Below, piece after piece: positions 1 to 64,000 of a stretch of DNA of 64,000 nucleotides. The DNA is from Methylobacterium sp. (GTDB lineage: Bacteria; Pseudomonadota; Alphaproteobacteria; Rhizobiales; Beijerinckiaceae). The stretch covers positions 17,870-81,869 of the forward strand of contig PNLY01000015.1 in the NCBI GenBank assembly GCA_013823325.1, read 5' to 3'. The position numbers were made by a program, and so were the translations under genes. Each line of letters begins with the position of its first letter. Position 1 is the stretch's first letter. The notes under the pieces were generated by a model that was given only the letters and a program-made list of their open reading frames with translations, searched no databases and was not told the DNA's origin.

Positions 1-1284
1 GGTGTCGGAATAGCCCAGCGTCAGCAGCACGTCGTCGTTGATGCGCCCGCTCCAGCGGGAGGTGCAGAGCGGCTTCTTGTTCCAGACCGACGACCAGTAG
101 CCGTCCTCCGGCTCCTTGACGACCTCGACGGTGATGCCGGCCTTGGCGGCATGGGCCTTGAACAGCACCGCCGCGTCGGTCGCGCCCGCGAACGGGGTCT
201 CGGAGACATGGAGCTGCACGCGCAGGTTCGCTTCGCCCGCCTTGGCGAGGTGGAACTTCGCCTTGTCGGGGTCATAGGCACGCTGCGGGATCGAGCCGTC
301 GTAGAACTCATAGGCAGCCGAGAGCGGATGGTCGTTGCCGGGCGAGCCGAAGCCGCCGAGCACGCGCTTGACGATCTCCTCGCGGTCGATCGCGTATTTC
401 ATGGCGAGGCGCACGTCGTTGGAGGAGAAGGGCGCCTGGTCGACCATCATCGGGAAGGCGAAATGCGCCTTGCTCTTCACACGGTTGATGCGAACTGCGG
501 CATTGCGCTCGAGCAGCGCCACGGTGCGTGGATCGACGGCGTTGTAGGCGTCGATCTGGCCGGTCAGCAGCGCGTTGGCGCGGGCCGTCGCATCCTTGAT
601 GCAGATCATCTCGACCGTGTCGAAATTGCCCCTGCCGGCTTTCCAGTAGTTCGGATTGCGCTTGACGCGCGAGCGCACCCCGGGCTCGAACTGCTCCAGG
701 ATGTAGCCGCCCGTGCCCATGCCGCGGCGATAGTCGGTATCGCCGTCGGGGATGATGACGAGGCCGACCGAACTGGTCAGGGCCGGAAAGCCGACATTGC
801 CGTCGACGAGCTCGAACACGACCGTATCGGGACCGTCGGCCTTGACCGTCGCGATCTGGGCCAGGATCGGCTTGGTCATCGACTTGGAGCCGTCGCGGCG
901 ATGAGTGTTGAAGGAGTGGACGACGTCGGCCGGCGTCAGGCTCTTGCCGTCATGGAAGGTCACGCCCTTGCGCAGCTTGAAGGTCCAGGTCTTTGCGTCC
1001 TTCGAGCCTTCCCAGCTCTCCGCGAGCTCGGGCACGAGCTTTCCGCCCGGCCCGGCCTCGACGAGATTGTTGCGAAGCTGCCATTGCAGATGCTGCGAGA
1101 ACTGCGTCTCGACCAGCGTCGGGTCGAGCGAGTCCGAGGTCGCGAAGTCGGAGATGCCGACCCTGAAGGCGCCGCCGCGCTTCGGCGCCTGCGCCATCGC
1201 ATTGGACGGCAAGAGTTGCGCTGCGCCGAGCGCGCCGGCGCCGAGAAGAAGGCTTCGCCTATCCGGATATCCGTGGTTGGTCAT
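1..1284 (-). CDS. ABC transporter substrate-binding protein, family 5 (partial, C-terminus outside window)
   Basis: Periplasmic binding protein of the peptide/nickel/opine type (SBP_bac_5), which would deliver a ligand to an ABC importer. 428 codons are visible in one open frame running off the left edge; family members are about 500-540 residues, so about 90-110 C-terminal residues are missing. The start at 1284 is followed by a twin-arginine-like leader (RRSLLLGAG at about residues 9-17, then an Ala-rich region ending AMA), suggesting Tat export. Family features include the ESWEGSKD region, VTFHDGK and NPNYWKAG. Its start lies inside the 3' end of the aminotransferase gene (26 bp overlap), so it belongs to the same minus-strand operon. 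The permease and ATPase genes are presumably beyond the window. Ligand unknown. Confidence 0.9.
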   Translation of the reverse strand, partial: MTNHGYPDRRSLLLGAGALGAAQLLPSNAMAQAPKRGGAFRVGISDFATSDSLDPTLVETQFSQHLQWQLRNNLVEAGPGGKLVPELAESWEGSKDAKTWTFKLRKGVTFHDGKSLTPADVVHSFNTHRRDGSKSMTKPILAQIATVKADGPDTVVFELVDGNVGFPALTSSVGLVIIPDGDTDYRRGMGTGGYILEQFEPGVRSRVKRNPNYWKAGRGNFDTVEMICIKDATARANALLTGQIDAYNAVDPRTVALLERNAAVRINRVKSKAHFAFPMMVDQAPFSSNDVRLAMKYAIDREEIVKRVLGGFGSPGNDHPLSAAYEFYDGSIPQRAYDPDKAKFHLAKAGEANLRVQLHVSETPFAGATDAAVLFKAHAAKAGITVEVVKEPEDGYWSSVWNKKPLCTSRWSGRINDDVLLTLGYSDT

Positions 1285-2488
1285 TGCAGTTTCCCTCTGT
1301 GTTGCCGGAGCGGTTTCCGCTCTCGTTGAATGCTGGTGGTCCATCCTTGCCGAGGCAGGCGGCGAGTCCGGCGATGAGCCGGTCATTGTCGGCGGCATGG
1401 CCGATGGTGACGCGCAGGTAGCTGCGGTAGCCGGCCTCGCGCCAAGGCTTGACGATGATGCCCTCGCGCAGGAGCGCGGCGGCGATGGCTTCGCTGTCGA
1501 CGCCGGTATCGACGAACAGAAAATTGGTCTGCGAGGGCGCGGGCCTGAGGCCGAGCTGGCGCAATGCCGCCCGCACCCGCTCCCGCTCGGTCCGCAGCCT
1601 TGCGGTGGAGGCCTTCATCCAGGCTTCGTCCCGCAAGGCGGCCATGGCGGCGATCTGGGCGGCGCCGTTGACGTTGAACGGCGTCTTCGCCGCCGCGACG
1701 GCGCGGGCGAGCCCGGCATCGGAACAGACGGCATAGCCGACCCTGAGCCCGGCGAGGCCGTACGCCTTCGAGAAGGTCCGCAGCACGACATGTGGCAGGC
1801 CGGCGGCGCTCAGGATCGCGCGCGCGTCGGGAGGGCCCTCGTCGGCATATTCGTAATAGGCTTCGTCGAGCACGAAGAGCGTGCGCGGCGAGGCGGCGTC
1901 GGCGAGCCGTTCGAGCTGGGCCCGGTCGAGGGCGGGGCCGACCGGATTCGACGGCGACGACAGGAAGAGGATGCGCGGCTCGGTCGCTAGCGCGGCGGCG
2001 ATCGCCTCGATGTCGAAGCCGAGGTCGTCGGCCATCGGAACTTTGGTTACGCGGGCGCCGGCGGCCAACGGCTCGATCTCGTGCAGGCCGAAGCTCGGCG
2101 TAACCGTCACGACCTCGCAGCCCGGCGCCAGCGCGGCCCGTGCGATCGCCGCGATCATCTCCTCCGAGCCGTTGCCGACCACGATCCGGTCGGCCGTGGT
2201 CGCGAGCTTGTCGGCGAGCGCGGTCCGCAGCTCCGTGCAGGCCGGATCGGCATAGCGCCAGGGCTCGAATTGCGGCGAGCGCAGCGCTTTCAACACACCA
2301 GGCGAGCAGCCATCGGGATTCTCGTTGCTGGCGAGCCGGGCGATGTCCGAGCGCCCGCTTGCAGCACGCGCCACCGCGACGGTCAGCCCGGCATTATAGT
2401 GCGGCAGCGCCGCGACATGCGGATTGAGGACGAGCGAGCCGCGGTGCTGTCCGGCTTCGTCGGCAGTGCGGGTCGATGCTTCGCTCAT
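1259..2488 (-). CDS. HisC-like class I/II PLP aminotransferase
   Basis: Fold-type I aminotransferase related to histidinol-phosphate aminotransferase. Visible motifs: SNENP (about residue 54), SSPSNPVG (about 177), DEAYYEY (about 208) and the PLP-binding lysine K241 in TFSKAYG, with GLRVGYA next. The 409-residue product is longer than typical HisC (about 360) because of an N-terminal extension of about 40 residues. I chose the ATG at 2488 because it follows a GGAG-type ribosome site and gives the extended family alignment. It sits between a flavin reductase and a transporter binding protein rather than with his genes, so a catabolic transamination is more likely than histidine synthesis. That functional reading is inference from context. 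Confidence 0.85.
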   Translation of the reverse strand: MSEASTRTADEAGQHRGSLVLNPHVAALPHYNAGLTVAVARAASGRSDIARLASNENPDGCSPGVLKALRSPQFEPWRYADPACTELRTALADKLATTADRIVVGNGSEEMIAAIARAALAPGCEVVTVTPSFGLHEIEPLAAGARVTKVPMADDLGFDIEAIAAALATEPRILFLSSPSNPVGPALDRAQLERLADAASPRTLFVLDEAYYEYADEGPPDARAILSAAGLPHVVLRTFSKAYGLAGLRVGYAVCSDAGLARAVAAAKTPFNVNGAAQIAAMAALRDEAWMKASTARLRTERERVRAALRQLGLRPAPSQTNFLFVDTGVDSEAIAAALLREGIIVKPWREAGYRSYLRVTIGHAADNDRLIAGLAACLGKDGPPAFNESGNRSGNTEGNCNDQPRISG

Positions 2489-2502
2489 CGGCGGGGCTTC
2501 TC

Positions 2503-3639
2503 CTAGAGGTCCAGGACGAGCGGGCCACGCGGCCTGGCGCAGCAGAGCAGCACTTCGTTCGGTGCGGGCGGATCGAGCGGTTCCTCGACATAATCGACCT
2601 CGCCCTGCAGCAGGCCGGTGCGGCAGGTGCTGCAGATGCCGGCGCGGCAGGAGAAGGGCGGATCGAGGCCGAGCCGCTCGGCGAAGGCGAGCAGGTTGGT
2701 GTCGCTCGCCTCGTCCCAGGCAGCGGCGCGTTGCGAGCGCGAGAAGCTGATCTGCAGGCCAACCCTGCTCGCTTCGGTGGCGGCGATGGGTTGGTCGGTG
2801 AGCGACACGGGGGCTGCGGGACGCGCCGCCGGCGCATCCTCCGCCACCGCTTCGAGCACCGTCGCCGGGCCGAAGAACTCGTAGCGGATCCGCTCCTTGC
2901 GCACGCCGAGCTCGCGGAAGGCGGCGTAGACATTGGCCATGAAGGGCGGCGGCCCGCAGAGATAGACGTCGTAGTCGCCGAGCGGCAGCCAGCTGCGCAG
3001 CAGTGCCTTGGTCATCACGCCGTCGGCATGATGCAGCCCGGCCGCGGCGTCGGCCGGGGAGGGGGCACGATAGCAATAGCGCGCCGTGAGGCCGGGGCGG
3101 CTGCCGACGAGCGCGTCGACCTCCCGGCGCAAGGCGTGGACCTCGCCATCGTCGCAGGCGTGCAGGAAATGAACCTCGCGCTCCGGCTCGCTCGTCAGCG
3201 CGTGGAGCATCGAGACGAGCGGCGTCAGGCCGACCCCGCCGCTGGCGAGGATGACGGGCCGCTGCGTGTCCCTGGCCAGCACGAACTCTCCGCGCGGCGG
3301 CGCGATCTCAAGGAGATGGCCGACTTCGACGCGGTCATGCAGGAAGCAGGAGCCGATGCCGTCCGGCAGGCCCGGCACCGGCGCGCCCTCGCGCTTCACC
3401 GTGATCCGGTAGCGCGCCGTCTCGGATGGCGCCGAGGAGATGCTGTAGGTCCTGAGCGCCGCTGCCTGCCCGTCCGCGCCGGGGATGCGGATCGGCAGGT
3501 ATTGGCCCGGCTCGAAGGCTCGCCAATCCGCGGGATCGAGCGGTTCCAGTGCGAATGAGGTGATCGTCCGGCTCTCCGGCGTCCGCGACACCACGCGGAA
3601 CGGCCGGAACCGGGTTGCAGCGTGCGCAGCGTCCGCCAC
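2503..3639 (-). CDS. Rieske oxygenase reductase component (flavin, NAD(P)H and C-terminal [2Fe-2S] ferredoxin domains)
   Basis: Electron-transfer partner for the adjacent Rieske oxygenase. Domain order is: flavin-binding barrel with RTYS at residues 63-66; nucleotide-binding domain with GGVGLTP (134-140) and CGPPPFM (228-234); an Ala/Pro-rich linker; then a plant-type ferredoxin domain with cluster ligands C331, C336, C339 and C366 or C367 (C-X4-C-X2-C...C). At 378 residues it is longer than VanB-type reductases (about 315) and resembles GbcB or flavohaemoglobin-reductase-like proteins. It lies 8 bp after the oxygenase stop and 14 bp before the aminotransferase start, so co-transcription is very likely. 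The exact flavin (FAD or FMN) cannot be read from sequence. Confidence 0.9.
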   Translation of the reverse strand: MADAAHAATRFRPFRVVSRTPESRTITSFALEPLDPADWRAFEPGQYLPIRIPGADGQAAALRTYSISSAPSETARYRITVKREGAPVPGLPDGIGSCFLHDRVEVGHLLEIAPPRGEFVLARDTQRPVILASGGVGLTPLVSMLHALTSEPEREVHFLHACDDGEVHALRREVDALVGSRPGLTARYCYRAPSPADAAAGLHHADGVMTKALLRSWLPLGDYDVYLCGPPPFMANVYAAFRELGVRKERIRYEFFGPATVLEAVAEDAPAARPAAPVSLTDQPIAATEASRVGLQISFSRSQRAAAWDEASDTNLLAFAERLGLDPPFSCRAGICSTCRTGLLQGEVDYVEEPLDPPAPNEVLLCCARPRGPLVLDL

Positions 3640-3647
3640 GGCGGCGC

Positions 3648-4691
3648 CTATTCCGCCGCCTGCTGTGCGCTGGCGGCGCTTTCGGCCTCGATCATCTGCG
3701 CCAGCCGGCGGCGGAAGCGCAGCGGGCCGACATCGATCTTGAGGTCGAGATTGGGCGTGCGCTTGTTGGCCATGCCCTGATGCACGGCGGCGAGAACCGC
3801 CCGATCTTCCTCGAAGGCGCCGCGGACCGAGCGGGCGAACTGGGCCGAGATCGCCGGGTCGTTCGGCGCGAAGTTGCGCATCTGGAACCAGAAATAGCGG
3901 GTGCTGTTCTCGTCGACCGGCGTCATGAAGTTGTAGCTGTCCATCAGGAAGACGTCCGGGTGGAGCGGCTGGCCGACGCCGCCGCTGCCTGCCGGCGTGA
4001 AGATCGCCCGGATGATGGCGTGGCTGGGATAGCGCACCTCATAGTGCTGCTTGCGGTCGCAATTGCCCTTGAACTTCAGGAACGGGGCGTAGAAGGGCGC
4101 CGGCTCGGCATCCATCATCCAGCGCCAGACCGTGACGCCGTCCTCGCCCACGGTCGTCTCCAGCGGCGTCTCCTCGGTGCCGGCCCCGGCGAAGGAGCTC
4201 TGGTGCACCCAGGCGACGTGGGAGGGGTCGAGCAGGTTGTCGGTCATGTAGAGGTAATTGCAGGCGACCGTCATGCCGTCGCCCTGGTTGACGCCCCATG
4301 TGGGGTCGCCCCAATGGTCGACGGCGAAGATCGACGCGGGGTCGGCCAGCGCCGGATCGCCCATCCAGACCCAGATCAGGCCATAGCGCTCGGCGACGGG
4401 ATAGGACCGGACGCGGGCGACATGCGGAATCCGCTCGGCACCGGGAACGCGGGTGCAGGTGCCCGTGCAGTCGAAGGTCAGGCCATGATAGCCGCATTCG
4501 ACGTCGTCGCCCTTGATGCGCCCCATCGAGAGCGGCAGCTTGCGGTGCGGGCAGGCATCCTCGAGCGCGGCCAGCTTGCCGTCGCGCCGCCGGTAGAGCA
4601 CGACGTTCTCGGCCAGCATCGTCACCGGGTGGAGCTGGTCCCGGACCTCATGGTCCCAGGCCGCGACATACCAGGCATTTTTCAGGAACAT
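3648..4691 (-). CDS. Rieske non-haem iron oxygenase, VanA-like alpha subunit
   Basis: Oxygenase component of a two-component Rieske monooxygenase. These usually demethylate or hydroxylate aromatic or N-methyl substrates. The Rieske motif is complete (C47-X-H49 and C66-X2-H69), and the mononuclear iron site shows H158-X4-H163 downstream of D155. The 347-residue length matches VanA/DdmC-type enzymes. The ATG at 4691 was preferred over upstream in-frame starts because a GGGAGGG ribosome site lies 6-12 nt before it and the MFLKNAWYVAAW start is typical of the family. It is the first gene of the minus-strand operon and divergent from the LysR gene. The substrate is unknown; similarity to vanillate demethylase is structural only. 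Confidence 0.9.
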   Translation of the reverse strand: MFLKNAWYVAAWDHEVRDQLHPVTMLAENVVLYRRRDGKLAALEDACPHRKLPLSMGRIKGDDVECGYHGLTFDCTGTCTRVPGAERIPHVARVRSYPVAERYGLIWVWMGDPALADPASIFAVDHWGDPTWGVNQGDGMTVACNYLYMTDNLLDPSHVAWVHQSSFAGAGTEETPLETTVGEDGVTVWRWMMDAEPAPFYAPFLKFKGNCDRKQHYEVRYPSHAIIRAIFTPAGSGGVGQPLHPDVFLMDSYNFMTPVDENSTRYFWFQMRNFAPNDPAISAQFARSVRGAFEEDRAVLAAVHQGMANKRTPNLDLKIDVGPLRFRRRLAQMIEAESAASAQQAAE

Positions 4692-4771
4692 CGACGCCCT
4701 CCCATCCATCGCCACTCGGGCGATGATAGGCAGCGATGCGGCGCCGGCCTGAGTCCGAAGAATTGCGTTAC

Positions 4772-4790
4772 ATTTTAGATTTGCTAAAAT
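4772..4790. promoter_or_regulatory. Candidate LysR operator in divergent intergenic region
   Basis: A perfect 7-5-7 inverted repeat, ATTTTAG then ATTTG then CTAAAAT, lies immediately before the LysR start and 81 bp upstream of the divergent Rieske oxygenase start. It contains the T-N11-A pattern of LysR-family boxes and is an AT-rich island in GC-rich DNA. Binding by the adjacent regulator, and autoregulation, is inferred. Confidence 0.55.
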
Positions 4791-5732
4791 GTGAAGACAG
4801 GACGGGAGGCAGGTTTGGCATTGCCGCCGCTCAAGGCGCTTCAGGCATTTGAGGCAGTCGCGCGGCTGGGCAGCGTGTCCGATGCGGCGGCCGAGCTGTT
4901 CGTCACGCCAGGCGCGATCAGCCAGCAGATCAAGAAGCTGGAGAGCTGCCTCGGCATCCGGCTGGTCGAGCGCAATGGGCGCGGCGTCGAGCTGACCTCG
5001 TGGGGCGCGGCCTACCAGCTCGACATCACCGGCCCCTTCGCGGCGCTCCGCCAGGCCCATGCCATGCTCCAGCGCAAGCGCGCTGGCGCCGGCCTTGTCG
5101 TCAGCTGCCTCGCCACCGTGGCCAGCCGCTGGCTCGGCCCGCAGCTCTTCGACTGGCAGGCGCTGAACCCCGCCTCGAAGATCCGCCTGATCGGGGCCGA
5201 GTCCGAACCGCGGCTGTTCGAGGACGGCGTCGATTTCAGGTTGTCATATGGCTCGAAGAGCCAGTCTTTCGACCATTACGCGCCACTCTTCACGGATTGG
5301 GTCGTGCCGGCCTGCGCGCCCGGCCTGATCGCGGGCAGGGCCGTCACGGCACCGGAGGACATCTTCGCCTGCCCCCTAATCGGCATCGAGTGGGAGGGAT
5401 CGCACAAGCCTGCGCCCAGTTGGGAGGAGTGGGCACGCAGCGTCGGGGTCTCCGTGGGCAACGTTTCGACGGAACTCGCCTTCTCCTTGTCGAGCACGGC
5501 CCTGGACGCCGCCGTCAACGGCCGCGGTTTCGTGCTCGCCCAGATCGCGATGATCCGCGAGGACCTCGCCTCCGGGCGGCTCGTCGTGCCGATCGATCGG
5601 CGGCTGCAGCTCGGCGAAAGCTATTTCCTGGCCTGGGATCGGGCAGCGCTGGAGAAGCCGTTCGGCGCGCAGTTCCGCGATTGGGTGCTGGCCATGTCGC
5701 GCGCGCAGCAGCGCGTCTCCGCCGCCGCCTGA
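4791..5732 (+). CDS. LysR-family transcriptional regulator, GcvA-like
   Basis: LysR regulator with an N-terminal winged helix-turn-helix (LKALQAFEAVARLGSVSDAA, then ELFVTPGAISQQIKKLE) and a C-terminal effector-binding domain. The longest frame starts at GTG 4791. A TTG at 4815 is a strong alternative, because a GGGAGG ribosome site sits 5-6 nt before it and the product would begin at the usual GcvA-type LPPLKALQAFEA, giving 305 residues. The gene is divergent from the oxygenase-reductase-aminotransferase-transporter operon, which it probably controls in response to the pathway substrate. The palindrome at 4772-4790 is the likely binding site. Confidence 0.88.
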   Translation: MKTGREAGLALPPLKALQAFEAVARLGSVSDAAAELFVTPGAISQQIKKLESCLGIRLVERNGRGVELTSWGAAYQLDITGPFAALRQAHAMLQRKRAGAGLVVSCLATVASRWLGPQLFDWQALNPASKIRLIGAESEPRLFEDGVDFRLSYGSKSQSFDHYAPLFTDWVVPACAPGLIAGRAVTAPEDIFACPLIGIEWEGSHKPAPSWEEWARSVGVSVGNVSTELAFSLSSTALDAAVNGRGFVLAQIAMIREDLASGRLVVPIDRRLQLGESYFLAWDRAALEKPFGAQFRDWVLAMSRAQQRVSAAA

Positions 5733-5905
5733 CGGAGGAGCTTCCGCCTGGCAGCCCAGAAACTTGCAAGGCCGGCCCGAGTAGGCGTGACGAAAATCCT
5801 CGACTGGCAAGATCGAGCGGTCGTCCGTGCCGCACTCGCCCAATCAGGGTTGATATGCGCCCGATCGCGCCTGATCTTCAGGCGCCGGCCTGATCGACAA
5901 GAAAG

Positions 5906-5944
5906 CATCGGCCCGAAAAATCGGAAGCGGTTTTCGAGCCGATG
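5906..5944. repeat. Long intergenic palindrome downstream of ssb
   Basis: Two 14-nt arms (5906-5919 and 5931-5944) pair with a single mismatch across an 11-nt loop. The outer arms CATCGG/CCGATG and inner GAAAA/TTTTC match the palindrome at 16804-16849, so this looks like a dispersed Rhizobiales-type intergenic element. Lying just after the ssb stop, it may also act as a transcript end, but there is no clear T-tract. Confidence 0.6.
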
Positions 5945-5956
5945 AGGATCAAAGAC

Positions 5957-6487
5957 CTAGAACGGGATGTCGTCGTCGAGATGGCTCGACGAGCGCGAGC
6001 CGCCGCCGCTGGCCATCGCCGGCTGGCGCGAGCCGCCGCCGACCGGGCTCGACCGGCCGAAGGAGCCGCCGCCCGAACCCTCGTCGCCATAGCCGCCGCT
6101 GCTGCCGCCACCGCCGAACTCGTCGCCGCCCTGGCCGCGGCTGTCGAGGATGGTGAGCTCGCCGCGGAAGCGCTGCAGCACGATCTCGGTCGTATACTTC
6201 TCGACGCCCTGCTGGTCCTGCCATTTGCGGGTCTGCAGCTGGCCCTCGACGTAAACCTTCGAGCCCTTCTTCAGATACTGCTCGGCGACCTTGGCGAGGT
6301 TCTCGTTGAAGATCACCACGGAGTGCCACTCGGTGCGCTCCTTGCGCTCGCCCGACTGCTTGTCGCGCCAGGTTTCCGAGGTGGCGATCCGCAGATTGAC
6401 CACCGGCTCGCCGCTGCCGAGACGCCGCACCTCGGGGTCACGCCCGAGATTGCCGACCAGAATGACCTTGTTGACGCTACCAGCCAT
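5957..6487 (-). CDS. ssb: Single-stranded DNA-binding protein
   Basis: Binds single-stranded DNA in replication, recombination and repair. The first about 110 residues form the OB-fold ([19 protein letters not shown]; later [22 protein letters not shown]). A Gly/Ser-rich flexible linker follows, ending in the conserved acidic tip DDDIPF, which recruits partner proteins. 176 residues is normal for alphaproteobacterial SSB. The ATG at 6487 was chosen over 6499 because MAGSVNKV is the family start. It is monocistronic, and a plausible promoter is listed at 6566-6594. Confidence 0.97.
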
Positions 6488-6565
6488 GACAGGCTCCATT
6501 TCCTGCGCACTTCAGCACAAATCCGGCCGGATGACCGGAGCCGGACCCTAGCGGGCCATGCCGGT

Positions 6566-6594
6566 ACTATCAATGATGTTCTTGTTTTGTTCAA
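6566..6594 (-). promoter_or_regulatory. Putative ssb promoter
   Basis: Read on the minus strand: -35 TTGAAC (6594-6589), a 17-nt spacer and -10 GATAGT (6571-6566), about 80 nt upstream of the ssb ATG. The spacer and flanks are AT-rich relative to the genome. This is a sequence match only. Confidence 0.4.
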
Positions 6595-6712
6595 GGTCTT
6601 TTCAAGGCTTGTCCCCGACAAAAATGTGAGCCGACGAAGACCCGCGGACAGGGCAGGACACTGGCAAACGGCAGACCGGAAGGTGAGGCTGCGGCGCCTG
6701 GACGCCGCGCTC

Positions 6713-7486
6713 TCAATAGCCGAACTGCTCGCGCAGGATGCGCTCATCCAGGCTGTGGCCGGGATCGTGCAGCATGACGAGGTCGAGCGAGCGGTCGATC
6801 GCGATCTGCACCGAGATGACATTGTCGATCTGGGTGTGGTCGGCGACGGCGCTGACCGGGCGCTTCTCGGCCTCCAGCACCGCAATCGTCACTTTGGCGT
6901 GGTCGGGCAATAGCGCGCCGCGCCAGCGCCGCGGCCGGAAGGGTGAGAGCGGGGTCAGCGCCAGCAGCGGCGCATCGAGCGGCAGGATCGGGCCGTTCGC
7001 CGAGAGGTTGTAGGCGGTCGAGCCGGCCGGCGTGGCAAGCAGCACTCCGTCGGCGACGAGCTCGGACAATCGCACCTGCCCGTCGACCGAGATGCGCAGC
7101 TTCGCCGCCTGATAGGAGCGGCGGAACAGCGAGACCTCGTTGATCGCGCGCGCCTCGACACGCTTGCCGTTGCAGTCGGCCGCGGTCATCGCCAGCGGGT
7201 GGACGACGCTGCGATGTGCCGCCTCGAGCTTCTGGCGCAGGCCGCGCTCGCGGAACTCGTTCATCAGGAAGCCGACAGAGCCTCGGTTCATGCCGTAGAT
7301 CGGCTTGGCGGTGCCCATGAAGCGATGCAGCGTCTGCAGCATCAGCCCGTCGCCGCCGAGCGCGACGATCACCTCGGCCGCGGCCGGGTCGGCGTCGCCA
7401 TAGCGCTCGACCAGCTTGGCGCGCGCGGCCTGGGCCTCGGCGGTGTCGCTGGCGACGAAGGAGATGGCGGTGAAGCGCTCGGTCAT
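6713..7486 (-). CDS. nadK: NAD kinase
   Basis: Phosphorylates NAD to NADP with ATP (or polyphosphate) in the cytosol. The diagnostic GGDG motif is at residues 44-47 (catalytic D46), followed by the NE motif (N116-E117, AINEVSL) and the glycine-rich [15 protein letters not shown] segment that completes the NAD site. At 257 residues it matches the short alphaproteobacterial form. The start is the ATG at 7486. It is transcribed alone between ssb and the MBL-fold gene. Confidence 0.96.
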
Positions 7487-7566
7487 CGCTGGTATCCGGC
7501 AGGCCTGATCGTGACCGGTCTAGCACGCCATCGCAGCTCATCGCGAGCCGGGCCCGCAGCAAAAAG

Positions 7567-7594
7567 AAAGGCCGGGGCGCATGCCCCGGCCTTT
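7567..7594 (-). terminator. Rho-independent terminator of the MBL-fold gene
   Basis: A perfect 12-bp stem (AAAGGCCGGGGC with its complement) and a 4-nt loop. On the minus strand it is followed by a T-rich run (TTTCTTTTT). It lies 24 bp after the stop codon of the gene at 7618-8604. Confidence 0.85.
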
Positions 7595-7617
7595 CCCCAG
7601 CGGAGTGCGCGAGGGTC

Positions 7618-8604
7618 TCAGATCGCGCTGCTCCACTGCACCGGTACAAGCTCGAAACCGTTGCCGGCCTTGGCGATATGGCCCGTGGCCGGGAAGGGCG
7701 CATGGTAGAAGCAGACCTGCATCTTTTCCGTGGCAGCCATGTCGAGCAGCTTGCGGCGGGTGGCGGCGGCCTGCGGCCCGTCCATGTCGAACACCGCCGA
7801 CCAGTCGGGATTGCGCACGAACAGCGCCGGGTGGTTGGTCGTGTCCGACAGCACCAGCAGCTTGCCGCTGCCGGAGGAGACGGCGAAGACGGTATGGCCG
7901 GGCGTATGGCCGGGGGCGGCGATCGCGGTCACGCCCGGCACGATCTCCTTGCCGGCCTCGTATTGCTTTACATCCTTGGCGACCGGGCCGAAGACGCGGC
8001 GCACGCCGGCGAAGGCGCCCTTCATCGCTTCGGGCGCGGCATTCATCTTGGCGTCGTCCATCCAGAAGGCCCATTCGGCCGCCGGCACCATCACCTCGGC
8101 GTTCGGGAAGACGGCGGTGCCGTCCTTGAGCCGGAAGCCGTTGATATGGTCGCCATGGAAGTGGCTGAAGACCACGGTCGAGACGTTCTTCGGGTCGAGC
8201 CCGGCGGCCTGGAAGTTCTTCATCCAGGCGCCCGAGGTCGGCGCGCCGGAATCGCCGTTGCCGGTGTCGATCAGCGTGATCTTGTCGCCGATCTGCAGCG
8301 CCAGCGTGGTGAAGGTGATGGAGAGCGCGTCGCTCGGCAGATAGGCCTGCTCCATCGCCTTCTTGACGTCGGCGAGCTCGGCATTGCGGACGAAGCCTTC
8401 GAGCGGGCGTTTGGCGAAGCCGTCGTTCAGGGCGGTGACGGTGATGTCGCCGACCTTGTAGCGGTAGAAACCCGGATTCTGGTTCACGGATGCTCCTTGC
8501 GCATGGGCCGGCGCGATGCCGGCGGGCAGGTCGAGCGCGGCAGCAACGGTGAGCGCGCCGGCGCCCGCCATCACGGTGCGGCGCGAAGGTTCGAAACGGG
8601 CCAT
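7618..8604 (-). CDS. Secreted metallo-beta-lactamase-fold hydrolase
   Basis: Zinc-dependent hydrolase fold. Metal ligands: HFHGDH (H148, H150, D152, H153), H233 in APGHTPGHT, and D254 in VLSDTTNH. An N-terminal twin-arginine-like signal (SRRTVMAGAGALTVAAAL, cleaved near AHA at about 33-35) predicts export to the periplasm. It is 328 residues and single-domain. The motifs resemble the lactonase/alkylsulfatase-like branch rather than true beta-lactamases, and the substrate cannot be assigned. It is monocistronic with its own terminator. Confidence 0.88.
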   Translation of the reverse strand: MARFEPSRRTVMAGAGALTVAAALDLPAGIAPAHAQGASVNQNPGFYRYKVGDITVTALNDGFAKRPLEGFVRNAELADVKKAMEQAYLPSDALSITFTTLALQIGDKITLIDTGNGDSGAPTSGAWMKNFQAAGLDPKNVSTVVFSHFHGDHINGFRLKDGTAVFPNAEVMVPAAEWAFWMDDAKMNAAPEAMKGAFAGVRRVFGPVAKDVKQYEAGKEIVPGVTAIAAPGHTPGHTVFAVSSGSGKLLVLSDTTNHPALFVRNPDWSAVFDMDGPQAAATRRKLLDMAATEKMQVCFYHAPFPATGHIAKAGNGFELVPVQWSSAI

Positions 8605-8844
8605 CGATCAGGCTCCAACAACGAGAAGGGCACGACCTCTCCCGGATGGCGCCCCGCCAGCCGGATTCGTGCCCTGGGCATTGCTCAGCCCGAGCGCAAA
8701 GCTAGCTGCACGGACAACGCCTTCAACCGCCGTATTGTTGCCGTGGGTCAATTATCCGTGAGTTCGCCACCTTCGGAAGTGGGCTCCGGGAGGGTGAATC
8801 AATCTGTCAGCCGATTCTGCTTCGTGCTTGGAATCGGGAGCGTT

Positions 8845-9270
8845 TCAGCGCTCGGCCTGAGTCGGGGACTGATCCGAGCGCTTGCGCGCGAAAGCCTTGA
8901 GCAGGGCGGCGCAGAGCGCGAGCGAGGCGAGCGCGCCCTGGCCCGAGCAGCCGGCGACCAGCGCCTCATAGGTCTGCTCCTCGGTCGCGACCGATTGCAG
9001 GCTCCAGTTCCAGTCCGGCGCCTTTTCGCGGATGATGCCGACCGCGACGTCGATCTCGGCGCTGACCCGGCCGATCGCCTTCCACAGCGAGCCCTGCTGG
9101 TAGATGCCGCCCGGCGGCGTGCGCGGGGCGAGGAGGGTGGTCGGCTTGCGCCGGACGGTGAAGCCGAGCGCCTCGTAGATGTCGGCGTCGAGATTGCGGT
9201 CGGGGCGGCCGGTGCTCTCGCAGCGTTGCGCGAGGGCGAGCAGTTGGTCGCGCTGGTCGGCGGAGGTCAT
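8845..9270 (-). CDS. Small hypothetical protein, possibly phage ABA-sandwich-like
   Basis: 141 residues from ATG 9270 (MTSADQRDQ); an in-frame GTG at 9291 would add seven residues. The N-terminal half (DADIYEALGF, WKAIGRVSAEIDVAV) and the C-terminal alanine-rich helix (LVAGCSGQGALASLALCAALLKAF) resemble small proteins annotated with a phage ABA sandwich domain, which are common in Rhizobiales chromosomes. There is no signal peptide or membrane segment. The function is unknown and the domain link is from memory of the pattern, not a search. Confidence 0.65.
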   Translation of the reverse strand: MTSADQRDQLLALAQRCESTGRPDRNLDADIYEALGFTVRRKPTTLLAPRTPPGGIYQQGSLWKAIGRVSAEIDVAVGIIREKAPDWNWSLQSVATEEQTYEALVAGCSGQGALASLALCAALLKAFARKRSDQSPTQAER

Positions 9271-9291
9271 TCCTCGCTCTACCTCGTTCAC

Positions 9292-9618
9292 GTCGTCGGA
9301 GCGGCCATGGCCGCGCAGTCGGTGGCGTCCGCCGTCACTGCCGGCCGGCGGCGCCGGACGACATTTCGGGCGGCATGGGCACGATCCCAGTCGCTGGCGT
9401 TTATCGCCAGTCGCATGAGATCGCCAGTGTCATTCTGGCGCAAGGGGGCAGGGCGGCCAAGCGTGTGATGGGAGCTGCCGATACGGCAGGATGGTCGCTC
9501 GAATAGGGCTGGAAGCCTTTACCTTTCGGTCAGGTCTTGCTCCCATGTTCGTCGACGATGAAGGTCGATAGCATTGTTCGCCCCAATGCAGTCTGCGCTC
9601 AAATTATAGGCAGGGTGT
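9292..9618. other. Gene-free interval
   Basis: About 330 bp between divergent genes. No ORF here has convincing composition. Nearest the diguanylate cyclase gene the DNA becomes AT-richer, as expected of a promoter, but I cannot name -35/-10 elements with confidence. Confidence 0.4.
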
Positions 9619-11502
9619 ATGCTCAGGGCTTTTCTGATTCCTGTTTTTTTACTCGTGGTGAGTTCGGCGGTTGAAGCTTCCTGTTTAGCACCCTCTGGCC
9701 CATTGCTTTCAAATGTGAGCGGGCTCGTCGGGAAAGATCCCCTGTTGGCCTCCCAGCTTGCCGAAGATGTTCTTGCCAGCCGGGACGACCTGACTCCCGA
9801 GAGCAGAGGCCGCCTCTTCGCTCTGCAGGCGGAGGGCTTCGGGCGACGATCGCAAGCGGCGGCTGCGCGAAGCCTCGCCGGGCTTGGGCTTGCGGAGCCG
9901 CTGGCGGCGGACAGCGAGGCTCGGGTGGAGCTGCTCTGGATCATGGCGACGAATACGTCCCGTCCCGACCAGCTCTCCGAACTGCAATCGCAAATCGAAG
10001 AGCTCGCCGCGAAGGTCGTGCCGCAATCGGCGATGGCCATCTGCCTCGACATCGCGCTCGGCAACATCCAGCGGACGCGCGGCAATTTCGGCGAGGCGGC
10101 GCGGCTCATATTCCAGGCCTATCGCGCGAGCAATGTTTCGGGCTTGACGCTCGCCAACATCGAGGCGACCCGCCTGTTGGGCCGTGTCTGGGGGGATGCG
10201 GGTAGCGACGCGGCTGCGCTGGATCTCAACCGGGCCGTGATCGATTTCGAGAGCGCTGCCGGAAACGCCTTTCTTCTCGGGATGGCGCACGGCTATCGCG
10301 GAATCTACCTGAACAACAGCCGCCGTTTCGCGGAAGCCTTGCCGGAGCTCGAGACCTCTCGCGCCTCGCACCGGCGCTTCTTCGCCGAAGCGAGCGAAGC
10401 CCATATCGAGCGGGAATTCTGCCGTGCACGTATCGGGCTCAAGCAATGGGATATGGCGCGGCGCCATTGCGAGCGGGCGCGGGAGAAATTCGTCCGGCTG
10501 GGCGAGGCGGAGCTTGATCAAATCGAGCTGCTGACGGCGGAAATCGATTTGGCAGAGGGAAAGCTCGACGGGGCGCGCAGCCGTCTGAACGCGGTCATCG
10601 GAAAGGGAGACGCAACGACGGGCGTCATCTCATTCGAGCCGTTCCGGTTGCGGGCCGAGCTTAATCGCCGGCAGGGGGAATTCTCGGCGGCGTTGTCGGA
10701 TCTCTACCAGTACATTGAAAGGCAAGGCCGTTGGAAGGACGCCGCTACGGCACGCCAGACGCTCGTTCTGTCGGAGCAGTTCACCGCGGATCTGCAGGCG
10801 GCGCGAGCCGAAGCGTTGCAAAGGACTCTCGACGCTGAACGGGCTGAGAGCTACGCCTACACGAGGAACATGCTCGTCACCGTCGTCGCGATGGTGCTGA
10901 TCCTGCTGGTTCTCTTCCGCATGCACTATCTTGACTTGCGCCACCGCAGGCACCTGACCGAGATCGCGAATACGGATTCCCTCACTGGCCTGCCGAACCG
11001 CCGATATATCCTGGAGCGTGCCAACGCTCAGTTCGAGTCGGCTCGCGGCGCTTTCTCGGTCGCGCTCCTCGATCTCGATTACTTCAAGGCGATCAACGAC
11101 AATTACGGCCACCAGATCGGTGACGCCGTGCTGAAACGGGTCGCCGATATCGCACTTGCGCGCTTGCCCGCCAATGCGTCGATCGGGCGATGGGGCGGGG
11201 AGGAGTTCCTGATCATCTTCAATGGCCGCGACATCGAGGATTGTGCGGCGCATCTCGAACGGCTGCGCCAGGACATCCGGCAGATCCGGGCTCATCGCGA
11301 CGCGACGATACCGGTCAACTTCAGCGCCGGTCTTGCCGGCAATGATGATCCCGGTCTCACGGTGGAACAGATGATCGAGCTAGCGGACAAGGCCCTCTAT
11401 CGCGCCAAGGCAGGCGGGCGTGGCCAGACCTGCCTGTCCCGGCCGGGACCGAGCGCGATCTCGCCGGCCACGAGCCGTCCGAGCCACCTCCAGAGTCCCT
11501 GA
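9619..11502 (+). CDS. Diguanylate cyclase with N-terminal sensory helical repeat region and GGDEF domain
   Basis: Predicted to make cyclic di-GMP from two GTP. Layout: signal peptide (1-20), a periplasmic helical-repeat region of about 390 residues (TPR-like, for example GNFGEAARLIFQAYRA and RRFAEALPELETSR), a transmembrane helix (about 417-434), then a GGDEF domain with the active-site motif GGEEF at 526-530. The usual RxxD inhibitory site five residues upstream is absent (PANA instead), so product inhibition may be lost. A Ser/Pro-rich tail follows the domain. It is monocistronic. The input signal for the periplasmic domain is unknown. Confidence 0.9.
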   Translation: MLRAFLIPVFLLVVSSAVEASCLAPSGPLLSNVSGLVGKDPLLASQLAEDVLASRDDLTPESRGRLFALQAEGFGRRSQAAAARSLAGLGLAEPLAADSEARVELLWIMATNTSRPDQLSELQSQIEELAAKVVPQSAMAICLDIALGNIQRTRGNFGEAARLIFQAYRASNVSGLTLANIEATRLLGRVWGDAGSDAAALDLNRAVIDFESAAGNAFLLGMAHGYRGIYLNNSRRFAEALPELETSRASHRRFFAEASEAHIEREFCRARIGLKQWDMARRHCERAREKFVRLGEAELDQIELLTAEIDLAEGKLDGARSRLNAVIGKGDATTGVISFEPFRLRAELNRRQGEFSAALSDLYQYIERQGRWKDAATARQTLVLSEQFTADLQAARAEALQRTLDAERAESYAYTRNMLVTVVAMVLILLVLFRMHYLDLRHRRHLTEIANTDSLTGLPNRRYILERANAQFESARGAFSVALLDLDYFKAINDNYGHQIGDAVLKRVADIALARLPANASIGRWGGEEFLIIFNGRDIEDCAAHLERLRQDIRQIRAHRDATIPVNFSAGLAGNDDPGLTVEQMIELADKALYRAKAGGRGQTCLSRPGPSAISPATSRPSHLQSP

Positions 11503-11567
11503 CGGGCGTTCGGCGGCTTGGCCGATCCTGGCGCAGATCGGCGCGAGAGCTCCGACTGGGGGATAGA

Positions 11568-11642
11568 TGGTGCCGGCGGAGAGGATCGAACTCCCGACCT
11601 TCGGTTTACAAAACCGCTGCACTACCGCTGTGCTACGCCGGC
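11568..11642 (-). tRNA. tRNA-Thr (anticodon TGT)
   Basis: 75 nt including an encoded CCA. The 7-bp acceptor stem GCCGGCG/CGCCGGC is perfect, the D-arm is GCAC...GTGC, the anticodon loop TTTGTAA gives TGT, and the T-arm GGGAG-TTCGATC-CTCTC has one G-T pair. The first anticodon-stem pair is a G-A mismatch, which I recall as common in alphaproteobacterial tRNA-Thr(TGT). Confidence 0.95.
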
Positions 11643-12015
11643 CCTTGCGCTGCGGTATCAGGCCGATGCGGCGAGGGCAAGATCGGCGGCAGTGAGGCTG
11701 GAGCCGGAGTGTCTCCCGGCGACTGAAGACAAGGCCGCCGCGCGCTTGCCGCGATCGAGTATGCCGGGCGGATATGCTGCTCCACGACAATCCCGGCTCC
11801 TCGCTTCAGCGCCCTCGCCATGATCGACTGGCGCATCTCCCCCGCCACCGCGCTCGGCCTGACCTACTCGGCGGCAATCCGGCGAACGCTCGCGCGACTA
11901 GGCCCTCAAGGGACGCGTCGCGATGAGGTTCTAGGCGAAGCGAGAATTCATGGTCTGGCATTCACCGGCTCGTAACCATCTAAGTCGATGCTTTTCCAAA
12001 AGCCTTGTCTGAGAT
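11643..12015. other. Gene-free interval
   Basis: About 370 bp upstream of tRNA-Thr and of the L,D-transpeptidase gene, so it should carry the promoters of both. The open frames that cross it run through the tRNA or lack a ribosome site. No clear element was recognised. Confidence 0.4.
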
Positions 12016-12729
12016 GTGTCCATGCTGAGCCGCCGGTCCTTTACCATGTCCTCCCTGTCGCTCCTCGCCCCCGGCCTTGCCGGCTGCGGCGGAGGAGGCA
12101 GCATCGTGGCCCTGCCGGAGATCGCCGCTCCCAGAGGACCCAGCCTGACGCGCACGCTGGCACGCCCGAATTATGCGCAGGTCTATGTCGAATATCCCGG
12201 CGAGCGCTTTGCGGTGCCCGCGATCGACTACCAGAGCATCGAGCCGCGCTATCTGCGCCAGACGGTCGAGTTCCGCCGGCCGGAGCCGCCGGGCTCGATC
12301 GTCGTCGACCCCGGCTCCTACCATCTCTATTTCGTCGAATCGCAGGGTGTCGCGACGCGCTATGGTGTCGGCGTCGGCCGCGAGGGTTTCGGCTGGACGG
12401 GCCAGGCGAAGATCAACATGAAGCGCGACTGGCCGGACTGGGTGCCGCCGCAGGAGATGATCGAGCGCGACCCGCAGATCAGGGCCCAGCTCGAGCCGAC
12501 GCCGCGCGGCCTCGGCGTCCGCGGCGGTCCGAAGAGCCCGCTGGGCGCCCGCACGCTCTATCTCTTCGGCGAAGGGCGCGATCTCGGCTACCGCATCCAC
12601 GGCACGACCGAGCCCTATACGGTCGGCACCAATGTCTCCTCGGGCTGCATCCGGATGATCAACCAGGACATCATCCACCTCTATGCCCGCGTCGCGCTCG
12701 GCACGCCGGTGACGGTGCTGCCGGCATGA
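12016..12729 (+). CDS. L,D-transpeptidase (YkuD/ErfK family) lipoprotein
   Basis: Periplasmic L,D-transpeptidase that would cross-link peptidoglycan stem peptides or anchor proteins to them. The catalytic motif is complete: H195-GT, then S208-S-G-C211-I-R-M. The N-terminus combines a twin-arginine-like SRRSF with a lipobox (LAGC, C24), suggesting a lipidated product. Two in-frame starts are possible, GTG 12016 and ATG 12022, differing by two residues. 237 residues is typical of single-domain Rhizobiales enzymes. It stands alone, convergent with the diguanylate cyclase at 12764. Confidence 0.92.
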   Translation: MSMLSRRSFTMSSLSLLAPGLAGCGGGGSIVALPEIAAPRGPSLTRTLARPNYAQVYVEYPGERFAVPAIDYQSIEPRYLRQTVEFRRPEPPGSIVVDPGSYHLYFVESQGVATRYGVGVGREGFGWTGQAKINMKRDWPDWVPPQEMIERDPQIRAQLEPTPRGLGVRGGPKSPLGARTLYLFGEGRDLGYRIHGTTEPYTVGTNVSSGCIRMINQDIIHLYARVALGTPVTVLPA

Positions 12730-12763
12730 AACGCTGACGGGGTGGGAGGCGTGGCCTGACGGC

Positions 12764-13933
12764 TCAGGCCGCCGCGGCAGCTGCCATGGGCTCGGCGATC
12801 TCGATGCGGTTGCGCCCAAGCAGCTTGGCCTTGTAGAGGGCACGGTCCGCGGCTGCCAGGAGTGCGCTTAGATCGGCGTTGCCGGTCTGGCTCTCGGCGA
12901 GGCCGATGCTGACGGTGGCTGCTATGGCGAGCCCATCGCTGCGCGCTGCCGCCTCGGCGAAGCGCCGCGCGATGCTTTGCCCCATCTCATGGGCCTCCTC
13001 AGGTCGCCTTCCGGGCAGCAGGATCGCGAACTCCTCGCCCCCGAGGCGCGCCGCCATGGCTTCCGGCCCAGCAGCCTCACTGGCGACATGGGCGAAGAGG
13101 ATCAGGACCTGGTCGCCGGCATCGTGCCCATAGGTGTCGTTGATTGCCTTGAAGTGGTCGAGATCGCAGGCGAGCAGCGTGTGGGACCCGCTCCGCCATT
13201 GGCTGCGCAGGCGCTCGGGACCGAGCTCGAAGAAGCCCTGGCGGTTGTAAAGCCCGGTCAGGAAGTCGGTGCGTGCATGAGCGAGGAGCTGCGCTCGCTC
13301 CTCCTCGCGCACGAGGGCGATCAGGGACATCGGCATCGCGACCGTGAACAGCACGGCCTCGTACATCGTGATCCTGGCGACGATGGTCAGGATGCCGTCG
13401 CCGTAATGCGGCACGACCGCTGGCACGACGAAGGCTCGGGCGGCATAGGTCAGGCTGTGGCAGGCGAAGACGACGATCGCAAGCGGTCGGGAGCGCAATC
13501 CCTTCGCCGCGCTGCTACGAAACAGGGCAAGCGCGGTCAGGGCGCAGATGACGGCGATGGGAAGCGCGCCGAGATGGTTCCAGAAGGCGCTGCCCATGCC
13601 GGTGCCGCCGACGAACCAGGCCAGGCCGAGGAGAACGAGAAAGCCTGCCAGGAGCGTCAGGCGCAAGCCCTTGCCGTCGAGGGCGAGAACGCCTTGCAGG
13701 ACCATCGCGTAGCCGAGCACCATGACGACATTGGTGAGTGCAGGGCCGGCAATGCCGGGAAGCACGTTCCGGTACATGGCGAGGAAGCAGCCGAGCGTGA
13801 ACACGCCATAGGCGGCGGCCCAGATGCCGAGCTCCGCCGACCGCTGAGCGTGCGCCTGTCGCTCCCAGAGCGTCATCGCCGTGGCGACGACCAGCGTTCC
13901 GATCGTCAGGTACCAGAGGGTGGCAAGATCCAT
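12764..13933 (-). CDS. Membrane diguanylate cyclase with GGDEF domain
   Basis: 389 residues. The N-terminal half (about 1-210) contains about six hydrophobic helices (for example WYLTIGTLVVATAMTLW and TLLAGFLVLLGLAWFVGG). A short linker and a GGDEF domain with DFLTGLYNR and the active site GGEEF at 298-302 follow. No RxxD inhibitory site precedes it. It therefore probably makes cyclic di-GMP in response to a membrane-sensed signal. It ends in an unusual run of six alanines. It is the second diguanylate cyclase within 3 kb, but differs from the first in sensory architecture. Confidence 0.9.
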   Translation of the reverse strand: MDLATLWYLTIGTLVVATAMTLWERQAHAQRSAELGIWAAAYGVFTLGCFLAMYRNVLPGIAGPALTNVVMVLGYAMVLQGVLALDGKGLRLTLLAGFLVLLGLAWFVGGTGMGSAFWNHLGALPIAVICALTALALFRSSAAKGLRSRPLAIVVFACHSLTYAARAFVVPAVVPHYGDGILTIVARITMYEAVLFTVAMPMSLIALVREEERAQLLAHARTDFLTGLYNRQGFFELGPERLRSQWRSGSHTLLACDLDHFKAINDTYGHDAGDQVLILFAHVASEAAGPEAMAARLGGEEFAILLPGRRPEEAHEMGQSIARRFAEAAARSDGLAIAATVSIGLAESQTGNADLSALLAAADRALYKAKLLGRNRIEIAEPMAAAAAA

Positions 13934-14288
13934 GGGATCATCATCAGCGATGCCGGCATTGGGTTTCCGGCATGTCTGGCGCGGCCGATCCGCCCAGCAT
14001 CGGTGATCCTAACTCAGGTCGGTTAATATCAGCTTGCGGCGATGTGCTGCCCTGCGATGGATTGGTTCGTCGAGAGTCTTGATCGAATTCGTGTTCAAAA
14101 TAATTGTGAAATTGATCTCCAAATAAGCGATGAACTTGAGTGATTTACTTTGGTTGTGATCGGGCGATGCTGAGCATTGATATGCCATACGGCTAGGGAA
14201 AGGCGATGGTATCCGGACGAGGCGGTGCTGCTCTCCGCAAGGTCTCCGCCGGAATAGATGATCTGGCTCCCGGCGCTTCAACGCAAGA
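13934..14288. other. AT-richer gene-free interval
   Basis: About 350 bp with patches clearly richer in A/T than the surroundings (about 14080-14200). It should hold the promoter of the minus-strand diguanylate cyclase. The only long frame, on the minus strand, has poor composition and no ribosome site, so I do not call a gene. Confidence 0.4.
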
Positions 14289-14312
14289 AGCCCCGCCCTT
14301 TCGGGCGGGGCT
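14289..14312 (-). terminator. Terminator hairpin after the MHS transporter gene
   Basis: A perfect 10-bp stem AGCCCCGCCC/GGGCGGGGCT with a TTTC loop, 33 bp beyond the transporter stop codon. On the minus strand it is followed only by a short T-containing stretch (TCTTGCG), so termination is probable but not textbook. Confidence 0.65.
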
Positions 14313-14344
14313 CATGGACCGGTTGGACGGTCCGGCTGGCGCGA

Positions 14345-16015
14345 TCAGCCGTTGTCGTGGGTCAGGATGTCGCGATCCTTGGTCTCGGGCACGAAGAGCA
14401 TGCCGATGACGAAGGTCATCATCGCGATCACGATCGGGTACCAGAGGCCGTAGTAGATGTCGCCGGTGCCGGCCACCATGGCGAAGGAGGTCGCCGGCAG
14501 CAGGCCGCCGAACCAGCCATTGCCGATATGGTAGGGCAGCGACATGCCGGTGTAGCGGATGCGGGTCGGGAAGAGTTCGACCAGCGCCGCCGCGATCGGG
14601 CCGTAGACCATCGTCACATAGATGACGAGCACGGTCAGGATCGCGATGACCGTCAGCGATTGCGCGCCGAACAGGGCATTCAGGAAGCCGCTCTTGACGA
14701 TGCGGGCGTCGCCTGCAGCCGGGTAGCCGGCCGCGACCGCCTCCTTGGCGAGGTTCGCTGCGAAGCTCGCATCGATCGCCAGGTCCTTGCCGTTGACCGT
14801 AACCTTGGCGGGCGTGCCGGCCGGGGCCGGGGCCTGGGTGTAGACGATCGCCTGCGTCGCCAGCGTGCGGCGAGCGATGTCGCAGGGCTGGGTGAAGGTG
14901 CGCACGCCGACCGGATCGAAGACCGAGCCGCAGGTGGCGGGATCGGCGACGACCTGGACCTTGACGTTCTCATGCGCTGCGGCGAGGCCCGGGTTCGCCG
15001 CCTTGGTGAGCGCCCCGAACAGCGGGAAATAGGTCAGCGCCGCGATCAGGCAGCCGGCTAGGATGATCGGCTTGCGGCCGATCTTGTCCGACAGCGAGCC
15101 GAAGACGACGAAGCCGCCGGTGCCGAGGATGAGCGACCAGGCGATCAGCACGTTGGCCGTGTAGAGATCGACCTTGAGGATGCTCTGGATGAAGAACAGG
15201 GCGTAGAACTGGCCGGTGTACCAGACGACGGCCTGGCCGGCGGTTAGCCCGAACAGCGCGAGCAGCGCGATCTTGGCGTTCTTCCACTGGCCGAAGGCCT
15301 CCGACAGCGGTGCCTTCGAGCCCGTGCCTTCTTCCTTCATCTTCTGGAAGGCCGGCGATTCCTGCATCTGCAGCCGGATGTAGACCGAGACCGCAAGCAG
15401 GAGGATCGAGACGAGGAACGGAATGCGCCAGCCCCAGGCGGCGAAGTCCGCCTCGCCCATGGTGGTGCGGATGCCGAGGATGACGATCAGCGACAGCAGC
15501 AGGCCGAGCGTCGCCGTGGTCTGGATGAAGGAGGTATAGAAGCCGCGCCGGCCCGGAGGCGCGTGCTCGGCGACATAGACCGCCGCGCCGCCATATTCAC
15601 CGCCGAGGGCCAGGCCCTGCAGCATGCGCAGCGCGATCAGGATCACCGGCGCGATCCAGCCGATGCTGTTGTAGCTCGGAAGCAGGCCGACCAGGAAGGT
15701 CGAGGCGCCCATGATCAGGATCGTGACGAGGAAGGTATATTTGCGTCCGATCAGGTCACCGAGGCGGCCGAAGAACAGCGCGCCGAACGGGCGCACCAGG
15801 AAGCCGGCGGCGAAGGCGAGCAGGGCGAAGATGGCGCGCGTGTTGGCGTCGAAGGCCGAGAAGAAGTGCGCGCCGATCATCACGGCGAGCGAACCGTAGA
15901 GGTAGAAATCGTACCATTCGAAGACCGTGCCCAGCGAGGAGGCCAGAATGACCTTCTTCTCCTCCCTGGTCATCGGTCGTGGCCCTGCGGCCGCCGATGC
16001 GTGTGCCATGCTCAT
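14345..16015 (-). CDS. MFS transporter, metabolite:H+ symporter (MHS) family with large extracytoplasmic insert
   Basis: Proton-coupled carboxylate-type symporter (ProP/ShiA/KgtP relatives). The signature GTVFEWYDFYLYGSLA is at about 29-44, GRLGDLIGRK is in loop 2-3, and SDKIGRKP is in loop 8-9. Of 556 residues, about 338-448 form a hydrophilic insert not present in the 430-residue MHS core; it contains two cysteines (C362, C378) that could form a disulfide. The start at ATG 16015 was chosen for its GGGAGCG ribosome site and because upstream sequence is not transporter-like. It is monocistronic. Substrate unknown. Confidence 0.88.
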   Translation of the reverse strand: MSMAHASAAAGPRPMTREEKKVILASSLGTVFEWYDFYLYGSLAVMIGAHFFSAFDANTRAIFALLAFAAGFLVRPFGALFFGRLGDLIGRKYTFLVTILIMGASTFLVGLLPSYNSIGWIAPVILIALRMLQGLALGGEYGGAAVYVAEHAPPGRRGFYTSFIQTTATLGLLLSLIVILGIRTTMGEADFAAWGWRIPFLVSILLLAVSVYIRLQMQESPAFQKMKEEGTGSKAPLSEAFGQWKNAKIALLALFGLTAGQAVVWYTGQFYALFFIQSILKVDLYTANVLIAWSLILGTGGFVVFGSLSDKIGRKPIILAGCLIAALTYFPLFGALTKAANPGLAAAHENVKVQVVADPATCGSVFDPVGVRTFTQPCDIARRTLATQAIVYTQAPAPAGTPAKVTVNGKDLAIDASFAANLAKEAVAAGYPAAGDARIVKSGFLNALFGAQSLTVIAILTVLVIYVTMVYGPIAAALVELFPTRIRYTGMSLPYHIGNGWFGGLLPATSFAMVAGTGDIYYGLWYPIVIAMMTFVIGMLFVPETKDRDILTHDNG

Positions 16016-16361
16016 GAAGCGCTCCCGTTTTTCGTTCCCCCAGGCGCTGCAGACCATCTGCTGCGCCCTCGTGCCGCCTTTCAGGCGGTTCTTCGCTTGG
16101 AGTCGGCGCCAGCGCCGACTCAGGACAAAAGGCCTTTGAAAAGCCAAGTTTGATCGGCTAGGAATGCGTCCACCCTTGGCAATCTTCAACCGAGCACTTG
16201 GTCTTGCACCGAAAGGCGTAAGACGAAGGATTGAGCGTTCGGCAGGGGCGGTCCGCCCCGAAATCTCGTCATGACTCGCCTTGCCGGACGCAAGCCGCTA
16301 ACCTTTCGCTAACCATGTCGAGCCCGAGGGCTGATGGTGAGCGCAGGACGGGGAGGTCGCG

Positions 16362-16784
16362 ATGAGGGGTTGCTCCGGAATGCCTCTGGGCATCGTGTTC
16401 GCGGGGCTTTGCGTCGCCGCGTCTCCGGCTGCCGCTGCGCCCGGTTTCGGCGCCGCGCCGCCGGCCGGTCTGTCCGGCTCGGTTCCGCGGTTCGCGCCGA
16501 TGCGGCCGATCGCGCGACCGGGCCATGTCCGCCACGGCCGCGCCGGCTTCTACGGCGACGGCTATGTCGGCGGGTATGGCTGGCCGGGCGACCAGCGGGT
16601 CGTGGTGGTCATGCCGGAGGCGAGCGAGCCGCCTCCCGTGAAGGAGCGCTCGATTCCTGTCGCGATCGGCATTCCGCGCCCGCCGGCGGCCGATCCGGTG
16701 CTCTATCGAATCGAGACGCGCAGGGGCCAGCCTGTCGTCAGGGTCATGCGCTTCGGCAGCGACGGCGCGGTGGCGCGGCGCTGA
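16362..16784 (+). CDS. Secreted small hypothetical protein, Pro/Gly/Arg-rich
   Basis: 140 residues with a clear signal peptide (GIVFAGLCVAASPAAAA, cleavage at about 26). A low-complexity Pro/Gly/His region follows (RPIARPGHVRHGRAGF, YVGGYGWPGDQ), then a more ordered C-terminus (DPVLYRIETRRGQPVVRVMRF). An AGGACGGGGAGG ribosome region precedes the ATG. No known domain is recognised, and a periplasmic or surface location is inferred from the signal. The codon use fits the genome. Confidence 0.65.
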   Translation: MRGCSGMPLGIVFAGLCVAASPAAAAPGFGAAPPAGLSGSVPRFAPMRPIARPGHVRHGRAGFYGDGYVGGYGWPGDQRVVVVMPEASEPPPVKERSIPVAIGIPRPPAADPVLYRIETRRGQPVVRVMRFGSDGAVARR

Positions 16785-16803
16785 GGGGCAGATTACAATT
16801 GTC

Positions 16804-16849
16804 GCATCGGATTCGTCCGAAAAGTGGAATCCACTTTTCAGTCCGATGC
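16804..16849. repeat. Rhizobiales-type intergenic palindrome
   Basis: 46-bp palindrome. The outer arms GCATCGGA/TCCGATGC enclose a perfect inner inverted repeat AAAAGTGG-AAT-CCACTTTT (16820-16838). It abuts the rlmB stop codon. I recall the same core from many Rhizobiales genomes as a dispersed intergenic element. It may serve as a transcript end for rlmB. Confidence 0.75.
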
Positions 16850-16850
16850 T

Positions 16851-17639
16851 TTAGCGCCGCGTCGCGGCGTAGAGCGCGATCGCGGTTGCGTTCGAGACGT
16901 TGAGGCTCTTGATCGCGCCGGGCATGTCGAGCCGGGCGAGATGGTCGCAGAGCTCGCGCGAGCGCTGGCGCAGCCCCTTGCCTTCGGCTCCCATCACCAA
17001 TACCAGCGGCTTGCGCAGCGGAACCTCGTCGAGCGAAACGTCTCCCTCCGAATCGAAGCCGAGCCGCAGGAAGCCGCGTTCGCCGAGCTTGTCGAGCGCA
17101 TCCCCCAGATTCTTCACCGCGACCAGCGGTACGTGCTCGAGCGCGCCCGAGGCCGATTTCGCCAGCACCCCCGTCGCCGCCGGCGAATGGCGGATGGTGA
17201 CGATGACGGCGGCGACCGCGAAGGCCGCGGCCGAGCGCAGGATCGCCCCGACATTGTGCGGATCGGTGATCTGGTCGAGAGCCAGCACGATCGCATCATC
17301 AGGCAGGCTATCGAGATCGGGCGAGGGCAGGGGATCGCAGACGAGATAGAGCCCTTGGTGCACCGCGTCCGGCGTCAGCAGCCGGTCGATCTGCGAAGGC
17401 CGCACCATCTCGGGCTGCAGCGGCAATTCGCCGACCTCCTCGGTCAGGCGCTTCAGCGCGTTCTCGGTGGCGAGCAGCTTGCGGAAGCGCCGGCGCGGAT
17501 TGCGCAACGCTTCGATCACCGGATGGGCGCCGTAGAGGATCGCCTCGTCGATCTCGCCGGGCCGGTGCGGCGGCGGGCCATCACGATCCGGACGGCCGCG
17601 GCGATTCTGGAAACGGGGGCGGGACGGGGCGGACATCAT
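16851..17639 (-). CDS. rlmB: 23S rRNA (guanosine-2'-O-)-methyltransferase RlmB (TrmH/SpoU family)
   Basis: SPOUT methyltransferase, expected to methylate the 2'-OH of G2251 in 23S rRNA. An Arg/Pro-rich N-terminal extension (1-30) is followed by the SpoU substrate-binding domain (ILYGAHPVIEALRN) and the trefoil-knot catalytic domain. Knot motifs: 1 (DQITDPHNVGAILRSA), 2 (LVMGAEGKGLRQRSRE) and 3 (SLNVSNATAIALY). 262 residues is normal. The stop codon lies directly beside the palindromic repeat. Confidence 0.93.
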   Translation of the reverse strand: MMSAPSRPRFQNRRGRPDRDGPPPHRPGEIDEAILYGAHPVIEALRNPRRRFRKLLATENALKRLTEEVGELPLQPEMVRPSQIDRLLTPDAVHQGLYLVCDPLPSPDLDSLPDDAIVLALDQITDPHNVGAILRSAAAFAVAAVIVTIRHSPAATGVLAKSASGALEHVPLVAVKNLGDALDKLGERGFLRLGFDSEGDVSLDEVPLRKPLVLVMGAEGKGLRQRSRELCDHLARLDMPGAIKSLNVSNATAIALYAATRR

Positions 17640-17740
17640 GGCTCCGGAAAGGTGACGCCATGCCCTGCCATGGCGCGGCCGGCTTGGCCAGCCTGAAGGC
17701 GGGAATGCGCGATTTTCGACTCACTCATCACAAGGAGGCA

Positions 17741-18322
17741 ATGCGGATGACCAAGACGAATGAGCGCCGGTTCGTGCTGACCGGCGGGCCCGGCGCCGGC
17801 AAGACTACGCTGCTGGCGGGGCTGGCTGCGGCAGGCTATGCGACCGCTCCCGAGGCCGGGCGGGCGATCATCCGCGACCAGCTCGCCATCGACGGCCCGG
17901 CCTTGCCCTGGCGTGACCGGGCCATGTTCGCCGAGCTGATGCTGAACTTCGACCTGCGCTCTTATCATGAGGTACAGGCGAAGGAGGCTCCGGTCTTCTT
18001 CGACCGCGGCGTGCCCGACAGCATCGGCTATCTCAGGCTGTGCGGGCTGCCGGTGCCGGACCATGTCGAGCGCGCGGCCCATGCCTTCCGCTATGCCCCC
18101 ATCGTCTTCGTCGCACCGCCCTGGCGCGAGATCTACGCGCAGGATGGCGAGCGCAAGCAGGATTTTGCCGAGGCCGAGCGCACCTATGAGGCGGTCTCCG
18201 CGGCCTATCGCGACCATGGCTATGAACTGCTCGAACTGCCCCGCGCCGATGTCGAGACGCGCGCCGCCTTCGTGCTCGACCGTGTCCGCGCCTCGCTTCC
18301 GATAGGTCAGGAACCGCGATAG
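17741..18322 (+). CDS. P-loop AAA-type ATPase/kinase (COG3911-like)
   Basis: A 193-residue P-loop protein with Walker A GGPGAGKTT (15-23) close to the N-terminus and a likely Walker B/catalytic stretch VFFDRGVPDS. The architecture (an NTPase with EAGRAIIRDQ after the P-loop and a C-terminal helix) is that of the predicted-ATPase family related to small-molecule kinases; substrate unknown. The ATG at 17741 was chosen because a consensus AAGGAGG sits 2-3 nt upstream, and a second ATG two codons on (17747) is also well spaced. Upstream in-frame sequence overlaps the rlmB promoter region. The cysteine-cluster gene follows 36 bp later and may be co-transcribed. Confidence 0.8.
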   Translation: MRMTKTNERRFVLTGGPGAGKTTLLAGLAAAGYATAPEAGRAIIRDQLAIDGPALPWRDRAMFAELMLNFDLRSYHEVQAKEAPVFFDRGVPDSIGYLRLCGLPVPDHVERAAHAFRYAPIVFVAPPWREIYAQDGERKQDFAEAERTYEAVSAAYRDHGYELLELPRADVETRAAFVLDRVRASLPIGQEPR

Positions 18323-18358
18323 GCTCAGGGCTTCGCCGCTGCCTTGAGGAGGCGCGTC

Positions 18359-18937
18359 ATGGTGGAAAGCGCGCAGGCCGGCACGATGCGCTCGGGGCGG
18401 ACGCTGAACCATCTGGTGCCCGGGCGCGACTGCGGCGATTGCGTCGCCTGCTGCGAGGTGCTGCGCATCGTCGATCCCGATGTCGGCAAGCCGGCGGGCA
18501 TCATGTGCCGCCACAACACCGGCAGCGGTTGCGGCATCCATGCGACGCGGCCGGATATCTGCCGGCGCTGGTTCTGCCTGTGGCGGCGCATCGATGCGAT
18601 GCCTGATGAGGCGCGGCCGGACCGTTGCGGCGTGATCTTCTGCCTGGAGGGCGAAGACGACCATCCGAATCCGTTCGCCCGCTTCTGCGTGGTGGCGCGG
18701 CCCGTCGGCAGTTCGCGAGCGCTGCGCAGTGAGCTGGTCAGGCAGGTTATCGCGATGTTCGCCCGGCAGGGCGAGCTGCCGGTCTGGGTGCATCGCCATG
18801 GCGTGCGCAGCCTGATTCACCCGCCGCCCGATCTCGCCGATGCGATCGAGCGGCCGGACACGACGCCGTTCCAGGCCTTCGTGCCGGCTGCCATGGACTG
18901 GCGCAGGCGTCATCGTGCCAACTGGCCGCAAGGCTAG
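18359..18937 (+). CDS. YkgJ-like cysteine-cluster protein
   Basis: A 192-residue protein with the conserved Cys pattern of the CxxCxxCC family: DCGDCVACC near residue 25, a later MCRHN, GCGIHATRPDICRRWFCLW and RPDRCG. The family is proposed to chelate zinc or iron. No signal peptide is seen, so it is probably cytosolic. The start ATG 18359 has an AGGAGG ribosome site 6 nt upstream; a longer TTG-initiated frame exists from 18344 but ignores this site. It probably shares a transcript with the preceding ATPase gene. Confidence 0.78.
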   Translation: MVESAQAGTMRSGRTLNHLVPGRDCGDCVACCEVLRIVDPDVGKPAGIMCRHNTGSGCGIHATRPDICRRWFCLWRRIDAMPDEARPDRCGVIFCLEGEDDHPNPFARFCVVARPVGSSRALRSELVRQVIAMFARQGELPVWVHRHGVRSLIHPPPDLADAIERPDTTPFQAFVPAAMDWRRRHRANWPQG

Positions 18938-18981
18938 AAGGCGCTCGTTGCGATTGCTTGTCGTTAGATGGCTTTTAGGCG

Positions 18982-19010
18982 TTGACAGGCGGCGGCCCTC
19001 TCCTCATAAG
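18982..19010 (+). promoter_or_regulatory. Putative tRNA-Tyr promoter
   Basis: TTGACA (18982-18987), a 17-nt spacer and CATAAG (19005-19010), about 80 nt upstream of the mature tRNA-Tyr 5' end. The -35 is consensus with optimal spacing. It implies a precursor leader of about 70 nt. Confidence 0.55.
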
Positions 19011-19089
19011 TCCGCCCGCGCCTGCCGCCCTTCACAAAAGTGAAACAGGCGGTTGCGGCCGGTCCTTCGGGTTCGGCTTGCGGCAAGGC

Positions 19090-19174
19090 GGGGGAATGTC
19101 CCGAGCGGCAAAGGGGGCGGACTGTAAATCCGCTGGCTATGCCTTCGCAGGTTCGAGTCCTGCTTCCCCCACCA
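19090..19174 (+). tRNA. tRNA-Tyr (anticodon GTA)
   Basis: 85 nt with encoded CCA. The acceptor stem GGGGGAA/TTCCCCC is perfect, the anticodon loop CTGTAAA gives GTA, there is a long class II variable arm, and the T-arm GCAGG-TTCGAGT-CCTGC is complete. Consensus tRNA-Tyr features throughout. Confidence 0.97.
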
Positions 19175-19346
19175 CCTTGCTCTTCGAGCGTTGATTTCAT
19201 TCATTTTTTGACACGATGCCTGCGCCCGATGACGAGGCGCGGGAATGGTCGTTCGGTTCCGGAATCAGGAGTTCCGTGGCCTCTTGAGTTAGGCGCTGAC
19301 GGCTTGCTTTCGGCGGCTGGGGATTACCAGCGCGCAGGATGACAGA

Positions 19347-19370
19347 AGCCCGACCTTGGCAGGTCGGGCT
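19347..19370. terminator. Hairpin terminator between tRNA-Tyr and a convergent small gene
   Basis: A perfect 10-bp stem AGCCCGACCT/AGGTCGGGCT with a TGGC loop. It is followed on the plus strand by TTTCTC, a modest T-tract. It lies 9 bp from the stop codon of the minus-strand gene at 19379, so it may serve both directions. Confidence 0.65.
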
Positions 19371-19378
19371 TTCTCGTC

Positions 19379-19564
19379 TCATCGTCGTTTCGGCTTTTTC
19401 AGCAACCCTGCCTCGATCGCGAGTTCGAGGTCGATCTCCGCGATATCCTCGCTGGTCAGCTTCAGGTCACGTCTCAATCTGCGTTGGGTTTCGAGATCGA
19501 TTGGATACTTGGTCGATAGCGGCATCTCAGCGGCCGGCCGCTTCCGGCTATTAGGCTTAGGCAT
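19379..19564 (-). CDS. Small basic hypothetical protein
   Basis: 61 residues: a basic N-terminus, a charged amphipathic middle (YPIDLETQRRLRRDLKLTSED, then IAEIDLELAIEAGLL) and a KKPKRR tail. No signal or membrane segment is visible. It ends beside a good hairpin, which supports a real transcript. The helical, highly charged character could suit a small nucleic-acid or protein-binding factor, but no family is recognised. Confidence 0.55.
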   Translation of the reverse strand: MPKPNSRKRPAAEMPLSTKYPIDLETQRRLRRDLKLTSEDIAEIDLELAIEAGLLKKPKRR

Positions 19565-19714
19565 TAGCCCGATACGCCCAAGAGACGGGTACGGATGCAG
19601 CGCCGGGTGGATTTTCTTGCGGAGCAGGCGACCTGCCTTGGCCGCCCCCGTTTGTGACGAAGCGTTTGCCCGCCACCTTCGCCTTCCCCGAATCCGAGCG
19701 AGCTGATAGCCTGG

Positions 19715-20983
19715 TTGGATCGGCTATTCGGGTATGACGGTGCAGTGACAGCAAAGACCCAAGGGGGCGGTTCTGTCGCCGCGCTCGGCGCCATTGTTGC
19801 AGGAGCCTTGATCCTGCAGGTCGCCGGCACGATCGTGAATACGGTCGTGCCGCTGCAGATGGCGATCGCGAACCAGCCGCCGCTGCTGATCGGCCTCGTC
19901 GCCTCGGCCTATTCGTTCGGATTCCTGATCGGCTGCTTCGTCAATCCCTCGCTCGTTCGCCGCGTCGGCCATATCCGTGGCTTTGCCGTTTTCGCTGCGT
20001 TCCAGGCGGTCTCGACGCTGACTCTCCCGCTGCTGCCGGAAGCCTGGTGGGGGATCTCGCGGCTGGTCATGGGCCTGGCGGCGGCCGGCCACGGCATCTG
20101 CATCGAGAGCTGGATCAGCGGGCAGGCCAACCGGGCGCAGCGCGGCCGCATCTTCGGCATCTATCAGATCCTCAACCGCGTCGCGCTGATCGGCTCGCAG
20201 ATCGGCATCGGCTATGTCGCGATCCAGTCGCAGGACGTCTTCCTCTTCGCCAGCATGGCCTTCTCGCTCGCGCTGATCCCGGTGGCGCTGACGCGGGCGA
20301 GAGGGCCCGAATCGAGCGAGATCGTCTCCGTCGGCCTGCGGACACTGTGGCAGCAGGCGCCGGCCGCCGTGGTCGGCTGCCTCTATGTCGGGATGGTCGG
20401 CGGCCCGCTGACCAGCGTCGCGCCCGCCTACGGCATCCTCTCGGGTCTCGATCAGCGGGCCACCATCCTGCTCACCGCCGGCATCCAGATCGGCGCTCTG
20501 CTGCTGCAATGGCCGATGAGCCTGCTGGCGGACAGGGTCGCCAGCCGCCTGATCATGCTTGTCGCCACCAGTATCGTCGCGGTGGTCGCGGCTGGCCTGA
20601 TGATGCTGCTGGAGGTCGATGCGGCCCATGGCCGGATTTGGCTCTTCGGCCTGTTCGCCCTGATCGGCGGCTGCAGCGTCCCGCTGTATACGGTCGCGGT
20701 CACGCATGCCTATTTCCGCATGGGACGCGACCAGGCCGTCGGGCTCTCGGCGCAACTGCTGTTCCTCTGGGGCACCGGCTCGGCGATCGGGCCGCTGGCC
20801 GCGACCCTGCTGATGCAGCTTCGGGGGCCGCAGGGCATGCTGATCTATCTCGTCGGGCTGTCGGTCGCCGTCGCGATCTACATCGCGCTGCGGATCTCGC
20901 GGGTTCCGTCACCGCCCATCGTCGAAGGCGAGCGCAGCGCCAGCGGGCCGACGATCCCCGACATCGAGATGACCAAGCGTTAG
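19715..20983 (+). CDS. MFS transporter (YcaD-like)
   Basis: Major facilitator with about 12 hydrophobic segments over up to 422 residues. Recognisable features include VNTVVPLQMAIANQPPLLIG, the cytoplasmic-loop motif ISRLVMGLAAAGHGICIESWI, and a central loop near RARGPESSEIVS. The start is uncertain: TTG 19715 gives the longest frame, but GTG 19745 is equally plausible and neither has a strong ribosome site. The substrate is unknown; the closest pattern I recall is the YcaD/YfkF group of efflux-type permeases. It appears monocistronic. Confidence 0.85.
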   Translation: MDRLFGYDGAVTAKTQGGGSVAALGAIVAGALILQVAGTIVNTVVPLQMAIANQPPLLIGLVASAYSFGFLIGCFVNPSLVRRVGHIRGFAVFAAFQAVSTLTLPLLPEAWWGISRLVMGLAAAGHGICIESWISGQANRAQRGRIFGIYQILNRVALIGSQIGIGYVAIQSQDVFLFASMAFSLALIPVALTRARGPESSEIVSVGLRTLWQQAPAAVVGCLYVGMVGGPLTSVAPAYGILSGLDQRATILLTAGIQIGALLLQWPMSLLADRVASRLIMLVATSIVAVVAAGLMMLLEVDAAHGRIWLFGLFALIGGCSVPLYTVAVTHAYFRMGRDQAVGLSAQLLFLWGTGSAIGPLAATLLMQLRGPQGMLIYLVGLSVAVAIYIALRISRVPSPPIVEGERSASGPTIPDIEMTKR

Positions 20984-21004
20984 GACCGGGTCAGGGCGAC
21001 GAGA

Positions 21005-21127
21005 TCAGAACCCGAGAAACAGTAGGGCCGACATGCCCATGCCGTGGATCAGCATCGCCAATCGCGGCGAAATCGCCGAGATGACCTCGGGCCTGAACGG
21101 GCAGTAGAGCTCGCCGAGTTCGGACAT
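21005..21127 (-). CDS. Very small putative membrane protein (40 aa)
   Basis: An ATG at 21127 preceded by a GGGGA ribosome-like site opens a 40-codon frame. It begins MSELGELYCPFRPEV and ends with a hydrophobic helix (LAMLIHGMGMSALLFLGF). Codon use fits the genome. The short length limits confidence, but the ribosome site and clean hydrophobic tail make it better than random. It is convergent with the MFS gene and its upstream region contains one of the CCCCC-AAAT-GGGGG palindromes. Confidence 0.45.
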   Translation of the reverse strand: MSELGELYCPFRPEVISAISPRLAMLIHGMGMSALLFLGF

Positions 21128-21172
21128 ATTGTTTTCCCCAGCCTGACGGTATCAGCCTGGAGGTGCGCTATC

Positions 21173-21190
21173 GCCCCCCATTTGGGGGGC
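21173..21190. repeat. CCCCCC-ATTT-GGGGGG palindrome, copy 1
   Basis: A 7-4-7 perfect inverted repeat, GCCCCCC-ATTT-GGGGGGC, in the intergenic region between two small divergent ORFs. It shares its core with the sites at 21238 and 35066 and is in opposite orientation to copy 2. Confidence 0.7.
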
Positions 21191-21237
21191 TTCGATGCGC
21201 ACTTTTAGTTTAATGGCACTCGAAATTTGTCCTTCCT

Positions 21238-21251
21238 CCCCCAAATGGGGG
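21238..21251. repeat. CCCCC-AAAT-GGGGG palindrome, copy 2
   Basis: Perfect 5-4-5 inverted repeat, 47 bp from copy 1 and upstream of the 46-residue ORF at 21297. Confidence 0.7.
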
Positions 21252-21296
21252 CTGCCGTGGGGCGCGGCCTGGCTAGGTTCGCCATCGGGGAGAGGG

Positions 21297-21437
21297 ATGA
21301 TGGGGATTGCGCTTTTCAGCACGGCAGTGGCTGCGGCCGGCGCGCTGGCCTTCGGCACGCTCGCCGGAGGCGCGGCGCTCGGCCTGTTCACCGGCGCTGC
21401 GATCTGGCTTGGCCAGCGGGCCTTGAGCGATATGTGA
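21297..21437 (+). CDS. Very small hydrophobic protein (46 aa)
   Basis: Two tandem ATG codons (21297, 21300) follow a GGGGAGAGGG ribosome site. The product is almost entirely one long hydrophobic Ala/Gly-rich segment (IALFSTAVAAAGALAFGTLA, then GGAALGLFTGAAIWLG) with a short polar tail, so it is a predicted single-pass or hairpin membrane protein. The upstream extension of this frame crosses the palindromes and is unlikely to be translated. Function unknown. Confidence 0.6.
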   Translation: MMGIALFSTAVAAAGALAFGTLAGGAALGLFTGAAIWLGQRALSDM

Positions 21438-21668
21438 GCTTGCGCGCACGAGCCTCAGGTGGATGAAGCCCTCTTCTTTGCCGGGTGGGTTGACACTGAC
21501 CGGTCGGATGCGGAGTTTGGCGCCCGGCGCGGAGGTAGCTCAATGGTTGGGCCACAGCCTTAATGCGCCATGGCTCAAAGCGCTCAGCTCGACAAGCGAC
21601 GGCTTGCCTCGAAAAAGTAGCTGGCGGTTGTGAGTTGAGTTTGATAGGGCGTCAGCAAGGATGCACAC

Positions 21669-21742
21669 GCGGGCGTAGCTTAGTGGTAAAGCACTAGCCT
21701 TCCAAGCTAGCTATGGGGGTTCGATTCCCCCCGCCCGCTCCA
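21669..21742 (+). tRNA. tRNA-Gly (anticodon TCC)
   Basis: 74 nt including CCA. The acceptor stem GCGGGCG/CGCCCGC is perfect, the anticodon loop CTTCCAA gives TCC, and the T-arm has the canonical TTCGATT. It is the left neighbour of the small-protein accessory region. Confidence 0.97.
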
Positions 21743-22209
21743 GATTCCTCAATCGCCCTACAAGTAATTTGTTGGCCTGCTGCCGCGGTTCCGCGCCTCC
21801 CAGTATAGCGCTCCAGGGCACAGCGGAGGAACTGCGTGCGGTCGTGCCGTCGGCAACGCCACGGGACGCATAGTCCGTCATGGTGAGGGCGCTTTGGGGG
21901 CGCCGCCTGCGCGGCGCATTGCGGACAGCCCGATCACCGCCCGATCCCAGCCCGATTTGTAATCGGCGGCTCTGTTTCGTGACCCGAGCGGTAACTCGAT
22001 CCGCTCCCCCGGCCTCTGCCCGCATGGAGCCGCAGATCCCGGACGTCGATCGACGGCGACTGAAAACAAAGAATATCAGCTGATCGAATTCTACATATCT
22101 GGCTTTTCGTGAAGCAAAATTGAAACGAATCAAATGACGATCTGCCGCACTCAAAATGTGATATGATGTTTCACGGGAGATTTTCTTCCGGTTCGGAAAG
22201 TCCGACATC
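21743..22209. other. Gene-free interval after tRNA-Gly
   Basis: About 470 bp. Open frames on both strands here have poor composition and no ribosome sites. The last 150 bp are AT-richer and probably hold the promoter of the gene at 22210. No integrase or duplicated tRNA 3' end was seen. Confidence 0.4.
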
Positions 22210-22563
22210 ATGAAAATTCCAGCAGAACTGAAGCCGGCGGCCTGGGGCGCCGTCGGCGGAGCTATTGCCCTTGCGATCCTCGGGTTCACCTGGGGCGGGT
22301 GGGTGACGCAGAGCACGGCGGAGCGAGACGCCAGGACTCGTTCGACCACCGCCCTCGTGGCAGCTCTCTCGCCGATCTGCGTGGCGAAGTTCCAGCAGCA
22401 GGCCAATGCGACCGAGCAGCTCGTCGAATTCAAGAAGATCAGCTCCTGGCAACAGGGTGATTTCATCGCAAAAGGTGGATGGGCGACAATGCCGGGCAGC
22501 TCCTCGCCCGATGCAGACGTGGCCAAGGCCTGCGCGGCAGCCCTGGGCGTTCCGAAAAGCTGA
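22210..22563 (+). CDS. Hypothetical protein with one N-terminal membrane helix
   Basis: 117 residues. A transmembrane segment at about 10-32 (AAWGAVGGAIALAILGFTWGGWV) is followed by a soluble domain with two cysteines (LSPICVAKF, VAKACAAALG). The pattern (membrane anchor, STAERDARTRS, WQQGDFIAKGGWATMPG) is one I have seen as a conserved hypothetical in Rhizobiales. The cysteines and location suggest a periplasmic domain. Start ATG 22210. Confidence 0.7.
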   Translation: MKIPAELKPAAWGAVGGAIALAILGFTWGGWVTQSTAERDARTRSTTALVAALSPICVAKFQQQANATEQLVEFKKISSWQQGDFIAKGGWATMPGSSSPDADVAKACAAALGVPKS

Positions 22564-22697
22564 ATTCCCCCCCCGGCGCGGGGGAACTACGTCCGGTCTA
22601 CGCCTTGTCGCGCGCCGCCCCGTCTCGGCGCCGCGCGACAACGATCCGAGCCCGCTTACGGCGCGCCTGAACCTGGTCAACCCTGGAGGATGATCCG

Positions 22698-22961
22698 ATG
22701 AGCCTCCACTTCCCCAATCCAATCCGACGATATGACACCGCACGGGACTGCGTATGCTTCTGGGGCTCCGATTCCGCCCTGGAGATCGCGTTCGAGGTCG
22801 AGTTCGCAGCGTTGCGCAGCATCGACTCGTCAGCCGGATCGGGCGAAGCATCGATGCTGCTGGCGTATGATGAGCATCTCGCCACGATCCGAAAGGCTGC
22901 CGGTGCAGCCTATTCCCGCAAGCGCCAGAGCTATCATCGCTTGACCGCTGCCGACTTCTAA
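22698..22961 (+). CDS. DUF1488-like small protein
   Basis: 87 residues. MSLHFPNPIRRYDTARDCVCFWGSD is the typical opening of small DUF1488-type proteins of alphaproteobacteria, and the C-terminal half is a helix ending near RKAAGAAYSRKRQSYHRL. A GGAGGATGATCC ribosome region precedes the ATG. It is cytosolic with no known biochemical role. Confidence 0.72.
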   Translation: MSLHFPNPIRRYDTARDCVCFWGSDSALEIAFEVEFAALRSIDSSAGSGEASMLLAYDEHLATIRKAAGAAYSRKRQSYHRLTAADF

Positions 22962-23153
22962 CCGTGATCGAGCTTCTCCCTCGACGGCTGGCCCGCGGGT
23001 TTGGGGGGCTGGCTGCCGCGGCGGGATCTTTCCGGCCGCCGGCGCGGCTGTCGGGGCGCTTGCCGGCTTATCGGTGTTTGCGGCTGGCTTGGGCTTGATC
23101 GTCTAGAAGCCATCCAAGCCATTTTCGGTCTGGCTAGCGCCTGACGGCCTTGC

Positions 23154-23414
23154 TCAGCCATCGGAATCGGACTGCGCATCGTCGACAACGCGCCGGCAGG
23201 TTCCCCGGGTGAAGCGCTCGATCTCGGCCAGTGCGGCATCGAGCGACCCGAAGGGACCTCGCCGCATCGCCTGCATCGTCTCGATCGCATGGCCGGCAGG
23301 GTAGATCATGAACTCGCCCTCCGCCCTGTCCTCGACATATCCCATCGCTCGACCGAGCAGGTCGGTCAGCAACCAGGCCGTTCCATCCGGCTTGCGGGTG
23401 ACATCGATGTCCAA
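23154..23414 (-). CDS. Hypothetical small protein
   Basis: 86 residues from ATG 23414. The compact alpha/beta pattern (MDIDVTRKPDGTAWLLTDLLGRAMG, FMIYPAGHAIETMQ, FGSLDAALAEIERFTRGTCRR) recurs in Bradyrhizobium/Bosea-like genomes as a conserved hypothetical. No signal or membrane helix is seen. It is the distal gene of a run of three small minus-strand genes (to 24038), possibly co-transcribed. Confidence 0.65.
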   Translation of the reverse strand: MDIDVTRKPDGTAWLLTDLLGRAMGYVEDRAEGEFMIYPAGHAIETMQAMRRGPFGSLDAALAEIERFTRGTCRRVVDDAQSDSDG

Positions 23415-23518
23415 GCGAACTCCGTTGGTCAGACCCCGTTCGGCGGGCTCGAAGGGCGGGTTTCAACCGGCCGAGGCAGTGGTTTCGTCGCGGGCCGGAA
23501 GACGGTCCAGGGCCGGTG

Positions 23519-23743
23519 TCAAACAGACCGTTTGCGCTTGGGTGACGGGGGCGCCGACGCTGCAGCGGCGCGGTCGGCCGCCTCCTTCTGGAGCCGCAAG
23601 GCCCTCAAGCGCGCCGTGTTGGCGTCGCGCGCCTGATTGATCGTCTCCGTTTCGGACAGCACGCGATTGCGCGACATCGACTGGGTCTGCGTTCTCAGGA
23701 ACGCGGCATCGGCGGTCACGCGGGATTTCGAGTTCTCAGCCAA
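23519..23743 (-). CDS. Small basic hypothetical protein with TTG start
   Basis: 74 residues: charged, helical, ending in a PSPKRKRSV tail. The frame is open much further upstream, but a TTG at 23743 preceded by GGAG at about 8 nt gives the start MAENSKSRVTADAAF, the form I recall from other Rhizobiales. It has an Arg/Gln/Ala-rich coiled-coil-like middle (RDANTARLRALRLQKEAADR). Function unknown. Confidence 0.65.
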   Translation of the reverse strand: MAENSKSRVTADAAFLRTQTQSMSRNRVLSETETINQARDANTARLRALRLQKEAADRAAAASAPPSPKRKRSV

Positions 23744-23798
23744 CTGTCTTCTCCAAAGTTTATTGGTTTGGTTCGGGAGCTCCGCCTCGCGGCGAGCG

Positions 23799-24038
23799 TC
23801 ACCCGACCGGGCTGCGTACCGATTGGGGGCCGTCCGAAACGATCTGGTCATGGCCGATCGCTCGCTCATGCCCGTCGGTGCCGCGAACGCGGTATTCGCG
23901 CTCGCCGCTCGCTCTCGTCGGCATGATCCGGACGATCTCGTAGTCGCCGGCGCCGGACTGGTCGGCGAAGCCGAAGGACAGCCGGACCACATCCCCGGGC
24001 GCGATCGAGCGTTGGGGCGGGGGCTTAGCTTGGGTCAT
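23799..24038 (-). CDS. Hypothetical small beta-rich protein
   Basis: 79 residues from ATG 24038, with AAGGAG about 8 nt upstream; the ATG at 24044 lies almost on top of that site and is less likely. Pattern: SIAPGDVVRLSFGFADQSGAGDY, EIVRIMPTRASGEREYRVRG, RAIGHDQIV. It reads like a small beta-barrel/KOW-like fold, but I cannot name a family. The two following minus-strand genes may share its transcript. Confidence 0.65.
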   Translation of the reverse strand: MTQAKPPPQRSIAPGDVVRLSFGFADQSGAGDYEIVRIMPTRASGEREYRVRGTDGHERAIGHDQIVSDGPQSVRSPVG

Positions 24039-24313
24039 GTTCATGCTCCTTTTCAGGGAATGCGCCCTGCCGCAGACCGTGCGCCTTGTACGCGGCCGCG
24101 GGGCTCCGCGCCTCGATCCGAAATTGCAGTAGGTTTAGACGACGTTGGGAACATAGCTTGTCGGTTGGGCCCCTGCCGCGTGGCTCGGGCGAAGGCCCAA
24201 AGCGGCGCATCACGACCCGAGCGGAATCGGGATGCAGGTGCAACGCCTGCCGATTCAGGAAGGTGGCTTGCGGCAAGGCGGCCCCAGTTCGGTTTGTGCG
24301 GATCGCTGGAGGC

Positions 24314-24604
24314 TCAGGCGTGCAAGACCCGAAGCGGCGCCAGTTTCGGGCGGTCCCCACTCATGCGGGAGAGCTGGCGAAACTCGGCGAGGCTGAAAAG
24401 ATAGGATACCACGGATTCGCCGCCGCTGTTCTCATTCTGCCGATCGCGGTGGAGACCATCGCGGCAGGCGCCGGTTTCGCGATCGACCAGCGGTGTCGAC
24501 AGACCGTTCTCGTCCATGAACCAGACGAAGGCGCGCACCGCTTCCACCCGCCATTGTGTGTCGCCATCGGCGTTCCTGGCCACAGCCAGACCGCTAGCGG
24601 CCAT
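24314..24604 (-). pseudogene. C-terminal remnant of a glycosyltransferase-like protein
   Basis: The frame (96 codons) carries WFMDENGLSTPLVDRETGACRDGL, then HRDRQNENSGGES and VVSYLFSLAEFRQL, which I recognise as the extreme C-terminus of GT1-type glycosyltransferases in which CRDGLH..R.NENQGAES is conserved. Family members are several hundred residues; nothing upstream (24605 onward, AT-rich) continues the gene. I therefore call it a truncated remnant, not a functional enzyme. A separate short functional protein cannot be excluded. Confidence 0.55.
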
Positions 24605-24830
24605 TGACTATGATACCGACTGACTATCCTCGAAGTTAGGATAATTTTCGCCAGATACAAGGCTCAACAAATAATTTTCTTTCAGAGGGCTTACATAAAC
24701 ATAGTCATATTTGGATATTTTCCTGACATAGGTTTCCTTCAAAACGTTGAAATCACAGGGTTAATATCTCGATATATAAGACTTTTTCCTGTTATTATTT
24801 TTGTCTCTACCGATTTGCGAGATGACTTCC
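24605..24830. other. Strongly AT-rich block without genes
   Basis: About 225 bp with visibly far lower GC than the window (runs such as AATAATTTTCTTTC and GTTATTATTTTTG). No ORF is seen. It lies exactly at the break point of the glycosyltransferase remnant, consistent with imported or junction DNA. Confidence 0.6.
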
Positions 24831-24930
24831 CATATTAATGATGCTGCGCTCGCGAACGAGGACTTTGGCCGAATGTCATTCTGAGCGTGTGCGGTGTGCC
24901 TGCCTTGGTGCAGAAAGACAGATTCGAACC

Positions 24931-25167
24931 ATGGCTCGTTTGACCACGAAGACAGGACAGCGTGCCGAGATGGTCTGCGACATGTCGAATGAGAGATCGG
25001 GCAAGCTCATTTGCGACCCGAGCATATTGGCCCTTGCGGATCTTCAAGGCGACCTGATGCTCGAAACCGACGATGGTGGACGGTGCCATATCGGGATCAC
25101 GTCGATCGGCGCGGACCATCTGATGTTTTCAGCCATGGCATTGGCTTTTGCGGTCGTATCGCATTGA
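24931..25167 (+). CDS. Hypothetical small protein (PilZ-like size, unassigned)
   Basis: 78 residues from ATG 24931. The middle (RSGKLICDPSILALADLQGD) and the hydrophobic C-terminus (HLMFSAMALAFAVVSH) look protein-like, but codon use is weaker than in neighbours and the ribosome site is poor. An antisense frame of similar length exists. I cannot assign a family. Confidence 0.35.
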   Translation: MARLTTKTGQRAEMVCDMSNERSGKLICDPSILALADLQGDLMLETDDGGRCHIGITSIGADHLMFSAMALAFAVVSH

Positions 25168-25187
25168 ACCGCGTTGATCGCCAGGAC

Positions 25188-25481
25188 ATGGAGGCCGAAA
25201 TCGCGGCCTCCGCCTACGCTCCCGCGCCAGTCGGCTCGGCGCTGACTTACGGCCTCATTAGCGTCTGCCTTTTTGCGGTGGCCGTATGGGGTGTCGGGAA
25301 GTTCTACAGCATCGAGCTCACGCCGCACGCGACACCGCTTGCTGTCAGCGCCTTGCTGCCCTTCGCATTCGGTCTGTGGCTGAGACGCAGGCGGAAACGT
25401 CGTTACCTGCGCGCTCATTCGGCCGAGCTAGAAGGGTCGGCGGTGCCGATGCGAGGCACCACTCATGGCAAATATCCCTGA
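25188..25481 (+). CDS. Small two-helix membrane protein
   Basis: 97 residues from ATG 25188. Two hydrophobic segments (ALTYGLISVCLFAVAVWGVG and ATPLAVSALLPFAFGLWL) are followed by a strongly basic stretch RRRRKRRY and a polar tail; the positive residues imply that the C-terminus is cytosolic. An ATG preceded by CAGGAC is a weak ribosome site. No known domain. Confidence 0.55.
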   Translation: MEAEIAASAYAPAPVGSALTYGLISVCLFAVAVWGVGKFYSIELTPHATPLAVSALLPFAFGLWLRRRRKRRYLRAHSAELEGSAVPMRGTTHGKYP

Positions 25482-25530
25482 TCCGAGCCCATTTTCTGGA
25501 TTGCCGGAGGCTTGAGTTTCCGGCCTTGGA

Positions 25531-25638
25531 TCACGGCGGCGAGCTGGGTGCTCCGCCGGGATTCTGCAGCGGCATAGGAGGCCTGTTGCCGATGGCCCCG
25601 TGCGGCCGATCCTCGTTGTAGTATCTGAGCCAAGCCTC
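25531..25638 (-). mobile_element. IS3-family transposase remnant (OrfB C-terminus)
   Basis: The frame reads AWLRYYNEDRPHGAIGNRPP, then MPLQNPGGAPSSPP and a stop, the typical C-terminal end of an IS3-family OrfB integrase-type transposase (the YNEDRPHG signature). Only about 36 codons remain; the upstream DDE domain and OrfA are missing. The right terminal repeat may lie near 25482-25505. It is a decayed insertion and not mobile. Confidence 0.75.
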
Positions 25639-25946
25639 CGGCACACCGGTCTGCAGGGCAGGGCTCTCCGGCCCCGATGCATGGGCTTGCGGGCTCGCAT
25701 CGACCCCGCGCGAAATCATCGATTCTGGCTCGTGGCATAATCATGGCCAGACTGCGGCGCGTTGCGGGTAGCAAAGCCGCAAGCTGATCTGCTATGGGTC
25801 CATGGGGGGAAGAGCGGTGATCTGCCTGCCGATCTGGCTGCTCACCATGGATAAACATGCGGGGGGTACGCGAAAACCGTACTGACCGGTGCAAGCCTCG
25901 CCAAGCGGTGCTGGACACATTTCCGCCGCAAGACAGGAGAACTGCC
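25639..25946. other. Gene-free interval beside IS remnant
   Basis: About 300 bp with no plausible ORF. It begins at the broken edge of the transposase fragment and ends at the ribosome site of the next gene. No second terminal repeat or target duplication could be identified by eye. Confidence 0.4.
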
Positions 25947-26198
25947 ATGCTCAAGATAGCCATCGCCGCAGTCGGCTTCGCCGCCATCAGCCTTGCGACG
26001 GCTCCGGCCTTCGCCCAGGGCGGCAAGAAGGGCCAGGACGAGTTCCTCGGCGTCGATCTCGACACCGGCCGGACCTATTACGACGGCCGCAACGACGGCA
26101 AGTACTGCCTCTACAAGACCGTTCGCGTGTTCAACCGCTATACCGGTTATTACGAGAACCGGCGCGTGCGCCGTTGCGGCCGCGGCCTTTATATGTGA
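25947..26198 (+). CDS. Secreted small protein
   Basis: 83 residues with a clean signal peptide (MLKIAIAAVGFAAISLATAP, AFA, cleavage at about 23). The mature part has a Tyr/Arg-rich pattern with two cysteines (DGKYCLYKTVRVF and RRVRRCGRGLYM), perhaps a disulfide. CAGGAGA lies 6 nt before the ATG. It is followed 8 bp later by a lipoprotein gene and one shared terminator, so the two form a small operon. Function unknown; probably periplasmic. Confidence 0.72.
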   Translation: MLKIAIAAVGFAAISLATAPAFAQGGKKGQDEFLGVDLDTGRTYYDGRNDGKYCLYKTVRVFNRYTGYYENRRVRRCGRGLYM

Positions 26199-26206
26199 GC
26201 GCTGTC

Positions 26207-26431
26207 ATGAACCGTATCGCGAAGTTCATCGTCGGCCTCGGGCTGGCTACCGCCGCCGCGGCCTGTGGCCCGACCGTCGTTGCCGATCCCAATGGTCGCC
26301 TCATCAACACCGGGCTGGTGCAGGATGGCGACTGCCTGACCCGCACGGTCATGGTCTATGACCGCGAGCTCGGCTACGAGCGCGCGGTCGAGCAGCAATT
26401 CTGCGGCGGACGCCCGCGCATCGCGCGCTGA
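26207..26431 (+). CDS. Small putative lipoprotein
   Basis: 74 residues. The signal sequence ends in AAAAC (lipobox-like; Cys at about 20), giving a mature lipoprotein of about 55 residues (GPTVVADPNGRLINTGLVQD, then TRTVMVYDRELGYERAVEQQFC). The last part shows similarity of style to the preceding secreted protein, with a conserved second cysteine. It is co-transcribed with 25947-26198 and ended by the hairpin at 26454. Confidence 0.7.
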   Translation: MNRIAKFIVGLGLATAAAACGPTVVADPNGRLINTGLVQDGDCLTRTVMVYDRELGYERAVEQQFCGGRPRIAR

Positions 26432-26453
26432 TCATTTCCGATCGATCCCTGCG

Positions 26454-26483
26454 CAGGCCCCGCCACGGCTGTGGCGGGGCCTG
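26454..26483 (+). terminator. Rho-independent terminator of the two secreted-protein genes
   Basis: A perfect 13-bp stem CAGGCCCCGCCAC/GTGGCGGGGCCTG, a GGCT loop, then TCCTTTTG. It lies 22 bp after the lipoprotein stop codon. Confidence 0.88.
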
Positions 26484-26539
26484 TCCTTTTGCTAGGCTAT
26501 GACGACTGAATCGCTCGGATCCTTCCAGAGAGTCGTCAC

Positions 26540-26746
26540 ATGCCAAAGCTCTGCAAGTTCACCTCGCCTACCGACGGCAAGCCCCTCTATGTCAATCCCG
26601 ACCAGGTCAGCGTGGTCTATACCTTCAAGGGCCAGCCGCCGGACACGATCATCGCCTTCCGCAAGGACTTCCAGCTCGGCGTGAAGGAAAGTCTGGAAGA
26701 GACTGTCAGGATTCTCGAAAGTGCCGCCGGAACTGCCGACAACTGA
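26540..26746 (+). CDS. Hypothetical small protein
   Basis: 68 residues from ATG 26540: MPKLCKFTSPTDGKPLYVNP, then DQVSVVYTFKGQPPDTIIAF and a C-terminal helix SLEETVRILESAA. It resembles small beta-strand proteins in which a 'vNpdqV..v' segment defines a conserved hypothetical family of Rhizobiales (flagellar FlbD-like in size, but without its hallmarks). Cytosolic; function unknown. Confidence 0.65.
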   Translation: MPKLCKFTSPTDGKPLYVNPDQVSVVYTFKGQPPDTIIAFRKDFQLGVKESLEETVRILESAAGTADN

Positions 26747-26829
26747 GGCCCTGAGCCGGTGCATCTCTCTCCGCATCAGTGCCGGATTGTCGCCCCAAAG
26801 CAGCCATGCGGCGCTTCCATCCTCGCCCC

Positions 26830-27063
26830 ATGAGGATCATCGCCGCATCTGCTCTCACCCTGGCTCTCAGCGCTTGCGCGAGCACGCCGGACCCGATCGT
26901 CGAGGATCGCTCGCGCTGCGACGCCTATGGCTTCCAGCGCGGCACCGACGCCTATGCCAACTGCGTCATGACGCAGGATCGCGACCGTGAACGGCGTTAC
27001 GAGCGTCAAGCCGGGCAGCGGCCGTATCGCGCAGAGCGATCCTACCGTTCTGACGAGGAATAG
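26830..27063 (+). CDS. Small putative lipoprotein
   Basis: 77 residues from ATG 26830, chosen because it yields a compact lipoprotein signal (MRIIAASALTLALSAC, lipobox LSAC). Starts at 26806 and 26779 would add non-signal residues. The mature part is highly charged (DPIVEDRSRCDAYGFQRGT, YANCVMTQDRDRERRY, then an Arg-rich tail). Two cysteines sit in a pattern common in small Rhizobiales lipoproteins. Function unknown. Confidence 0.65.
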   Translation: MRIIAASALTLALSACASTPDPIVEDRSRCDAYGFQRGTDAYANCVMTQDRDRERRYERQAGQRPYRAERSYRSDEE

Positions 27064-27153
27064 CCGCGGGTCATCCGGCCCTTCAACCGCAGCCGCGACC
27101 GTGGGTTTCGCTCCTGACGGATTCCGGCCGTGCCAAGCTGTTCCGTCGCACGC

Positions 27154-27657
27154 ATGATCCATCAGTCCCAGCTCGTGACGGCGCGTCTCGTCGTGCGGCC
27201 TTTCCTGGCCGCCGATGCTCCCTTGCTCGTCGCGCTCTTCGCTGACCCGCAGGTCCATCGCTTCGTCGACGACGGCCGGCCGCTCACACCGGATGTCGCG
27301 GCGCTCTGGGTGGAGCGCTCGGCGGCCAATCTCGAACGCTTCGGCTACGGCACCGGCGCTGTCGCCGAGCGGGCCAGCGGCGAGCTGATCGGCTGGGCCG
27401 GTTTCGCCAGGCCGGGCGATGGCACCGAAGAGGTGATCTACGGACTGCGGCGCGCGAGCTGGGGCAGGGGGCTGGGCAAGGAATTGCTCGCCGGCTTGGT
27501 CACCTTTGCCGGCGAGCGCGGCATCACGCCGGTGCGGGCGACGGTCGATCCGGGCAACGGCCCCTCCGTGCATCTGTTGCGACAGGCCGGATTCGTGCTG
27601 GCAGAGCCCGGCTACCGCGGCGATGCCAGGGCCGATCTTTATCTGCATGGCGGCTGA
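27154..27657 (+). CDS. GNAT-family N-acetyltransferase (RimJ/RimL-like)
   Basis: 167 residues from ATG 27154. It begins with the RimJ/RimL-type strand (TARLVVRPFLAADAPLL) and has the acetyl-CoA-binding GxGxG/A-like segment RASWGRGLGKELLAGLVTFA, followed by PGNGPSVHLLRQAGF, all GNAT hallmarks. The acceptor (protein N-terminus or small molecule) cannot be predicted. It stands alone; the next gene is 230 bp away. Confidence 0.85.
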   Translation: MIHQSQLVTARLVVRPFLAADAPLLVALFADPQVHRFVDDGRPLTPDVAALWVERSAANLERFGYGTGAVAERASGELIGWAGFARPGDGTEEVIYGLRRASWGRGLGKELLAGLVTFAGERGITPVRATVDPGNGPSVHLLRQAGFVLAEPGYRGDARADLYLHGG

Positions 27658-27890
27658 GCGCCCCGATCGCCTAAAAAAGCAGGATGTTGCTCCCGGCGGG
27701 CTGGGGCGCAGTTCATTCTTCTCCGCGACGCGGCTCCGGCGCGAAGTCGCTTCGCTGCCGGGGGCGACAGACTGCCGTCATGCGCCGATCGCAGGCTCGG
27801 CCGGAGCCGCACCGGTTGGGCTTTGCGGCGAAGACGGCTATCTGATCGCTCGGCCGCTCTGCGGCCTCGCCAGGAGGGAGCGGCTGAGCG

Positions 27891-28205
27891 ATGATCCTCG
27901 ACGAGCGTACCTACGCCATCAAGCCCGCGCATGTGCGCGACTATCTCGACCTCTATGTCGCTGAGGGGATGGAGCTGCAGATCTCCCATCTTGGCCATCT
28001 GATCGGCTGGTTCACCACCGATAGCGGTGTCGTCAACGAGGTCGTTCACATGTGGCGCTTCGAGGATGCCGGCGATCGCGAGCGCCGGCGGGCCGCGATG
28101 GAGGCCGATCCGCGCTGGCAGGTCTTCCGCGCCAAGGCCGCGCCCTACGTCCTCGAGATGCGCAGCCGGATCCTGCGGCCGACGCATTTCTCGCCGCTGC
28201 GCTGA
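27891..28205 (+). CDS. NIPSNAP-family protein
   Basis: 104-residue ferredoxin-like-fold protein. The MILDERTYAIKPAHVRDYLDLY opening, LIGWFTTDSGVVNEVVHMWRF core and DRERRRAAMEADPRW stretch are typical of bacterial NIPSNAP proteins, which often accompany transport and catabolic genes. It immediately precedes the TRAP transporter genes and probably belongs to that operon. The biochemical role is not established. Confidence 0.85.
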   Translation: MILDERTYAIKPAHVRDYLDLYVAEGMELQISHLGHLIGWFTTDSGVVNEVVHMWRFEDAGDRERRRAAMEADPRWQVFRAKAAPYVLEMRSRILRPTHFSPLR

Positions 28206-28290
28206 GCTGGTGCCCGGCGCCGCCAGGTCTGTTGCGCCACATCGATCCCCCGCTCCTCTGATTGGGCGTGGGCTGGCCACGCTCGTCGCA

Positions 28291-30084
28291 ATGCTCGAAT
28301 GGCTGGGCGCAGCGATCCTCGCCGTGCTCTTCCTCGTGGTGATGGCGGCGGTGACGCGGCGCTATCTGCTCGGAGACGGGCTCGTCTGGTCGGACGAGCT
28401 TGCGATCTGGCTCAATGTCGCGCTTGTCGCGGTCGGCGCGCCGCTGGCGGCGACGAGCGCGCTCGCCATGCGGCTCGATGTCGTCGTCAACCTGCTGCCG
28501 GTGCCGGCGCGGCGCATCGCCGCCGTCCTGGCCGAGGCGATCGCCGTCCACGGCGCGCTGGTGCTGACGCTCGGCGGCGCCAGCGTCGCGGCCTTGGTCG
28601 GCGGCACCTCGACTGTGCTCGGCCTGCCCGAGAGCCTGCGCTTTGCGACTTTTGCCATCGGCGGCGGGCTGACACTCGTTCTCGTGCTCTGGCGGGCGGT
28701 GCTGACACAATCCTGGCCGGCGGCGCTGGTCGCGCTGCTGCTCGGCATAGGACTCTATGCGCTGGCAAATAGCGCGACCGGCCTTTTCGTCACGACGCCG
28801 AGCCTGGTCGCGGGACTTGCCGCGGGGGCGGGGCTGCTGCTCGGCGCGCCGCTGCCCTTCGCGCTCATTGCCGGCGTCTCGCTCTCGGGGGCCTTCGGCG
28901 GCCTGCTGCCCGAGCCGGCCATCGTCCAGAACACGGTAGCGGGCGTCTCGAAATTCCTGCTGCTGGCGATCCCCTTCTTCCTGCTCGCCGGCGAATTGCT
29001 GACCGCAGGCGGACTCGCCGAGCGCCTGGTGCGCTTCGCCGCCGCCCTGGTCGGGCATGTCCGAGCCGGGCTGGCGCAGACCGCGCTGGTCGCCAGCGTC
29101 TTGTTCTCCGGCGCTTCCGGCTCCTCGGTCGCCAATGCCGCTTTCGGTGCCAAGGTGATGGCGCCGGCTTTGGTCGCGCGCGGCTATCCGCCGGCCAATG
29201 CCGCCGCGATCGTCGCCGGCGTCTCGATGCTCGACAACATCATCCCGCCCTCGATCGCCTTCCTGATCCTGGCGGCGGCGACCAATCTCTCGGTCGGCTC
29301 GCTGCTGGTCGGCGGCTTCGTCGCGGGGGCCGTGCTCACGCTGGCGCTCGCCATCGGCATCCATCTCAGCGTCCGCGGCGTCGTCGACTCCGCCCCTCGC
29401 GCCAGCAATGCCGAACGGGCGCGCTCCTTCGTCGGCGCGCTCCCGGCGATCGGGCTCGGCATCGTTGTCGTGGTCGGCATCCGCTTCGGCGTGGTCACGG
29501 TGACGGAAGCCTCGGCGCTCGCCGTCGCCTATGCGCTCGTCGCGTGTCTGCTCCTGCGCAGTCTCAATGGCGGCACTGTGCTGGCGTCCTTACGCAAGGC
29601 CGCGGGCGAGACGGCGGCGGTCGGGCTGCTGATCGGTGCTTCCGCGCCCTTCGCCTTCCTGCTCGCGGTCGACCGCGTCTCCGAGCAGATGGCCGGGCTG
29701 GTCACCGCGCTCGGCGGCGGGCCGCTCGCGGTGATGCTGCTCTCCAATGTCGTGCTGCTGATCGCCGGTCTCTTCCTCGATATCGGTGCCGCCATTCTCC
29801 TCTTGGCGCCGCTGTTGCTGCCGGCCGCCATCGCCGCCGGGCTCGATCCGATCCAGTTCGGCGTCGTGCTGGTCGTCAACCTGATGATCCATGGGCTGAC
29901 GCCGCCGCTCGGCATCCTCGTCTTCGTCGTGAGCGGCATCATGCGGCTTTCGCCCGCCGCAGTGTTCCGCGCCGTGCTGCCTCTGCTGGCGAGCCTGCTC
30001 GTGGCGCTCTTGGTCCTTTGCCTTGCGGTGGCGGCCTGGCCGTCGCTACCTGTCTCCATCAAGGAGTTGTTCCGATGGCTTTGA
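28291..30084 (+). CDS. TRAP transporter fused small and large permease (DctQ-DctM)
   Basis: 597-residue inner-membrane permease. The first about 150 residues are a DctQ-type four-helix domain (MAAVTRRYLLGDGLVWSDEL, AIWLNVALVAVGAPLA). The remainder is DctM, with FSGASGSSVANAAFGAKVM and the P.....A near MLDNIIPPSIAFLILA typical of the large subunit, and later LIHGLTPPLGILVFVVSG. It imports an organic acid-like solute with Na+ as a tripartite secondary transporter with DctP. ATG 28291 is the first in-frame start that begins directly at the first helix. Its last 10 nt overlap the DctP gene. Confidence 0.92.
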   Translation: MLEWLGAAILAVLFLVVMAAVTRRYLLGDGLVWSDELAIWLNVALVAVGAPLAATSALAMRLDVVVNLLPVPARRIAAVLAEAIAVHGALVLTLGGASVAALVGGTSTVLGLPESLRFATFAIGGGLTLVLVLWRAVLTQSWPAALVALLLGIGLYALANSATGLFVTTPSLVAGLAAGAGLLLGAPLPFALIAGVSLSGAFGGLLPEPAIVQNTVAGVSKFLLLAIPFFLLAGELLTAGGLAERLVRFAAALVGHVRAGLAQTALVASVLFSGASGSSVANAAFGAKVMAPALVARGYPPANAAAIVAGVSMLDNIIPPSIAFLILAAATNLSVGSLLVGGFVAGAVLTLALAIGIHLSVRGVVDSAPRASNAERARSFVGALPAIGLGIVVVVGIRFGVVTVTEASALAVAYALVACLLLRSLNGGTVLASLRKAAGETAAVGLLIGASAPFAFLLAVDRVSEQMAGLVTALGGGPLAVMLLSNVVLLIAGLFLDIGAAILLLAPLLLPAAIAAGLDPIQFGVVLVVNLMIHGLTPPLGILVFVVSGIMRLSPAAVFRAVLPLLASLLVALLVLCLAVAAWPSLPVSIKELFRWL

Positions 30085-31058
30085 CCCGCCGCGCCTTCGC
30101 CGCCGCCACGCTGGCCTCGCCAGCCATCTTGTCTGGCCGCGCCTTCGCCGCCGGCCGGCCGGTCACGGTTGCGTCCTTGCTCGGCGAGGACAAGCCGGAG
30201 ACGATGATCTGGCGCCGTGTGACCGAGAAGCTGGCGCAGAGCGCGCACGGGCGCTTCGACCTGCGCGTCGTCCCCAATGCCGCGCTCGGCGGCGAGAAGG
30301 AGGTCGCCGAAGGCCTGCGCCTCGGCTCGGTCCAGGCCTCGCTGTTCACGATCTCGGCGCTGTCGTCATGGGTGCCGGACGGGCAGCTGCTCGATCTGCC
30401 CTTCCTGTTCCGCGACCGCACGCATCTCAAGCGCGTGCTCGCCGGGCCGCTCGGCGAGGAGCTCAAACGCAAATACGAGGCGCAGGGTTTCGTCGTGCTC
30501 GGCTTCATCAATTACGGCGCCCGCCATCTCCTCGCCAAGGAACCGCTGACCACGCCTGCCAGCGTCAAGGGCAAGCGCATCCGCGTCATCCAGAGCCCGC
30601 TGCACACCGAGCTCTGGTCCGGCCTTGGCGCCTATCCGACGCCGATCCCGATCCCCGAGACCTACAACGCGCTGAAGACCGGGGTGGTCGACTGCATGGA
30701 CCTGACCAAATCGGCCTATGTCGGCTTCAAGCTGCACGAGGTCGTGCCCTATCTGATCGAGACCGGCCATATCTGGGCGACCGGCGTCGTTGCCGTCTCC
30801 GCCTCCTTCTGGAAGGGCCTCTCGGCCGAGGACAAGGCGGCCTTCACGGCTGCAGCTGCGGAAGGAGCGGGCTATTTCGACGACCTCATCATCGCCGATG
30901 AGGACGCCTCGATGGCCAAGGCGAAGGCCGAGGGCGGCAAGGTCGTGCAGCCGGAGGATCGCCCCGGCTGGGAGGCGGGTGCCCGCAAGGTCTGGGCCTC
31001 CTTCGCGCCCAAGCTCGGCGGGCTCGAGAAGATCGAGGCGATCGCCAGCAGCACCTGA
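30075..31058 (+). CDS. TRAP transporter solute-binding protein DctP
   Basis: 327-residue periplasmic binding protein with a signal sequence bearing an RR pair (MALTRRAFAAATLASPAILS). Recognisable family parts: LAQSAHGRFDLRVVPNAALGG (ligand groove), SLFTISALSSWVPDGQLLDL, and the conserved arginine region KGKRIRVIQSPLHTELWSGL with Y/N in ETYNALKTGVVDCMD. It overlaps the permease by 10 nt with AAGGAG about 8 nt upstream. The ligand is unknown, but the operon (SDR, ureohydrolase) suggests a guanidino or amidino acid. Confidence 0.92.
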   Translation: MALTRRAFAAATLASPAILSGRAFAAGRPVTVASLLGEDKPETMIWRRVTEKLAQSAHGRFDLRVVPNAALGGEKEVAEGLRLGSVQASLFTISALSSWVPDGQLLDLPFLFRDRTHLKRVLAGPLGEELKRKYEAQGFVVLGFINYGARHLLAKEPLTTPASVKGKRIRVIQSPLHTELWSGLGAYPTPIPIPETYNALKTGVVDCMDLTKSAYVGFKLHEVVPYLIETGHIWATGVVAVSASFWKGLSAEDKAAFTAAAAEGAGYFDDLIIADEDASMAKAKAEGGKVVQPEDRPGWEAGARKVWASFAPKLGGLEKIEAIASST

Positions 31059-31102
31059 TCCGGCCATTCACCCCGCGTTGATCGTCAAGGAAAGCCGTCC
31101 AC

Positions 31103-31858
31103 ATGTCCGACCGTCCCGTCCTTCTCGTCACCGGCGGCAGCCGAGGCATTGGCGCCGCCATCTGCCGTTTCGCCGCCGAGCGCGGCTATGACGTCGCCGT
31201 CAACTATCAGGGCAACGCCCAGGCGGCGGCCGATGTCGTCGCAGCCTGCGGCCGGGCGGGGGCGAGGGCGATCGCGATCCAGGGCGACATGGCGAACCTC
31301 GCCGACATCACCCGCGTCTTTGCCGAGGCCAAGGCGGCGCTCGGGCCGCTGACCGCTGTCGTCAACAACGCCGCCATCACCGGCAAGAGCAGCTCGCTTG
31401 CCAAGTCGGACCCGCAGGTCATCCGCGCCTGCATCGACCTCAACGTCACCGGCGCGATCCTGGTGGCGCGGGAGGCGGCTCAGGCCCTGCTCGCCAATGA
31501 GGGCGCGAAGAACCGCGCCATCGTCAACATCTCCTCGATCGCGGCCGGGCTCGGCTCGCCCAACGAATATGTCTGGTATGCCGCCTCGAAGGCGGCGATC
31601 GATTCGCTGACCATCGGCCTGGCGATCGAGCTCGCCCCTGCCGGCATCCGTGTCAACGCCGTGTCCCCGGGCATGACACAGACGGATATCCATGCGCTCT
31701 CCGCCGGTGATCCCGGCCGTGTCGAACGGATCGCGCCGACGATCCCGCTGAAGCGCGTCGCCGAGCCCGAGGAGATCGCCGAGGCGGTGCTGTTCGCGCT
31801 CTCGGAGGCCGCGTCCTACATGGTCGGCTCGATCATCCGGGTCGGCGGCGGCCGTTAG
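31103..31858 (+). CDS. Short-chain dehydrogenase/reductase
   Basis: 251-residue Rossmann oxidoreductase. The cofactor motif TGGSRGIG is at 10-17, then NNAA, catalytic Ser in NISSIAAGLG and the YAASK pair (Y-X3-K). PGMTQTDIH follows the NAD site and GSIIRVGGGR closes the fold. NADP(H) or NAD(H) preference is uncertain. It lies 44 bp after DctP and is likely co-transcribed, so it would act on the imported compound. Confidence 0.9.
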   Translation: MSDRPVLLVTGGSRGIGAAICRFAAERGYDVAVNYQGNAQAAADVVAACGRAGARAIAIQGDMANLADITRVFAEAKAALGPLTAVVNNAAITGKSSSLAKSDPQVIRACIDLNVTGAILVAREAAQALLANEGAKNRAIVNISSIAAGLGSPNEYVWYAASKAAIDSLTIGLAIELAPAGIRVNAVSPGMTQTDIHALSAGDPGRVERIAPTIPLKRVAEPEEIAEAVLFALSEAASYMVGSIIRVGGGR

Positions 31859-31962
31859 CTCCCGTCAAACGACAGAATCGGCTGCGGCAGCAGCCGCAGA
31901 CGGCTGGAGCGTGGCCCGGGCGTGCTAAATCGGCTGCCGTCCCTGTTCAACCGGAAGCCGCC

Positions 31963-32241
31963 ATGCGCGTCCTGTTCGTCCTGATCGCCTTCGGCATGGT
32001 CGCGGTGCCGGCCCTGCTCGCACTGGCCCGCAGCGACCTGCCGCGCGGCCGGCGGATCGTGAATGCGCTGATCGTATTCCTGGCGCCGGCTTTCACGCTC
32101 GGCCTGATCCATGGCGTGCCGGAGCTCGACGGCAGGGCGCTGCAATACCCGGTTGCCTGGACGACGCTGCGGCTCGTCCTGACCGGCCTCGCCTTGATCC
32201 TGCCCTGGTGCCTCTATGTCTGGCTCAACGGCCGGCGCTGA
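31963..32241 (+). CDS. Small membrane protein, hypothetical
   Basis: 92 residues with three hydrophobic helices (VLFVLIAFGMVAVPALLALA, IVNALIVFLAPAFTLGLI, TLRLVLTGLALILPWCLYVW) and few loops. A weak ribosome region precedes ATG 31963. No known domain. It lies within the TRAP-SDR-ureohydrolase group, 19 bp before the next gene start, so co-transcription is plausible. Confidence 0.65.
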   Translation: MRVLFVLIAFGMVAVPALLALARSDLPRGRRIVNALIVFLAPAFTLGLIHGVPELDGRALQYPVAWTTLRLVLTGLALILPWCLYVWLNGRR

Positions 32242-32260
32242 CCCCCGACGGATTCCCGAC

Positions 32261-33217
32261 ATGACCGAACCTGCCGAAACCCCGACGATCGACCACGCCT
32301 TCACCGGCGACCGCAAGGGCCCGGCCCATGACCCGACCTATGCCGGCGCGCTTTCCTTCATGCGCCGCCGCTACAGCAAGGACGTCGCCGGCTGCGATGT
32401 CGTGGTCTGGGGCGTGCCCTTCGACCTCGCCGTCTCGAACCGGCCCGGCACGCGCTTCGGGCCGCAGGCGATGCGCCGCGTCAGCGCGATCTTCGACGGC
32501 GACGCGCAATATCCCTCGCGGATCGACCCGTTCGAAACGCTCGCCGTGGTCGACTATGGCGATTGCCTGCTGCCGCGCAGCGACCTGCAGGGCTGTGCCC
32601 GGGCGATCGAGAGCGAGGCCGCCGCGATCATCGCCAGCGGCGCCCAGCTCGTCACCCTCGGCGGCGACCATTTCATCACCCTGCCGCTGCTGCGCGCCCA
32701 TGTCGCCCGCCATGGCAGGCTCGCCATCGTCCAGTTCGACGCGCATCAGGACACCTGGGACGACGGCGTCGGCGCGATCAGTCACGGCACCTTCGTGCTC
32801 GAGGCGGTGCGCGAGGGGCTGATCGACACCGAGCGCTCGATCCAGGTCGGCATCCGCACCGTCGCGCCGCGCGATTGCGGCATCGAGGTGCTCGACGCCT
32901 ACCAAGCGCATGGGCTCGGGGTCGACGGCATCGCGGCGCGGATCAAGGAGCGTGTGGGGCAGGGGCCGGCCTATCTCACCTTCGACATCGACGCGCTCGA
33001 CCCTGCCTTCGCGCCGGGCACCGGCACGCCTGTCGCCGGCGGCTTCTCCTCGGCGCAGGCGCTGCAGCTGGTCTGGGCGATCCGCGATCTCGATTTCCGC
33101 GGCATGGACATCGTCGAGGTCTCGCCGCCCTATGATCATGCCGATGCGACCGCGATCGCCGGCGCTGCGGTGGCGCAGCATTATCTGCAGGCCTTGGCGC
33201 TGAAGAAGGCTGGTTGA
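32261..33217 (+). CDS. Agmatinase/ureohydrolase-family enzyme
   Basis: 318-residue binuclear manganese ureohydrolase (arginase/agmatinase fold). Metal ligands are conserved: H137 in GGDH, D160-A-H162-Q-D164, and D242-I-D244 in FDIDALDP. SHGTF (H175) and the GTGTP loop before GGFSS complete the site. It would release urea from a guanidino substrate; agmatine is one possibility. Neighbouring TRAP transporter and SDR genes suggest that an imported guanidino acid could be the real substrate. Start ATG 32261 was chosen over an upstream frame that lacks ureohydrolase sequence. Confidence 0.9.
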   Translation: MTEPAETPTIDHAFTGDRKGPAHDPTYAGALSFMRRRYSKDVAGCDVVVWGVPFDLAVSNRPGTRFGPQAMRRVSAIFDGDAQYPSRIDPFETLAVVDYGDCLLPRSDLQGCARAIESEAAAIIASGAQLVTLGGDHFITLPLLRAHVARHGRLAIVQFDAHQDTWDDGVGAISHGTFVLEAVREGLIDTERSIQVGIRTVAPRDCGIEVLDAYQAHGLGVDGIAARIKERVGQGPAYLTFDIDALDPAFAPGTGTPVAGGFSSAQALQLVWAIRDLDFRGMDIVEVSPPYDHADATAIAGAAVAQHYLQALALKKAG

Positions 33218-33310
33218 ATCGGGCTGCGAGGTGCTTGAATCATCCTGACAAGGATACGCATCAAGGGCTTCAGAATACGTGAGAACCGACCTGAACCAAG
33301 CGGGACCTGC

Positions 33311-33826
33311 GTGCTGATCGTGTTCAGCGGACTGCCGGGTAGTGGCAAGACGACGCTTGCCCGCGAGCTCGCGGCAAGTCGGTCGGCGGCCTATCTGCGC
33401 ATCGACAGCATCGAGCACGCGCTTCGCTCTATATCGCCCGGCAGCGATATCGGGCCGGGTGGCTATGTCGTCGCTCTCGCGATCGCGGGGGGAAACCTTT
33501 CGCTCGGCATGGCCGTCGTGGCCGATTGCGTGAATCCGGTCGCCGAGAGCAGGGCGGCCTGGCGCGAGCTCGCTCGGGCTTCGGCCGTGCCGCATCTCGA
33601 CATCGAAGTCGTCTGTTCCAACAAGGCGGAGCACCGGCGCAGGGTCGAGCAGCGACGATCCGATATCCCGGGATTTGTCGTCCCGGACTGGACTTCGGTG
33701 GAGACACATGATTATCAGCCCTGGACCGGCGACCGGCTGATCGTCGACACGGCCGTCCTTTCGGTCGAGGACGCCCTGCGCCTGATCGAGGACCGATTGG
33801 CGTCCTTGGTGTACAGCGCCGATTGA
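33311..33826 (+). CDS. Small P-loop kinase (AAA_33/zeta-toxin-like)
   Basis: 171 residues. The P-loop GLPGSGKTT is at 7-15, and the AYLRIDSIEHAL segment (Asp-Ser after strand 2) and later RRRVEQRRSD resemble phosphotransfer kinases of the chloramphenicol phosphotransferase/zeta-toxin/gluconate kinase group. The substrate cannot be assigned. It begins at GTG 33311 directly on the P-loop strand (VFSGLPGSGKT). Its stop codon overlaps the -35 box of the argC leader promoter. Confidence 0.78.
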   Translation: MLIVFSGLPGSGKTTLARELAASRSAAYLRIDSIEHALRSISPGSDIGPGGYVVALAIAGGNLSLGMAVVADCVNPVAESRAAWRELARASAVPHLDIEVVCSNKAEHRRRVEQRRSDIPGFVVPDWTSVETHDYQPWTGDRLIVDTAVLSVEDALRLIEDRLASLVYSAD

Positions 33827-33851
33827 CAGGCAGCCGGGCAGGGAACATATA
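33823..33851 (+). promoter_or_regulatory. Promoter of the argC leader transcript
   Basis: TTGACA (33823-33828), a 17-nt spacer and CATATA (33846-33851): a near-perfect sigma-70-type promoter. It predicts a transcript start at about 33857-33860, essentially on the AUG of the leader ORF. Confidence 0.65.
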
Positions 33852-33858
33852 GCCCCGC

Positions 33859-33918
33859 ATGACCGTGAACCCGACCCGACGTCGCACCGAACAGGCCGCT
33901 CCGGCGCGCCCGCGATGA
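33859..33918 (+). CDS. Candidate arginine leader peptide (19 aa)
   Basis: The ORF MTVNPTRRRTEQAAPARPR (19 codons, stop TGA 33916-33918) lies between the promoter and the terminator that precede argC. Arg occupies positions 7, 8 and 9 (CGA CGT CGC) and again 17 and 19, so five of 19 codons are Arg. With the predicted start at about 33859 the ORF would be nearly leaderless, like TrpL-type leaders known from Rhizobiales. It would sense arginyl-tRNA supply by ribosome stalling. No translation evidence exists here. Confidence 0.6.
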   Translation: MTVNPTRRRTEQAAPARPR

Positions 33919-33947
33919 CGCTCGGCTTCCAGCCCGAACGCCCGCGA

Positions 33948-33971
33948 CCGCGCCCCGAGCGCGGTTTTTTT
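33948..33971 (+). terminator. Attenuator-type terminator before argC
   Basis: Stem CCGCGC/GCGCGG (33948-33953 with 33959-33964) with a CCCGA loop and a run of seven T (33965-33971). GGCGCG at 33903-33908, inside the leader ORF, is the exact reverse complement of CGCGCC at 33949-33954, so a competing antiterminator pairing is possible. Confidence 0.75.
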
Positions 33972-34072
33972 ATGCCCGTCGCAAAACTGATGTCCGGTCT
34001 TGCGACAAGGCCAAGTTCCAGAGCCAGCCAACCAGTTCCGCCCGCTTCCACCAGACGCCTTGCGAGGGTCCG

Positions 34073-35005
34073 ATGAGCCAGAACCTGAAATCCATCTTCA
34101 TCGACGGCGAAGCCGGCACGACTGGACTCGGAATCCGCGAGCGTCTCGCCGATGTGGCGGAAGTCGTGGTCAAGAGCATCGATCCCGACAAGCGCAAGGA
34201 TCCTGCCGCCCGCAAGGCGATGATGGCGGGCGTCGACCTCGTCGTGCTCTGCCTGCCCGACGATGCGGCCAAGGAATCCGTCGCGCTCGCCGACGAGCTC
34301 GGCAACGACGCGCCCAAGATCGTCGACGCCTCGACCGCTCATCGCGTCGCGCCGGGCTGGACCTATGGCTTCGCCGAGCTGGAGCCGGGCTTCGCGCAGA
34401 AGGTCGCCAACGCCAACCGCGTCGCCAATCCCGGCTGCTATCCGACCGGCGGCATCGCACTGCTGCGCCCGCTCGTCGATGCCGGCTTGCTGCCGAGCGA
34501 CTATCCCGTCACCGTCAACGCGGTCTCCGGCTATTCCGGCGGCGGCAAGAGCATGATCGAAGCCTATGAGGCCGGCACCGCGCCCGATTTCGAGCTCTAC
34601 GGCCTCGGTCTCAAACACAAGCACCTGCCCGAACTGCAGGTCTATTCGCGGCTGGAGCGGCGGCCGATCTTCGTGCCGTCGGTCGGCAATTTCCGGCAGG
34701 GCATGCTGGTCTCGGTACCGCTGCATCTCGACACGCTGCCCGGCAAGCCGAAGCCCGCCGATCTCGAAGCGGCGCTGGCCGAGCGCTATGCCGGCTCGAC
34801 CTATGTCAGCGTCCTGCCGGCCGATGCGAGCGGCAAGCTTGAGCCTGAGGCGCTGAACGACACGAACAAGCTGGAATTGCGCGTCTTCGGCAACGCCGAT
34901 CTCGGCCAGGCGGTACTCGTTGCCCGGCTCGACAATCTCGGCAAGGGAGCCTCCGGTGCCGCCGTCCAGAACATCCGGCTGATGCTCGGCCTGCCGGAAG
35001 GCTGA
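34073..35005 (+). CDS. argC: N-acetyl-gamma-glutamyl-phosphate reductase, type 2
   Basis: Third enzyme of arginine biosynthesis: NADPH-dependent reduction of N-acetylglutamyl phosphate to the semialdehyde. The 310-residue length and the compact GEAGTTGLGIRERL nucleotide-binding start mark the short type 2 ArgC. The catalytic cysteine C122 is in NPGCYPTGG, with GYSGGGKSMI and the HKHLPEL active-site histidine loop downstream. It begins 101 bp after the attenuator terminator and is the only evident biosynthetic gene on that transcript. A CGAGGG ribosome-like site lies 5 nt before ATG 34073. Confidence 0.95.
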   Translation: MSQNLKSIFIDGEAGTTGLGIRERLADVAEVVVKSIDPDKRKDPAARKAMMAGVDLVVLCLPDDAAKESVALADELGNDAPKIVDASTAHRVAPGWTYGFAELEPGFAQKVANANRVANPGCYPTGGIALLRPLVDAGLLPSDYPVTVNAVSGYSGGGKSMIEAYEAGTAPDFELYGLGLKHKHLPELQVYSRLERRPIFVPSVGNFRQGMLVSVPLHLDTLPGKPKPADLEAALAERYAGSTYVSVLPADASGKLEPEALNDTNKLELRVFGNADLGQAVLVARLDNLGKGASGAAVQNIRLMLGLPEG

Positions 35006-35065
35006 CGCCGGTCATCGGGTCGGCCCTGGGTCCTATCCTCGTTCGCGACGAAACAATGGCTGCAC

Positions 35066-35079
35066 CCCCCAAATGGGGG
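35066..35079. repeat. CCCCC-AAAT-GGGGG palindrome, copy 3
   Basis: Perfect 5-4-5 inverted repeat identical in core to 21238-21251. It lies between argC and, 8 bp on, the ATG at 35088. Confidence 0.7.
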
Positions 35080-35087
35080 ATGCGACC

Positions 35088-35360
35088 ATGTCTGCTTGCG
35101 CTCATAGCTGGATGAGGCGGCAGGAGAGCGGGGGCGATTCGATGCCGGGATTCGATACGTTGGGCGCGCGCCTCGCGCGCAGTCGGCGCAGGCTCGAACG
35201 CGAGCGCGCCGCGATGAACATCGAGCAACTGGTCCAGGGTGGGCGCGAAACATCTGTTCGAGGCGACGCGGCGCCTGTCGCCTCGGCGGCCAGCATGCCG
35301 AGGCCGGCATCGGCGCAAGTGATCAGGTTTCCGCGCCTGAATGGGCGTGCCGGGGACTGA
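35088..35360 (+). CDS. Hypothetical small protein
   Basis: 90 residues from ATG 35088 (an in-frame start at 35073 overlaps the palindrome). It has an N-terminal acidic/polar region, then an Arg-rich amphipathic helix (LGARLARSRRRLERERAAMN) and an Ala/Pro-rich tail. No signal or membrane helix. It ends 25 bp before a strong terminator, which supports expression. No family is recognised. Confidence 0.5.
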   Translation: MSACAHSWMRRQESGGDSMPGFDTLGARLARSRRRLERERAAMNIEQLVQGGRETSVRGDAAPVASAASMPRPASAQVIRFPRLNGRAGD

Positions 35361-35385
35361 AGCGGCTGTGCCAGGGCGCGCTGCT

Positions 35386-35428
35386 GCGCTGCCGGGGTGA
35401 GGTCGAACAGCCCCGGCAGCGCTTTTTT
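35386..35428 (+). terminator. Rho-independent terminator
   Basis: A perfect 12-bp stem GCGCTGCCGGGG/CCCCGGCAGCGC with a 13-nt loop and TTTTTT. It ends the argC/35088 transcription unit. Confidence 0.9.
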
Positions 35429-35522
35429 CGCGGCCTGCGTGACGAGCCTCGCGACAGGGGTGAGCGCAGGTCGCGGTCGATCACTACGATGATCTTGCCT
35501 GTAAATCGAAGGGAAGGCGTCA

Positions 35523-36293
35523 ATGTCGGGATTCTCACATGCGTTGCGAGGGAACCGGCGCCGCGTGCTCGTCCCATTGCTCTCGGTTGCGGTCGCGCTC
35601 GGCGCGATGGTGCCCGCCCTGGCGTTCGAACTGCGCGGGGCAGGCGTGGTGCTGATCCACGGCAAGGCGGGTGGGCAAGGTCCCCTGCAGCCATTGGCCC
35701 AGGGGCTGAAGGCGCGCGGTGCGACCGTCGTGCTGCCGCGGATGTCCTGGACGTCCGGCTACAGGACCTATGACCAGACGCTCGGCGAGGTTCAGGCAGC
35801 CGTCTCGCGGCTGAAGGCCGGTGGAGCGTCCCGGATCGTGCTCGCCGGGCATAGCCTGGGAGCCAACATCTCCATGGGCTACGCTGCTCGCGTCGGCGGC
35901 GTCGACGCGGTGGTGGCGCTGGCGCCGGGGCATCGCCCTGACTTCATCGCCAGCCAGACCGGGGAGAGCCTTGCGCAGGCCAAGGCGATGGTCGCTGCTG
36001 GGCAAGGGGCACAGAAGGGGAGGTTCCTCGACTTCAACCAGGGCCGGACCTTCCCCATCACCACGACCGCCAAGGCCTATCTCAACTTCTTCGATCCTTC
36101 CGGGCCGGCGGCCCAGGCAGCCCAGGCGAGCGGCGTCCGCGTTCCGACACTGTGGGTGATCGGCACGGGCGACCGCGCTGCGATGAACGACCGCGCCGCC
36201 TATTCCGGCACGCGCATCGTCGTCGAGGCCGACCACCAGACGACGCCGCGTGTCGCCGTGGCCGAAGTCATCGATTGGCTGCAGAAGCAGTAG
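35523..36293 (+). CDS. Alpha/beta hydrolase, exported
   Basis: 256 residues with an N-terminal signal/anchor (about 14-36). The nucleophile elbow GHSLG (S at about 110), an early HGKAGG oxyanion-like turn, and a C-terminal HQT as likely catalytic histidine fit a serine alpha/beta hydrolase of unknown substrate. It starts at ATG 35523; the ribosome site (GGAAGG) is at about 9 nt. It is monocistronic and convergent with the FAH-family gene, with a hairpin between. Confidence 0.85.
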   Translation: MSGFSHALRGNRRRVLVPLLSVAVALGAMVPALAFELRGAGVVLIHGKAGGQGPLQPLAQGLKARGATVVLPRMSWTSGYRTYDQTLGEVQAAVSRLKAGGASRIVLAGHSLGANISMGYAARVGGVDAVVALAPGHRPDFIASQTGESLAQAKAMVAAGQGAQKGRFLDFNQGRTFPITTTAKAYLNFFDPSGPAAQAAQASGVRVPTLWVIGTGDRAAMNDRAAYSGTRIVVEADHQTTPRVAVAEVIDWLQKQ

Positions 36294-36320
36294 GCGCGCG
36301 GCCTGCTGGAACTGAAAAAA

Positions 36321-36346
36321 GGCGCTGCCGGAGACCCGGCAGCGCC
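36321..36346 (-). terminator. Terminator of the FAH-family gene
   Basis: An 11-bp stem GGCGCTGCCGG/CCGGCAGCGCC with a 4-nt loop. On the minus strand it is followed by TTTTTTCAG. It also lies after the plus-strand hydrolase and may act on both. Confidence 0.85.
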
Positions 36347-36371
36347 CTTCCCATCTATGCGTAGGATATCG

Positions 36372-37220
36372 TCAGCCCGCGTAGGGCTTGAACAGCTGCT
36401 TCTGGGTGCCGAGGCCCTCGATGCCGAGCGCCACCGTCTCGCCGCCCTTGAGGAAGCGCGGCGGCTTGAAACCAAGGCCGACGCCGGGCGGAGTGCCGGT
36501 GGTGATGACGTCGCCCGGATCGAGCTGCATGAACTGGCTGATATAGTGGACGAGATAGGCGGCGCCGAAGATCATCGTCTTGGTCGAGCCGTTCTGGACA
36601 CGCTCGCCGTCGACCTCGAGCCACATGCCGAGATTCTGCACGTCGGCGATCTCGTCCGGCGTCACCAGCCAAGGGCCGAGCGGGCCGAAGGTCGGGCAGC
36701 CCTTGCCCTTGGCCCACTGCCCGCCGCGCTCGATCTGGAACTCGCGCTCGGAGACGTCGTTGCAGACACAGAAGCCGGCGATCGCGGCCATCGCGTCCTT
36801 CTCGGCGATATAGGAGCCGCCGTCGCCGATCACGATGGCGAGCTCGACCTCCCAGTCGGTCTTCTTCGAGCCTTTCGGGATGATCACGTCGTCATTGGGG
36901 CCGACGATGCAGTTCGGGGCCTTGTTGAACAGGATCGGCTCGGCCGGGATCGGCGCGCCGGTTTCTGCGGCATGGTCGGCGAAGTTGAGACCGACAGCGA
37001 TGAAGTTGCGGACATCGCCGACGCAGGCGCCGATGCGCGGCGAGCCGTCGACCAGCGGCAGTGATTCGGGGGACAGCGCCTTCAGCTTGGCGAGCGAGGC
37101 GGATTTCAGCGCCGCGCCGGCGAGGTCGGAGACATGCGCGGAGAGGTCGCGCAGCTTGCCGGCGGAGTCGATGAGGCCGGGCTTCTCCTGACCAGATGCG
37201 CCGTAACGAACCAGTTTCAC
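36372..37220 (-). CDS. Fumarylacetoacetate hydrolase-family protein
   Basis: 282-residue FAH-family metal-dependent C-C lyase/hydrolase. The domain has NFADHAAETGAPIP and PILFNKAPNCIVGPNDD, the metal-binding E-X-E in VELAIVIG, DVSEREFQIERGGQWAKGK, and TTGTPPGVG. These features fit ureidoglycolate lyase or the 2,4-diketo-3-deoxy-fuconate hydrolase group. The exact reaction is not determined by sequence. Monocistronic, with a good terminator. Confidence 0.9.
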   Translation of the reverse strand: MKLVRYGASGQEKPGLIDSAGKLRDLSAHVSDLAGAALKSASLAKLKALSPESLPLVDGSPRIGACVGDVRNFIAVGLNFADHAAETGAPIPAEPILFNKAPNCIVGPNDDVIIPKGSKKTDWEVELAIVIGDGGSYIAEKDAMAAIAGFCVCNDVSEREFQIERGGQWAKGKGCPTFGPLGPWLVTPDEIADVQNLGMWLEVDGERVQNGSTKTMIFGAAYLVHYISQFMQLDPGDVITTGTPPGVGLGFKPPRFLKGGETVALGIEGLGTQKQLFKPYAG

Positions 37221-37685
37221 GTCGTTTCCCCCTTTTCAATCGTTTCAAACAGGGTTTGCAAGACAAGACCGAAGGTCGCGCCGATCCTGTGCGGACTGCC
37301 CCTGCGATGCAAGCCCGCCGCGACGCATGCCATGCCTGCGGGCGCGCCGGGAATTGTGGCGCTTTTGCAACGCTTGTTATGAAAGCGCGCATGATCCGCA
37401 GCCGCCGGCGAGGTCTATGTTGCGGCGCACAATGGCAAAATCGGCAATAGTTCGCATCTAAACCATCTTTTCGGTCGCCGGCTTTGCCGCGGGCCACGCG
37501 AAAGGCCGGATTTTTGCACGTTTTTGGCACTGCCGATGCGGAAAGCAGGGGCAGCAAGGCGATTTGGCGGCGATCAAGGCGGGATTGCGGCGGAAACCGG
37601 CAGGCGGCATGGTGATGACAGATTCCGCGGCCTGCTTCGCCGCAAACCGCCACAACAAGAACCTCAGCTTGGGGAAGACGCCGCG
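37221..37685. other. Gene-free interval between divergent genes
   Basis: About 465 bp separating the divergent FAH-family and FadL-type genes. Open frames crossing it have unfavourable composition. It should carry both promoters, but no clear boxes are visible. Confidence 0.4.
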
Positions 37686-39044
37686 ATGAAGAGCCTTCTG
37701 AAACTCACCACCGCCGCCACCGTCTCGCTTTCGGCGCTGTTGGCGGCCGGCGCGGCTTCGGCGAGCTCCTTCGCGATCCGCTCAGGCCAGAGCGCCGAAG
37801 GCCTCGGCATGGCCTATGCCGGCGCGGCGGCGGGCGGCATCGGCATGGGTTCGATGGCCTGGAACCCGGCGACGATCACCATGTTCCCCGGCCGCAACAG
37901 CCAGTGGAACTTCACCTATCTCTATGCCAATGGCGACTATAAGCCGACCTCGACGACGACGGTGCGCACGCCCGCGGGCAACGTGCCGATTCAGGCTCTC
38001 GGCGGTAGCCCGCTTGGCACCGGCAATATCGGCGGCGACGGCGCTTTCATCCCGGCTTCCTATTCCGCCTGGCAGTTGACCGACCGGCTCTGGATCGGCC
38101 TCACGACGGGCGCGCCATTCGGCTTGCGCTCGAAGCCCGACAACCAGGTCAACGCGGCGCAGGTCTTCGGGCGCTCAGCACGGGTGCAGACGATCAACGT
38201 CTCGCCGACGATCGGCTACAAGGTCAATGACTGGCTCTCGATCGGTGCGGCACTGCAGGTCCAGTATTTCAAGGCCAGCCTGAAGCAGGCGAGCGGTATC
38301 GGCCCCGCCGCGGCCCCGGTGATCATCGAGGGCGACACGATCGACTTCGGCTATCGCTTCGGCGCCACGCTGACGCCGCTCGACGGCACGACGATCGGCC
38401 TGGCCTATCGCTCCTCGGTCCGCCAGACGCTGGAAGGCAGCCTGCGCAACCCGGCGCCTGCCAGCTACACGCCAGTCAAGGCCAATCTGAACCTGCCCGA
38501 CTCGGTCGTGTTCGGTGTCTCCCAGGTCATCAACGACCAGTGGCAGGCCCATCTCGGCGTGGAGTGGACGAACTGGAGCCGCTTCCGCAACATCCCGATC
38601 GTCGCCCGCGGCATCGGCGTTCCGGTCACGAGCCTGAACTTCCAGTATGACGACAGCTGGTTCTTCTCGGGCGGTGTCGAGTACAAGTACAGCCGCGACC
38701 TGACCCTGCGCGCCGGTGTGGCTTACGAGCTTTCGGCGGTCAACGACGACAACCGCCAGATCTTCATCTCGGACAATGACCGGCTCTGGCTCAGCGCCGG
38801 CGCCAGCTACCAGGTTACCGAGAAGCTGAAGCTCGACGTCGGCTACACCTATATCCACGTCAACAAGGCCAAGGTGAACTATACCGGTGCCAACCCGCAG
38901 CAGGTGTTCAATCCTGCCCTGCAGGCTGTGTCCTTCACCGGCAAGGCCGAGCCCTACATCCACATCGTCTCCGCCGCTCTGACCTATCGCTGGGATGATC
39001 CGGCCGAGACGATCCCGGTCCGCCCGGTCGTCCGCAAGAACTGA
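37686..39044 (+). CDS. FadL-type outer membrane transport protein (OMPP1/TodX family)
   Basis: 452-residue outer-membrane beta-barrel. The signal peptide (about 1-27) is followed by the family opening SFAIRSGQSAEGLGMAYAG and AAAGGIGMGSMAWNPATI, corresponding to the FadL hatch region, and then alternating beta strands ending YIHIVSAALTYRW. It would let hydrophobic molecules (fatty acids, aromatics) cross the outer membrane. ATG 37686 is the only start giving a proper signal peptide, with GGGGAAG upstream. Monocistronic with its own terminator. Confidence 0.92.
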   Translation: MKSLLKLTTAATVSLSALLAAGAASASSFAIRSGQSAEGLGMAYAGAAAGGIGMGSMAWNPATITMFPGRNSQWNFTYLYANGDYKPTSTTTVRTPAGNVPIQALGGSPLGTGNIGGDGAFIPASYSAWQLTDRLWIGLTTGAPFGLRSKPDNQVNAAQVFGRSARVQTINVSPTIGYKVNDWLSIGAALQVQYFKASLKQASGIGPAAAPVIIEGDTIDFGYRFGATLTPLDGTTIGLAYRSSVRQTLEGSLRNPAPASYTPVKANLNLPDSVVFGVSQVINDQWQAHLGVEWTNWSRFRNIPIVARGIGVPVTSLNFQYDDSWFFSGGVEYKYSRDLTLRAGVAYELSAVNDDNRQIFISDNDRLWLSAGASYQVTEKLKLDVGYTYIHVNKAKVNYTGANPQQVFNPALQAVSFTGKAEPYIHIVSAALTYRWDDPAETIPVRPVVRKN

Positions 39045-39066
39045 GCGGCACATTCCGCGAAACACG

Positions 39067-39093
39067 AAAGCCGGCCTTCGGGCCGGCTTTTTT
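39067..39093 (+). terminator. Rho-independent terminator of the FadL-type gene
   Basis: A 10-bp stem AAAGCCGGCC/GGCCGGCTTT with a TTCG tetraloop and further T residues. It lies 22 bp after the stop codon. Confidence 0.92.
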
Positions 39094-39114
39094 GTGTGAG
39101 ACATCCGGTGCCTC

Positions 39115-39219
39115 GTCATTCCGGACAAGCCGCGTCAGCGGCGCAGCGTCGGAATCCATCGTGGGGCACAGAATTCTACAATGGATTCCGGCGTTCCGCT
39201 TCGCTCCAGCCGGAATGAC
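39115..39219. repeat. Dispersed inverted-repeat element
   Basis: About 105 bp whose ends are imperfect inverted repeats (GTCATTCCGG at the left, CCGGAATGAC at the right, with CGGAATCCAT/ATGGATTCCG further in). It is intergenic and has no ORF. The form is that of Rhizobiales 'GTCATTCCGG...' miniature repeats; a related element lies at 43641-43782. Confidence 0.7.
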
Positions 39220-39255
39220 GGCGGGGTATAGGTCGCTCGGTCAGCGCGGCGCCGC

Positions 39256-41097
39256 TCAAGCCTTGATCTTCACATAGCTTCCCGGCGCGTCCTCCAGCGC
39301 GGGCAGGGGCCCGTCGCCGGGAATACGCGGCTTGACGCGCTTCGGCGCCTGCTTCTCCAGCCAGGCGAACCAGTGCGGCCACCAGGAGCCGGGATGCTCC
39401 TCGGTTTTCTTCATCCACTCCTCGAATGTGCCTTCCGGCTTCGGGCCGGTCCAGTACTGGTACTTCACCTTGGTCGGCGGGTTGACCACGCCGGCGATGT
39501 GGCCGGAGCCGGCCATGACGTAGTCGACCGGGCCGCCGAAGGTCTGCGAGCCCAGGAAGACCGAGAGGGCCGGCGCGATATGGTCCTCGCGGGTCGCCAG
39601 GTTGTAGATCGGGATGGTCACCTTCTTGAGGTCGAGCAGCTTGCCGCCGAGGCGCATCTCGCCCTTGCTCAGCTTGTTCTCGAGATAGCAGTTGCGCAGG
39701 TAGAAGGAGTGGTTCGCCGCCGGCATCCGGGTCGAATCCGAATTCCAGTAGAGCAGGTCGAACGGGGTCGGCGCCTTACCTTTCAGGTAGTTGTTGACGG
39801 CATAGGACCAGATCAGGTCGTTCGGCCTGAGCATGTTGAAGGCGCCGGACATACGGGCCCCGTCCAGATAGCCGCGTTCCGCCATCTGCTCCTCGACGGC
39901 GCGGATCTGCTCCTCGTCGACGAAGACCGAGAGCTCGCCGGCATGGCTGAAATCGACCTGCGTGGTGAAGAAGGTCGCGCTGGCGATGCGCTTGTCCCGG
40001 GTCGCCGCCATATAGGCCAGCGTCACGCCGAGCAGCGTGCCGCCGACGCAATAGCCGATCGTCGAGACCTGCTTCTCGCCGGTGACCTGCTCGATCGCCT
40101 CCAGCGCCGCGAAGATGCCCTCGCGCATATAGCTCTCGAAGTCCTTGAGCGCGTGGCGGTGATCGGGGTTGACCCAGGAGATGCAGAAGACCGTCAGCCC
40201 CTGCGCGACGCACCAGCGGATGAAACTCTTCTCGGCGTTGAGGTCGAGGATGTAGAACTTGTTGATCCAGGGCGGCACGATCAAGAGCGGCCGCTTCAGC
40301 ACCGTCTCGGTCGCCGGCGCGTACTGGATCAGCTCGATGATGTCGTTGCGGTAGATGACCTTGCCCGGCGTCGTCGCGATGTTGACGCCGATCTGGAAGG
40401 CGCCGGCATCCGATTGCCGGATCTTGAGCTCGCCGCCGCCGGCCTCGACGTCCTCGGCCAGCATCTTCATGCCGCGCACCAGGTTCTCGCCGTTCTGCGC
40501 CATGGTCTCGCGCAGCAGCTCGGGATTGGTCGCGACGAAATTGGACGGGGAAAGGGCCCCGGAGATCTGCTTGACGTAGAAGCGGGCCTTGTCGCGCGTA
40601 TGGGGATCGAGATCGTCCGCCTGCTCGACCATGCCCTCGGCCCAGCGCGTCGTCAGCAGGTAGGCCTGCTTGACGAAATCGAAGACGGGGTGGGTGTTCC
40701 ATTCGGGATCGGCGAAGCGGGCGTCGCGCTTCTCGGGTGCGATCACCGGCTCGACCTGCTCGCCGCCGAGCCGCTTCAGCGTCGAGCTCCACAAGGAGAG
40801 GAAGTCGCTGGTGATCGCGCCTTGGGCCTCGATGATCTTCTGGGGATCGCTGACCCAGCGCTCGGCGACGCGGCCGAGCACCTTGACCATCTCGCTGGCT
40901 TCGTCGGCCTGGCCGGTCTTGGCCTCGCCCCGTTCGATCGGTTTCAGATAGGCGGCCGTCACCTTGCCGGCCTGCTCGACCAGCTTACCCATATTCTGCG
41001 CCATCGCCTCGAAATCGGGCACCGCCGGAAGCTCGCCGAACGGCGTTTCCGCAGGCTTTGGCCCGGTCTTGCCCTTCTCGTCAGCTGGCGGACACAT
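39256..41097 (-). CDS. phaC: Class I poly(3-hydroxyalkanoate) synthase
   Basis: Polymerises hydroxyacyl-CoA into PHA granules. 613 residues with the class I layout: N-terminal PhaC_N domain (through WNTHPVFDFVKQAYL) and a catalytic alpha/beta-hydrolase core with the lipase-like box GYCVGGT (C350) and D505 (REDHIAP) and H533 (SGHIAG) completing the triad. ATG 41097 was chosen for its GGGGAGCG ribosome site; the longer frame upstream is not PhaC-like. It is divergent from a lipoprotein gene. No phaA/phaB lies nearby. Confidence 0.96.
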   Translation of the reverse strand: MCPPADEKGKTGPKPAETPFGELPAVPDFEAMAQNMGKLVEQAGKVTAAYLKPIERGEAKTGQADEASEMVKVLGRVAERWVSDPQKIIEAQGAITSDFLSLWSSTLKRLGGEQVEPVIAPEKRDARFADPEWNTHPVFDFVKQAYLLTTRWAEGMVEQADDLDPHTRDKARFYVKQISGALSPSNFVATNPELLRETMAQNGENLVRGMKMLAEDVEAGGGELKIRQSDAGAFQIGVNIATTPGKVIYRNDIIELIQYAPATETVLKRPLLIVPPWINKFYILDLNAEKSFIRWCVAQGLTVFCISWVNPDHRHALKDFESYMREGIFAALEAIEQVTGEKQVSTIGYCVGGTLLGVTLAYMAATRDKRIASATFFTTQVDFSHAGELSVFVDEEQIRAVEEQMAERGYLDGARMSGAFNMLRPNDLIWSYAVNNYLKGKAPTPFDLLYWNSDSTRMPAANHSFYLRNCYLENKLSKGEMRLGGKLLDLKKVTIPIYNLATREDHIAPALSVFLGSQTFGGPVDYVMAGSGHIAGVVNPPTKVKYQYWTGPKPEGTFEEWMKKTEEHPGSWWPHWFAWLEKQAPKRVKPRIPGDGPLPALEDAPGSYVKIKA

Positions 41098-41204
41098 GAT
41101 GGCGCTCCCCTTGATAGCCGTACGCAGGAGTTGCACTCCCCATTTTGGACCTATTAAGGACCTAACCGGTATGAGTGACAAAGAAATTTTGCGGAAGCGG
41201 GGCG

Positions 41205-41561
41205 ATGGCTGACAAGCGGACCGAAATCTCGCTCAAGGCGGTCGGGCTCGTCCTGCTCGTCGGGGCTGCGCTCGGAGGTTGCGAAGCCGCTCGCGGCGTT
41301 GCGGAACTTACCGATCTCGCCACAAAGCCCGGCGATCCCAAGCCGTTCGTAACCGAGACCCGGCCGCAGGATCCGAAATATATTCCGATCGGCACCACCG
41401 TCTCGCGCGAGGCCAAGCGCAAGACGGTCGACGAGTTCAAGAAGCTCGAGGCCGAGCTCGACGCCAAGCGAATCTCGAACGAGGCAGCGGGCACGCAGGC
41501 GCAGCAACTCGGCAAGGTCCTGCCGCCGCCGGCTCCGCCGCCCGCGCCTCCGACGGAGTGA
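41205..41561 (+). CDS. Putative lipoprotein
   Basis: 118 residues from ATG 41205 (GCGGGG upstream). The signal and lipobox are SLKAVGLVLLVGAALGGC (LGGC). The mature part is charged with a coiled-coil-like helix (EAKRKTVDEFKKLEAELDAK) and a Pro-rich tail (PPPAPPPAPPTE). Divergent from phaC. Function unknown; probably periplasmic membrane-anchored. Confidence 0.75.
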   Translation: MADKRTEISLKAVGLVLLVGAALGGCEAARGVAELTDLATKPGDPKPFVTETRPQDPKYIPIGTTVSREAKRKTVDEFKKLEAELDAKRISNEAAGTQAQQLGKVLPPPAPPPAPPTE

Positions 41562-41624
41562 GTGCGGGCAGCTTGCCCAGCGCCGCTATGATCATTCCAA
41601 TGGCGGCTCCTCAGCGGAGCGTCA

Positions 41625-42254
41625 GTGATGATCCTGATCGGCCAGTATGATTCGCCTTTCGTGCGCCGCGTCGGCATCGCGCTGGCGCTCTATGAGCTGC
41701 CCTTCGAGCACCGGCCGTGGTCGGTCTTCGGCGACGGCGAGAGGATCCTACCGCTCAATCCGCTGGTTCGCGTCCCGACGCTTGAGCTCGATGACGGGCT
41801 CGTGCTGGTCGAGAGCCACGCCATTCTCGACTATCTCGACGGCCTTGTGCCTCCGGAACTCGCGCTGTTTCCGCGTGCCGAGCCGGCGCGCCACCGGACC
41901 TTGCGCGTTGCGGCGCTGGCGATGGGCCTCGCCGAGAAGGCGGTGAGCCTGTTCTACGAGCTGAAGCTGCATGACCGGATCTCCGAGGCCTGGGCCGGGC
42001 GTTGCCGCAGCCAGATCGCAGGCGTCCTTGCAGCCCTGGAGCGAGAGCGGGCCGAGCGCATCGGCGACTGGTGGTTCGACGACCGCATCGGCCACGCCGA
42101 CATCGCGCTCGCTTGTGCGCTGCGCTTCGCCGGCGAGGCGCATCCCGATCTCGTCGCGCTGGGCGACTATCCGGCGCTGGAAGCGCATTCCGCCCGTTGC
42201 GAAGCGCTGGACGTGTTCAAAACGATCAGCCAGCCCTTCATTCCGCCGGCATGA
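41625..42254 (+). CDS. Glutathione S-transferase family protein
   Basis: 209 residues. A thioredoxin-like N-terminal domain has GQYDSPFVRRVGIALALYELPFEH, a cis-Pro segment VRVPTLELDDG, and ESHAILDYLD. An all-helical C-terminal domain ends with EALDVFKTISQPF. The catalytic residue would be the serine of YDSPF. Function cannot be specified beyond the fold. The frame opens with GTG 41625 and ATG 41628 in tandem. Confidence 0.9.
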   Translation: MMILIGQYDSPFVRRVGIALALYELPFEHRPWSVFGDGERILPLNPLVRVPTLELDDGLVLVESHAILDYLDGLVPPELALFPRAEPARHRTLRVAALAMGLAEKAVSLFYELKLHDRISEAWAGRCRSQIAGVLAALERERAERIGDWWFDDRIGHADIALACALRFAGEAHPDLVALGDYPALEAHSARCEALDVFKTISQPFIPPA

Positions 42255-42274
42255 AGCGTTGCGCCAGGGAGTCA

Positions 42275-42350
42275 TGCGTTGCGTTTCGATGAATCTTGCG
42301 TTTTTTGTCCTGTCAGGGCGAAAGCTGCGGTGGTAAGGCATCGCAACGCA
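42275..42350 (+). other. Possible structured leader upstream of the aminotransferase gene
   Basis: A perfect 9-bp stem TGCGTTGCG (42275-42283)/CGCAACGCA (42342-42350) encloses a 58-nt loop containing TTTTTT and a small CCTGTCAGG hairpin. A TCTTGCG copy within the loop can pair with CGCAAGA just past the right arm. This could be regulatory RNA. No known riboswitch class is matched by eye. Confidence 0.35.
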
Positions 42351-42404
42351 AGAATGTGATTTGCTTCGCTCCGGCGCGGCGATCCGCAAGGACCTGTTCT
42401 CGAT

Positions 42405-43625
42405 ATGACCGATTTCCACCGCATCAAGCGCCTGCCGCCCTATGTTTTCGAACAGGTCAACAAGATCAAGGCAGCCGAGCGCGCCAAGGGCGTCGACATC
42501 ATCGATCTCGGCATGGGCAATCCCGACCTGCCGGCGCCCAAGCACGTCATCGACAAGCTGGTCGAGACCGCCGGCAAGCCGCGCACCGACCGCTATTCCG
42601 CTTCCAAGGGTATCGCGGGCCTGCGCCGCGCCCAGGCGCATTACTATCAGCGTCGCTTCGGCGTGACGCTCAACCCCGACACGCAGGTCGTCGCGACTCT
42701 CGGCTCGAAGGAAGGCTTCGCCAACATGGCGCAGGCCATCACCGGGCCCGGCGACGTCGTTCTCGTGCCCAATCCGAGCTACCCGATCCACGCCTTCGGC
42801 TTCCTGATGGCGGGCGGCGTCATCCGCTCCGTGCCGGCCGAGCCGACGCCGGCCTTCTTCCCGGCGGTCGAGCGGGCGATGGCACATTCGGTGCCGAAGC
42901 CGATCGCGCTCGTCACCTGCTATCCGGCGAACCCGACCGCCTACACCGCCTCGCTCGATTTCTACCGCGACCTCGTCGCCTTCGCGAAGCGGCACGAGCT
43001 GATCCTGCTCTCCGACCTTGCCTATGCCGAGGTCTATTTCGACGACAACGATCCGCCGCCGTCGATGCTGCAGGTGCCGGGCGCGATGGACGTCGCCGTC
43101 GAGTTCACCTCGATGTCGAAGACCTTTTCCATGGCCGGCTGGCGCATGGGCTTCGCCGTCGGCAACGAGAAGCTGCTGGCGGCACTGGCCCGGGTGAAGT
43201 CCTATCTCGACTATGGTGCCTATACGCCGATCCAGGTCGCCGCCGCGGCGGCGCTGAACGGCCCCGACGACTGCATCCGCGAAATGCGCGAGGTCTATCG
43301 CAAGCGCCGCGACGCGCTGGTCGAGAGCTTCACCAAGGCCGGCTGGGAGTTCCCGGCGCCGCAGGCCTCGATGTTCGCCTGGGTGCCGATCCCGGAGAAG
43401 TTCCGCCATCTCGGCTCGCTCGAGTTCTCCAAGCTGCTGATCGAGAAGGCCGAGGTCGCGGTGGCGCCGGGCATCGGCTTCGGCGAGCATGGCGACGACT
43501 ATGTCCGCATCGCCATCGTCGAGAACGAGCAGCGCATCCGCCAGGCAGCGCGCAATGTCGGCCGCTTCCTGAAGAGCGCCGACCAGACCCTGCACAACGT
43601 CATCCAGATGCCGAAGGCGGGGTAG
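42405..43625 (+). CDS. Class I aminotransferase (AlaC-like; often annotated LL-diaminopimelate aminotransferase)
   Basis: 406-residue fold-type I enzyme. MGNPDLPAP (39), SYPIHAFG, the conserved NPT Y segment (PANPTAYT) and PLP lysine K239 in SMSKTFSMAGWRMGF are clear, with the C-terminal substrate arginine region DDYVRIAIVENEQRI. By sequence it resembles the alanine aminotransferase (AlaC)/LL-DAP group found beside hom in Rhizobiales. The gene order aminotransferase, small protein, hom, glpX suggests a role in aspartate-derived amino acid metabolism. Confidence 0.92.
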   Translation: MTDFHRIKRLPPYVFEQVNKIKAAERAKGVDIIDLGMGNPDLPAPKHVIDKLVETAGKPRTDRYSASKGIAGLRRAQAHYYQRRFGVTLNPDTQVVATLGSKEGFANMAQAITGPGDVVLVPNPSYPIHAFGFLMAGGVIRSVPAEPTPAFFPAVERAMAHSVPKPIALVTCYPANPTAYTASLDFYRDLVAFAKRHELILLSDLAYAEVYFDDNDPPPSMLQVPGAMDVAVEFTSMSKTFSMAGWRMGFAVGNEKLLAALARVKSYLDYGAYTPIQVAAAAALNGPDDCIREMREVYRKRRDALVESFTKAGWEFPAPQASMFAWVPIPEKFRHLGSLEFSKLLIEKAEVAVAPGIGFGEHGDDYVRIAIVENEQRIRQAARNVGRFLKSADQTLHNVIQMPKAG

Positions 43626-43640
43626 GGGACGAGTGGGCCG

Positions 43641-43782
43641 TCTTTCCGGGGCGCTGCGGAGCAGCGAGCCCGGAACCCAGAACCGATGCCCTCCGAGCCG
43701 AGGTTGTCGGTGTCCGCATCGTCGTGACGTCGGCATCGGTTCTGGATTCCGGGCTCAGCCCTGCGGGCTGCCCCGGAATGAC
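43641..43782. repeat. Imperfect inverted-repeat intergenic element
   Basis: About 140 bp between the aminotransferase and the next gene. The left part has TTTCCGGGGC, GAGCCCGGAA and CAGAACCGATGCC; the right part has the inverted GGCATCGGTTCTG, ATTCCGGGCTC and GCCCCGGAAT. It is related in style to 39115-39219, not protein coding, and resembles a miniature repeat. Confidence 0.7.
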
Positions 43783-43871
43783 GCAGCTCTGTGTTGCGCG
43801 GCGGCACTGGACCGGATCGCCGAAACATGGGAACCCAAGCGCCGGGGTGGATAGCGAGGACTGAGCGCATC

Positions 43872-44303
43872 ATGGTCTCGAAAGGCCGATTGATCGGGAT
43901 CGTGTTCGGCCTGTTCGCGTTGGTGTGCCTGTTCGCGACCTATGATTTTTCGCGCGGCCGCACCACCGACACCGACTCGGCCCTGATCGCTGACGTTCTG
44001 ACCGCCTCGCGTGCCAAGGAATGCGGCCGCGACGCCACCGAGATCGCCGCCAAGTATTTCCCGATGGGGATGGGCCGCGCCGAAGCCGAGCAGTTGCTGG
44101 CGCAGGCCGTGATCAAGGCGCCGAAGCCCTGGTTCTGGAAGCCGATCGACGAGAATTCCACCCAGGCGGACGGCGACAGCGTCGAGGCGCTGCGCACCAT
44201 CAAGATCACCGCCTTCGGCAACCAGCTCCTGCGCCTCTATCTCGGCTTCGAGAACGGCAAGGTCCACAAGCTCGCCGCCGAGGTCGTCTGTCGCTTCGAG
44301 TGA
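43872..44303 (+). CDS. Hypothetical protein with N-terminal membrane anchor
   Basis: 143 residues. An N-terminal helix (GIVFGLFALVCLFATYDF) anchors a periplasmic domain with two cysteines (SRAKECGRDATEIA and AEVVCRFE). A recognisable segment is AAKYFPMGMGRAEAEQLLAQA. It is a conserved-hypothetical-like protein of unknown function. ATG 43872 was chosen because the longer frame would read through the repeat element. Confidence 0.7.
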   Translation: MVSKGRLIGIVFGLFALVCLFATYDFSRGRTTDTDSALIADVLTASRAKECGRDATEIAAKYFPMGMGRAEAEQLLAQAVIKAPKPWFWKPIDENSTQADGDSVEALRTIKITAFGNQLLRLYLGFENGKVHKLAAEVVCRFE

Positions 44304-44317
44304 CCGCGGGCGAAGCC

Positions 44318-44665
44318 CTATTTCTCGATGACGCAGAAGCGGTTTCCGTCCGGATCTTCCAGCACGACGTAGTCGGCGCCCTCGGGATAGCGCCAGTCGG
44401 CCCGGCTCGCGCCTATCCGCAGCAGGCGCTCGACCTCGCTTTCGCGATCGCTCGCATAGAGGTCGAGATGATGGCGCTGATGGTCGTGAGCTTCGGACGA
44501 GACCTGCGTGATCGCGAGCTGCACGCCGACGCCCTCGCGCGGCACCAGGATCGCCCAGTCGGGGGAGGGCGGCCGCAGCGGCTTGTATGAGAGCGCTTCC
44601 GTCCAGAAGGCGATGGCGCGCGGTACGTCTCGTACCCCCCAGACGACCGAGCCGACCTTGAGCAT
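44318..44665 (-). CDS. Glyoxalase/VOC-family small protein
   Basis: 115-residue single VOC domain: VGSVVWGVRDVPRAIAFWTEAL, HHLDLYASDRESEVERLL and YVVLEDPDGNRFCVIEK are characteristic of the glyoxalase/bleomycin resistance/dioxygenase superfamily. Reaction and metal cannot be assigned. GGGAGGG lies 7-8 nt before ATG 44665. It is an isolated minus-strand gene within a plus-strand block. Confidence 0.85.
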   Translation of the reverse strand: MLKVGSVVWGVRDVPRAIAFWTEALSYKPLRPPSPDWAILVPREGVGVQLAITQVSSEAHDHQRHHLDLYASDRESEVERLLRIGASRADWRYPEGADYVVLEDPDGNRFCVIEK

Positions 44666-44767
44666 GGCGATCCCTCCCCTCTGCGTACTCAATCCGGCGT
44701 TTCGGGATAGGTTCCTTACACCCCTTCGCCGTTGACTCCCCGCGCGCCTCATGCGACCCCGCCGCTC

Positions 44768-46114
44768 ATGACCATGCACGCTGCTCCCTCCGAGATCAGG
44801 CCCCTGCGCGTCGGCATCGCCGGCCTGGGAACAGTCGGCGCTGCGGTCGCCGGCATTCTGAAGCGCCAGGAGAACGCGCTCGCCGCCCGCTGCGGCCGGC
44901 CGATCCGCGTGACGGCGGTCTCGGCCCGCGACCGCAATCGCGATCGTGGCATCGATCTGTCCGGCTTCGCCTGGTTCGACGATCCCGTCGCGCTCGCCGC
45001 ATCCCCCGAGATCGATTGCCTGGTCGAACTGATCGGCGGCTCGGACGGGCCGGCCAAGCAGGCGGTCGAGACCGCGCTGTCTGCCGGCAAGCATGTCGTC
45101 ACCGCCAACAAGGCGCTGCTCGCGGCCCATGGCGTCGCGCTCGCCGAACTGGCCGAGAGCAAGGGCGCCGCACTTGCCTTCGAGGCGTCCTCGGCCGGCG
45201 GCATCCCGGTGGTGAAGACCTTGCGCGAGGCGCTCTCGGGCAACAATGTCAGCCGGCTCTACGGCATCCTCAACGGCACCTGCAATTACATCCTCTCGCG
45301 CATGGAGCTGGAGGGCCTGACCTTCGAGGCCTGCCTGAAGGACGCCCAGCGCCTCGGCTATGCCGAAGCGGACCCGACCTTCGACGTCGAGGGCTTCGAC
45401 ACCGCCCACAAGCTCGCCATTCTCACCAGCCTCGCCTTCGGCACGAAGATCGACGCCGAAGCGATTCATGTCGAAGGCATTTCCTCGATCACGCCGCTCG
45501 ACCTGAAGATGGCCGACGAGCTCGGTTACCGGATCAAGCTGCTCGGCGTCGCCGAGCGCACCAAGACCGGCATCGAGCAGCGCGTGCACCCGACCATGGT
45601 GCCGAAATCCTCCGCGATCGCGCAGGTGATGGGCGTGACCAACGCGGTGACGATCGACGCCGACGCCGTCCGCGAGATCACCTTGGTCGGCCCCGGCGCC
45701 GGCGGCGGCCCGACCGCCTCGGCGGTGATCGCCGATATCGCCGACGTCGCGCGCGGCACCGCCGGCCAGCCCTTCGGCATGCCGGTCGCCCGGCTGGAGC
45801 AGCCGACACGCGCCCCGATGCAGCGTCATGAGGGCGGCTACTATATCCGCCTCGCCGTCGCCGACCGTCCCGGCGCTGCGGCTGCGATCGCGACCCGCAT
45901 GGCCGAGGCCGACATCTCGCTGGAGAGCATCGTCCAGCGCCGCTCCGAAATCGCCGCCCAGCAGGATCCCGGCGGGCGCTCCGGCGCGCCGGTCCCGGTC
46001 GTGTTGATCACCTATGCCACCAGCGAGCACGCGATCCGCGACGCGCTGGAGAAGGTGAGCGCCGACGGCCATATCGCCGAGGCGCCGCAAGTCATCCGTA
46101 TCGAGCGGGAATGA
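44768..46114 (+). CDS. hom: Homoserine dehydrogenase
   Basis: Reduces aspartate semialdehyde to homoserine, the branch point to threonine, methionine and isoleucine. 448 residues from ATG 44768. The NAD(P) motif GIAGLGTVGAAV is near the N-terminus; the catalytic domain has VTANKALLAAHG, ASSAGGIPVVKTLREAL, NGTCNYILSRM and AEADPTFDVEGFDTAHKLAI. A C-terminal ACT domain (from about IRLAVADRPGAAAAI) suggests threonine feedback. A longer frame from TTG 44732 exists. Upstream no leader peptide was found. glpX follows 95 bp later. Confidence 0.95.
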   Translation: MTMHAAPSEIRPLRVGIAGLGTVGAAVAGILKRQENALAARCGRPIRVTAVSARDRNRDRGIDLSGFAWFDDPVALAASPEIDCLVELIGGSDGPAKQAVETALSAGKHVVTANKALLAAHGVALAELAESKGAALAFEASSAGGIPVVKTLREALSGNNVSRLYGILNGTCNYILSRMELEGLTFEACLKDAQRLGYAEADPTFDVEGFDTAHKLAILTSLAFGTKIDAEAIHVEGISSITPLDLKMADELGYRIKLLGVAERTKTGIEQRVHPTMVPKSSAIAQVMGVTNAVTIDADAVREITLVGPGAGGGPTASAVIADIADVARGTAGQPFGMPVARLEQPTRAPMQRHEGGYYIRLAVADRPGAAAAIATRMAEADISLESIVQRRSEIAAQQDPGGRSGAPVPVVLITYATSEHAIRDALEKVSADGHIAEAPQVIRIERE

Positions 46115-46209
46115 TCGTGAAAGGCGGGACAGCACACCGTTTCGCCATATCCTCGCCCACCCGGTCGCTATTTACCTCCGCCATCCGCTTATCGCGCTAG
46201 GGAGTTCCC

Positions 46210-47208
46210 ATGTCCGTCGATCTCCGCATCTCGCCCGACCAGATCATCGAGCGCTATCTCTCGATGGAACTGGTGCGCGTCACCGAGCGTGCCGCCGTCG
46301 CCGCTGCCCGCCTGCGCGGCCATGGCGACGAGAAGGCGGCCGACCAGGCCGCTGTCGATGCGATGCGGCGCGAGCTCAACCGCCTGCCGATCGACGGCGA
46401 GATCGTCATCGGCGAGGGCGAGCGCGACGAGGCGCCGATGCTCTTCATCGGCGAGAAGGTCGGCAACAAGCAGGGTCCCAAGGTCCACATCGCCGTCGAC
46501 CCGCTCGAGGGCACGACGCTTTGCGCCAAGGACATGCCGGGCTCGATCGCGGTGATGGCGATGGCTGGCGCTGGCCAGCTGCTCTACGCCCCCGACGTCT
46601 ACATGAACAAGATCGCGATCGGTCCCGGCTATCCGCAGGGGGTCGTCGATCTCGACGCTTCGGCCGCGGACAACATCAACGCGCTGGCCCGGGCCAAGGG
46701 CGTCAAGCCGCATGAGATCAACACGCTGATCATGGATCGGCCGCGCCACGAGAAGCTGATCGCCGAGGTCCGCAAGACCGGCGCCTCGATCCGCCTGATC
46801 ACCGATGGCGACGTCGCCGGCGTGATCTTCTGCACCGAGCCGGAGAAGACCGGCATCGACCTTTATCTCGGCATCGGCGGCGCGCCGGAAGGCGTTCTCG
46901 CTGCGGCGGCGCTGCGCTGCGTCGGCGGCCAGATGCAAGGCCGCCTGATCCTCGACACCGAGGAGAAGCGGGCGCGCGCTGCGACCATGGGCGTCAAGGA
47001 CCCGAACAAGAAGTACGACATGGCCGAGATGGCCTCCGGCGACGTCATCGTCTGCGCCACCGGCGTCACCGATGGCGGCATGCTCTCGGGGGTGCGCTTC
47101 GGGCCTGAGGTGATCGAGACCGAAACGATCGTCTACCGCTCGATCACCGGCACGGTCCGCCGCATCTATGGCGAGCATCGCGAGCTGTCGAAGTTCAAGC
47201 TCGACTGA
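46210..47208 (+). CDS. glpX: Class II fructose-1,6-bisphosphatase
   Basis: Hydrolyses fructose-1,6-bisphosphate in gluconeogenesis. 332 residues with GEIVIGEGERDEAPMLFIGE, the metal/substrate motif VDPLEGTT, TDGDVAGVI and VTDGGMLSGVR, all GlpX hallmarks. The start is ATG 46210 with AGGGAG at about 7 nt. It lies in the hom-glpX order that is conserved across Rhizobiales, where it is often followed by recJ; here the next gene is a convergent TetR regulator instead. Confidence 0.96.
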   Translation: MSVDLRISPDQIIERYLSMELVRVTERAAVAAARLRGHGDEKAADQAAVDAMRRELNRLPIDGEIVIGEGERDEAPMLFIGEKVGNKQGPKVHIAVDPLEGTTLCAKDMPGSIAVMAMAGAGQLLYAPDVYMNKIAIGPGYPQGVVDLDASAADNINALARAKGVKPHEINTLIMDRPRHEKLIAEVRKTGASIRLITDGDVAGVIFCTEPEKTGIDLYLGIGGAPEGVLAAAALRCVGGQMQGRLILDTEEKRARAATMGVKDPNKKYDMAEMASGDVIVCATGVTDGGMLSGVRFGPEVIETETIVYRSITGTVRRIYGEHRELSKFKLD

Positions 47209-47225
47209 CCCGGCCTTGGGTTGCC

Positions 47226-47248
47226 GACGGCGCGCTCAGCGCGCCGTC
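47226..47248. terminator. Possible bidirectional hairpin between glpX and the TetR gene
   Basis: A perfect 10-bp stem GACGGCGCGC/GCGCGCCGTC whose 3-nt loop is exactly the TGA stop codon of the minus-strand TetR gene. No T-tract follows on either side, so the terminator role is uncertain. Confidence 0.4.
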
Positions 47249-47925
47249 ATCACCGCGCGGGTGAAGCCCGGTTCGACGAAGGGGACACTTCCGTCGGGCA
47301 GGCCGAGGATGCGGTCGACCGCGATGCCGTAAAAGTGCAGGCGCCGGTCGAGCTCCTCGATCGCCGCATCCTCCTCGGCCGTGCCCGATGCGGCGATGGT
47401 GCGCGCCATGATGTCGTGCGTGCTCGCGCCGATATGCAGGATGACGTCCGCCGCGGCTTCCGGCTCGGGCACCGCGAACACGCCTTCCGCCGTGCCTTCG
47501 ACGATGATGCGGGTCAGGACCGGCCGCATCACCGCGATCGAGGCGGCGTTGATCCTGTGGTAGAGCAGGAGGTTCTCGGGCCGGAAGATGACGTCGAAGG
47601 CGGCGCGCAGCTTCGGTGCGTCCTCGCGCTTCATCTGGCGTGAGCGGGCGAGGAAAGCGTTCAAGCGTTCGAGTGCGCCGAGCGCGGGGTCGTCGAGGAT
47701 GTCGCGGACGCGCGCGACGGCGTCCTGCGCCAGCCGGGCGGTGATCCCTTCCAGCAGATCCTCCTTGGCCGAGAAGTGGTGGTAGAAGCCGCCCTTCGAG
47801 ATGCCCACCTTGGCGATCACGTCGTTGACCGTCGTCCGCTCGTAGCCGCGCTCGAAGAACAGTGCCTGGGCGCCGTCGAGGATCTCGTTCCTGCGATCAT
47901 CCGCGGACTTCACGATACGGGGCAT
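47236..47925 (-). CDS. TetR-family transcriptional repressor
   Basis: 229 residues. The N-terminal helix-turn-helix (RRNEILDGAQALFFERGYERTT, then VNDVIAKVGISKGGFYHHFSAK) is textbook TetR. The C-terminal ligand-binding domain is not assigned. It is divergent from an HlyD-ABC export operon; two perfect inverted repeats in the shared promoter region (47947-47982) are the likely binding sites. Start ATG 47925 was chosen as the only one that begins directly before the DNA-binding domain. Confidence 0.92.
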   Translation of the reverse strand: MPRIVKSADDRRNEILDGAQALFFERGYERTTVNDVIAKVGISKGGFYHHFSAKEDLLEGITARLAQDAVARVRDILDDPALGALERLNAFLARSRQMKREDAPKLRAAFDVIFRPENLLLYHRINAASIAVMRPVLTRIIVEGTAEGVFAVPEPEAAADVILHIGASTHDIMARTIAASGTAEEDAAIEELDRRLHFYGIAVDRILGLPDGSVPFVEPGFTRAVMTAR

Positions 47926-47940
47926 GCGACGCACTTCCTC

Positions 47941-47968
47941 TTGACGACCGACCGTCGGTCTGTAATAT
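47941..47968 (+). promoter_or_regulatory. Promoter of the HlyD-ABC export operon
   Basis: TTGACG (47941-47946), a 16-nt spacer and TAATAT (47963-47968), giving a predicted start near 47975. The first TetR operator fills the spacer and the second covers the start point. Confidence 0.6.
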
Positions 47969-47982
47969 GACCGACGGTCGGT
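47947..47982. promoter_or_regulatory. Pair of TetR-type operators
   Basis: Two perfect 5-3-5 palindromes: ACCGA-CCG-TCGGT (47947-47959) and ACCGA-CGG-TCGGT (47970-47982). Their centres are 23 bp apart, about two helical turns. They sit between the -35 and the start point of the export operon and within the divergent tetR promoter region, so repression of both is expected. Confidence 0.75.
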
Positions 47983-48058
47983 CTTCGTGATTGTGCGCGC
48001 AAGACGCTGCCGGTGCAACGCGTCCGACTCGCGATGATCGCGAGCAGGGCAGGCCGGC

Positions 48059-49081
48059 GTGATGCCTCCTGCGGGGGATGTCGTGAAGTTCTCTCGTCTT
48101 CTTCCCATCGCCGCGGCCATCGCCGCCGCTGGCGGCGCCTACTGGTTCCTGACCAAGCCGGCTGCGGTTGCAGCCGTCGCACCCAGGCGCGGCGATGCCG
48201 CCGAGATCGTCTACGCCACCGGCACGGTCGAGCCGCGCAACTGGGCCAAGGTCACGGCGCTGGTGCGCGAGCGAATCGTCGAGCGCTGCGATTGTGAGGG
48301 CCAGCGCGTGGAGCAGGGGCATGTCCTCGCTCGCCTCGATAGCGTGCAGGCCGAGGCGACCCTGGCCGAGCTCAAGGCCCGCCAGAAGCTCGCCACTGCC
48401 GAGCATGACCGGCTCGCGGTGCTGGTCGAGCGCAATGTCGGGAGCCAGCAGGCGCTCGACCGTGCCCGCAGCGAGATGGGGCAGGCCTCGGCGCTGATCG
48501 CCGGCCAGACCGCGCGCCTCGAAAACTATGTGCTGCGCGCCCCGATGCGCGGCACGGTGCTGCGCCGCGACGGCGAGGTCGGCGAGATCGCCGAGCCCGG
48601 CACCGTGCTGTTCTGGATCGGCGAGGCCAGGCCACTGCGCGTCGTCGCCGAGGTCAACGAGGAGGACATCCCCCAGGTCAAATCGGGCCAGCGCGCTCTG
48701 ATCCGCGCCGACGCCTTTCCGGGGAGGACGCTGGAAGCAACCGTCGACAGCATCACGCCCAAGGGCGATCCCGTCGCCAAGACCTACCGCGTCTATCTTG
48801 CCCTGCCGGACGACACGCCCTTCCTGATCGGCATGACGGTCGAGCTCAACATCGTCGCGCGGGTGTTGAAGGAGGCATTGCTGCTGCCGGTCGCCGCCGT
48901 GCAGGGCAATGCCGTCTTCGTCGTCGACGGAGACCGCGCCCGCCGTCGCGAACTGTCGATCGGCATCCGCGGCACCAGCGAGGTCGAGGTGATCTCGGGG
49001 CTGCCCGAGCAAGCCCGCGTGATCATGCCCTTTCCGGACAAGCTTGCGGATGGCGCCCGCGTCGCCGCGCAGGGCGGCTGA
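48059..49081 (+). CDS. HlyD/MacA-type periplasmic adaptor protein
   Basis: 340 residues (from GTG 48059; an alternative GTG at 48083 yields the more usual MKFSRLLPIAAAI start with a GGGGG site). An N-terminal membrane anchor is followed by a biotinyl-lipoyl-like half (GTVEPRNWAKVTALVRERIVE), a coiled-coil hairpin (ATLAELKARQKLATAEHDRLAVLVE), the second lipoyl half (ENYVLRAPMRGTVLRRDGEVG) and beta-barrel domains. It links the inner-membrane ABC exporter encoded next to an outer-membrane channel. No outer-membrane gene is adjacent. Confidence 0.9.
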   Translation: MMPPAGDVVKFSRLLPIAAAIAAAGGAYWFLTKPAAVAAVAPRRGDAAEIVYATGTVEPRNWAKVTALVRERIVERCDCEGQRVEQGHVLARLDSVQAEATLAELKARQKLATAEHDRLAVLVERNVGSQQALDRARSEMGQASALIAGQTARLENYVLRAPMRGTVLRRDGEVGEIAEPGTVLFWIGEARPLRVVAEVNEEDIPQVKSGQRALIRADAFPGRTLEATVDSITPKGDPVAKTYRVYLALPDDTPFLIGMTVELNIVARVLKEALLLPVAAVQGNAVFVVDGDRARRRELSIGIRGTSEVEVISGLPEQARVIMPFPDKLADGARVAAQGG

Positions 49082-49084
49082 ACC

Positions 49085-50328
49085 GTGCGCCTGATCCTGG
49101 CCCTGGCGCTGACGCATATCCGCGGCCGCGGCCGGCAGACCCTGGTCGCGATCATCGGCGTCGCGCTCGGCGTCGGCTTCTCGATCGCCATGGCGGCGCT
49201 GATGCAGGGCGGCGAGGACGATTTCGTCGCGCGCCTCGTCGACACCATGCCGCATGTCGACATCACCGACGAATACCGCAATGCCCGCCGCCAGCCGGCG
49301 CAGGACGCCTTTGCCGCGGTCCAGATCGCCGGCCTGCGGCCGAAGGACGATCGGCGCGGCATCCTGAACCCGACCGAGGCCGTCGCGATGCTGCGGGCCT
49401 GGGTGCCGGGGCGGCTGGCGCTCAGCCTGAAGACGCAAGGGGTGGTGCGCTATTCCGGCCGCGACGTCGGCATTGCCGTCATCGGCATCGAGCCGCAGGC
49501 GGAGATGAAGGTCTCCTCGCTTGCCAAGGATTTCCGCCAGGGCAGCTTCACCTCGCTGATCGCCGGCGGCAACAACATCGTCGTGGGCGACAAGCTGGCG
49601 CAACGCCTCGGCGCCGAGCTCGGCACGACCGTGACGGTCGTCTCATCCACGGGCCAAAGCCGCGCCTTCAAGATCGTCGGCCTGTTCCACACCGGCACCA
49701 CCGCCCGCGACGAGGGCGAAGGCTATGTCCTGCTCAAGAGCGCCCAGATTCTGAGCGAGCGCCCGAACGCGATCAACGAGATCAGGCTGAAGCTCGACGA
49801 TCCCAACGCCGCGCCGCAGGTGGCGCGCCGGGCCGAGGCGCAGATCGGCTACAAGGCGATGGCCTGGCAGGAGGCGAACGAGTCGTTGCTGCAGGCGCTC
49901 GTGATCCGCAATGTCATCATGTACACGGTCGTCGGTGCGATCCTGCTGGTGGCCGGCTTCGGCATCTTCAACATCATCTCGACCATCACCCATGAGAAGG
50001 CGCGCGACATCGCCATCCTGAAGTCGCTCGGCTTCACGCAGACCGATATGCGCCGCCTCTTCCTGCTGGAGGGGCTGGCGCTCGGCGCCGGCGGCTCGCT
50101 GATCGGCTGGGCGTTCGGCTTCCTCCTCTGCTTCGCGCTCTCGCTGGTCCGCTTCGAATTGTCGGGCGCCAATGTCGCCCAGGAGATCACCCGTCTGCCG
50201 CTGGCCTGGAGCATCTGGCACTACCTGATCGCTGCCGGCTTCGCCCTGGTCTCGGCCGGTGTCGCCGGCTATCTGCCGGCGCGGCAGGCGGCGCGGCTCA
50301 ACCCGGTCGACATCATCCGGGGGGCGAC

Positions 50329-50332
<4 letters not shown>
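49085..50332 (+). CDS. MacB/LolC-type ABC transporter permease (FtsX domain)
   Basis: 415 residues with four predicted membrane helices: one N-terminal (TLVAIIGVALGVGFSIAM), then a large periplasmic domain, then three C-terminal helices in the FtsX domain (IMYTVVGAILLVAGFGIFNI, LALGAGGSLIGWAFGFLLC and the final segment). The conserved cytoplasmic motif EKARDIAILKSLGFTQTDMRRLF is present. It pairs with the ATPase encoded next, whose ATG overlaps its stop codon by 4 nt, and with the adaptor upstream. Confidence 0.9.
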
Positions 50333-51006
<674 letters not shown>

Positions 51007-51011
51007 ATCGG

Positions 51012-51734
51012 TCAGTCTTCCGCGTCCGCCTCGGCTTCGGCCTTCCGCCGGAAGCCGGTCGCCAGCACGTAGAGCTCGGAGGAATCGGCCCGGCTCGCCG
51101 CCGGCTTGATGTTGCGCACCAGCGTGAAGTCGCGCTTGAGCTGCGCCAGTAGATTGGCCGACTCGCCGCCTTGAAAGAGCTTGGCCAGGAAGAAGCCGCC
51201 CGGCGCCAGCACATCGTTGGCGAACTCGATCGCCGCTTCGGCGAGGCCGATGATCCGAAGGTGGTCGGTCTTCTTGTGGCCCGTGGTGTTGGCGGCCATG
51301 TCGGACATCACGCCGTCGGCCTTGCCGCCGAGCTTCTCCATCAGCAGGGCAGGGGCTTCCTCCGCCATGAAGTCGAGCTGGATCAGCTCGACATGCGGGA
51401 TCGGGTCGACCGGCAGCAGGTCGATGCCGATAATCTTGCCCTTGCCCTTCTCCAGCCCGACCTTGGCGCCGGCGACCTGGCACCAGCCGCCCGGAGCGCA
51501 GCCGAGATCGACCAGCTTCTGTCCGGCTTTGAGGAACTTGTAGCGCTCGTCCATCTCGGCGAGCTTGAAGGCCGCGCGCGAGCGATAGCCCATTTCGCGC
51601 GCCCGCTTCACATACGGGTCGTTGAGCTGGCGCTCGAGCCAGAGCTGCGAGGAATGGCTGCGCTTGGCAGGCTTCTTGACCTTGATGCGCAGGTCGCGTG
51701 CGCCACCGCCGCTGCCGGATTTCGTTGTCGTCAT
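51012..51734 (-). CDS. rlmE: 23S rRNA (uridine-2'-O-)-methyltransferase
   Basis: FtsJ/RrmJ family enzyme expected to methylate U2552 of 23S rRNA. 240 residues with the FtsJ order: ERQLNDPYVKRAREMGYRSRAAFKL, SAM motif DLGCAPGGWCQ, IDLLPVDP and the catalytic K-D-K-E arrangement (MSDMAANTTG and FLAKLFQGG). The start ATG 51734 overlaps the stop of the ppx/gppA gene (ATGA), indicating coupled translation. A short Lys/Glu tail is extra. Confidence 0.95.
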   Translation of the reverse strand: MTTTKSGSGGGARDLRIKVKKPAKRSHSSQLWLERQLNDPYVKRAREMGYRSRAAFKLAEMDERYKFLKAGQKLVDLGCAPGGWCQVAGAKVGLEKGKGKIIGIDLLPVDPIPHVELIQLDFMAEEAPALLMEKLGGKADGVMSDMAANTTGHKKTDHLRIIGLAEAAIEFANDVLAPGGFFLAKLFQGGESANLLAQLKRDFTLVRNIKPAASRADSSELYVLATGFRRKAEAEADAED

Positions 51735-52831
51735 TGCCTTCGGCGCCACCAGGCGCGATCCTCGTGCATCATCCTGAGCAGGATGCCCTCGCGCAGGCCG
51801 CGATCGGCGATGCGCACCTTCGGGCTCGGGAAAGCGCGCCGGATCGCCTCGAAGATGGCGCAGCCGGCGAGCACCAGATCGGCCCGCTCGCGGCCGATGC
51901 AGGCATTGGCCTGGCGCTGGGCATAGTCCATCTCGACGAGCTCGTCGATGACGCTGCAGATGTCCCGGTCCTGCATCCACAGACCGTCGACCTGGCGTCG
52001 GTCGTAGCGCGGCAGGCGCAGATGGATGCCGGCGACCGTCGTGACCGTGCCGGAGGTGCCGAGCAGATGGAAATTCGGCGCGTTCCGCGCCGCCGCAGCC
52101 TTCGCCGCAAAGGGCGCCAGCGCCTCGCTGCAATCGGCGACCATGCGCTCGAATTTCTCGCGTCCGACTTCGATGCCGCCATAGCGCTCCGCCACCGAGA
52201 CGACGCCGATCGGCAGCGAGGCCCATTCGCGGATGCGCTGGGCCGGGTCGCGCCCGGCTTCGCGCCCGCCGAGCCAGACGATCTCGGTCGAGCCGCCGCC
52301 GATGTCGAAGACGATCACGGCCCCGGCCTCGGGCGCCGCCAGCGCGGCGCAGCCGGTGACGGCGAGCGAGGCTTCCGTGCGCTGGTCGACGATCTCGAGG
52401 TTCAGCCTGGCTTCCTCGCCGACCCGGCGAACGAACTCGACGCCGTTGGTCGCGGCGCGACAGGCTTCGGTGGTGATCAGGCGGGCGCGGGTGACGCCGC
52501 GATGATCCATCTTGCTCTTGCAGACCTTGAGCGCCTCGACGGCGCGATCCATCGCGTCGTCGCAGAGCCGGCCGCTGGCAGTCAGCCCCTCGCCCAGCCG
52601 CACGATCCGCGAGAAGGCGTCGACGACCCGGAAGCCGTGCTGAGCCGGCCGTGCGATCAGCAGGCGGCAATTATTGGTGCCGAGATCGAGCGCGGCATAG
52701 GTGGTCGGGTGAGGGCGCTGGAACGGGGCCGGAGCGAACCGAACCGCGTCCGGCGGCGCGGGCCGCTCGCCCGGTAGCGGGACCCCCGCCACGAGGGGGC
52801 GGTCGGAATCCTGGCGGTCTTCGACCGTCAC
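51731..52831 (-). CDS. Exopolyphosphatase/GppA-family phosphatase
   Basis: 366-residue ASKHA-fold hydrolase of the Ppx/GppA family. The N-terminal AALDLGTNNCRLLIARP and IVFDIGGGSTEIVW motifs hold the catalytic glutamate/phosphate loops, and GTSGTVTTVAGI follows. Short alphaproteobacterial members (without the C-terminal HD domain) hydrolyse polyphosphate or guanosine pentaphosphate; which one is not readable. It precedes rlmE with a 4-nt overlap. Confidence 0.9.
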   Translation of the reverse strand: MTVEDRQDSDRPLVAGVPLPGERPAPPDAVRFAPAPFQRPHPTTYAALDLGTNNCRLLIARPAQHGFRVVDAFSRIVRLGEGLTASGRLCDDAMDRAVEALKVCKSKMDHRGVTRARLITTEACRAATNGVEFVRRVGEEARLNLEIVDQRTEASLAVTGCAALAAPEAGAVIVFDIGGGSTEIVWLGGREAGRDPAQRIREWASLPIGVVSVAERYGGIEVGREKFERMVADCSEALAPFAAKAAAARNAPNFHLLGTSGTVTTVAGIHLRLPRYDRRQVDGLWMQDRDICSVIDELVEMDYAQRQANACIGRERADLVLAGCAIFEAIRRAFPSPKVRIADRGLREGILLRMMHEDRAWWRRRQ

Positions 52832-53066
52832 TTGCTAACCCTTCGCCGGTCAGGACCGTGATGGTGGCCTGCCGGAGTCCAGCATGACGCCGGAACGTTT
52901 CCATTCGATGGGCAGCGTAACAACAGCACGCGCTCCCTGCCAAGCAGAACCTGTGGCGAAATCGCGGCGAGGTCCGGCTGAGCTTGCCTAGAATCGGCCT
53001 TCGCGGCAAAGCTCGGCACCGGCCGGCGCTTTTTTAATCCGGCGGCGACCAATCGGGAGAAACGGC

Positions 53067-54569
53067 ATGGCGGCGCGGCGCATGATTCTGGCGATCGACC
53101 AGGGCACGACGTCCTCCCGTGCCATCCTGTTCGACGAGAACCTGCAGCCGGTGGCCAGCGCCCAGCAGGAATTCCCGCAGCATTATCCCGCTTCGGGCTG
53201 GGTCGAGCACGAGGCCGAGGACCTCTGGGAGAGCACGCTCTCGGTCTGCCGCCAGGCGTTGGCGCGCGCCGAGGCGCGGGCAGGGGAGGTCGCGGCGATC
53301 GGCATCACCAACCAGCGCGAGACGACGCTGGTCTGGGATCGCAGCACCGGCCAGGCGATCCACCGCGCCATCGTCTGGCAGGACCGGCGCACCGCCGAGC
53401 GCTGCGCCGCACTGGAAGCCGAGGGCCATGGCAAGCTCGTCGCCGAGCGCACCGGCCTGCGCATCGACCCCTATTTCTCCGGCACCAAGGTCGCCTGGAT
53501 CCTCGATCATGTCCCCGGCGCCCGCGAACGGGCGAAGCGCGGCGAGCTCGCCTTCGGCACGGTCGACAGCTTCCTGCTCTGGCGCCTGACCGGCGGGCGC
53601 GTCCACGCCACCGACGCGACCAATGCCTCGCGCACCATGCTGTTCGACATCCATAAGGGGCAGTGGGACGAGGAATTGCTGGCGCTGCTCGACATCCCCG
53701 CAGCGATGCTGCCTGAGGTCCGCGACTGCGCCGCCCATTTCGGCGACAGCGAGCCCGGCTTGCTCGGCGGCGCGATCGCGATTCGCGGCATCGCCGGCGA
53801 CCAGCAGGCGGCGACGGTCGGCCAGGCTTGCTTCGAGCCGGGCATGCTGAAATCGACCTACGGCACCGGCTGCTTCGCCCTGCTCAACACCGGCGCCAAG
53901 GCCGTCACCTCGCAGAATCGCCTGCTCTCGACCATCGCCTATCAGCTCAAGGGCGTGCGCCATTACGCGCTGGAGGGCTCGATCTTTATTGCAGGCGCCG
54001 CCGTGCAATGGCTGCGCGACGGGCTCGGCATTATCGAGAAGGCCTCGGACAGCGGCCCGCTCGCAGCCAAGGCCGACCCAGGCCAGCATGTCTATCTGGT
54101 TCCGGCCTTCACTGGCCTTGGCGCGCCGCATTGGGACGCCAACGCCCGCGGCGCCATATTCGGCCTGACCCGCAACACCGGGCCGCGTGAATTCGCCCGC
54201 GCCGCGCTCGATTCGGTCTGCTTCCAGACGCTCGACCTGCTCGAGGCGATGCGCTCCGACTGGCCGGAGGCCGACGGTGCCGAGACGGTGCTGCGCGTCG
54301 ATGGCGGCATGGTCGCCTCCGACTGGACCATGCAGCGCCTCGCCGACATCCTCGCCGCCCCGGTCGATCGGCCGCAGGTGCTGGAGACCACCGCGCTGGG
54401 GGCGGCCTATCTCGCCGGCCTCGATGCCGGGCTTCTGCCCGAGCCGACGCAGTTCGCCGATCGCTGGCGGCTGGAGCGGCGATTCTCGCCCGGCCTCGCC
54501 GAGGAGACCCGCCGCAACCATGTCGCCGGCTGGCGCGATGCGGTCAGGCGTACATTGAGCGCCGGCTGA
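53067..54569 (+). CDS. glpK: Glycerol kinase
   Basis: Phosphorylates glycerol to glycerol-3-phosphate with ATP. 500 residues of the FGGY family: [35 protein letters not shown], the glycerol-binding [14 protein letters not shown] and the ADP-site [17 protein letters not shown] are intact. ATG 53067 with GGGAGAAA upstream. It is monocistronic, with tRNA-Gln downstream and no glpF or glpD nearby in the window. Confidence 0.97.
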
Positions 54570-54737
54570 TGCGCGCGCATGCCGCTATCCCGTGGGGCGG
54601 GGCTCTGGCGAGCGTTTGAAATGTTGTGCCAGGCTCTGTGAACCGCGCGCATGTCGAAATCGTCACAGAAGGCTTGCAACCGGGCGCGAGGTTGTTTAGA
54701 TCGCCCCCATCCGACGCGTCGCAGACAACGCGCCCGT

Positions 54738-54811
54738 TGGGGGATCGTCTAACGGTAGGACCCCAGACTCTGACTCTGGTTGTCTAGGTTCGAATCCTAG
54801 TCCCCCAGCCA
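54738..54811 (+). tRNA. tRNA-Gln (anticodon CTG)
   Basis: 74 nt with CCA. The acceptor stem TGGGGGA/TCCCCCA, anticodon loop CTCTGAC giving CTG, and T-arm CTAGG-TTCGAAT-CCTAG are all canonical for tRNA-Gln. Confidence 0.97.
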
Positions 54812-55282
54812 CTCCTCGGTGGCTCCGCAACTTGCAGCAATATCAGACGCTTATGGAGCCGAGAGGCGCTCTGGGTGCCTATTCTGGTAGCTCTCGACCG
54901 GCGAAGAACAGCCCCACGGGATGAAGGCAGCCTTGCCGTGAACTCCGGAGAGAGTTCCGTGATCGATTGAGCTGCTTTCCTTCTTCAGCTGCGGTGTCCT
55001 GCCGACACCGATGGCGTGCCCGCGGTGTTCACCGCACGCCTGTAGGGCGTTGTGGGCGGGCAGGAAAACCGGACCGGCGCGATCCTCGACGCACGTTCGG
55101 CCAGGTCCAGAAATAGCTGACCATCACCAACCACGCCTTCACGCCACTCTGCATGGCAATGCCGCCGGCCCATCTATGAGACCGGACGAGGTCTGCAACG
55201 CCCCATCTGGCCTCGGGGCCGAACACCTCGAACAATCCGCAATTCGGAGGATTGCAGAATTGCTCTAGGCCTGTGTCTTAAG
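54812..55282. other. Gene-free interval after tRNA-Gln
   Basis: About 470 bp. Several short frames (up to 85 codons) exist, but none has a ribosome site, a known motif or consistent composition. No direct repeat of the tRNA 3' end was found, so there is no support for an integrated element. Confidence 0.4.
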
Positions 55283-55326
55283 GCATTTTCGTCGCGCGAA
55301 CATGTTTCCGTTCCGCTCGAAAACGC
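55283..55326. repeat. Imperfect intergenic palindrome
   Basis: GCATTTTCG at the left and CGAAAACGC at the right enclose TCGCGCGAACATGTTTCCGT and adjoining sequence: a recognisable Rhizobiales-type GCGTTTTCGAGCG...AAAATGC element. It directly abuts the stop codon of the gene at 55328 and may serve as its transcript end. Confidence 0.65.
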
Positions 55327-55327
55327 T

Positions 55328-56656
55328 CTAGACCTCCTGCGCGTCCAGCCTGCGGTAGAGCGGCAACGCGAGCGGCGCGATCCGGCGGATCAGGCCCTGG
55401 AAAGGCTGCGGCTTCGGCGTCGAGAGCGGCAGGCCGAGTGTCTCCAGCGCCGTGCCCTGTATCGCTTTTGCCAGTTCGCGGCCGAGAGAGATCGACAGCG
55501 CGACGGCGCGGCCATTGCAGCCGACCCAGCCGAAGCCGTTCGGCCCGAGCTGATGGATCCGCGGATAGCCCGGCACCTGCGGCTGCAGCAGATTATCGGG
55601 CGTCATCCCGACATAGCCGGACCAGACATAGTCGAACTCGACATCGCCGAGCTGCGGCCAGAGCCGCTTCAACCGCGCCGCCACCGTCGGGCGCAGATTG
55701 GCCCCGCCGGCTCCCGGCAGGATCGCGGCGCCGCCGGTGACCAGGCGGTTGCGCGCGTCCCAGCGGGCGAAATAGAGCTCACGATGGGTATCCGACATCG
55801 CCTGCCGGCCGGGGATCACGGTCTTGGCGATGTTGTCGCTGACTGGCCTGGTCGCCATCTGCCAGGACAGGACCGGGATCACCTCATTGGCGATGTCAGG
55901 GGCGAGGCCGGGCTCGAACTCGCCGGTATAGGCGTTCGTCGCCAGCACGAGCGCCCGCGCCGTCACCGAGCCCTTCGCCGTCTTCACCAGCCAGCGGCCG
56001 TTCTGATGCGCCATGCTCACCGCCGGCGAGCGGGCATGGATGGTCGCGCCGAGCTTGAGCGCGACCTCGGCGAGGCCTCGGGTCAAGGCGAGCGGGTTGA
56101 TATGCCCGCCGGTGCGGTTCCAGAAGCCGCCGAACCAGGCATCCGAGCCGAGCATATCCGCTGTCGCGGCACGATCGAGCAGTTCGACCGGCGCGCCGAT
56201 CGCCGACCATTCCCGGACGCGCTTCTCGGCGAGCTTGAAGCGCCCCGGCGAATGCACCGGCTGGACCCAGCCAGCCTGCTCGGCTTCGGCGGGGATCTCA
56301 TATTTGCGCACGAGCTCGAAGAGATATTGCGCGGCATCGCGGAGCACGGCGTTGAAGCGCTCGCCGGCCTCGCCATGCCGGGCGGTCATCGCCGAAGGGT
56401 CATGGCCGGCGAGCGTCGGGATGACCTGGCCGTTGTTGCGCCCCGAAGCGCCCCAGCCCGGTTCGGCCGCCTCAACAATTGTGACTCCGACCCCGCTCTC
56501 GCGCAGATGGATCGCGGTCGAAAGCCCGGTGAAGCCGGCGCCGATCACCACGACATCGCTCTCGATCGCGCCTTCCAGCGTCCCGAGCACGGGGCCGGGC
56601 TGAGCCGTCGCGGCCCAGAGCGAAGGCGGCCAGGTGACGGAGGAGGGGGCAGTCAT
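55328..56656 (-). CDS. FAD-dependent oxidoreductase (DAO/glycine oxidase type)
   Basis: 442-residue amine or amino-acid oxidoreductase. The dinucleotide-binding VVVIGAGFTGLSTAIHLRESG lies after about 33 residues, and GWGASGRNNGQV is the FAD motif of the PuuB/OrdL group of gamma-glutamylputrescine oxidase-like enzymes. GWVGCNGRAVALSISLGREL closes the FAD site. The exact amine substrate is not determined. ATG 56656; it is monocistronic and divergent from the VOC gene. Confidence 0.9.
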   Translation of the reverse strand: MTAPSSVTWPPSLWAATAQPGPVLGTLEGAIESDVVVIGAGFTGLSTAIHLRESGVGVTIVEAAEPGWGASGRNNGQVIPTLAGHDPSAMTARHGEAGERFNAVLRDAAQYLFELVRKYEIPAEAEQAGWVQPVHSPGRFKLAEKRVREWSAIGAPVELLDRAATADMLGSDAWFGGFWNRTGGHINPLALTRGLAEVALKLGATIHARSPAVSMAHQNGRWLVKTAKGSVTARALVLATNAYTGEFEPGLAPDIANEVIPVLSWQMATRPVSDNIAKTVIPGRQAMSDTHRELYFARWDARNRLVTGGAAILPGAGGANLRPTVAARLKRLWPQLGDVEFDYVWSGYVGMTPDNLLQPQVPGYPRIHQLGPNGFGWVGCNGRAVALSISLGRELAKAIQGTALETLGLPLSTPKPQPFQGLIRRIAPLALPLYRRLDAQEV

Positions 56657-56982
56657 CGGCGGCGTCTTTCGGCTAGGAAGGGATGAACGCAGTCCCTTGG
56701 GACGAGCACGCTCCTATCCTTGCCGCCAGGACCGCCGGCCTGCAAGTAGGTCCTTCCCGGCCGTTCATCTGCCGGAGAACAGTTTTCTATCTTATTGGCG
56801 TGAAACGATTGATTTATACCAAATTTTGGCTTCGCTTCTCGTGTTCTTGAAAAGACTATTCTCCCGACGCTATGTCTGCGGCGCAGCGGGGGTTGCAGGA
56901 AACGCCATCCCGGAGCGGTTGCGCCCCTCTCTGCGTTCGGATGAACTCTCCTTCCGTTGGGTTCTGATCATAAGGGGGCTTC
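56657..56982. other. Divergent intergenic region
   Basis: About 325 bp between the divergent FAD oxidoreductase and VOC genes. It has an AT-rich central part (about 56787-56860, for example TTATACCAAATTTTGG) likely to contain one or both promoters. No convincing ORF or clear operator was seen. Confidence 0.45.
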
Positions 56983-57834
56983 ATGCCGCTCAAGCATATC
57001 CTCGGTCTCGACCACGTCGTGGTGACGGTTCGCGATCTCGACGCTTCCGCTCGGCAATGGCAGAGCCTCGGCTTCACCGTCTCGCCGCGCGGCACGCATT
57101 CGGCGATCCTCGGCAGCGGCAACTACACGATCATGTTGGGCGAGGACTATGTCGAGCTGCTCGGCATCCTCGCCGAGACCGAGCACAACAAGCCGACCCG
57201 CGACTTCCTCAAAGAGCGTGAAGGCATCGAGCGGGCCGCTTTCACCACTGACGACGCCGCCGCCGGCGCGGACGAACTCAAGAGTCGCGGTCTCGAGGCG
57301 CTCGGCCCGGTGCATTTCGGCCGCCCGGTCGATCTGCCCAATGGCGGCAAGGGCGAGGCAAAGTTCAACGTCTTCCGCTGGCCGCTCGACGAGAACCCCG
57401 GCAGCCTGCGCATCTTCGCCTGCCAGCACCTGACCCGCGAGACCGTCTGGATTCCGGAACTGCGGAGTCACGCCAACGGCGCGAGCCGGATCATCCGGGT
57501 CGAGGTGCTCGCCGACGATCCGAAGGCCGCCGCCGAGCATCTGAGCCGGCTGATCGACGAGCCGGTGACGCAGCAGGACGATGGCTGGCTGGTCCCGTCC
57601 GGGGGCAAGCGCGCCGACTTCCTGTTCTACGACGCGGCCGGCCTTGCCCGACGTTATCCGGAGGCGGTGCGGGTTGGTGCGGCCCCTGCCGGCGCGGTGG
57701 CGATCGTGCTGGCGAGCACCAATCTCGACGGCGCCGCCAAGGCACTCGGCCCTGTCGGTATCCGGCATGGCACGGCGCTCAGCGTACCGGCGGCCTCGGC
57801 CAACGGCCTGATCGTGAGTTTCCTGCCGCAATAG
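56983..57834 (+). CDS. VOC-family (glyoxalase-like) protein
   Basis: 283 residues of two half-repeats of the VOC fold: an N-terminal LDHVVVTVRDLDASARQWQSLG, GNYTIMLGEDYVELLGI, and a second module beginning at ASRIIRVEVLADDPKAAAEHL. It resembles the Glyoxalase_3 group often found next to amino-acid catabolism and peptide transport genes. Metal ligands are not obvious from single residues. ATG 56983 is the first start giving the family beginning. It precedes the ABC importer operon by 98 bp. Confidence 0.85.
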   Translation: MPLKHILGLDHVVVTVRDLDASARQWQSLGFTVSPRGTHSAILGSGNYTIMLGEDYVELLGILAETEHNKPTRDFLKEREGIERAAFTTDDAAAGADELKSRGLEALGPVHFGRPVDLPNGGKGEAKFNVFRWPLDENPGSLRIFACQHLTRETVWIPELRSHANGASRIIRVEVLADDPKAAAEHLSRLIDEPVTQQDDGWLVPSGGKRADFLFYDAAGLARRYPEAVRVGAAPAGAVAIVLASTNLDGAAKALGPVGIRHGTALSVPAASANGLIVSFLPQ

Positions 57835-57932
57835 GGCGGCTTTCCATTTTCAAGAATGGCCCCGTCGCATTGACGGGGTCTCGTGACGCCCGCATCGTGC
57901 CTGATATGCACGCCGGCCCCAGGAGACAATCG

Positions 57933-59537
57933 ATGGATATGACCCGCCGCGCCGCGCTGATGACCAGCGCCGCCATCGCCTCCAGCGTGCTGTTCCCGAT
58001 GCGCTCCTTCGCCCAGGAAACGCCGCGCAAGGGCGGCGTCTTCACCGTCCATTACGGCGCCGAGCAGCGCCAGCTCAACCCGAGCCTGCAGGCCTCGACC
58101 GGCGTCTACATCATCGGCGGCAAGATCCAGGAGCAGCTGGTCGATCTCGACGCCAAGGGCCAGCCGGTCGGCGTGCTCGCCGAGAGCTGGGAATCGTCGC
58201 CCGACGGCAAGACCATCACCTTCAAGCTCCGCTCGGGCGTGACCTGGCATGACGGCAAGCCTTTCACCTCCGCCGACGTGCAGTACACGGCGATGGAGAT
58301 GTGGAAGAAGATCCTGAACTACGGCTCGACGCTGCAGCTCTTCCTCACCGCGGTCGACACGCCAGACCCGCTGACGGCGGTGTTCCGCTATGAGCGCCCG
58401 ATGCCGCTCAACCTCTTGCTGCGGGCGCTGCCGGACCTCGGCTACATCTCGCCGCGTCATCTCTACGAGGGCAAGGGCGACATCCGCCAGAACCCGGTCA
58501 ATCTCGCGCCGGTCGGCACCGGCCCGTTCAAGTTCGTGCAGTACGAGCGCGGCCAGCATGTCATCGCCGAGCGCAATCCGAATTACTGGCGCGCCAATGC
58601 GCCCTATCTCGACCGGATCGTCTGGCGCGTGGTCACCGACCGCGCCGCCGCCGCCGCCCAGATGGAAGCCGGGCAGATCCATTACAGCCCGTTCTCGGGC
58701 CTGACGATCTCGGACTCCGCCCGCCTCGGCAAGGACCCGCGCTTCATCGTCTCGACCAAGGGCAATGAGGGCAACGCCCGCACCAACACGATCGAGTTCA
58801 ATTTCCGCCGCAAGGAGCTCGCCGATATCCGCGTCCGGCGCGCCATCGCGCATGCGCTCGATATTCCCTTCTTCATCGAGAACTTCCTCGGCGACTTCGC
58901 CAAGCGTGGCACCGGGCCGATCCCCTCCGTCTCGACCGATTTCTACCCGGCCGACAACGGTCCGCAGTACCCGTTCGACAAGAAGCTCGCCGCCAAGCTG
59001 CTCGACGAGGCCGGCTTCAAGCCCGGTGCCGGCGGGACGCGTTTCTCGCTGCGGCTGCTGCCGGCGCCCTGGGGCGAGGACATCTCGCTGTTTTCCACCT
59101 TCATCCAGCAGTCGCTCGCCGATGTCGGCATCAAGATCGAGATCGTCCGCACCGATGGCGGCGGCTATCTGAAGCAGGTCTATGACGACCACGCCTTCGA
59201 CCTCGCCACCGGCTGGCACCAGTACCGCAACGACCCGGCCGTCTCGACCACGGTGTGGTACCGCTCCGGCCAGCCCAAGGGCGCGCCTTGGACCAATCAG
59301 TGGGACTGGACCGACCCGACCATCGACAAGATCATCGACGACGCGGCGACTGAGGTCGATGCGGCCAAGCGCAAGGCGCTCTATGGCGACTTCGTCCGGC
59401 GCGCCAACAGCGAGCTGCCGATCTGGACGCCGATCGAGCAGATCTTCCTGACCGCGATCAGCGCCAAGGCGCGCAACCACTCCAATACGCCGCGCTGGGG
59501 CTCGTCCTCCTGGCACGATCTTTGGCTGGCGGAGTGA
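57933..59537 (+). CDS. ABC transporter substrate-binding protein, family 5 (peptide/opine type)
   Basis: 534-residue periplasmic protein with an RR-containing signal (MTRRAALMTSAAIASSVLFP) and the SBP_bac_5 layout: LAESWESSPDGKTITFKLRSG, TWHDGKPFTSADV, NPNYWRANAPYLDRI and IAHALDIPFFIENFLG. ATG 57933 has AGGAGA at 8 nt, and upstream frame sequence is not signal-like. It heads a full importer operon (57933-62993). The ligand is unknown; it is a different protein from the family member at the left window edge. Confidence 0.94.
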   Translation: MDMTRRAALMTSAAIASSVLFPMRSFAQETPRKGGVFTVHYGAEQRQLNPSLQASTGVYIIGGKIQEQLVDLDAKGQPVGVLAESWESSPDGKTITFKLRSGVTWHDGKPFTSADVQYTAMEMWKKILNYGSTLQLFLTAVDTPDPLTAVFRYERPMPLNLLLRALPDLGYISPRHLYEGKGDIRQNPVNLAPVGTGPFKFVQYERGQHVIAERNPNYWRANAPYLDRIVWRVVTDRAAAAAQMEAGQIHYSPFSGLTISDSARLGKDPRFIVSTKGNEGNARTNTIEFNFRRKELADIRVRRAIAHALDIPFFIENFLGDFAKRGTGPIPSVSTDFYPADNGPQYPFDKKLAAKLLDEAGFKPGAGGTRFSLRLLPAPWGEDISLFSTFIQQSLADVGIKIEIVRTDGGGYLKQVYDDHAFDLATGWHQYRNDPAVSTTVWYRSGQPKGAPWTNQWDWTDPTIDKIIDDAATEVDAAKRKALYGDFVRRANSELPIWTPIEQIFLTAISAKARNHSNTPRWGSSSWHDLWLAE

Positions 59538-59577
59538 CGCTCCCGCCTGCGTTGTCAGTCCAGTACGGCCAGTTGCC

Positions 59578-60555
59578 ATGCGTGTCCTAAGTCTCGCGGG
59601 GCGGCGTCTTGCCGCCTCGATCCCGACCCTGTTCCTGATCCTGATCGGGGTCTTCCTTTTGCTGCAGCTCGCGCCCGGCGACACCGTCGATGCTCTGATG
59701 GCGCAGATGGGCGGCGGCGATGCCGCCACCGCCAAGCAACTGCGCGAATTCTATGGGCTCGACCTCTCGATCTGGGCCCAGCTCGGCAATTATCTCTGGC
59801 GGCTGGTCCGGCTCGATCTCGGCTTCTCCGCGATCTATGGCAAGCCGGTCGCGACGGTGATCGCGGAGCGGCTGCCGGCGACCGTCCTGCTGATGACCGC
59901 CTCGCTCTCCTTCGCCTTCTTCTTCGGGCTGATCCTCGGCGTCGTCGCGGCGCGCGGCGTCAACAAATGGCCGGATACGCTGATCTCGACCCTCGGCCTG
60001 ATGTTCTATGCGATGCCGACCTTCTGGTTCGGGCTGATGGCGATCGTCGTCTTCTCGATCTACCTGCAATGGCTGCCGGCCGGCGGCTTCGAGGACATCA
60101 CCGTCAGCTATACCGGCTTGCGGCGGACGCTCGACATCGCCCTGCACCTCGTCCTGCCGACACTGACGCTCGGCCTGTTCTACATGGCGATTTACCTCCG
60201 CATCATGCGCGGCTCGATGCTCGAAGTGCTCAATCTCGATTTCGTCCGCACGGCGCGCTCCAAGGGCATGGACGAGACCCGCGTCGTGGTGCGCCATGTT
60301 CTGCGCAACGCGCTCTTGCCGATGGTGACGCTGATCGGCCTGCAGGCCGGCACCATGCTCGGCGGTTCGGTCGTCGTCGAAAGCGTGTTCTCGCTGCCGG
60401 GGCTCGGGCGCCTCGCCTATGAATCGGTGATCCAGCGCGACCTCAACACGCTGCTCGGCATCGTCTTCGTCTCGGCGCTGCTGGTGATCGCGGTCAACTT
60501 CATCGTCGACCTGCTCTATGCCCGGCTCGACCCGCGCATCACGACGGGGAGCTGA
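59578..60555 (+). CDS. ABC transporter permease (DppB/OppB type)
   Basis: 325-residue inner-membrane permease with six predicted helices. The family start (AASIPTLFLILIGVFLLLQLAPGD) and the EAA motif (RTARSKGMDETRVVVRHVLRNALLPMV) are present, followed by GSVVVESVFSLPGLGRL. It forms a heterodimer with the next gene product and is 40 bp after the binding protein gene, in the same operon. Confidence 0.94.
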   Translation: MRVLSLAGRRLAASIPTLFLILIGVFLLLQLAPGDTVDALMAQMGGGDAATAKQLREFYGLDLSIWAQLGNYLWRLVRLDLGFSAIYGKPVATVIAERLPATVLLMTASLSFAFFFGLILGVVAARGVNKWPDTLISTLGLMFYAMPTFWFGLMAIVVFSIYLQWLPAGGFEDITVSYTGLRRTLDIALHLVLPTLTLGLFYMAIYLRIMRGSMLEVLNLDFVRTARSKGMDETRVVVRHVLRNALLPMVTLIGLQAGTMLGGSVVVESVFSLPGLGRLAYESVIQRDLNTLLGIVFVSALLVIAVNFIVDLLYARLDPRITTGS

Positions 60556-60558
60556 GCC

Positions 60559-61389
60559 GTGGATCTGGTGAAGCTTTACTTCCGCAGCCCGGCCGCCGTC
60601 ATCGGCCTCGTTCTGCTCATTCTCGTCCTCGCCATGGCCGCGAGTGCCGACTTTCTCTATCCGCGCGACCCGCTGGCGCTCGCCGGGCGGCCGCTGATCT
60701 GGCCGTTCAGCAATCCGCGCTTCCTGCTCGGCACCGACAATTCCGGCCGCGACATCGCCGCCCAGATCTTCCATGGCGCGCGCATCTCGCTTCTGATCGG
60801 CGGTGTCGCGACGGTGATCTCGGTCATGATCGGCATCACCATCGGCGCGCTTGCCGGCTATTATGGCAGCTGGGTGGACACCGCGCTGATGCGCGTGACC
60901 GAGGCGTTCCAGACCCTGCCGAACTTCCTCTTGCTGCTGGTGCTGGTCGCCGTCTTCGGCTCGACCATCACCACCGTTACGGTCGCGATCGGCATCGTCT
61001 CCTGGCCGGCCTCGGCCCGGCTGACGCGGGCGGAGTTCCTCTCGCTGCGCAACCGGGAGTTCGTCCAGGCTGGCCGGACGCTCGGCCTCAAGGACATGAG
61101 GCTGATCTTCGGCGAGATTCTGCCGAACGCGCTGCCGCCGGTGATCGTCTATGCCAGCGTCGTGATGGCGATCGCGATCCTGCTCGAAAGCGCGCTCGCC
61201 TTCCTTAAGCTCTCCGACCCGAACGTCGCTTCCTGGGGCAATCTGATCGGTGCCGGCCGCGACGTGCTGCGGGTGCAGTGGTATGTCTCGGCCATTCCCG
61301 GCATCGCCATCCTCGTCACCGTGCTCGCCGTTTCGCTGGTGGGGCAGGGGCTCAACGACGCCCTCAATCCGAGGCTGAAGAGCCGATGA
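60559..61389 (+). CDS. ABC transporter permease (DppC/OppC type)
   Basis: 276-residue partner permease. It has an N-terminal helix, FLLGTDNSGRDIAAQIFHGAR, and the EAA motif QAGRTLGLKDMRLIFGEILPNALPPVI. It starts at GTG 60559 three nucleotides after the preceding stop, and its stop overlaps the next ATG (ATGA). Six helices are expected. Confidence 0.94.
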   Translation: MDLVKLYFRSPAAVIGLVLLILVLAMAASADFLYPRDPLALAGRPLIWPFSNPRFLLGTDNSGRDIAAQIFHGARISLLIGGVATVISVMIGITIGALAGYYGSWVDTALMRVTEAFQTLPNFLLLLVLVAVFGSTITTVTVAIGIVSWPASARLTRAEFLSLRNREFVQAGRTLGLKDMRLIFGEILPNALPPVIVYASVVMAIAILLESALAFLKLSDPNVASWGNLIGAGRDVLRVQWYVSAIPGIAILVTVLAVSLVGQGLNDALNPRLKSR

Positions 61390-62993
61390 GCCCGATCCTC
61401 GTCCTCGACGATGTCAGCGTGAAGCTGCCGGCCGGCGGTGACCGCTCGCACGCCATGGAAAAGGTTTCGCTGACGCTGGCGGCGAACGAGATCCTCTGCG
61501 TCGTCGGCGAATCCGGTTCCGGCAAGTCGATGACTGCCAACGCGATCATGCGGCTGCTGCCCGGCGGCGTCACCATCGACGGCGGCCAGATCCTGTTCGA
61601 AGGGCGCGACCTTTGCGGGCTGGGCGAAGCGCAGATGCGCAAGGTCCGCGGCGCCGGCATCGCCATGATCTTCCAGGAGCCGATGACGGCGCTCAACCCG
61701 CTGCGCAGCATCGGCGACCAGATCGGCGAGATGTTCGAGCTGCACACGGAGCTGTCGGCCGCCGAGATCAAGGCGCGCACGCTCGCTCTGCTCGAAGAGG
61801 TGCGCATTCCCGATCCGGCGCTCGCCTTCAAGGCCTATCCGCACGAGCTCTCCGGCGGCCAGCGCCAGCGCGCCATGATCGCGATGGCCTTGGCGCTCGA
61901 TCCGAAGGTGCTGATCGCCGACGAGCCGACCACGGCGCTCGACGTCACCACCCAGGCACAGATCCTCGAACTCATCCGCGACCTGCAGCGCCGCAAGGGC
62001 ACGGCCGTCCTGTTCATCACCCATGATTTCGGCGTGGTCGCCGAGATCGCCGATCGGGTCGCGGTGATGAGCAAGGGCGAGGTCGTCGAGCAGGGCGAGA
62101 CGCAGGCCGTGCTCGGCAACCCGCAGCACGCCTATACCCGCCAGCTGATCGCCGCGGTGCCGCCGCTCAAGGCGCCGCCGGCGCGGCCGCTGTCCGACGA
62201 GCCGATCATGACGATCGGCCATGTCTCGAAGACCTATCGCACCGGCGGCTTCCTCGGACGTGGCCAGCGCATCACTCATGCGGTCAAGGATGTCTCGCTG
62301 GTGCTGCCCAAGGGCGCGACGCTCGGCATCGTCGGCGAATCCGGCTCCGGCAAGTCGACATTGGCCCGCTGCCTCGTGCGCTTGATTGACCCCGAAAGTG
62401 GCGAGATCCGTCTGAACGGCATCGATCTCGCCAGCCTCAGCCGCGAGGAGATGCGCGCGGCGACGCGTCATATCCAGATGGTGTTCCAGGACCCGTTCGC
62501 CTCGCTGAACCCGCGCCGCAAGGCCGGCGAGGCAGTGGCGCAGGGGCTGGTCGTTCACGGCATGGCGCGGCCTCAGGCCTTGGCCCGCGCCAAGGAGCTG
62601 TTCGGGCTGGTCGGGCTTGATCCGGCGGCGACAGAACGCTATCCGCATGAATTCTCGGGCGGCCAGCGCCAGCGCATCGGCCTTGCGCGCGCCCTGGCGC
62701 TGGAGCCGGCGGTGCTGGTCGCGGACGAACCGGTCTCGGCGCTCGATGTCTCCGTGCAGGCGCAGGTGCTGAAGCTGCTGGCGGAATTGCGCCAGCGCCT
62801 CGGCCTCTCGATCGTCTTCATTACCCATGACCTGCGCGTCGCAGCGCAGGTCTGCGATCTCGTCGCGGTGATGAAGAGCGGCGAGGTGGTGGAGGCGGGA
62901 CCGATCGGCACGGTCTACGGTGAGCCGCAGCATCCCTATACGCAGGCGTTGCTCGCTTCGATCCCGGGCCGTGAGTTCGGGAAGGGGCGATAG
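61386..62993 (+). CDS. Fused ABC transporter ATPase (DppD-DppF type)
   Basis: 535 residues containing two complete nucleotide-binding domains. The first has [27 protein letters not shown] and [13 protein letters not shown]; the second, from about residue 273, has [27 protein letters not shown] and [13 protein letters not shown]. Each carries the C-terminal oligopeptide-type extension (for example [11 protein letters not shown]). Such DppD-DppF fusions occur in Rhizobiales. It starts at ATG 61386, overlapping the permease stop by 4 nt, and powers the importer. Confidence 0.94.
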
Positions 62994-63164
62994 TTTGATC
63001 TGCGGACGAGGGGCGCGGATTCGCGAGGTCGAGACGCCGCGGGTCGGCGCATTCCGGTCGCGTTAGCAGCTGTCGCCCTGTCAGCCTCCTGCTTCGCCCA
63101 AGCGACCTGACGAGCTGGCGACCGATCTCCGCTTCCGGGACCGGGCCGTAATCTGGAGGTGGCG

Positions 63165-63905
63165 TTATCGCGACGTCGATACCCGACCAGTTCTCAAGGC
63201 GTGGGCCCAGTCGGCCCGGCCATTGATCTCGGCCCGCCTTGCAGCACGCTCCCAATCATAGGCGATGGCGTAGTGCTCGATCGCGATCGCCTGCGTCACA
63301 TCCACGACAGCGAAACGCGCATGCGGTGCACCGCTTTCCGAAAGGTGGATGCTCGGCTGGGTGGCGTGATAGGCGGGGTTGCCGACGCTGCCGGGATTGA
63401 CGACGACGGTGCCGTCATCGAGCCGTAGCAGGCGCGGTTGATGGCTGTGCCCGCACAGGACCAAGGCGGCGCCGGCAGGGCCGAGCAAGGCTGCGACTGC
63501 CTGCGGGCCGGCCGCGACCAGCCGCCCGCCCTCGATCGCATCGAGGAGATAGGTGTCGTCGTCCTTCGGGCTGGCATGAAAGCAGCGCGCCACACCGATA
63601 TCGAGCTGGAACGGCAGGCCGCCCAGCCAGCCACGCGCCTCGGCATCGAGATTGCGCCAGGCGTAGCTGTCGGAGGCGCCAAGCCCGTCCGGAGAGGCCG
63701 CGCCGAGCGCCCGGTCATGGTTGCCGCGGACATGGCTCATCGCGCGGGCACGCAGCAGCTGCACCGTCTCCGCCGGCCAGAGCGGACCGGAGGCGCAGTC
63801 GCCGAGATTGACGATCCGATCGACGGAGAGCCCGGCAAGCCTGGCGAGCACCGCTTCGAGCGCCGGCAGATTGCCGTGAATGTCAGCGATGACGCCTAGC
63901 CGCAT
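63165..63905 (-). CDS. Metallophosphoesterase (YfcE/MJ0936-like)
   Basis: 246-residue calcineurin-like phosphoesterase. Metal-binding motifs are in order: ADIHGN (D8, H10), GDCASG (D, second metal), RGNHDRAL (N, H), CHGHSHQ-like segment in CGHSHQPRL and NPGSVGNP. These match the small YfcE/DUF2436-type phosphodiesterase group. Substrate unknown. ATG 63905; on the minus strand and convergent with the ABC operon, from which it is separated by 171 bp of gene-free DNA. Confidence 0.9.
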   Translation of the reverse strand: MRLGVIADIHGNLPALEAVLARLAGLSVDRIVNLGDCASGPLWPAETVQLLRARAMSHVRGNHDRALGAASPDGLGASDSYAWRNLDAEARGWLGGLPFQLDIGVARCFHASPKDDDTYLLDAIEGGRLVAAGPQAVAALLGPAGAALVLCGHSHQPRLLRLDDGTVVVNPGSVGNPAYHATQPSIHLSESGAPHARFAVVDVTQAIAIEHYAIAYDWERAARRAEINGRADWAHALRTGRVSTSR

Positions 63906-64000
63906 GTCGCAATTTCCAAATCCCGAGCCGGCTCAGCGCCGGCCGGTCCAGTGATGGCGTGTCTCGGATCGCACGCCAAGACCAGGGACGGTCACGCGTT
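63906..64000. other. Window edge
   Basis: 95 bp after the phosphoesterase start codon; likely its promoter region or the end of a neighbouring gene. Nothing can be assigned. Confidence 0.3.

Follow-up and report, generated by a model that had tools for sequence, protein, structure and literature searches.

A candidate arginine-specific leader-peptide attenuator upstream of argC in Bosea and related Alphaproteobacteria

The closest described relatives of the leader reported here are the leaderless trp leaders established in rhizobia, as portrayed in sections of PMC7298713 and PMC10117765. In the S. meliloti rnTrpL/peTrpL system, according to the same sections, transcription begins right on the start codon of an ORF of 14 aa, within which cognate codons stand consecutively, and a terminator follows; our leader is predicted to have the same layout. 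The two systems differ in the amino acid concerned (arginine instead of tryptophan), in the genes downstream (argC or argD instead of trpE(G)), in the regulatory codons, which here are nearly limited to one tRNA, and in that the present leader is known from sequence alone. The classical his, trp, leu, ilv, thr and phe attenuators, a well-known class, likewise resemble it in their cognate codon run, their terminator, the competing pairing (proposed in our case) and the biosynthesis gene downstream. They differ from it in that no clear 1:2 hairpin is seen here. To our knowledge, arginine is not among the amino acids served by these classical attenuators.

Other leaders share single aspects of the design. 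The uORFC-8-2 motif before cysS in Rhodobacterales, likewise found in Alphaproteobacteria, is a leader in which cognate (Cys) codons stand in tandem and for which attenuation is predicted, but it concerns cysteine and an aminoacyl-tRNA synthetase gene, as excerpts of PMC8632094 describe it. Arginine is sensed via Arg codons by the uORFs speF orf34 of Salmonella and rbfL of Staphylococcus aureus (excerpts of PMC6386406 and PMC13009471); in those excerpts, however, the genes controlled are polyamine or biofilm-regulator genes, and control is exerted through Rho, RNase G or a blocked translation start rather than through an intrinsic terminator before an arginine biosynthesis gene. The location of orf34 before speF is not repeated here, where argC lies downstream. 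Arginine genes are also controlled by arginine T-boxes (noted in a passage of PMC1262725) and by ArgR; our locus differs from both in that no Rfam match was found in the leader region and no ArgR domain was found. ArgR is conserved in gammaproteobacteria and absent from the other classes studied, according to a portion of PMC5343134, and the ArgR C-terminal domain (PF02863) was detected in none of 61 genomes of the order, the window's included, with 8 of 14 controls positive.

Among the matches listed in the open-access literature, as far as titles and the starts of abstracts tell, there was no leader-peptide attenuator before an arginine biosynthesis gene, and the words arginine, argC and arg are absent from the main text of PMC2965389. 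The leader may accordingly be regarded as an arginine-specific addition to the ribosome-mediated attenuators: the class is known, and the arginine case is new within the titles and abstract starts searched. A conserved argC attenuator would partly answer how ArgR-less bacteria control arginine synthesis, and it would close a gap among the amino acids for which leader-peptide attenuation is known.

A leader ORF and terminator upstream of argC

The window (the whole stretch of DNA analysed, 64,000 nucleotides) contains a type-2 argC gene whose nearest named relatives are from Bosea, at 96% identity, and on this ground the genus is taken to be Bosea. Its leader is preceded by an agmatinase gene (32216-33217) and then by a small ORF resembling a kinase (33311-33826; a weak, partial match), and the stop codon of the latter overlaps the -35 box of the leader. 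The features of the locus are as follows.

33823..33828, + strand: -35 element TTGACA (window letters, checked by script; TTGAC kept in relatives)
33846..33851, + strand: -10 element CATATA after a 17-nt spacer (window letters, checked by script; CATA/CATG kept in relatives)
33859..33918, + strand: putative leader ORF of 19 codons (proposed name argL), MTVNPTRRRTEQAAPARPR (genus model matches and 35 distinct leaders)
33877..33885, + strand: putative regulatory codons CGA CGT CGC, Arg7-Arg9 (Arg in 35/35 distinct Bosea leaders)
33903..33908, + strand: region 2, GGCGCG, codons 15-17, proposed 5' strand of the antiterminator (pairs with 33949-33954 in the fold of exposed nascent RNA)
33911..33946, + strand: inner helices of the proposed antiterminator hairpin, 33911-33914/33943-33946 and 33919-33925/33934-33940 (folding)
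33947..33971, + strand: predicted intrinsic terminator, 7-bp stem 33947-33953/33959-33965, loop 33954-33958, seven T at 33965-33971 (sequence; aligned in relatives)
34073..35005, + strand: argC type 2, N-acetyl-gamma-glutamyl-phosphate reductase, 310 aa (TIGR01851.1, 407.9 bits, cut-off 229.85)

The initial annotation had described a TTGACA-N17-CATATA promoter, a 19-codon ORF with RRR and two further Arg codons, a hairpin with seven T residues followed 101 bp on by argC, and an exact complementarity between GGCGCG and the left arm of the terminator. The window letters agree with it throughout: a script check places the promoter elements at 33823-33828 and 33846-33851, the Arg codons are codons 7-9 (CGA CGT CGC), 17 and 19, the T run ends 101 bp before the argC ATG (34073), and CGCGCC at 33949-33954 is the exact complement of GGCGCG at 33903-33908. 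The leader ATG lies 7 nt past the -10 element, and the transcript probably starts at this codon or within about 2 nt of it. The hairpin is GC-rich, with an eighth pair (33946-33966) possible, and its predicted position as an intrinsic terminator between the leader ORF and argC is that of the attenuator class.

A simple promoter scan of 33400-34400 listed no promoter, because the -10 element of the leader, CATATA, ends in A; the promoter is called from the conservation of TTGAC and of the -10 element and not from the scan. No Rfam family reached its gathering score in the leader region, and a permissive Rfam scan of 33700-34200 gave three sub-threshold matches, the best with an E of 2.4.

We hypothesize that the element is a ribosome-mediated transcription attenuator specific for arginine, acting via the supply of arginyl-tRNA, and we consider this highly probable. 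RNA polymerase would start at or beside the leader ATG, and the 19-codon leader would be translated as a leaderless mRNA. With arginyl-tRNA plentiful, the ribosome would reach the UGA and cover region 2 (33903-33908), so that the terminator at 33947-33971 would form and transcription would end before argC. With charged tRNA-Arg(ICG) scarce, the ribosome would instead stall on CGA-CGU-CGC (codons 7-9) and leave region 2 free to pair with 33949-33954, which would block the terminator and allow argC to be transcribed. The small leaderless design makes these steps easily testable.

Conservation and gene linkage of the leader

A covariance model (R1) that spans the leader from ATG to T run, built from 43 sequences with the promoter excluded, matches 60 of 61 genomes of the genus Bosea at E 1e-8 or better; about half of these 60 matches were read, and four of the rest (G470, G474, G475 and G478) are weak or partial. 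At an identity of 82% or more there are 21 argC loci (L001-L020 and L077), and every one of them carries the leader, which is conserved even though the upstream sequence differs among loci. The absence of a conserved short ORF or of Arg codons from related genomes had been named in advance as a refutation of the attenuator; what is found is Arg at codons 7-9 in 35/35 distinct Bosea leaders, with CGA at codon 7 in every one. The amino acid varies freely at codons 2-6 and 10-12 among these 35 leaders. Little or no change is seen at codons 13 and 14 and at codons 16-19 (A A. A R P R), in which the proposed region 2 is encoded. The GCGCG core of region 2 (33904-33908) is present in 36/36 Bosea leaders, the first G of GGCGCG in only 20 of the 36. 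A short leader ORF with a run of cognate codons, as in known attenuators, thus recurs in 35/35 Bosea leaders and is linked to argC and argD, and this conserved ORF and its linkage speak for the attenuator reading that the initial annotation had put forward.

To judge from named argC loci, the best 80 of 570, the arrangement is far more frequent than expected by chance. The leader was seen by eye in 43 of the 80; the spacing from the start of TTGAC to the leader ATG is 35-37 nt in 44 of 44 cases (the 43 eye-selected loci and the window; the script would have accepted 29-43), and 38 of 43 aligned leaders have CATA or CATG as -10. Because these leaders had been selected by eye, a mechanical detector was run too; it required an ATG ORF of 9-40 codons that contains RRR, or else RR with four or more R, and after it a hairpin with a T run. 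It reports leader and terminator in 41 of the 80 argC upstream regions (L027 is doubtful among them, and L040, L051 and L068, accepted by eye, are missed), against 19 matches in 1042 kb (both strands) of control sequence taken from these loci, or about 0.6 expected per 80; TTGAC stands at 34-38 nt in none of the 19 control matches. A search of the genome that holds the window for TTGAC-N28-33-ATG-N15-36-CGACGNCG gives 15 rows for 14 sites, as one of them appears twice, and the reversed pattern gives 2; the full design is found at only 2 of the 14, which are the leaders of the genome's two argC genes; as the pattern was drawn from known leaders and the assembly is 95% complete, this search speaks for specificity and is not a full census.

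Similar leaders precede argC in Microvirga, Chelatococcus and others. Across 397 genomes of the order, 19 R1 matches have E <1e-8: 7 lie before type-2 argC, 10 before type-1 argC (all of another family, f20), 1 before argD and 1 before a RidA-like gene (L092), the genes being called by NCBIfam names for L095, L096 and L092 and by similarity and N-terminal sequence for the others. The 18 best R1 matches among 60 genomes of the family (E up to 2.5e-8) all lie before argC, 17 of type 2 and 1 of type 1, and 385 genomes of the class yield, besides the window's, four strong matches, three before argC and one before argD (the argD frame after this leader, L394, is interrupted); a sixth class-level match, at 6e-8, is spurious. 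The samples of order, family and class are partly overlapping, and among the loci are some that are identical to named ones. The design is found before type-2 argC, type-1 argC and argD alike. The one strong match before the RidA-like gene and the interrupted argD frame count against the arginine-attenuator reading.

The initial annotation had also named Boseaceae, Bradyrhizobiaceae and Methylobacteriaceae as the families across which to compare argC upstream regions, and the distribution that this suggests proved partly wrong. A TTGAC-spaced leader is lacking at 5/5 Rhodopseudomonas and 4/5 Bradyrhizobium argC loci. In the order survey 64 further type-2 argC loci were covered, of which 61 are without such a leader and 3 have one; outside the genus the leader is patchy. 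The type-1 argC survey, which passed over five f20 genomes with R1 matches near argC and about a third of 194 matching genomes, covered 65 upstream regions, and only that of the window's own genome has a TTGAC-spaced leader. None of 30 argD loci in the order sample has one (L314 is a detector match lacking TTGAC), and argD was rejected as a general target, a TTGAC-spaced leader being found among argD loci only at L095 and L394. R1 matches at E 0.01 or better occur in 233 of the 397 order genomes, and the weak ones are mostly bare terminators where read: L116 is the one locus before argC among the 11 that were read in the E range from 4e-8 to 1e-6, and the matches at L084-L087, L261-L264 and L398 were rejected likewise. 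The Arg run itself is weak in some relatives (RR in L247 and L249; only R.R in L254 and L068).

Codon choice and RNA folding

Codon use and folding were analysed in 67 hand-picked leaders, 66 of them distinct (L246 = L031); five of the ten f20 leaders, L253 and L254 are outside both sets, and L040, in which the script found no terminator, was dropped from folding. The longest Arg runs of these leaders comprise 194 codons, namely CGA 78, CGC 63, CGT 49 and CGG 4, such that 190 are CGA, CGC or CGU, and CGA comes first in the run in 59 of 67 leaders. The argC genes themselves (80 loci, 1431 Arg codons) use CGC at 47.7%, CGG at 36.0%, CGT at 7.3%, AGG at 5.8%, CGA at 2.4% and AGA at 0.8%; compared with them, the runs are enriched in CGA and depleted in CGG. 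The codons CGU, CGC and CGA are decoded by the acg tRNA-Arg via inosine wobble. The window's genome has one tRNA-Arg gene each for the anticodons acg, ccg, cct and tct (among 42 tRNA matches), and with one gene per anticodon and 190 of 194 run codons being CGA, CGC or CGU, a single tRNA would read nearly the whole run. Inosine-wobble reading of these three codons is stated for enteric bacteria in a part of PMC4046918, which also reports that CGA is slow in Salmonella his-leader reporters and that an Arg codon (except AGG) paired with CGA gives the highest loss of attenuation. The preference for CGA-CGN and one tRNA would offer a natural test of the theory that attenuators choose codons whose tRNA is the first to be uncharged or the slowest to decode.

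The run is also kept in register with the leader ATG. In these leaders, which are related (22 of the 67 are Bosea type-2), so that neither the codon nor the frame counts are independent events, CGACG is in frame in 72 of its 73 occurrences within the first 75 nt, and 67 of them lie 18, 21, 24, 27, 30, 33 or 36 nt from the ATG; a frame kept across such length changes is not expected of a motif acting as RNA only.

When the ribosome is placed on the first Arg codon and the RNA extends to the terminator loop, the left arm of the terminator is predicted to pair upstream in 66/66 leaders. Region 2, the site of this pairing, starts a median of 25 nt after the run (IQR 24-27, range 13-44), the median distance from there to the last base of the stop codon being 15 nt. 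The five folded f20 type-1 leaders have a stop codon whose end is 27-30 nt from the first base of the run, compared with 36-42 nt in most others, yet their region 2 also begins 26-29 nt past the run, a constancy of distance that a stalled-ribosome mechanism needs. The nascent RNA of the window is predicted to form the pairing 33903-33908:33949-33954 together with the inner helices (-25.7 kcal/mol), and with the ribosome on the stop codon to form only the terminator and a two-pair helix (-13.9 kcal/mol). Once the right arm has been made, the terminator is preferred (-35.0) if the RNA is free from 33890 or 33893, and the antiterminator (-33.4) only if it is free from 33896. The untranslated leader folds into an antiterminator-like structure (-42.1 kcal/mol), and the proposed model therefore does not explain its behaviour without translation.

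The antiterminator is the minimum-energy fold of the exposed RNA in 40 of 66 leaders, the window's not among them, and the pairing of region 2 with the left arm exceeds that of shuffled sequences at p <=0.05 in 9 of 66 (median z -0.72; window p 0.355). The two inner helices are paired in 97.9% and 92.1% of cells in 36 Bosea leaders, and no compensatory change on both sides of the antiterminator was found among Bosea leaders. In an arm-swap test, own partners pair weakly better than swapped ones, with 139 of 2000 permutations as good. A classical 1:2 pause hairpin, in which the Arg run would pair with the region of the stop codon, was rejected, the best register having 6.12 of 10 pairs against 5.71 at an offset of -3 and 5.19 at +3 (42 distinct leaders). 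Apparent co-changes between families (L041, L252 and L096/L097) were noticed by eye and are not counted as proof. Of the antiterminator envisaged in the initial annotation, what holds up is a pairing site at a similar place in most leaders; what does not is covariation, which is scarce, and a preference for the antiterminator in the window, which appears only if the RNA is free from 33896. The leader, its Arg run and codon bias, the terminator, the gene linkage, the conservation and the reading frame are established at the level of sequence comparison; the modelled switch between two structures is plausible and is put no higher, because shuffles, covariation in Bosea and arm swaps give it little support.

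Alternative explanations and a second leader

The same observations can be set against three other ways of reading the element. It might act through its peptide by another route, the stall on the Arg run controlling Rho access, mRNA decay or argC translation, in which case the hairpin would terminate constitutively or be of minor weight; speF orf34 and rbfL are uORFs with Arg codons that work in such ways (as excerpts of PMC6386406 and PMC13009471 relate), and the weak showing of the antiterminator in shuffles, covariation and swaps would suit this explanation. We nevertheless judge it improbable, as a GC-rich hairpin and T run follow the leader before type-1 argC, type-2 argC and argD, and as the terminator stands anywhere between about 41 and 152 nt from argC, a variation that is ill-suited to direct blocking of the argC start. 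Very unlikely, in our estimation, is a small RNA gene in its own right, like Sinorhizobium rnTrpL, that ends at the terminator and acts in trans, with argC expressed from a promoter of its own. An sRNA of about 113 nt would indeed result from the promoter, the short leaderless ORF and the terminator, and the S. meliloti trp attenuator yields a trans-acting sRNA and peptide (in a section of PMC7298713), yet the linkage to argC and argD is kept across different families, the peptide is variable outside RRR and the region-2 codons, and no promoter-like site was listed in 33971-34073, the last point being weak because the scan misses the leader's own promoter too. A trans-acting function may be an additional role of the attenuator rather than an alternative to it.

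The element could in principle also be an accident, an Arg-rich ORF of a GC-rich genome placed before the ordinary terminator of the upstream gene: the region is GC-rich, short Arg-rich ORFs are common, and weak model matches are mostly bare terminators where read. This is scarcely credible given the detector's yield in argC upstream regions over the control expectation (41/80 against about 0.6), the restriction of the full design to the two argC leaders among the 14 pattern sites, the CGA-enriched and CGG-depleted runs, and the conservation of the leader under differing upstream sequence.

If the element is an arginine-specific attenuator, as we favour, a broader proposal can be entertained, though only tentatively and as something we consider possible but on balance doubtful: ArgR-less Alphaproteobacteria may use an RNA-based arginine regulon of leaderless attenuators that gauge how far one isoacceptor, tRNA-Arg(ICG), is charged, via a deliberately slow CGA opening the run, the device having arisen more than once beside unrelated genes (for type-2 argC, twice for type-1 argC, and for argD), and the terminated RNA or the peptide may act in trans like rnTrpL/peTrpL.

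The second argC of the window's genome is of type 1 (TIGR01850.1, 288.1 bits), and its leader consists of TTGAC with an ATG 36 nt on, then an ORF of 32 codons that includes RRRRR, and lastly a terminator. It has no obvious sequence likeness to the first leader apart from the Arg run. Each of the 23 full-length copies of type-1 argC found in the 61 genus genomes, the window's included, is preceded by a leader of this kind, in which the Arg codons form an unbroken run of three to five and TTGAC stands 35-38 nt upstream of the ATG.

A second arginine leader, before the type-1 argC

The type-1 argC of the window's own genome (G000), which we place in Bosea, and that of all 22 relatives read is likewise preceded by a leaderless leader and a terminator, with an arginine run of RRR up to RRRRR and, outside that run, no obvious resemblance to the leader before the window's type-2 argC. 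The locations of this second leader and of an agmatinase gene in the window are as follows.

Window 32216-33217, same strand as argC: agmatinase gene (NF002564.0), upstream of the type-2 argC
G000, contig C39, 44248-44492, minus strand: second Arg-run leader (loci L233, L265 and L410; relatives L266-L287)

Directly 5' of the second leader's ATG, several relatives (for example, L274, L277, L279 and L286) carry the palindrome GCGACAGTGTCGC, which overlaps their -10 region. It is absent from the corresponding promoters of L276, L282, L285 and L287, and could be a regulator site.

Leaders of similar design at other loci

Among the 19 strong covariance-model matches to the first leader (E below 1e-8; 397 genomes of the order), locus L092 (G224, contig C2) is the sole exception: there a RidA-like gene, together with a small ORF, takes the place of argC downstream of a leader closely resembling the Bosea one. 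In family f20 (genus g26, loci L096-L105), type-1 argC is preceded by a leader of the same design with a shorter ORF, and in the five of these that were folded the distance from the arginine run to the pairing site is unchanged.

Conserved ORF end and apparent interruptions at two loci

The first leader's ORF ends in CGA as its final sense codon, followed by UGA and CG (window 33913-33920; CGATGACG). This ending is common to most leaders of alignment A1, its conservation extending past Bosea, and has no clear pairing partner.

At L051 (Microvirga flocculans), 5' of argC, the leader is present and its terminator seems to be interrupted, the hairpin apparently being split by an inserted repeat-like stretch. 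At L394 (G513, contig C51), an in-frame stop after 226 codons breaks the argD reading frame 3' of the leader, reflecting either a sequencing error or a broken gene.
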